From positions 1-20,959 of the IMG/VR virus record IMGVR_UViG_3300043536_000227: DNA of 20,959 nucleotides. One strand, given 5' to 3'. The stretch is from a virus. Below the pieces are notes generated by a model. That model was not told the DNA's origin and made no database searches. It saw nothing but the letters and a program-made list of their open reading frames with translations. This document shows positions 1 to 20,959 of this stretch, piece by piece. Within the stretch, counting starts at the first letter, position 1. Each line of letters opens with the position of its first letter. The position numbers and the translations under genes are program-made.

Positions 1-233
1 GACTGTCATTTGGGAAGAAGACCTCTCCGGAGAAGGCGCAGCAGTACTGGCAACCAGTTATTGAATCGGCGATTCCATTCCACGCACAGCTGCAGCCTGC
101 CATTGCAAGCGGCATCAACAATTCTGCGGAGGCGACGCGTGTAGTCAATAACTTCTGTAGCATGGTTGAGTCAGTGAAAGCTTCTAACGCGAGGCTCTTC
201 GGGACATTTGCATTACACGTAAAGCCGAACTGA
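1..233 (+). CDS. 3' end of an unrecognised gene (partial)
   Basis: A reading frame is open from base 3 to a TGA at 231-233, giving about 76 residues that enter from the left edge. It has no start in the window. The translation looks like a normal soluble, mostly helical protein, with stretches such as KAQQYWQPVIESAIPFHA and NNFCSMVESVKASNARLF, and it ends in HVKPN. Base composition is noticeably less GC-rich than in lpxD or typA, which may mean a different origin. I do not recognise the family. Bases 234-296, between its stop and the convergent STAS gene, show no clear terminator. The call rests on the open frame and plausible composition only. Confidence 0.45.
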   Translation, partial: LSFGKKTSPEKAQQYWQPVIESAIPFHAQLQPAIASGINNSAEATRVVNNFCSMVESVKASNARLFGTFALHVKPN

Positions 234-296
234 GGGGGGGTGAATAACGCGTCAGCCTGAACTGCGCAACGTTTTCGACGGGTTTTCCCCTGTCCT

Positions 297-647
297 CTAG
301 ATCGGCATAGTTTGTTCCGCGTCGGCGACCGTCGGGTAGCGTGTGAAGACATCCTCGATCTTGCACTTGTGGAACAGGTCCCAAATCCGATCGTTTAAAC
401 CCGCCAGAAGCAGACGCCGGCTTTTTCGCTCGAACGACACGTATGCGCCTATAAGGACGCCGAGCCCGGTCGAGTCCACATATCGGACCCGGCTCATATC
501 GACTACCAGCGCCGCGGACTCGTTCTCGCGCACCCGATCGCGAAATTGAAAGGCCGTCTCGGCATTCAAGACTCCCTGCAGCACCATCACCTTTTCGCCA
601 GGGCGTGCACCATCGAAAATGCGCAGCTCGAGTTTGTCTTCAGCCAT
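297..647 (-). CDS. STAS-domain protein, anti-sigma factor antagonist (SpoIIAA/RsbV-like)
   Basis: This 116-residue protein is a single STAS domain, the usual length for a free-standing anti-anti-sigma factor. The signature VDSTGLGVLIGA lies at about residues 57-68, and Ser59 matches the serine that a partner anti-sigma kinase phosphorylates in SpoIIAA and RsbV. In that family the unphosphorylated form binds the kinase and frees a sigma factor; the phosphorylated form is inactive. No kinase, phosphatase or sigma factor gene is adjacent, so the partner is unknown and the protein could instead serve a different partner-switching pathway. The ATG at 645-647 gives a typical STAS N-terminus (short leader, then the first beta strand with LELRIFDG), although the bases before it hold no strong ribosome binding site. 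Confidence 0.85.
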   Translation of the reverse strand: MAEDKLELRIFDGARPGEKVMVLQGVLNAETAFQFRDRVRENESAALVVDMSRVRYVDSTGLGVLIGAYVSFERKSRRLLLAGLNDRIWDLFHKCKIEDVFTRYPTVADAEQTMPI

Positions 648-822
648 AACAGGGTGGAGTGTATCACCAAGCGAGCGCTATCGGCGATGGTCATCCCTGC
701 CGCGACAAGTGGAAGTGGCCCGAAACGCCGTTCCGGAAGAATTCGGTGACAGGCTGCGAAATTTCGAAATAGGAAGCCCGCCGAAGTTCACAGTTTAGAT
801 CTTTGTGTGGATGCAAGCGCCC

Positions 823-910
823 GGTAGGACGGACGATCGCCTTGTGTCGTCTGTCAGGCTTCGCTCAAGCCGCGAAAGACAGACGACATAAATCGATCGT
901 CTGTCCTACC
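823..910. repeat. 88-bp nested palindrome (possible REP/BIME-like or mobile palindromic element)
   Basis: Three nested inverted repeats share one centre. The outer arms are 823-839 and 894-910 (17 bases, one mismatch). The middle arms are 845-855 and 878-888 (11 bases, perfect: TGTCGTCTGTC against its complement). The inner arms are 857-861 and 867-871 (5 bases). The motif CGTCTGTC also recurs directly at 848-855 and 898-905, so the arms themselves look duplicated. It lies between the STAS gene and lpxD, 9 bases beyond the lpxD stop. It could fold at the end of the lpxD transcript, but no U-run follows on the minus strand, so a classic intrinsic terminator is unlikely. Confidence 0.8.
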
Positions 911-919
911 TCGGCCGCT

Positions 920-1942
920 CTACCGCGCCAGCTCCGCCACTCGACGTTTGAGTTCCAACACCTCGCGCCGCAGCTCGGGCAACTTGGCGAGGTTGGCGAG
1001 CTGCTCGAGGTGCTGGCGCAGCGGCCGCGCGGGCGTGCCCCACACCGTCTCACCGGAGCGCACCACCTTTGATGTGAGCACGCCGCAGCCCGAGCCCAGC
1101 ACCGCCCGCGATTCGATCCGCGCCTTGTCGCCAATCCCCACCTGGCCGCCGATCACGGCATGATCCTCCACCACCACGGAGCCGGAGAACCCGGTTTGCG
1201 CCGCCACCACCACGTGGCGGCCGATGCGGCAGTTGTGCGCCACGTGCACCATGTTGTCGAGCTTGGTGCCCTCGCCGATCACGGTGACCCCGAGCGCCGC
1301 GCGGTCGACGCAGGAGTTGGCGCCGATCTCCACGAAATCGCCGATCTCAACGCGTCCCACCTGCGGAAACTTGTGCCAGCGGTCGTCCTGCAGCACGTAG
1401 CCGAATCCATCCGCGCCAATCACCGCGCCGGAATGAATAATGACGCCGCGCCCTATTTCGACGTTGTCGTAAATGGTGACGTTGGGATGGAGCACGGTGC
1501 CGTCGCCGAGCGCCACGCGCTTGCCGACCACGCAGCCCGCGCCGATGCTCACCGCCACTCCGGCGCGCGTTCCGTCGCCCACCACCGCGTGCGGCCCCAC
1601 GAAAACCAGCGTGCCCAGTTCGACGCCGTCGCCCACCACCGCCGTGGGATGGATGCCGGGCTTGATTTCCACCGTGGGATAAAAGCGGCTCATCGCCCGC
1701 GCGAACGCTGTGCGCGGTTCCTGCACCCGGATCACGGTGCGGTAACACGGTTCCGGCCAATCGAGCGGCACCAGCAGGCACCCCGCGGCCGAGCTTTCCG
1801 CCAGCGCCGCAGCTTTCCGCCCGCCAACAAACGCCAGCTCCGACGCGCCGGCCAATTCGATTGTCCCCGCGCCGGTCAGCTCTTTCTCGCCATCGCCTTC
1901 AAAGGTGGCGCTCAGCCACTCGGCCAATTCACGAACTCGCAT
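920..1942 (-). CDS. lpxD: UDP-3-O-acylglucosamine N-acyltransferase LpxD
   Basis: LpxD adds the second (N-linked) hydroxyacyl chain from acyl-ACP to UDP-3-O-acyl-glucosamine, an early step of lipid A synthesis in the cytoplasm. The 340-residue product has the family's usual length and layout. An N-terminal uridine-binding domain (about 1-95) is followed by a long left-handed beta-helix of hexapeptide repeats (about 100-300, many V/I-G-x-G/A turns). The segment VHVAHNCRIG at 232-241 holds the conserved AHN; by analogy with E. coli His239, His236 should be the catalytic base. A Leu/Arg/Glu-rich helical tail (about 312-340) ends the protein. It is divergent from typA and is not next to other lpx genes or fabZ here. 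Its presence indicates an LPS-bearing outer membrane. Confidence 0.95.
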   Translation of the reverse strand: MRVRELAEWLSATFEGDGEKELTGAGTIELAGASELAFVGGRKAAALAESSAAGCLLVPLDWPEPCYRTVIRVQEPRTAFARAMSRFYPTVEIKPGIHPTAVVGDGVELGTLVFVGPHAVVGDGTRAGVAVSIGAGCVVGKRVALGDGTVLHPNVTIYDNVEIGRGVIIHSGAVIGADGFGYVLQDDRWHKFPQVGRVEIGDFVEIGANSCVDRAALGVTVIGEGTKLDNMVHVAHNCRIGRHVVVAAQTGFSGSVVVEDHAVIGGQVGIGDKARIESRAVLGSGCGVLTSKVVRSGETVWGTPARPLRQHLEQLANLAKLPELRREVLELKRRVAELAR

Positions 1943-2048
1943 GGCCTTATCATGACAAATCCATCGCGCGCCGGGGCCTCAATGCTAAACTGAAGGTTCG
2001 CGGCCCTCCACCGGCGGCGCCCGAGACTCTTCCAACCGAAATCAACTG
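1943..2048. promoter_or_regulatory. Divergent lpxD/typA intergenic region
   Basis: This 106-base gap separates two divergent starts and so should hold the typA promoter and probably an lpxD promoter. I see no convincing -35/-10 pair for either gene. On the minus strand AAGG lies 2 bases before the lpxD ATG, a weak ribosome binding site. The bases before the typA ATG (ATCAACTG) contain no Shine-Dalgarno match. Confidence 0.3.
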
Positions 2049-3845
<1,797 letters not shown>

Positions 3846-3872
3846 CCGCCCGCCGGCCTTCGCTACGCAGCG

Positions 3873-5681
3873 CTAACGGGGCGCCGCAGCCAGCGAGCGA
3901 TAGTAATCGCGCAGAATGTAGTAGGCCTCCTTCTTCTGTCCGCGGTCGCTGAGCAGGCCTTTGCGGTTGTAGTAATCCTGCACTCCGTAGAGGAACCGCC
4001 GGGGGCAGCGAAAATCCACCAGCACCCAGGCGGACATGCCTTGCAGAAAGGGGATGCGCTGCAGCATGGGTATCTGGTGGCGATAGACGTTGGCCTGATA
4101 CTCCTCGGTCCAGGCGGTTGTGTCATCGCCGTGGTTGCCTGCCGGTGCTTCGGCGCCGAATTCGCTCATCACCAGCGGCTTGTCGTAGACGGTTTGGAAG
4201 CTGGTGCGGTCGGCCTTTTCGGGCGGACCGTCGTACCAGCCGATGTACTCGTTACAACCCAGCACGTCGAGCGACTTCCCCAAAGGGTCGTCGATCATGA
4301 TGGTGTTGGGCGCGCCGGCGTGCGGCAGGGTGGCGGCGGTAACGAGGCGCGTGTCATCCAGCTCGCGCGCTTTCGTGGCCAGCGAGGAAAGGAACTTCGT
4401 GCGCGCGTCGCCGAGCGGGGTTTCATTGGCCACGGACCAGAAAACCACCGACGCGCGATTCTTGTCGCGCGAGATCATTTCGGTGAGCTGGCGCTCGGCC
4501 TTGGCGTAGACTGCGGGATTGTCCCATTCGACGGCCCAATAGACGGGGATCTCCGACCAGACCAGCAGGCCCATCTCATCAGCCAGCCGGGTCATGACTT
4601 CATCATGGGGATAGTGGGCCAGGCGGACGAAATTGCACCCCAGCCCCTTGGCCCAATCCAGCAGCGTGCGGCCCTCGGCTTCCGAGAAAACGCGGCCGGC
4701 GCGGAAGGCAGCCTCGCCGTGAATGGCCACTCCGCGGAGGAAAATCGGCTTGCCGTTGAGCAGGATCTTCGTGCCGGAGGCGGCGATGCTGCGGAAGCCG
4801 ATGCGGTCCTGCACGCGATCGGTTTCGCTCTCGATCGATACCTCATACAGCTTGGGATTCGCGGGCGACCAGAGCGAGAGTGTGGCCGGGAAGGCAAACT
4901 TCGCGTAGCCATCCTCGCCGGTCTCGACCGAAATGGACGCAGCCGCTTCGGGAATTCCGATGGTGACCTTCTGCCGTTTGTGTGTGCCGTTCAGCCGCAC
5001 CCAGCCGGCGATGCGGTTGAGCGAGCCTTTCTCCAGTTGCACCTGGTAATCCTGGATAAATGTCTCGGGGACATCCACCAGCTTCACACTGCGTGTGAGC
5101 CCGCCGTAGTTCCACCAATCGGTCATAGTGGGCGGAACTGCGTCGGGATGGCGCTGGTCGTCCACCATTACGATCACGGCGTTGGCGCGGTTTTTGAGCA
5201 GGCCGGTGACCTCGAACTGAAACGGGGTGAAGCCGCCTTCGTGCTCGCCCAGCTTCTTGCCGTTAAGGAAGACCACGGCCTTGTAATTGGCGGCGCCGAA
5301 CCAGAGAAACTGGCGGCGTGGCGTGGCGGAGGGAGTGTAGTCGAATTCGCGCCGGTACCAGATGGTGCCTTCATACCAGAGGAGCTCGGGCCTCTGCGTA
5401 TTCCAATCGCCGGGCACCTGCAGCGTCGGAGTGGCGGGAAGAAAGGCCAGCTCGTACTTATCGCCCTTGTTGGCGGGGACGCGGTTGGCGCCAAGGCCCC
5501 CGCCTGGAATGGGGTTGAGGTGGAAATCGTAGTAGCCGGCCTGGTACGGATCCATGATGGTCTGCCATTTGCCATCGAGGCTCGCACCCTGGCGGGCGGA
5601 AGGATTCTGGATCGTGTCGATCTGCTGGGCGCGGGATGCGGCCGCGGCCAGTGCAAGAAAAAGCATCACGGAGACTCTCAT
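3873..5681 (-). CDS. Secreted glycoside hydrolase family 2 enzyme, beta-glucuronidase-like
   Basis: The 602-residue product starts with a signal-peptide-like leader (MRVSVMLFLALAAAASRAQQ), so export to the periplasm or beyond is likely. The layout is that of GH2: a jelly-roll sugar-binding domain (about 35-205, with WYRREF and FLWFGAANYKAVVFLNGKKL), an immunoglobulin-like domain (about 206-300) and a TIM barrel (about 300-595) introduced by LNGKPIFLRGVAIHGE. The acid/base should be Glu420 in SVANE and the nucleophile Glu507 in MSEFGAE. NRK at 572-574 matches the N-x-K motif that marks beta-glucuronidases and binds the substrate carboxylate, so a glucuronide or galacturonide is more likely than galactose. 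The gene is convergent with typA, and its start lies 83 bases from the last phage-type gene on the same strand. Exact substrate is unknown. Confidence 0.88.
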   Translation of the reverse strand: MRVSVMLFLALAAAASRAQQIDTIQNPSARQGASLDGKWQTIMDPYQAGYYDFHLNPIPGGGLGANRVPANKGDKYELAFLPATPTLQVPGDWNTQRPELLWYEGTIWYRREFDYTPSATPRRQFLWFGAANYKAVVFLNGKKLGEHEGGFTPFQFEVTGLLKNRANAVIVMVDDQRHPDAVPPTMTDWWNYGGLTRSVKLVDVPETFIQDYQVQLEKGSLNRIAGWVRLNGTHKRQKVTIGIPEAAASISVETGEDGYAKFAFPATLSLWSPANPKLYEVSIESETDRVQDRIGFRSIAASGTKILLNGKPIFLRGVAIHGEAAFRAGRVFSEAEGRTLLDWAKGLGCNFVRLAHYPHDEVMTRLADEMGLLVWSEIPVYWAVEWDNPAVYAKAERQLTEMISRDKNRASVVFWSVANETPLGDARTKFLSSLATKARELDDTRLVTAATLPHAGAPNTIMIDDPLGKSLDVLGCNEYIGWYDGPPEKADRTSFQTVYDKPLVMSEFGAEAPAGNHGDDTTAWTEEYQANVYRHQIPMLQRIPFLQGMSAWVLVDFRCPRRFLYGVQDYYNRKGLLSDRGQKKEAYYILRDYYRSLAAAPR

Positions 5682-5682
5682 G

Positions 5683-5699
5683 CGCTATTCAGGATAGCG
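5683..5699. repeat. Short perfect inverted repeat before the GH2 start
   Basis: CGCTAT and ATAGCG (6 bases, perfect) flank a 5-base spacer, one base from the GH2 ATG on the minus strand. It sits where a ribosome binding site would be and inside the 83-base junction between phage-type and host genes. It might fold in the GH2 leader RNA, bind a protein, or be chance. Confidence 0.35.
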
Positions 5700-5764
5700 T
5701 GTGGCGCATCGCTCCAGCGTTGCCAGGCTTGCCAGCGACTCCTCTCCGCACTCTTTGTGCCGGT

Positions 5765-8482
5765 CTAACGGCGGCCCATGAACCTCGCTCGAGCAGTCTT
5801 CATATTGAGCGGCAGGGCGTAGCCGATGAGGCACAACTGATCGAGCGCAAATAGCACCACCGATTCCACGCCCGCCGCCAGCGCCAGGCTCCATTCCTTG
5901 TTCCACGGTGTTGTGTAATCGCTGATGCCTACCAGATGGCTGCTCTGCGCCGGTGGGAAACCGAGCTGTTGCGGCATTTGAATCGACTGACGCGCCAGAT
6001 CCAGGTTGCGGTCGCCAGTGTAAGTGAAATTCTCGGTCTTGAGGCACGCCAGGTTAGCGGGCGTCCAGCAGGTTGCCGGATAGTTAGTCAATTTGTTCAG
6101 GGGCGTGTTATTGACGTCGGGCGGGTACAGCACCTCAAACTTCGTGTTAGGCGCCGACTGGCGAACGAAGGTCATGATTGCCTGCGTGAATTGGCCAATC
6201 AGACCGGGCAGAAAGGCACATTCGTTTGCATAGGAGGTCGGGTCGGCGTTTTGGCTCGGGATAACTTGCATCGGCTGCCCGTACTCCACCTGAAATGCCG
6301 CCGTCGTATTGGCGTCATAAAACGGCATGCCGCCGTGCGCAGCCGTATACCACCACTGAACCTCGCCGAACTGAAGATAGGGAATGATGCCGGCATTCAG
6401 CATGATCTGCGCCATGTCGAGATACGCTTGCTGCCAGAATGCCGTGCTTGCGGGCCCGAAGTTGGTTTGTAAGGCTGGTGTGCTTACCGTGCACGCGGTG
6501 CCGTCCGGATAGCGTTGGGCGATGCCGGCTTCGGTGCTCTGGTCGCCGTTGCCGAGTTCCATGCTGAATGAGGCGGTGACGTTGATGTCATAACTATGCA
6601 GAGCCTTGAAAAAACTGAGACTCCAGTCCCGGGCCGCCCGGTTCATCCGCGGCACCACGGTCAGGTCCGTAATCCACGTCCCATCCTGGCCGCCCACGAG
6701 CGAGTTCGTCGTCAAGCTGGCCGTGAATTGAGTGCTGTTGGTATTGACGCCCAACGCGATGCCGTTGCCTGCGGAGCCCAAGAGCCGCGAAGTGATCGTG
6801 AGGCTGGCTCCGCTGGCTTGCGCCCACACCTCTGTCGAACCTGCGTTGATCAGAAGTTCGAAGCAGGTGGCAATGCTCTCAGCCGTATCGCCAATCAGAT
6901 TCCAGTGCTGCAGCGCGGTGCCGTCCAAATCGATTTCGGTCATCCCGCCAGAACCAAACTGCGGCTGTCCGGCGAAAGTGATCGTCGCGGATGCGTACTG
7001 ATTGCCCTGGCACGCCAGCTCATAGAACAGCAGTGCTCCCGCATAGTGGTTCAGTCGCCCCCGCAACCCTAGGGTTTCGGCCAGCCACGCGGTTCGTTCG
7101 GGAGCAAGCGCCAACGAATGGTTGGTATCCCAGTCCGTTGCTGCCGCTGTTGTGGGCATCGCGCTGAACGTCGGGACACTGCTGGTCGGAACGGCGATTT
7201 CAAGGAAGTCGAAGGAAACCGAGGTGCCCGCCGTTCCGGAGTGAGTAATCGTGATGTTATGTTCAACTGACGCGGCTTGCTGACCCAGTGATACTCGCAT
7301 CAGCACATCCTCGCCGGCAAGCGCCAGGTTGATCAGGATCGGCGAGCCACCGTCTACCTGCACCGTGGCCTGTCCACCGCTCGTAAGGGCACGCGTGCCC
7401 AGATACAGAGTGTGGGCGAGCATTGAGACATACGAACACTGGATCATTGAGCCAGGCGACGTCGTCGATCGTATGGAGCCACCCGAGTAGTTTCCTGTTT
7501 CCGCAACCCAACTGCCGCTATAAGTGAGCGTCGCGGAATCGTCTTCGATCCGCCTGCTGCCGGGCCCCGCCACTTGATATTGCTGGCCGGTTCCGCTGAC
7601 AGTCCAATTCGACACGACCACCGAAAACTCGCTCCGTTGGAACGCTCCCGCTTGCATGTCCGCCGCCCAGGTCCATCGCAGCTTCCGTACATTCGTCAGA
7701 CTTACTGCGGGAATCGAGACGCCGCTCAAATCCGTCAGGTTTGCGAAGTTGAGATTCACTTGCCACGCGCCAGGCGACACACCGCCCTGAAACAGCGCCG
7801 CGGCCGGCGCCCAGGATTCGGTTCCGGCACCGTGCACCGTCCCATACACTCCGATCCGGTTTCCGTTTGATCCCGGAACTCCCAGATAGGTGAGCGTAAT
7901 GGTCGGGCCTGCTGCCGTGGCGCTAACGAGCCCGGTCTGCTGGTTCGCTGTGATAATCGCAGCCAAGACTGCCGCCACGCTGCTCAGCGTGTCTCCGGAG
8001 ACGAACTGGTAGTTGTAGTGTTGGTCCAGCCAGGCCAGCTCAATATAGTCTCCCACTGTCGGCGTGCCTTGCAATTGGAACTGCGCGGTGGCGGGAACCG
8101 CGCTCGACAAAGGCGTCGCATACTGCAATAGAGGGATCTCGAAGATCCGCTCCGCTCCGCCTGTATCTGCCCAAATCCTCAGGTAAGGCCATGGCACCGT
8201 CGGGTACAACGTGGAATCAAGGCTGATGCAGTTGCTGCGCACCTCCTGATACGATAGCTGTAATCCGCTTAGGTCCCCGTCGGGGAGGTTGCGCAGGGCC
8301 GGGTATTCGAAGACATTGTCCCGGTTCCATTCCAGTACCACCCAATCAAACTGGCTCCGCCAGCAACCGGAGACCGTGAATCCGGTCGGACCGGTCTGGC
8401 TCAGGGCCGCGATCGCAGATGGCTCAAAGAAGTAACACTGGAGATCCCGGTCGGGGCGCAACTTTGACAGCGTGTCTCCCAT
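5765..8482 (-). CDS. Tail-tip/receptor-binding protein with sugar-binding-like and TIM-barrel-like domains
   Basis: This 905-residue protein is the last of the structural operon, where tailed phages keep fibre or receptor-binding genes. I do not recognise a named family for the whole protein. Residues about 312-430 resemble phage or enzyme carbohydrate-binding beta-sandwiches (DDSATLTYSGSW, then a GGS turn, VQVDGGS, and FDFLEIA at the end). Residues about 140-235 and 505-602 look like two copies of one domain, each with a GDT-x-x-S-[VI]-A helix, an ITLT/LTIT strand, a G-N-[RG]-I turn and a GG near the end. From about 603 the pattern alternates strands and helices as in a TIM barrel, with Glu707 in PYLQFGEVQWW as a candidate acid/base and ISDYTTPWNKEW near the end. 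Its ATG overlaps the upstream stop by one base. Enzyme activity is inferred only. Confidence 0.7.
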   Translation of the reverse strand: MGDTLSKLRPDRDLQCYFFEPSAIAALSQTGPTGFTVSGCWRSQFDWVVLEWNRDNVFEYPALRNLPDGDLSGLQLSYQEVRSNCISLDSTLYPTVPWPYLRIWADTGGAERIFEIPLLQYATPLSSAVPATAQFQLQGTPTVGDYIELAWLDQHYNYQFVSGDTLSSVAAVLAAIITANQQTGLVSATAAGPTITLTYLGVPGSNGNRIGVYGTVHGAGTESWAPAAALFQGGVSPGAWQVNLNFANLTDLSGVSIPAVSLTNVRKLRWTWAADMQAGAFQRSEFSVVVSNWTVSGTGQQYQVAGPGSRRIEDDSATLTYSGSWVAETGNYSGGSIRSTTSPGSMIQCSYVSMLAHTLYLGTRALTSGGQATVQVDGGSPILINLALAGEDVLMRVSLGQQAASVEHNITITHSGTAGTSVSFDFLEIAVPTSSVPTFSAMPTTAAATDWDTNHSLALAPERTAWLAETLGLRGRLNHYAGALLFYELACQGNQYASATITFAGQPQFGSGGMTEIDLDGTALQHWNLIGDTAESIATCFELLINAGSTEVWAQASGASLTITSRLLGSAGNGIALGVNTNSTQFTASLTTNSLVGGQDGTWITDLTVVPRMNRAARDWSLSFFKALHSYDINVTASFSMELGNGDQSTEAGIAQRYPDGTACTVSTPALQTNFGPASTAFWQQAYLDMAQIMLNAGIIPYLQFGEVQWWYTAAHGGMPFYDANTTAAFQVEYGQPMQVIPSQNADPTSYANECAFLPGLIGQFTQAIMTFVRQSAPNTKFEVLYPPDVNNTPLNKLTNYPATCWTPANLACLKTENFTYTGDRNLDLARQSIQMPQQLGFPPAQSSHLVGISDYTTPWNKEWSLALAAGVESVVLFALDQLCLIGYALPLNMKTARARFMGRR

Positions 8483-11400
8483 CAGAGTCGAATGATGACG
8501 CTGAGGTCCGCACCTGGATAGGTCTGCCCTACCGATTGAACGGCCAGTGTGATTTGATCGCCAGCCGCTAAGGGCGGCAGGCCCTGCCCGCTAACGTCAT
8601 TGGAAATAGTTGCATTCGCTTGAAACACCAACTGGCAGTAAGCCGAACCGTTGACATTGAGCTGAAGTTGTACCGGCGCGTCTGCCGCCGCTCCAAGTAC
8701 CGCGTAAATATCTCCGACCGAGTGCGCCGCGTCCACCACCAACGCCGGTGCCGCAGACTGGTCTACTGACAGGAACCCCTCCACCTGAATCGAATACTGC
8801 CCGCCGGAGAGCGTCCGCAAACCACTGTCTACTGTGTGCGTCAAACAAGCGCTCGCCGTCGGGCTGTTGCCTTTTTGATTGGTAACGTACAGTTGCGCGC
8901 TCGCCACTCGGACGTCAGGAAGCGGCACGGAAAAACTCCAGGTGCCGCTATACGGGCTGCCGAAAAAGCCCTGTGGAAACCCTGCGACCGCCGTTAGGCC
9001 TGTCAGGTGAAAGACCGCCGCCTGCGCCGCGTGCGCGCTTGCCGAGCTGCTATGTACGCCACGCTGGACCGTGTATTGCACGCCTCCACCGCTGACAGCA
9101 CTGACCTCGAGCACCTCGCTATCGATCTGCAAAATGCTGCCGGCCTGCGCAGATCCGGGAGCATTCAGGGTCAAGGTCGTGTCGCTCACCCCGATCGCGT
9201 TGGCAAGCCCGAAGCTCGTGGCGCCCTGCAGTTCGTCCCAGTAATAGACCGCTAGCGTCGCGGCTGAGATCGTCTGGGTGTCGGTCAAACTGGTGAACGA
9301 AACTCCGCTCAGTTCCAACGTCCCGCTGCCTTTTCCGAGGCCCAGACCAAAGAACGGCAGCGGCGGCGCCGCGCTGTCGCTTGACCCGCTGCCGCCAATT
9401 TGCCACCGCGTTACCGTTGACAGCAGCGGCGGGCACTCCACGTTGGACGCGTTCGCCGACCGTCCCGTCACCTCAAGGGTTTCGCCGCCCTGGTTAGGGA
9501 CAATGAGACTGACGGGGCTGCTCTTAGTCGTGGCCCCAAAATGCCAGCCCGATTCCGCCACCACGAAGTAACTCGTGGCATCCGGAGGCACTATCAACGC
9601 GCTTGTAAGAGTAAGCGTCGTCCCGTTGTTGCTTGCAATCCCTGCCTCCTGGCCGGCCCCGGTCCCGCGTGTCACCCGCGCCGTCATGCCCTGGTAACAA
9701 TTTGGGCCCATCTGGAGGTTCCCATTTCCGAGAGTCGTTGGCGAGAAGGTGCTGGCTGCCATCTCCGATTGAAGTTCCATTCGCCAGTAGAAATTGGCAT
9801 GATCGAAATTCGCGTCCGGCGGAGCAATCAATTGCGGCTGCGCGCCGGTATCGGTGAAGCTCTTCGCCATCGTCTGGTTCGATGCGATTCGCAGCAAATC
9901 GGCGGGAGTAGTCCCGCGGTAAACGTTGAACGTACTGGCGCCCGGGGGGAAGCTGAGTCCCGTCAGCGTCGCTGAAGACCCATCGGTCGTCATCACCGCC
10001 GTTACGATAAATGAAAGCGAGCCTTCGTCTCCCCCCGCGTCCTCTCCCGAAACCGCGTAGTACAATACCTGGTTCGCCGCTAGCGTCCCGCCCGGTCCAA
10101 TCGTCGCGGCCAGGCCAATCAGCGGTACGCCTGGTCCTGCCGCGGTTGCGGTCGCCGGCGCCACAAAGCTCACCGCCAGATTCGCCTGAATCGTCCCGTC
10201 GCTGCTCGTCGTGTCTGTCTCGGCGATGCCAAACTGCACCAGGCCGTTCGCGTCCACCGTGCTTCCCAGCAACGGCCGCGGTACACCCATGGCGGCTGTG
10301 ACCTGCTGGTTCGCTCCCGGCGCAGAGCTGTCTTGCCCATTCGAGTCCAGATACCAATCATCGTCGTGGACCTGTGCTGTGATTACTGCCGTCCGGTAGT
10401 TAGTCGCCGGAGATATCTTGAGGACCCTAAATGGCTGACGATTGAACCCTTCTTTCTGATACGTGACGGTGATCACATCTCCCGGCCGGATCCCGAACCC
10501 CTTGACGCTTGTTTCGAATTGAATATACGTGTTGCCCTGCAGCGACTTATCCAGGTTGAATTTGAGAATCCGGGCAGCCTGGTCGTAATCGGGTAGCCCA
10601 ATCGCCATCAGCGTGGCCGTCACTTGCTGGCCTGTCAGGGTCACGTCGTCGGGATCTACAACCGTGTAGCTGTCTTGTTGGTAGCCGTTTAGGTCGTCTT
10701 GAAAATCTATGCTCAGGGAGTTCGGCGTGTCTGCGATATTGCGCGACGATACCACTACATTCGGTTCCCCAGTGGGTTTCCGCAAGATTCCCGAGACGCT
10801 CGTGGTCCCGTCGCCAAACTCGTAAGCCGGCCATCCCCCGTTTAACGATTCAGTACTATTGGAATAAGGGCCTTGCGTGGGCTGTTGGAGCGCTATCGAG
10901 TTCTCTACATTGATCTGCAGTATGCCCCCGGAACCGTAAGTCAGGTACAGCCGTGATGCATTGCGAATTCCCCGTATCACGTCGCCGGCGCTGCGCCTGG
11001 TCTGCAATACCAGGTTGCATCGGAACCGGGAGATGCTGATCGGGTTACCGTTTAGGTCCGTCGAGTTAATTGGCTCATCGCAATACGCCGCCGCTGCTGC
11101 CACGCTCGAGTAGTCGATCTCCGAGCTCTGCCAGCCGCTGCGCCGCAGTATGTCGTGCAGAATCCATACGGGATTGCTGGTGAATGCTTCGGTGAGCTGG
11201 TTTCCTTGAGAGTCATACCTAGGAACTAAAAGGCCCTGCACTAACACCTGCACCGAAGGCAGCGAGTTCCCGTCGCTGATTTGATTCGGCACCACGACCG
11301 ACAGGTATGCCATACCGCCATAGGGATCTCCTGCCGGCTGGCCGCTGGAGTTCAGAAAATTCAGATCGAATGCGCCGTCTCGCGTCCCCAGTGTGGGCAT

Positions 11401-12363
11401 GTTGTACCATCCCGTGCCAGTCATGTTTTGACCGCTTACGCCAAGCGGTATCTGATAGCCGTTCACCAGCACGGTCAGCACGCCCTGAATCACTCCGACT
11501 CCTAACAGCACCTCCATTCGTGTCAGGTTCCCGTCGTTGCGGGCAAATACAACCGGCGGGTAGTACCAGGCTGTTCCGTACACCATCGGAACATAGTCGT
11601 TGTAACGTGCCTGGTTCACGGCCACAGCGGAACTTGTCCAGTTCTTGCCGTAGCCTCGTACCGCGATCACCGGCGGAATGTATTCGATTCCGCCGAACCG
11701 TGTGAACATTCCGCGCACCTGACAGTCCGTCGAAGTGTACCCGCACGACGTAAACGGCGTGCCGTTATTCAGCTTCCCGCAGCCCCCCCGCAGGCCGGCC
11801 GAGTAGCCGCACGGATAGTAAAGGGAATAGCTGTTCTCTGATCCCCCGCTAATGGCTTCCTGCTGTTGAGCGGGTGTTGACGGGAATGTCCAAGGGCACC
11901 GGCGCTGGATCCGTATTTCGGGCAGAAACACTCGCTGCAGGCTCATTCGGTTCGTTGCCGTTACGCGAAGCGTTGCTTCCTTGATCTGGTCCGGCGGGTT
12001 ACAGATTCCCTGGAATACAACCACGGCGTCCGTCAGCGCCGCGTTGTTCGGTAAGTCGTAAAACACGAAGCTGACGGTAATCTTGGCGCCTCGGAAGCCG
12101 GTACTCTGCTCGATCTCGGAAAAATAGGAATCCGCATTCGCCAGCAGTAATGTAATCGTTGGGCTTCCGTCCACACCCTGGTCCGACGCCGTCTGGATAT
12201 CGAATGCGCTGTGCTGCAACACGCGAGCGGCATAAGCGGTGGCTCCAACTGTGATGCCGTGCGTGCACCAGTGTTCGCTGTCTCCGTTCGGCAGCACACA
12301 GTCGAATATCACCAGCGGCGCATCGGTGACCGCACACTCCTTTAACTCAGAGACTGTTTGCAT
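8482..12363 (-). CDS. Tail-tip hub protein: gpL-like Fe-S domain fused to gpJ-like hub
   Basis: At 1293 residues this is the largest gene. The N-terminal ~230 residues resemble lambda gpL and the DUF2163/BR0599-type hub proteins: a beta-rich start followed by a cysteine cluster (Cys156, 185, 195, 207, 214) and MFTRFGG. The last two cysteines are seven apart, as in gpL, whose cysteines hold a 4Fe-4S cluster. Residues about 235-670 look like the gpJ hub core, with SNPVWILHDILRRSGW at 396-411 and GIRPGDVITVTYQKEGF at 624-640. A fibronectin type III-like module follows (about 745-842), then several beta-rich phage modules, one with the common pattern LQIDSEVLEVSAVSGGG. It overlaps the upstream gene by 17 bases and the downstream one by one. 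It should sit at the tail tip and contact the cell surface. Confidence 0.75.
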   Translation of the reverse strand: MQTVSELKECAVTDAPLVIFDCVLPNGDSEHWCTHGITVGATAYAARVLQHSAFDIQTASDQGVDGSPTITLLLANADSYFSEIEQSTGFRGAKITVSFVFYDLPNNAALTDAVVVFQGICNPPDQIKEATLRVTATNRMSLQRVFLPEIRIQRRCPWTFPSTPAQQQEAISGGSENSYSLYYPCGYSAGLRGGCGKLNNGTPFTSCGYTSTDCQVRGMFTRFGGIEYIPPVIAVRGYGKNWTSSAVAVNQARYNDYVPMVYGTAWYYPPVVFARNDGNLTRMEVLLGVGVIQGVLTVLVNGYQIPLGVSGQNMTGTGWYNMPTLGTRDGAFDLNFLNSSGQPAGDPYGGMAYLSVVVPNQISDGNSLPSVQVLVQGLLVPRYDSQGNQLTEAFTSNPVWILHDILRRSGWQSSEIDYSSVAAAAAYCDEPINSTDLNGNPISISRFRCNLVLQTRRSAGDVIRGIRNASRLYLTYGSGGILQINVENSIALQQPTQGPYSNSTESLNGGWPAYEFGDGTTSVSGILRKPTGEPNVVVSSRNIADTPNSLSIDFQDDLNGYQQDSYTVVDPDDVTLTGQQVTATLMAIGLPDYDQAARILKFNLDKSLQGNTYIQFETSVKGFGIRPGDVITVTYQKEGFNRQPFRVLKISPATNYRTAVITAQVHDDDWYLDSNGQDSSAPGANQQVTAAMGVPRPLLGSTVDANGLVQFGIAETDTTSSDGTIQANLAVSFVAPATATAAGPGVPLIGLAATIGPGGTLAANQVLYYAVSGEDAGGDEGSLSFIVTAVMTTDGSSATLTGLSFPPGASTFNVYRGTTPADLLRIASNQTMAKSFTDTGAQPQLIAPPDANFDHANFYWRMELQSEMAASTFSPTTLGNGNLQMGPNCYQGMTARVTRGTGAGQEAGIASNNGTTLTLTSALIVPPDATSYFVVAESGWHFGATTKSSPVSLIVPNQGGETLEVTGRSANASNVECPPLLSTVTRWQIGGSGSSDSAAPPLPFFGLGLGKGSGTLELSGVSFTSLTDTQTISAATLAVYYWDELQGATSFGLANAIGVSDTTLTLNAPGSAQAGSILQIDSEVLEVSAVSGGGVQYTVQRGVHSSSASAHAAQAAVFHLTGLTAVAGFPQGFFGSPYSGTWSFSVPLPDVRVASAQLYVTNQKGNSPTASACLTHTVDSGLRTLSGGQYSIQVEGFLSVDQSAAPALVVDAAHSVGDIYAVLGAAADAPVQLQLNVNGSAYCQLVFQANATISNDVSGQGLPPLAAGDQITLAVQSVGQTYPGADLSVIIRL

Positions 12364-13129
12364 AGAATATGTTCACCGTTGCGGAGTGATGATTCACGTC
12401 GGTGGACGTAAATGTGAACGCGTCATCGCGGAAACGCGCGTTCGCATAAACTCCGCCCGTCGTCCCAGTCTTATAACTCGATGGCGCCGGCTGCGCTTCC
12501 ACCTGCGGTCCAAACACGCTCACCGTAGTGCCTGCCGGCAATTCGATTCCGAACTCGATCGAGCTTGCCGTAGGGTCGCCCGTGCCGGTGATCTGGATGC
12601 GGCTCCATCGCGGGGTCAGCGCCGCCTGTGCCGAGTTGCTCGCGAACTGCAACTCGATCGTCGCTGGCTGGCTGCTGAACGCATACACGCTGAAGCAATA
12701 GGTGTAGTTGGTCGGAGCGTTCAGCGTCTGCGTCAGCGCCTGCGCGCCGCCTCCGGAGTTCGTCAATTGCCACCCGTTGCTGCCACCCAGTGGGTCCGCC
12801 ACGTCGCTGGTCTGAGTCAAAAACGGCGCTGCCGCCCACACGGCGTTCGTCAGATCCTCGCTCCAGGCGAGAAGGTTCGCTGCTGGGTCCAGGAACGTGA
12901 AGCTGTTGAGAGATCCTTCCATCGCCGTGAAGAACTGCTGTAGTGCAGCCAGCTCTATGTCGCTGAGGTTGGCGTACTGTATTTGCCACCCAACGGTCGC
13001 GCCGGTTGGGTCCGCCAGTTTGATCGAGCTTCCGTCTGCCGCCGCATTCACCACAGTCCGCGGTCTCCGGTGCTTCACAATCGGAAACTGGCTCACCACC
13101 CCGGTTACTAGCTGTGGATAGACATTCAT
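12347..13129 (-). CDS. gpM-like tail-tip protein with an inserted carbohydrate-binding-like domain
   Basis: The 260-residue product is a paralogue of the 119-residue protein encoded just upstream. The match covers the helix and strand before the insertion (LSDIELAALQQFFTAMEGS and FTFLDP here; LDETEMTALEQFLESNQGS and FSFTDP there) and the C-terminal strands (DDAFTFTSTDVNHHSATVNI here; SDAMDLTSMEEMRGQTSVTV there). Between FLDP and the last strands lie about 138 extra residues (about 85-222). They begin NLLAWSEDLTNAVW and end VFGPQVEAQPAPSSYKTGT, the opening and closing pattern of the sugar-binding-like beta-sandwich found in many phage structural proteins. The fold likely belongs to the gpM/DUF2460 tail-tip ring, with the insert facing outwards. 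The start is 4 bases from the preceding stop, after GGGGA. Confidence 0.7.
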   Translation of the reverse strand: MNVYPQLVTGVVSQFPIVKHRRPRTVVNAAADGSSIKLADPTGATVGWQIQYANLSDIELAALQQFFTAMEGSLNSFTFLDPAANLLAWSEDLTNAVWAAAPFLTQTSDVADPLGGSNGWQLTNSGGGAQALTQTLNAPTNYTYCFSVYAFSSQPATIELQFASNSAQAALTPRWSRIQITGTGDPTASSIEFGIELPAGTTVSVFGPQVEAQPAPSSYKTGTTGGVYANARFRDDAFTFTSTDVNHHSATVNIFYANSL

Positions 13130-13132
13130 TAG

Positions 13133-13492
13133 TTATCCCCGGTTTTCCTTCACCGTAACTGAGGTCTGGCCGCGCATTTCTTCCATCGAAGTCAGGTCCA
13201 TGGCATCGCTGGCGAAACTGCAATTGTTGTAAGTCTGGTTATCCCATGGGTCTGTGAAGGAAAAGCTGCCGAAGCTGCCCTGGTTCGACTCTAGAAACTG
13301 CTCCAGCGCAGTCATCTCCGTTTCGTCCAGCTCGTTCAGGCGAATCACCCATTGGTGTAGAGGTCCGGCGCAATCGCGGTATCGCTGTTCGCTGCCATCC
13401 ACAAATCGCACCACCTGGTTCTGAAATGTGACGGCTTTGGTCGCCGGATATTGCGCCACGGCGCTGGTTTTGAGTGTTGGGAATGAAGCCAT
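13133..13492 (-). CDS. Minor tail protein, lambda gpM-like (DUF2460 type)
   Basis: This 119-residue protein has the size of lambda gpM (109 residues) and lies right after the tape measure gene, the gpM position. Shared features are an N-terminal beta region with VVRFVDGSEQRYRD (gpM: VRFGDGYSQR), a central helix TEMTALEQFLESNQGSF, a short F-x-F-x-DPWDNQTY segment like the TPPYEW loop of gpM, and two C-terminal beta strands. In lambda, gpM takes part in building the tail-tip complex that starts tail polymerisation. The gene starts one base after the tape measure stop and is followed 3 bases later by its larger paralogue. The assignment combines position, size and pattern; overall sequence similarity to gpM is low. 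Confidence 0.65.
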   Translation of the reverse strand: MASFPTLKTSAVAQYPATKAVTFQNQVVRFVDGSEQRYRDCAGPLHQWVIRLNELDETEMTALEQFLESNQGSFGSFSFTDPWDNQTYNNCSFASDAMDLTSMEEMRGQTSVTVKENRG

Positions 13493-13493
13493 G

Positions 13494-14192
13494 TCACAGA
13501 TCGTTGATTACGTCGTTGATTGTGCTCATGTTCAACATCGCGCTGCGTACCGCCTGCGCGATATCGCCGCTACGGTCCAGGATCGATTGCGCGTCCATCG
13601 CCTGGACGTTCACCGTCACCTGCGGCGACGCCGTTCCGCTCTGCCCGGCGCCGCTTCCGGCGGCAGCCGCCGAAGAGCCGCCGCCTCCGGAGGTGCTCGC
13701 CGTCGTCGTGGTCCCCACCGCCGTATCGGCCAGGCGCGGCATCCCCAACTGGTCGTAGTCCGCCCCCGCCAGCCCGTTCGGCGTATCCGCGCTTACAAAG
13801 TCGATGGAAGAGGGCTGTTGATACTTCTCGAGTTGGGGCGGAGCCGAGTTGCCTCCGCCGAACAGTCCCATCAGGCCGCTCACCAGCGGAACAATCCCAA
13901 GCCCGCCTTCCAGAAACGTCGTCACCGCCGATTCAATCGTGCTTCCAGTCCCACCCGAGGTTTGCGCCGGACTCTCCGCGCCCGCTCTGGTGCTTGTGCC
14001 CACCGGAGTCGCCGCATAACTTTGGCTGTCCGCGGCGTCGCCCGTTGGCCCGAGTGCCACGCTTGCGGCGGCGTCTGCCAGCACGCCGCTGGTTGATCCC
14101 GCTATGGCGTTTGCGGCCGGCATCCCCGAAACATCCGTTCCGGCGGCCTCCGCGAAGAACCTAAGAAGTTGCTCTTGCGTTGTGCTGCTCAT
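13494..14192 (-). CDS. Very short tape measure-like protein
   Basis: The 232-residue product sits in the tape measure position, after the G/GT-like chaperone pair and overlapping its frameshifted end by 32 bases, just as H overlaps T in lambda. Its C-terminus (VNVQAMDAQSILDRSGDIAQ, then AVRSAMLNMSTINDVINDL) matches the conserved end of many tape measure proteins. The middle has a hydrophobic stretch LGIVPLVSGLMGLFGGG (about 101-117) and Gly/Ser/Ala/Thr-rich linkers. Tape measure proteins of siphophages usually run from about 600 to over 1500 residues and contain long helices; here those are missing. The gene could be a natural minimal form giving a very short tail, or the remnant of a deletion that kept the frame. 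Confidence 0.6.
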   Translation of the reverse strand: MSSTTQEQLLRFFAEAAGTDVSGMPAANAIAGSTSGVLADAAASVALGPTGDAADSQSYAATPVGTSTRAGAESPAQTSGGTGSTIESAVTTFLEGGLGIVPLVSGLMGLFGGGNSAPPQLEKYQQPSSIDFVSADTPNGLAGADYDQLGMPRLADTAVGTTTTASTSGGGGSSAAAAGSGAGQSGTASPQVTVNVQAMDAQSILDRSGDIAQAVRSAMLNMSTINDVINDL

Positions 14193-14870
14193 ACCTGAGT
14201 TCCGCTGCGAGTTCCTTTTCGAGAATGGCGAACGCTTCCACCTGTCGCGCGCTGAGGTGTTCTTCGTGCATCAGGCCCAGCCGCCTTCGAATGAAAAACT
14301 CCTCGACCGTTGTTTGGCTTTCCGCAGTGACCAACGACCTGGGACACGTGCCCAGACTTACCGCTCTGCGTGCCCACACCGGCGGCCCGTCCTTTTCGAC
14401 TGCGGGCAGCCACCCGCACCTGCGCTTGGCTTCCAGGCCGGATTTCCGGCAGACGTCGCACCTCCACCCGGCCTGGTTGGAAAACTGAAAATGGAAGGCG
14501 ACGATCAGTTTTTTCGTTCTGTTCCGCTCAGGCCGGTCTCGGCCTTGACGGCCGCTAGCGCTTCTCGAAACAGGTCCTCGGGTCCGCATTCCGCCAGCAC
14601 TGCCGGCGTTGCTTCCGCCCCATCCACTTCGAGGCCGGAGACTTCTACGAGGCCCCACATCAGGTACAGCCGGTCGACCTCCGCCTGCACCAGCGCCGCC
14701 TCCATTTTTTCTCCCGGCTCCTTGCCGGCCTCTAGAAACTCTGTTCGTCGGGCCAACTCCCGAACCTGCCGCATCAGTTCCATGCGCCGCGCAAAGGACA
14801 TTCGTGCGACGCGAAACCTGACTCCGGGCGCTATCTTCGAATCGACATCCTTCACACTCTCGTATGTCAT
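14161..14870 (-). CDS. Tail assembly chaperone, -1 frameshift product (gpGT-like)
   Basis: This is the predicted fusion made when ribosomes slip -1 at 14508-14514. It would contain the 121 residues of the upstream frame plus 115 more (from LIVAFHFQF to the TAG at 14161-14163), 236 in all. The downstream frame overlaps the upstream one, has no credible start codon or ribosome binding site near its beginning, and reads as a real protein: a Cys-rich section (CDVC, then Cys152 and Cys176 of the fusion) and a helical, charged C-terminus (LSARQVEAFAILEKELAAEL). In lambda the G and GT proteins bind the tape measure and recruit tube subunits; their ratio is set by frameshifting. The position between tube and tape measure genes fits that role. 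The join should be encoded as 14508..14870 followed by 14161..14508. Confidence 0.75.
14505..14870 (-). CDS. Tail assembly chaperone, zero-frame product (gpG-like)
   Basis: The 121-residue protein starts at the ATG at 14868-14870, two bases after the stop of the tube gene, and ends at TGA 14505-14507. An ATG-like start further upstream would lie inside the tube gene and is not needed. The protein is mostly helical and charged (RRMELMRQVRELARRTEFLE and AALVQAEVDRLYLMWGL), the usual character of gpG-type chaperones, with VSGLEVDG near the middle. It should be the more abundant of the two chaperone products. Overall family assignment rests on position, size, the overlap with a second frame and the slippery site, as gpG-type proteins are poorly conserved. 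Confidence 0.8.
   Translation of the reverse strand: MTYESVKDVDSKIAPGVRFRVARMSFARRMELMRQVRELARRTEFLEAGKEPGEKMEAALVQAEVDRLYLMWGLVEVSGLEVDGAEATPAVLAECGPEDLFREALAAVKAETGLSGTERKN
14508..14514 (-). promoter_or_regulatory. Programmed -1 ribosomal frameshift site (A AAA AAC)
   Basis: On the minus strand the zero frame reads CGA AAA AAC TGA, so the heptamer A AAA AAC is in the X-XXY-YYZ phase required for tandem -1 slippage, directly before the stop. After the slip, reading continues CTG ATC GTC into the 115-codon second frame. A stop right after the slippery codon is common at such sites. I could not identify a stimulatory hairpin or pseudoknot with confidence. Confidence 0.8.
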
Positions 14871-14872
14871 GC

Positions 14873-16039
14873 TTATCCAAACGCGACCGCGATTTCGTTG
14901 TCCACTGTGCCCTGCGCCCGCGACGGCTTGAATACCCACTGCAGCCGGTTCGCGCTGTCGTCAAACTGCGGAACTTCCGGGATCACGCTCTGTAAGTACA
15001 CGCCCATCACTTGGCCCTGCAGTTGGCCGAGTTGGAACATCACACTGATGGGTGCGCGCTGGCGCGCCGCCTGGTAGAGCGCTGGTGTTGCACTGTCAGT
15101 CTGGCTGTAGAGTCCGATCGATGCCTGCACGCTTCTCTGTCCCGCTGAGATCGCTTGCGGAAGGCTGAATCCGAATTCCCGCGACCGCGTGTCCAGCCCG
15201 TTCTTCAGCACCACCGATGCTTCCGTCACCGTGAAGAATTGCGCTGGTTCGGTTCCCAACCACGCCTCGCCCAGGTTGCCGGGCACGATCGAATAGTCGA
15301 ATGCCCCGATCCCCGGCTCCACCGGGAAGCTCATCAAATTGCCCGCCCCCGCCGTGAAGCTTGCGCTGTCCAGCACGTCCTGCGCGACGCCGCTAAAATG
15401 AAACTCGTGAAAGTCGCCGTTGATTTGAATCTCCATCTGATCTACCGCGGCGCCGCTCAGGATTCTCTGCACCGCGCTCGCCGGATCCCAGTAGTCGAAC
15501 ACGCTCGCGCTCGGCAACTCGGTCGCCGGCTGGTAAGTCACCGTGGCGCCGATCGTCGTTCCACTCGCCGGGGCCGCGGTAAACGGCGCATTGATTTGCA
15601 CCGTGTTCGGGTCCACCACTGCCGTCACAAATCGTATCTCTCCCCCGCTTGAGACCGCCTGGCTTACATTCAGCCCGTGAGGCGCCGCAAAACCCAGCGT
15701 CGTGCCCGAGTACGATGCCACCATCCCGCCATTGAATACCAGCGGCGCTGCGCCCAATGCCGCCTGAAACAACGGCCCGTACGCCGGACCGCCCGCTGCT
15801 TGCCAGCTCGTCATGTATGTCTGCAATTCGAAATTCGTGCGTCGCCGCCCGCCCGCCGGCAGTCCGGGAAATGTCCTGCTTCCTGTTTTGTCTTTCCGGC
15901 TCGTGACCTCGAGCTGCTGCTGAACGGTCAGTTTGAGCGCCGGAATCCGATTGCCTGCCACGATCGCCGCCACGCTGCCGTACGCGCTTTCCAGCGCCGT
16001 GTAGAAGCGATTTGCGTTTGAGGAAATGTAAGAGGCCAT
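14873..16039 (-). CDS. Major tail tube protein
   Basis: The 388-residue product fits a tail tube subunit by position (after the putative tail terminator, before the chaperone pair) and by composition: beta-rich, few charged runs, no membrane segment. The N-terminus (SSNANRFYTALESAYGSVAA) resembles tube proteins of tailed phages that start with a ...ALE..YG motif, and the TSRKDKTGSRTF segment and the GLPAGGRRRTNFELQTYMTS region are also typical. It is longer than a minimal tube protein (about 150-250 residues); the extra length around residues 95-175, with a strand-turn pattern (GFAAPHGLN, then FVTAVVDPNTVQI), may be an added surface domain. The start follows the upstream stop by one base (TAAGATG), indicating translational coupling. 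Confidence 0.75.
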   Translation of the reverse strand: MASYISSNANRFYTALESAYGSVAAIVAGNRIPALKLTVQQQLEVTSRKDKTGSRTFPGLPAGGRRRTNFELQTYMTSWQAAGGPAYGPLFQAALGAAPLVFNGGMVASYSGTTLGFAAPHGLNVSQAVSSGGEIRFVTAVVDPNTVQINAPFTAAPASGTTIGATVTYQPATELPSASVFDYWDPASAVQRILSGAAVDQMEIQINGDFHEFHFSGVAQDVLDSASFTAGAGNLMSFPVEPGIGAFDYSIVPGNLGEAWLGTEPAQFFTVTEASVVLKNGLDTRSREFGFSLPQAISAGQRSVQASIGLYSQTDSATPALYQAARQRAPISVMFQLGQLQGQVMGVYLQSVIPEVPQFDDSANRLQWVFKPSRAQGTVDNEIAVAFG

Positions 16040-16040
16040 C

Positions 16041-16541
16041 TTAGTTAATACTCACTCCAATCTCGAATGTCACCTTGGCCGTCTGCACGAAGTTCCTTCC
16101 CCCGCTCTTGACAGGCCCGAACATAACCTGATACCCGCCCGCATAGTACATTCCGCCACCCCAGTCTCCGCGGTTGTCATCCAGCGTCTGCGTCACCGCG
16201 CTTGTGTATAGCTCAACCGTGTCTTGCAGCCCGTCCACCCGGTCCTGCGAGTGACGCACCTCAATCGCCATCTGGGATACCCCGGAAAACGTCCGGAACT
16301 TCTCCACCAGTTGGTTCACGATTTTCTCGCAGTAGACGTTCACCGCCGGGTACTGTGTAGCGGTCGCCCGCTCCACCAGCTCGATCGCTACGTTCTCAGT
16401 GCGAATCTGTCCCGTCCCCAACGGTGCAACCGCTGTCTCGCCGCTCAGGGCTAACGCCTCCAGGCTCGGATTCACGCCGCTGGTCCCGGTTAGCAACTGT
16501 ACGGTCTTGGCCGTCACCGTGCTTCCAATCGTTGTCGGCAT
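16041..16541 (-). CDS. Putative tail terminator/completion protein (gpU-like position)
   Basis: This 166-residue protein starts at the ATG at 16539-16541, which overlaps the upstream TGA by one base; AGAGGGG precedes it at a suitable distance. The same frame is open much further upstream, but that part is the shadow of the upstream gene. The product is alpha/beta, with TENVAIELVERATATQYPAV, a helix EKIVNQLVEKFRTF, and C-terminal strands ending VKSGGRNFVQTAKVTFEIGV. Its place directly before the tube gene is that of tail terminators, which cap the tube and join it to the head. I do not recognise a specific family, so the role comes from position and size. Confidence 0.6.
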   Translation of the reverse strand: MPTTIGSTVTAKTVQLLTGTSGVNPSLEALALSGETAVAPLGTGQIRTENVAIELVERATATQYPAVNVYCEKIVNQLVEKFRTFSGVSQMAIEVRHSQDRVDGLQDTVELYTSAVTQTLDDNRGDWGGGMYYAGGYQVMFGPVKSGGRNFVQTAKVTFEIGVSIN

Positions 16542-17305
16542 CAGCCCCTCTGTATGATCCGCGCCAGTGTCTGCACGTAGTTTGGAGACTGTCCGCACCC
16601 CGGCCTGCGTCCCGTCGCGCTGATCCACACCGGCTGCACCCAGGCCGCCCCAACCTCGAGCGGCGAGTTGTTCTGCAGCGTCATGCCGTCGGGATCCCTG
16701 CCAACGTACACGTTCCAGCCGGTGGCGTTCGCCGGTGCCGGCCCGATTTGCGCCGAAAATGAGCTGGACGACGTCGTAATCGCCCCTGCAATCGCGCTCG
16801 CACCTTCTTCGTTCACCCGGTTCACCCAGGCTGCGGTCACGTAATAAATGTTGTCCGGCAAACTCCCGGGCGACGCGGCCAGTGCTGGTGTCGCCGCCCG
16901 CGGAACCGGTATTGATGCCATCCCGGCTCCGGCCTCGATCAGCCGCTCTCGATACGACACCGCCATCTGCTGGAACTGATCGCGCTTGCCCATGTACCGG
17001 TCGTTCAGTTGACTGCTGTACGCGTCGCTGTATACCAGCTCCAGCGTTCGGTAGGCGAACCACAGCTTGAGCGCCGCCGTTACCACCACGTCTTCCAATT
17101 TCGGTTTCACCACCGCCCACAACAGGCGATCCGCCGGACTCGTCCTCTTCAGCAATGCATGCAGGTCCAGACCGATTTCTTCGTGCGCCATTTCCAGCTT
17201 GTGCGTGACATCGATCCCCTCGATGCTGGCCACGCTTTGCAACTGCGAGTCCAGCATCGCCAGGTGTTCGATGCTGCAAGGAGGTCCGTCCGTGAATAGT
17301 GCCAT
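16541..17305 (-). CDS. Putative head-tail connector protein with C-terminal fibronectin III-like module
   Basis: The 254-residue product has two parts. Residues 1-128 are helical (IDVTHKLEMAHEEIGLDLHA, then ALKLWFAYRTLELVYSDAYS, then KRDQFQQMAVSYRERLIEAG), as in head-completion or adaptor proteins that dock on the portal. Residues about 137-235 are a beta-sandwich of fibronectin III type (IYYVTAAWVNRVNEEGAS, then GWNVYVGRDPDG) that resembles a module in the tip hub protein. Its location between the coat gene and the tail genes supports a head-tail junction role. It starts 4 bases after the upstream stop and shares one base with the next gene. No named family is recognised. Confidence 0.6.
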   Translation of the reverse strand: MALFTDGPPCSIEHLAMLDSQLQSVASIEGIDVTHKLEMAHEEIGLDLHALLKRTSPADRLLWAVVKPKLEDVVVTAALKLWFAYRTLELVYSDAYSSQLNDRYMGKRDQFQQMAVSYRERLIEAGAGMASIPVPRAATPALAASPGSLPDNIYYVTAAWVNRVNEEGASAIAGAITTSSSSFSAQIGPAPANATGWNVYVGRDPDGMTLQNNSPLEVGAAWVQPVWISATGRRPGCGQSPNYVQTLARIIQRG

Positions 17306-17309
17306 ACCC

Positions 17310-17642
17310 TTATGCCTGGTTTTTGGCGCGTTTCCCCGCGTCCTGGATTTTGTTCCATTCCGTCACCGGCAGGAACGTCATCTGCACCCTCGCCGCCGCC
17401 ATGGCTTCATCCGCCGCTTGCTTGGCTTTGGCGCGCGCCTCGCGAAAGGCCGCTGCGTCCGCCTCCTTCGCCAGCCGCGCCGACCCTTCCACAATCAACT
17501 TCGCTGCCAGTGCTGGCGTCACTTCGGTTAGCCTGCCCGCGGTGCCCCCATCCGGTGTTTCGCAGCTCTCCACCACCGGAAACGGATCGGCGATCTTCGC
17601 TTGCGTGTCCCGTATCTTCTGGTAGTACAGTCTTAGATCCAT
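17310..17642 (-). CDS. Small phage protein of unknown function
   Basis: This is a 110-residue product with a strong ribosome binding site (AGGAGG, 5 bases before the ATG at 17640-17642). It begins MDLRLYYQKIRDTQAKIADP, has a short middle section with ETPDGGTAGRLTEVTPALAA, and then a helix rich in Ala, Lys and Arg (about 55-90). Proteins of this kind and place, right after the coat gene, occur in many phages and may be head decoration or connector components, but nothing here decides it. It lies 76 bases after the coat gene, behind a stem-loop, and 4 bases before the putative connector gene. Confidence 0.7.
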   Translation of the reverse strand: MDLRLYYQKIRDTQAKIADPFPVVESCETPDGGTAGRLTEVTPALAAKLIVEGSARLAKEADAAAFREARAKAKQAADEAMAAARVQMTFLPVTEWNKIQDAGKRAKNQA

Positions 17643-17663
17643 TCCGCCCTCCTGGCGTCTTGT

Positions 17664-17701
17664 GCGGGCCGGCTGACCGCTTTCCTCCGCCGCCGGCCCG
17701 C
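17664..17701. repeat. Stem-loop downstream of the coat gene
   Basis: GCGGGCCGGC (17664-17673) and its perfect complement GCCGGCCCGC (17692-17701) form a 10-bp stem with an 18-base loop, in the gap after the coat gene stop. No U-run follows on the minus strand, so complete termination is unlikely; 3'-end protection or partial attenuation of the coat mRNA is possible. Confidence 0.55.
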
Positions 17702-17718
17702 TTCATGGCTCTGCCTCG

Positions 17719-18621
17719 TTAGGTGTTCACCTGCACGCCGCATTCGTTGCGCAGCACGCCGCACCCGTACAGCACATCCACCGTGAACTGCTGTGCCAGC
17801 GTGTTCGGCTGGTAGCTCATCACTACCCGCATCCCGAAGTTGCCCAGCTCGGCGTACTCGGCAATCGCTCCCGTTCCCGGAAGAGGCTGCGGCAGCCGGC
17901 GAACTACCAGGCCGATCGCATCCCGCGTGAACCCCAGGTTGTGCGTGTTGTTGCCCGTCTTCGGCACGAATTGCGAACGGAACACGTAGAAGTCTTTGTA
18001 CTTGCCGATCGTCCCGTCAATCAATGCCGCCAGGCCCGCCGCGCCCGCCGTCTGGAACTCCTCGAACAGCGGAATCTGCCGCCAGGCCGAATAGGCCGCC
18101 GCGTCCACCACGATGTACTTCTGCTCGCTCGGAGCCACCTTGGCCATGAACAGGGCCGTTTCTGCCGCGTCAATAGTGGCTTCCGTCAACGCCGTACCTG
18201 CTGTCCCTACCGGCGTGTTCGTTGTGAAACCCGCATAAAGGTTCAGCAGGTCGCTCTCGATTTTCTGCGCGATCGCCGCCACCGCCGGCTGCATGTAGAT
18301 CTTCAGCAGATCCGGCACCGCCAGCACCTTCGTCACGTCCGGAATCTGGAAAGTCGCTTCCGCGTGCGTGTTCAGCACGATCTGGGCGTTGCCCAGACTC
18401 GGATTCTGCGGCGTCACCGTGCTGCCGTCCGCGATGTTGTTGGCTTGCATCGTCGGCGGTATCGGCACGTTCACCGTATCCCCGGCGTTTGCCAGCACCG
18501 GCTCGTAATCGCGATTGACCAGGTTGCCCATCACCAGGTTTCCTACCAGCACCGGCAAAGCGTCCGCCGCTACCAGCTTCACAATCGCGCTTGCGACGTT
18601 ATTGGTTGTAATTGCTCCCAT
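17719..18621 (-). CDS. Major capsid protein, P22 coat protein (gp5) type
   Basis: The 300-residue product matches the P22-coat family pattern. The N-terminus is helical (AIVKLVAADALPVLVGNLVM), then GNLVNRDYEPVLANAGDTVN and VPIPP, the strand where the HK97-fold E-loop follows, and a long spine-like helix region (AVAAIAQKIESDLLNLYAGF). P22 coat itself is 430 residues, so this is a shorter relative, perhaps lacking the inserted I-domain. The ATG at 18619-18621 has a good ribosome binding site (AAGGAG, about 7 bases upstream), in line with the most heavily expressed structural gene. It is set off from its neighbours by two small stem-loops. It would assemble with the scaffold-like protein encoded just before it. 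Confidence 0.85.
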   Translation of the reverse strand: MGAITTNNVASAIVKLVAADALPVLVGNLVMGNLVNRDYEPVLANAGDTVNVPIPPTMQANNIADGSTVTPQNPSLGNAQIVLNTHAEATFQIPDVTKVLAVPDLLKIYMQPAVAAIAQKIESDLLNLYAGFTTNTPVGTAGTALTEATIDAAETALFMAKVAPSEQKYIVVDAAAYSAWRQIPLFEEFQTAGAAGLAALIDGTIGKYKDFYVFRSQFVPKTGNNTHNLGFTRDAIGLVVRRLPQPLPGTGAIAEYAELGNFGMRVVMSYQPNTLAQQFTVDVLYGCGVLRNECGVQVNT

Positions 18622-18646
18622 TCTTTCTCCTTCTCGTTTTTACTTG

Positions 18647-18662
18647 CCGGCCTCCTGGCCGG
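18647..18662. repeat. Stem-loop upstream of the coat gene
   Basis: CCGGCC and GGCCGG form a 6-bp GC-only stem with a 4-base loop in the 49-base gap between the scaffold-like and coat genes. On the minus strand CAAGTAAAAA follows, so it is not an intrinsic terminator. It lies about 15 bases before the coat ribosome binding site and could act as a 5' stabiliser or processing site. Confidence 0.45.
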
Positions 18663-18670
18663 GCTTGTCA

Positions 18671-19222
18671 CTACAGACCCTTTAAGGTCTGCGACGCCAC
18701 GCGCACGATTTCTTCTCGTACCCGCCGCATGTCTTCCGCGCTCATGCCCGGCCGGATTCGTTCGAGCGTCACCGCTTCGCCTCCGCCCACTGGGCTTTTT
18801 AGCATCCCTGCCATTCCGCTCCCCCCGGGGATGCGCGCCGGCAGAAACTCCGGATTCTCTTTCACGAACGCAGCCAGGTACTCGCGAACCGGCAGTTCTC
18901 CGCCCTCGCCCCGTGCTACCAGCCGTCCGTCCTCGCTCCGCACGATCTCGTCCTGCACCGCCTTAAAGGCCAGATCCACTTTCGCCACCCCCAGACGCTG
19001 CAGTTCCGCCCGCACCGCCGATGCGCGCTCCGCCTCCTCCGCCACCAGCCGGCTGCGTTTGTTCTCCTCCACCAGCTCGTTGACGCGGCGCTCCAGTTGT
19101 TCCCTTCGCCGTCGCTCTTCCTGCAACTCAGCTTTGTGCGCCGGCTCGGCTTTGGCCTGTTCGTTGTTCACAAACTCCTGGATCGCCTGCCGCACGATCG
19201 CTTGAACGTCGGTTCCTTCCAT
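18671..19222 (-). CDS. Capsid scaffold-like protein
   Basis: This 183-residue protein starts at the ATG at 19220-19222, chosen because GGGGGGAGGGG precedes it; the frame is open for 36 more codons upstream but without such a site. Residues about 20-75 are a highly charged coiled-coil region (ELQEERRRREQLERRVNELV, then EENKRSRLVAEEAERASAVR). The C-terminal half holds VREYLAAFVKENPEFLPARI and ends in a basic helix, MRRVREEIVRVASQTLKGL. This layout, and the place between portal and coat genes, is typical of phage scaffolding proteins, which line the procapsid and then leave or are cleaved. Sequence alone does not name the family (DUF4355-like proteins are similar in character). Confidence 0.75.
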   Translation of the reverse strand: MEGTDVQAIVRQAIQEFVNNEQAKAEPAHKAELQEERRRREQLERRVNELVEENKRSRLVAEEAERASAVRAELQRLGVAKVDLAFKAVQDEIVRSEDGRLVARGEGGELPVREYLAAFVKENPEFLPARIPGGSGMAGMLKSPVGGGEAVTLERIRPGMSAEDMRRVREEIVRVASQTLKGL

Positions 19223-19310
19223 ACACCCCTCCCCCCGAATTTCCTCGCAGATTGTTCTTGTGCCGCTGTCCTCGCGCACGCAGGTAAGGCAGCCCGCGCT
19301 TTCGGCCGCC

Positions 19311-20687
19311 TTATCTCGCCGCCTCCTCAATCTCTTCCGCCACCTGGCTCTTCACTTCCTGCCGCGCGTCGGCCAGGTACTGGTTCGCCAGCCGCTTGTA
19401 AATCTGCTTGGTCAGCGTGGGTGACTGGATACCCAGGCTCAGCAGCTTTTGAGCGTCGTCCAATTCCGTACTGAAGTCGTTGATGTCAAACTCGTCCATC
19501 CCCGCGACATCGATCGAGACCTCGTCCTGCCGCGCTGCCGCCACCGCCCACAGCACCCGCTTCATGCTTTCCCGCACCGCTGTTCCGTATGCTCCGAGCA
19601 CCTCGGCGGTGGTCGCGAAGTCCAGTTGTTTGCCCAGAGCCGATTGATTGGCCGTGCTCGATGCCCCTCCCATCGCCTGGTTGTTCAGGTAACATACCCG
19701 GTAGATTTCATCCTTCATCTGAACCAGGTTGTCCGCCGCGATCTGGTAGACCTTGCCCTCGGGCTCCGTCCACCCGAACCGGTCCTCCGGTCCAAGCTGG
19801 ATGTAATAGGACTCGCCCACAATCTGGTTCCACTCCCGCTCCGAGTACACCACCGGCATCGCGAACAGCCCCATCGTCAGCGCCCACGCCAGCGCGTTTG
19901 ACTTATTAAAGTGCTCCAGTTGCAGCAGCGCGGCTCTGTTCATCAGCCACAGGCCCTCTGTCACCCGCATCTGGAATAGCGGCACCCGGCCTAGCGAAGC
20001 CAGCGCGTGCCACCCTTCGTCGATTCTTTCGACCGGCTTCCCCTCGCCCGCTTTCCGGTAGACCTGAAAGTTCTCCCGGTCGTAGTAAATCCAGCGCGTC
20101 TCCTGTTCCCACTTCGCATCCGTCACCTGGGATTGCTGAAGGCACGACGTCCGGATCACCGCCCAGTCCATCCCTCCGTTCGGGTCGTAGTTCCAGTTGA
20201 TGACTTCGTCCGCGCCGTAATCCGCGAGGTACGCTCGCGAGGTCCCCGCGGCGTCTTCTTCCGCCCTCGTCAGTGCCGGCCCCGTCGTGCGCGGAAAGTC
20301 CACTACCAGGTAACTCGAACCGCACACCAGCGCTTCCACGAATCGTTTGCGGAAAAACTCGCTCAGACTTGTGCCCTTCAAATCGCAATCGTTCGCCAGC
20401 AGGCTGTAAAAGTTCTTCGCCCCGGCGTCTGTCCCTTCTAGCATCAGCGCCGGTTCGCGATGCATCAGCGTCGCTGCGTACCAGTCCACGATCGACCCGA
20501 TGTAGTTCTGATAGAACACCCGGCTCAACCGCTCCTGGTAAACCTCTCCCGGTTCTTTGTGCCGCCGCAGCAGGTACTCCGCGGCGCGCGCCCGCAACTG
20601 TTCGCCGCCCGCGTACAGGTCCCTGTAGCGTCGCCACGTTGCCTTTCGCGCCATGTACTCCGGATGCTCCCGGTTGATCGTCTCCAT
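19311..20687 (-). CDS. Portal protein (DUF4055-like)
   Basis: The portal forms the dodecameric ring at the head vertex through which DNA enters and leaves. With the ATG at 20685-20687 the product has 458 residues and begins METINREHPEYMARKATWRRYRDLYAGGE, interrupted here only by description limits: the key motif is W-R-x-Y-R-D-L-Y-A-G. Other portal features are YLLRRHKEP, FYQNYIGSIVDWYAATLMHR, HFNKSNALAWALTMGLFAMP (clip/stem region), the long stem helix near LVQMKDEIYRVCYLNNQAM, and a helical C-terminus. It follows the terminase stop by two bases, so the start further upstream (20 codons, inside the terminase gene) is less likely. It is followed by an 88-base gap with nothing recognisable before the scaffold-like gene. 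Confidence 0.85.
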   Translation of the reverse strand: METINREHPEYMARKATWRRYRDLYAGGEQLRARAAEYLLRRHKEPGEVYQERLSRVFYQNYIGSIVDWYAATLMHREPALMLEGTDAGAKNFYSLLANDCDLKGTSLSEFFRKRFVEALVCGSSYLVVDFPRTTGPALTRAEEDAAGTSRAYLADYGADEVINWNYDPNGGMDWAVIRTSCLQQSQVTDAKWEQETRWIYYDRENFQVYRKAGEGKPVERIDEGWHALASLGRVPLFQMRVTEGLWLMNRAALLQLEHFNKSNALAWALTMGLFAMPVVYSEREWNQIVGESYYIQLGPEDRFGWTEPEGKVYQIAADNLVQMKDEIYRVCYLNNQAMGGASSTANQSALGKQLDFATTAEVLGAYGTAVRESMKRVLWAVAAARQDEVSIDVAGMDEFDINDFSTELDDAQKLLSLGIQSPTLTKQIYKRLANQYLADARQEVKSQVAEEIEEAAR

Positions 20688-20689
20688 GA

Positions 20690-20959
20690 TTAGAACAATC
20701 GCTCCCGCCGCTCCCCGATTCTGGGAAGCGTTCTGCACTCCTGCCACAACAGGTATCCCAACGCGTCCGATAGGTGCGTCCTCATTCGGTCCCGATCTTT
20801 ATCGATCGCATTCGAATCGGCCTTGTAAGTCACTTGCTCCAGATCCTTGATCAGTTCCTTGCACTTCGGGTCCACCAGCAGCCCGACTTCTCCCGTCGCC
20901 GATCGCAGCTTCGCAGTCGTCAAGTTGATCCGTTCCCGCACGCTCGGGTTCGCTCTCGG
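20690..20959 (-). CDS. Terminase large subunit, C-terminal end (partial)
   Basis: The frame enters from the right edge and runs 89 codons to the TAA at 20690-20692. The visible part is the end of the nuclease domain: NPSVRERINLTTAKLRSATG, LLVDPKCKELIKDLEQVTYK, and RMRTHLSDALGYLLW. The THxSDALGY motif carries the last acidic metal-binding residue of the RuvC-like nuclease of large terminases. TerL packages DNA into the procapsid with its N-terminal ATPase and cuts it with this domain. The ATPase part, the small subunit and anything upstream are outside the window. An apparent GTG start at 20939-20941 is internal, because the same frame continues with matching residues to the edge. Confidence 0.88.
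   Translation of the reverse strand, partial: PRANPSVRERINLTTAKLRSATGEVGLLVDPKCKELIKDLEQVTYKADSNAIDKDRDRMRTHLSDALGYLLWQECRTLPRIGERRERLF

Follow-up and report, generated by a model that had tools for sequence, protein, structure and literature searches.

The window analysed here, a stretch of 20,959 nucleotides from a viral record (IMGVR_UViG_3300043536_000227), contains two adjacent minus-strand genes, A and B, whose products look alike except that B carries about 137 extra residues. An initial annotation had taken both for tip-ring proteins of the lambda gpM type, duplicated in tandem, one copy having become a scaffold for a binding domain. The locus raises the question of whether the two proteins share an origin, what the extra domain is, and what kind of element, a phage or something inherited with the host, keeps such a pair.

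Results

Paralogy and tail-tip identity of A and B

Gene A (13133..13492, minus strand, 119 aa) and gene B (12347..13129, minus strand, 260 aa) are open frames separated by 3 nt, and B overlaps the hub gene beyond it by 17 nt. Over residues 1-85 their products align by BLASTP without gaps (30/85 identical, 35%; E 1e-14), and the alignment stops at an F-x-DP motif. Profiles built from 34 A and 34 B orthologues matched each other over the N-terminal halves (E 4.7e-22); in whole-protein comparison only this part aligned, because the insert of B interrupts the alignment. When the protein pieces were compared separately, the C-terminal ones (about 31 residues; 12347..12457, minus strand, in B) also matched, with E 1.5e-5 and a score of 23.7 that none of 200 column shuffles of the profile equalled (maximum 14.2). 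The insert, by the same kind of profile-profile comparison, had no counterpart in A. A and B are thus paralogous Dit/gpM-type tail-tip proteins, aligning on both sides of F-x-DP as had been proposed.

Assignment to the tail tip is most direct for A, which exceeds the curated Pfam cut-off of DUF2460 (PF09343, 44.3 bits versus 30.4; E 1.8e-11) and matches Phage_min_tail, the gpM family, more weakly (4e-5). Searched against the PDB, its profile found the distal tail protein of phage R4C (E 0.0047) and lambda gpM (0.047). AlphaFold modelled A with modest confidence (pLDDT 72); the best solved folds for this model are T5 Dit pb9 (Z 6.6) and lambda gpM (Z 6.1, 24% identity over 103 residues), followed by RcGTA Dit (Z 5.7) and R4C Dit (Z 5.5). 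Both the pLDDT and these middling Z-scores count against our reading. B scores 25.1 bits against PF09343, below the cut-off of 30.4, and on its own matched nothing in a sequence search of the PDB, so its assignment derives from its paralogy with A and from its fold. The model of B (pLDDT 90, pTM 0.84) matches a T5-type Dit nearly end to end (7qg9_V, 257-263 columns, E 4e-5, Foldseek). Taken together, the shared fold matches and the sequence paralogy point to a Dit core in both proteins; outside the insert, the two models do not have unrelated folds, and the gpM/tip-ring assignment of the initial annotation agrees with them. Membership in the RcGTA lineage by way of its Dit family, TIGR02217, was rejected: A reached 11.8 bits against a cut-off of 136.65, and B gave no match.

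The insert of B

The extra residues follow directly after F-x-DP and occupy residues 83-219 or so (12473..12883, minus strand), within a few residues of the 12464-12877 (about 138 residues) first proposed. The NCBIfam model NF048003 ('GTA_spike_fiber', phage head spike fiber domain) covers residues 82-219 of B with 67.5 bits against a cut-off of 36 (E 2.1e-18). Residues 83-218 of the model match the folds of CBM4, CBM61, CBM22 and CBM16 modules as well as domains of Pa193 and phi812 (VIA Z 12-15), the CBM-type beta-sandwich being matched at VIA Z 12-14 over 121-138 residues. The insert part of the B profile also weakly finds CBM4-2 of a Rhodothermus xylanase (E 0.045). Judged by sequence and predicted fold, the insert is a carbohydrate-binding-module-like domain of the CBM4/16/22/61 type, in keeping with the common phage beta-sandwich first suspected, and the opening (NLL..SEDLTNAVW) and closing (FGPQVEAQ) motifs are kept in most orthologues.

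Searched for elsewhere, NF048003 turned up in a fibre-like protein of unrelated type (L045, E 8.6e-24). It also turned up in a protein from a different genome of the class (L130, E 2e-19), encoded between genes that look tape-measure-like and gpL-like, labels read from sequence rather than from a profile match. Since the domain occurs in unrelated proteins, it is a mobile module, as the initial annotation had anticipated. The latter protein (L130:2374-3654, 426 aa) is encoded where Dit would be expected in a different phage-like cluster, and gives a further example of the module in what is likely a tail-tip gene.

Fold and position suggest that the insert may bind a ligand and be displayed at the tail tip. 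It could instead be a structural or assembly module, for instance a brace of the ring or a binder of another tail protein, a reading compatible with what we propose for the element as a whole. In its favour, the Pa193 and phi812 baseplate domains are among the closest folds, and the insert evolves under only slightly weaker constraint than the scaffold (dN/dS 0.21 versus 0.13; A has 0.13 and the whole of B 0.175), unlike a diversifying receptor-binding domain. Positive selection on the insert is ruled out at this value, and the lack of the hypervariability seen in many receptor-binding domains also weighs against our own reading. Nonetheless, sugar-binding modules account for the majority of the top fold matches, and for the domains added to Dit in RcGTA and R4C the authors propose a role in sugar binding (PMC7296036, PMC10276861). 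We therefore regard a purely structural insert as unlikely, though by a smaller measure than the other alternatives below.

The surrounding gene cluster

A and B lie in a cluster of 16 kb, and the genes assigned in it are all on the minus strand. Beyond B lie the hub or J-like tail protein (8482..12363, 1293 aa; Phage-tail_3 4e-9, phrog_31 central tail fiber J 1e-29), with a Cys-rich N-terminal region, and a TIM-barrel tail protein (5765..8482; PF23845, Pfam 8.5e-22), the cluster's final gene here. On the other side of A are a short tape-measure protein (13494..14192, 232 aa; phrog_3779 TMP C-terminus), a tail tube or minor tail-like protein (14873..16039, 388 aa; phrog_290 2.5e-12), a head-closure-like protein (16541..17305; phrog_8040 1.3e-5), a major capsid protein of the P22-coat family (17719..18621; PF11651 6.7e-16, phrog_283 3.5e-42) and a portal protein (19311..20747; phrog_145 3e-48). 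Next comes the C-terminal piece of a large terminase (20690..20941), truncated where the record ends and recognised by alignment to the full-length terminase of relatives; the terminase of one genome, G008, has a Terminase_6N match. No integrase, lysis or replication gene was recognised inside the cluster.

Several features of these genes and their surroundings stand apart. The hub protein encoded at 8482-12363 looks as if a gpL-like N-terminal region, rich in Cys, had been fused to a J-like part; its first 330 residues have no Pfam match. A domain shared between the hub and the head-closure-like protein encoded from 16541 was considered and dropped as too weak (E 0.045). About ten of the regions examined showed no recognisable counterpart, behind the hub, of the TIM-barrel gene at 5765-8482, labelled 'non-contractile tail sheath'; in G006 a host gene directly follows the hub gene. 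In the window a GH2-family glycosidase (3873-5681) separates the cluster from TypA; at this place in the closest relative, G001, it is missing and TypA directly follows the cluster.

A shortened tape measure

The protein encoded before A measures 153-384 aa in the clusters, typically about 230 aa; the corresponding tape measures of the phage and prophage loci L094/L133, L128, L161 and L162 have 862-1175 aa. A profile of the short proteins matches these long ones with E 1e-14 to 1e-17, the match in L128 (E 1.4e-17) covering residues 691-858 of 862. Because the alignment lies at the C-terminus of the long proteins, it is this part of a phage tape measure that the short form represents. By the rule that the tape measure acts as the ruler of tail length, the tail would then be very short, and the gene, set beside its phage relatives, appears to be a direct trace of tail shortening. 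The tail of RcGTA is also short, with five tube rings (PMC7296036).

Age of the tandem and its phage relatives

Nearly all loci recovered with B carry A and B together; two (L045, L046) have the insert alone. A tree built from 52 N-terminal domains fully separates A and B as reciprocally monophyletic groups (support 0.81, none misplaced); it upholds the proposed duplication of a tip-ring protein and rules out one that is recent or confined to the window. In both halves of the tree, the pairs from the phage and prophage loci L094, L128 and L162 occupy positions close to the base. From this basal position, duplication and insertion seem to be older than the spread of the chromosomal clusters.

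Prophages of two genomes (G068:C1 and G075:C154) also have the tandem, as does L162, which is part of a viral contig of 49.9 kb; a BLAST search with B gave no match among cultured phages and plasmids. One of these prophages (G068:C1:856000-895000; L133, L134) combines the tandem with a long tape measure and a phage lysozyme, and its genome also holds a shortened cluster (L093).

Distribution, inheritance and selection across the host order

Of 150 genomes sampled from the order to which G001 belongs, 108 have B by profile search; the remaining 42 gave no match, whether as incomplete MAGs or through loss, and count against our reading. We use the name Bryobacterales for this order on the basis of the labels of related host loci, which read Bryobacterales, Solibacteraceae, Sulfopaludibacter or Acidobacteria. 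Where B is present it is nearly always a single full-length copy, and in most cases A lies about 100 bp upstream. A sample of 250 genomes from the class added, to those of the order sample, no more than two genomes with both genes (G156, G164) and three that have just the insert.

These data bear on the possibility that the cluster is part of an active temperate Bryobacterales phage, cut by the contig, with A and B at its tail tip and B as determinant of host range. The source is classed as a virus record, the structural genes are intact, with purifying selection acting on them, and related true phages and prophages with both genes exist. Set against this are the single full-length copy per genome in most of the order and a tape measure about four times shorter than those of the phages. 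Moreover, host genes directly adjoin the cluster, and several divergent genomes have neighbours in common, namely a Wzt-type ABC ATPase 13-53 bp away and an M24 peptidase. A search of 12 genomes for tyrosine integrases (PF00589) found none within about 19 kb of the cluster; the true prophage of G068 does have one, about 31 kb into the stretch examined. We consider an active phage improbable. A fixed chromosomal site beside TypA was ruled out, as this arrangement is common to the window and G001 only.

Gene order from terminase to hub was identical in nearly all 20-kb regions compared. A tree of the element, based on five cluster genes, had 11 of 20 splits in common with a host tree of RpoB and TypA, both built from single-pass matches, against a random mean of 0.37 and a maximum of 4 in 5000. 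The cluster was thus inherited mainly vertically with its host, with some supported conflicts: several well-supported nodes involving G115, G028, G105 and G156 disagree with the host tree, so that some horizontal movement or tree error remains.

All cluster genes tested have dN/dS between 0.07 and 0.25, and the cluster is therefore under purifying selection. That it is a slowly decaying, non-functional prophage remnant, its A/B pair being without a current role, is very improbable given such values in every gene tested, the insert included, and a gene order constant across the order, even though lysis and replication genes are unrecognised, a few copies of B have an internal stop and that of L041 is split.

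Discussion

The explanation that best accounts for these results is that A and B are paralogous tip rings, B being decorated, in a cluster domesticated as a gene-transfer-agent-like (GTA-like) element; we put its probability at roughly 70%. A and B would each form a ring, presumably hexameric, between tail tube and hub, A being bare and B forming a second ring, with the CBM-like beta-sandwich set into its rim loop after F-x-DP. The tip would then bear about six outward-facing modules, which may attach to surface polysaccharide ahead of cell engagement by the hub. A single origin of the tandem is probable, in an acidobacterial siphophage whose structural genes were captured by an ancestor of the Bryobacterales, and the tandem would have been kept through mainly vertical inheritance under purifying selection. 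The cluster is best read as such a domesticated element and most likely yields a GTA-like particle, both particle production and DNA transfer being predictions. The more specific proposal, that the Bryobacterales (Acidobacteriota) carry an order-wide GTA of independent origin, derived from a siphophage with a P22-family capsid, a tape measure cut to its C-terminal part and a tip of two Dit rings, one with sugar-binding modules, is tentative, and we would place it a little short of even odds.

If the cluster makes particles that carry DNA, a major soil phylum would have a gene transfer agent. Titles and abstracts of the literature, with subscription journals mostly outside this coverage, contained no account of such an agent from Acidobacteria, Acidobacteriota or Bryobacter; PMC5900883 mentions gene transfer agents only in passing. 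The cluster would offer a before-and-after view of phage domestication, the same A and B tip being found with full-length tape measures in true phages and with shortened ones in host-inherited clusters. The pair itself would represent a fixed division of labour in the tail tip, a bare ring and a decorated one, conserved across a bacterial order and in its phage relatives.

Lambda gpM and T5 pb9, the best fold matches of A, are single genes, unlike the tandem described here. The former has 109 aa and no insertion, and that of pb9 is described as an OB-type fold. The Dit proteins of RcGTA (Rcc01695, DUF2460/TIGR02217) and R4C resemble B in having a Dit core with an added domain, for which the authors propose sugar binding. 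The A profile aligns without gaps to R4C Dit 21-88, so the R4C domain would be added at the same site as the insert of B. The folds reported there, OB-like in RcGTA and T7-fibre-like in R4C, differ from that of B, and the available parts of these papers do not describe a bare and decorated pair (PMC7296036, PMC10276861). An 'evolved Dit' with an added carbohydrate-binding module is found in lactococcal, Oenococcus and streptococcal siphophages (e.g. PMC10688798); we liken it to B by description, and its hosts are Gram-positive. NF048003 is named for head-spike fibres, whereas the domain of B sits in a tail-tip ring protein. Thus, of the proposed duplication and conversion into a binding-domain scaffold, the paralogy and the CBM-like insert hold, but the event is old and a domain at the Dit site, already known from RcGTA, R4C, T5 and 'evolved Dit', is not itself new; what is new is that a bare and a decorated copy form a fixed tandem.

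As for the element, it resembles the known GTAs (RcGTA, BaGTA, and those of Brachyspira, Desulfovibrio and Methanococcus) as a vertically inherited structural cluster near which no tyrosine integrase was found, and it resembles RcGTA further in its short tape-measure protein and gene order. It differs in its P22-coat-family capsid, its phylum and its tandem Dit.
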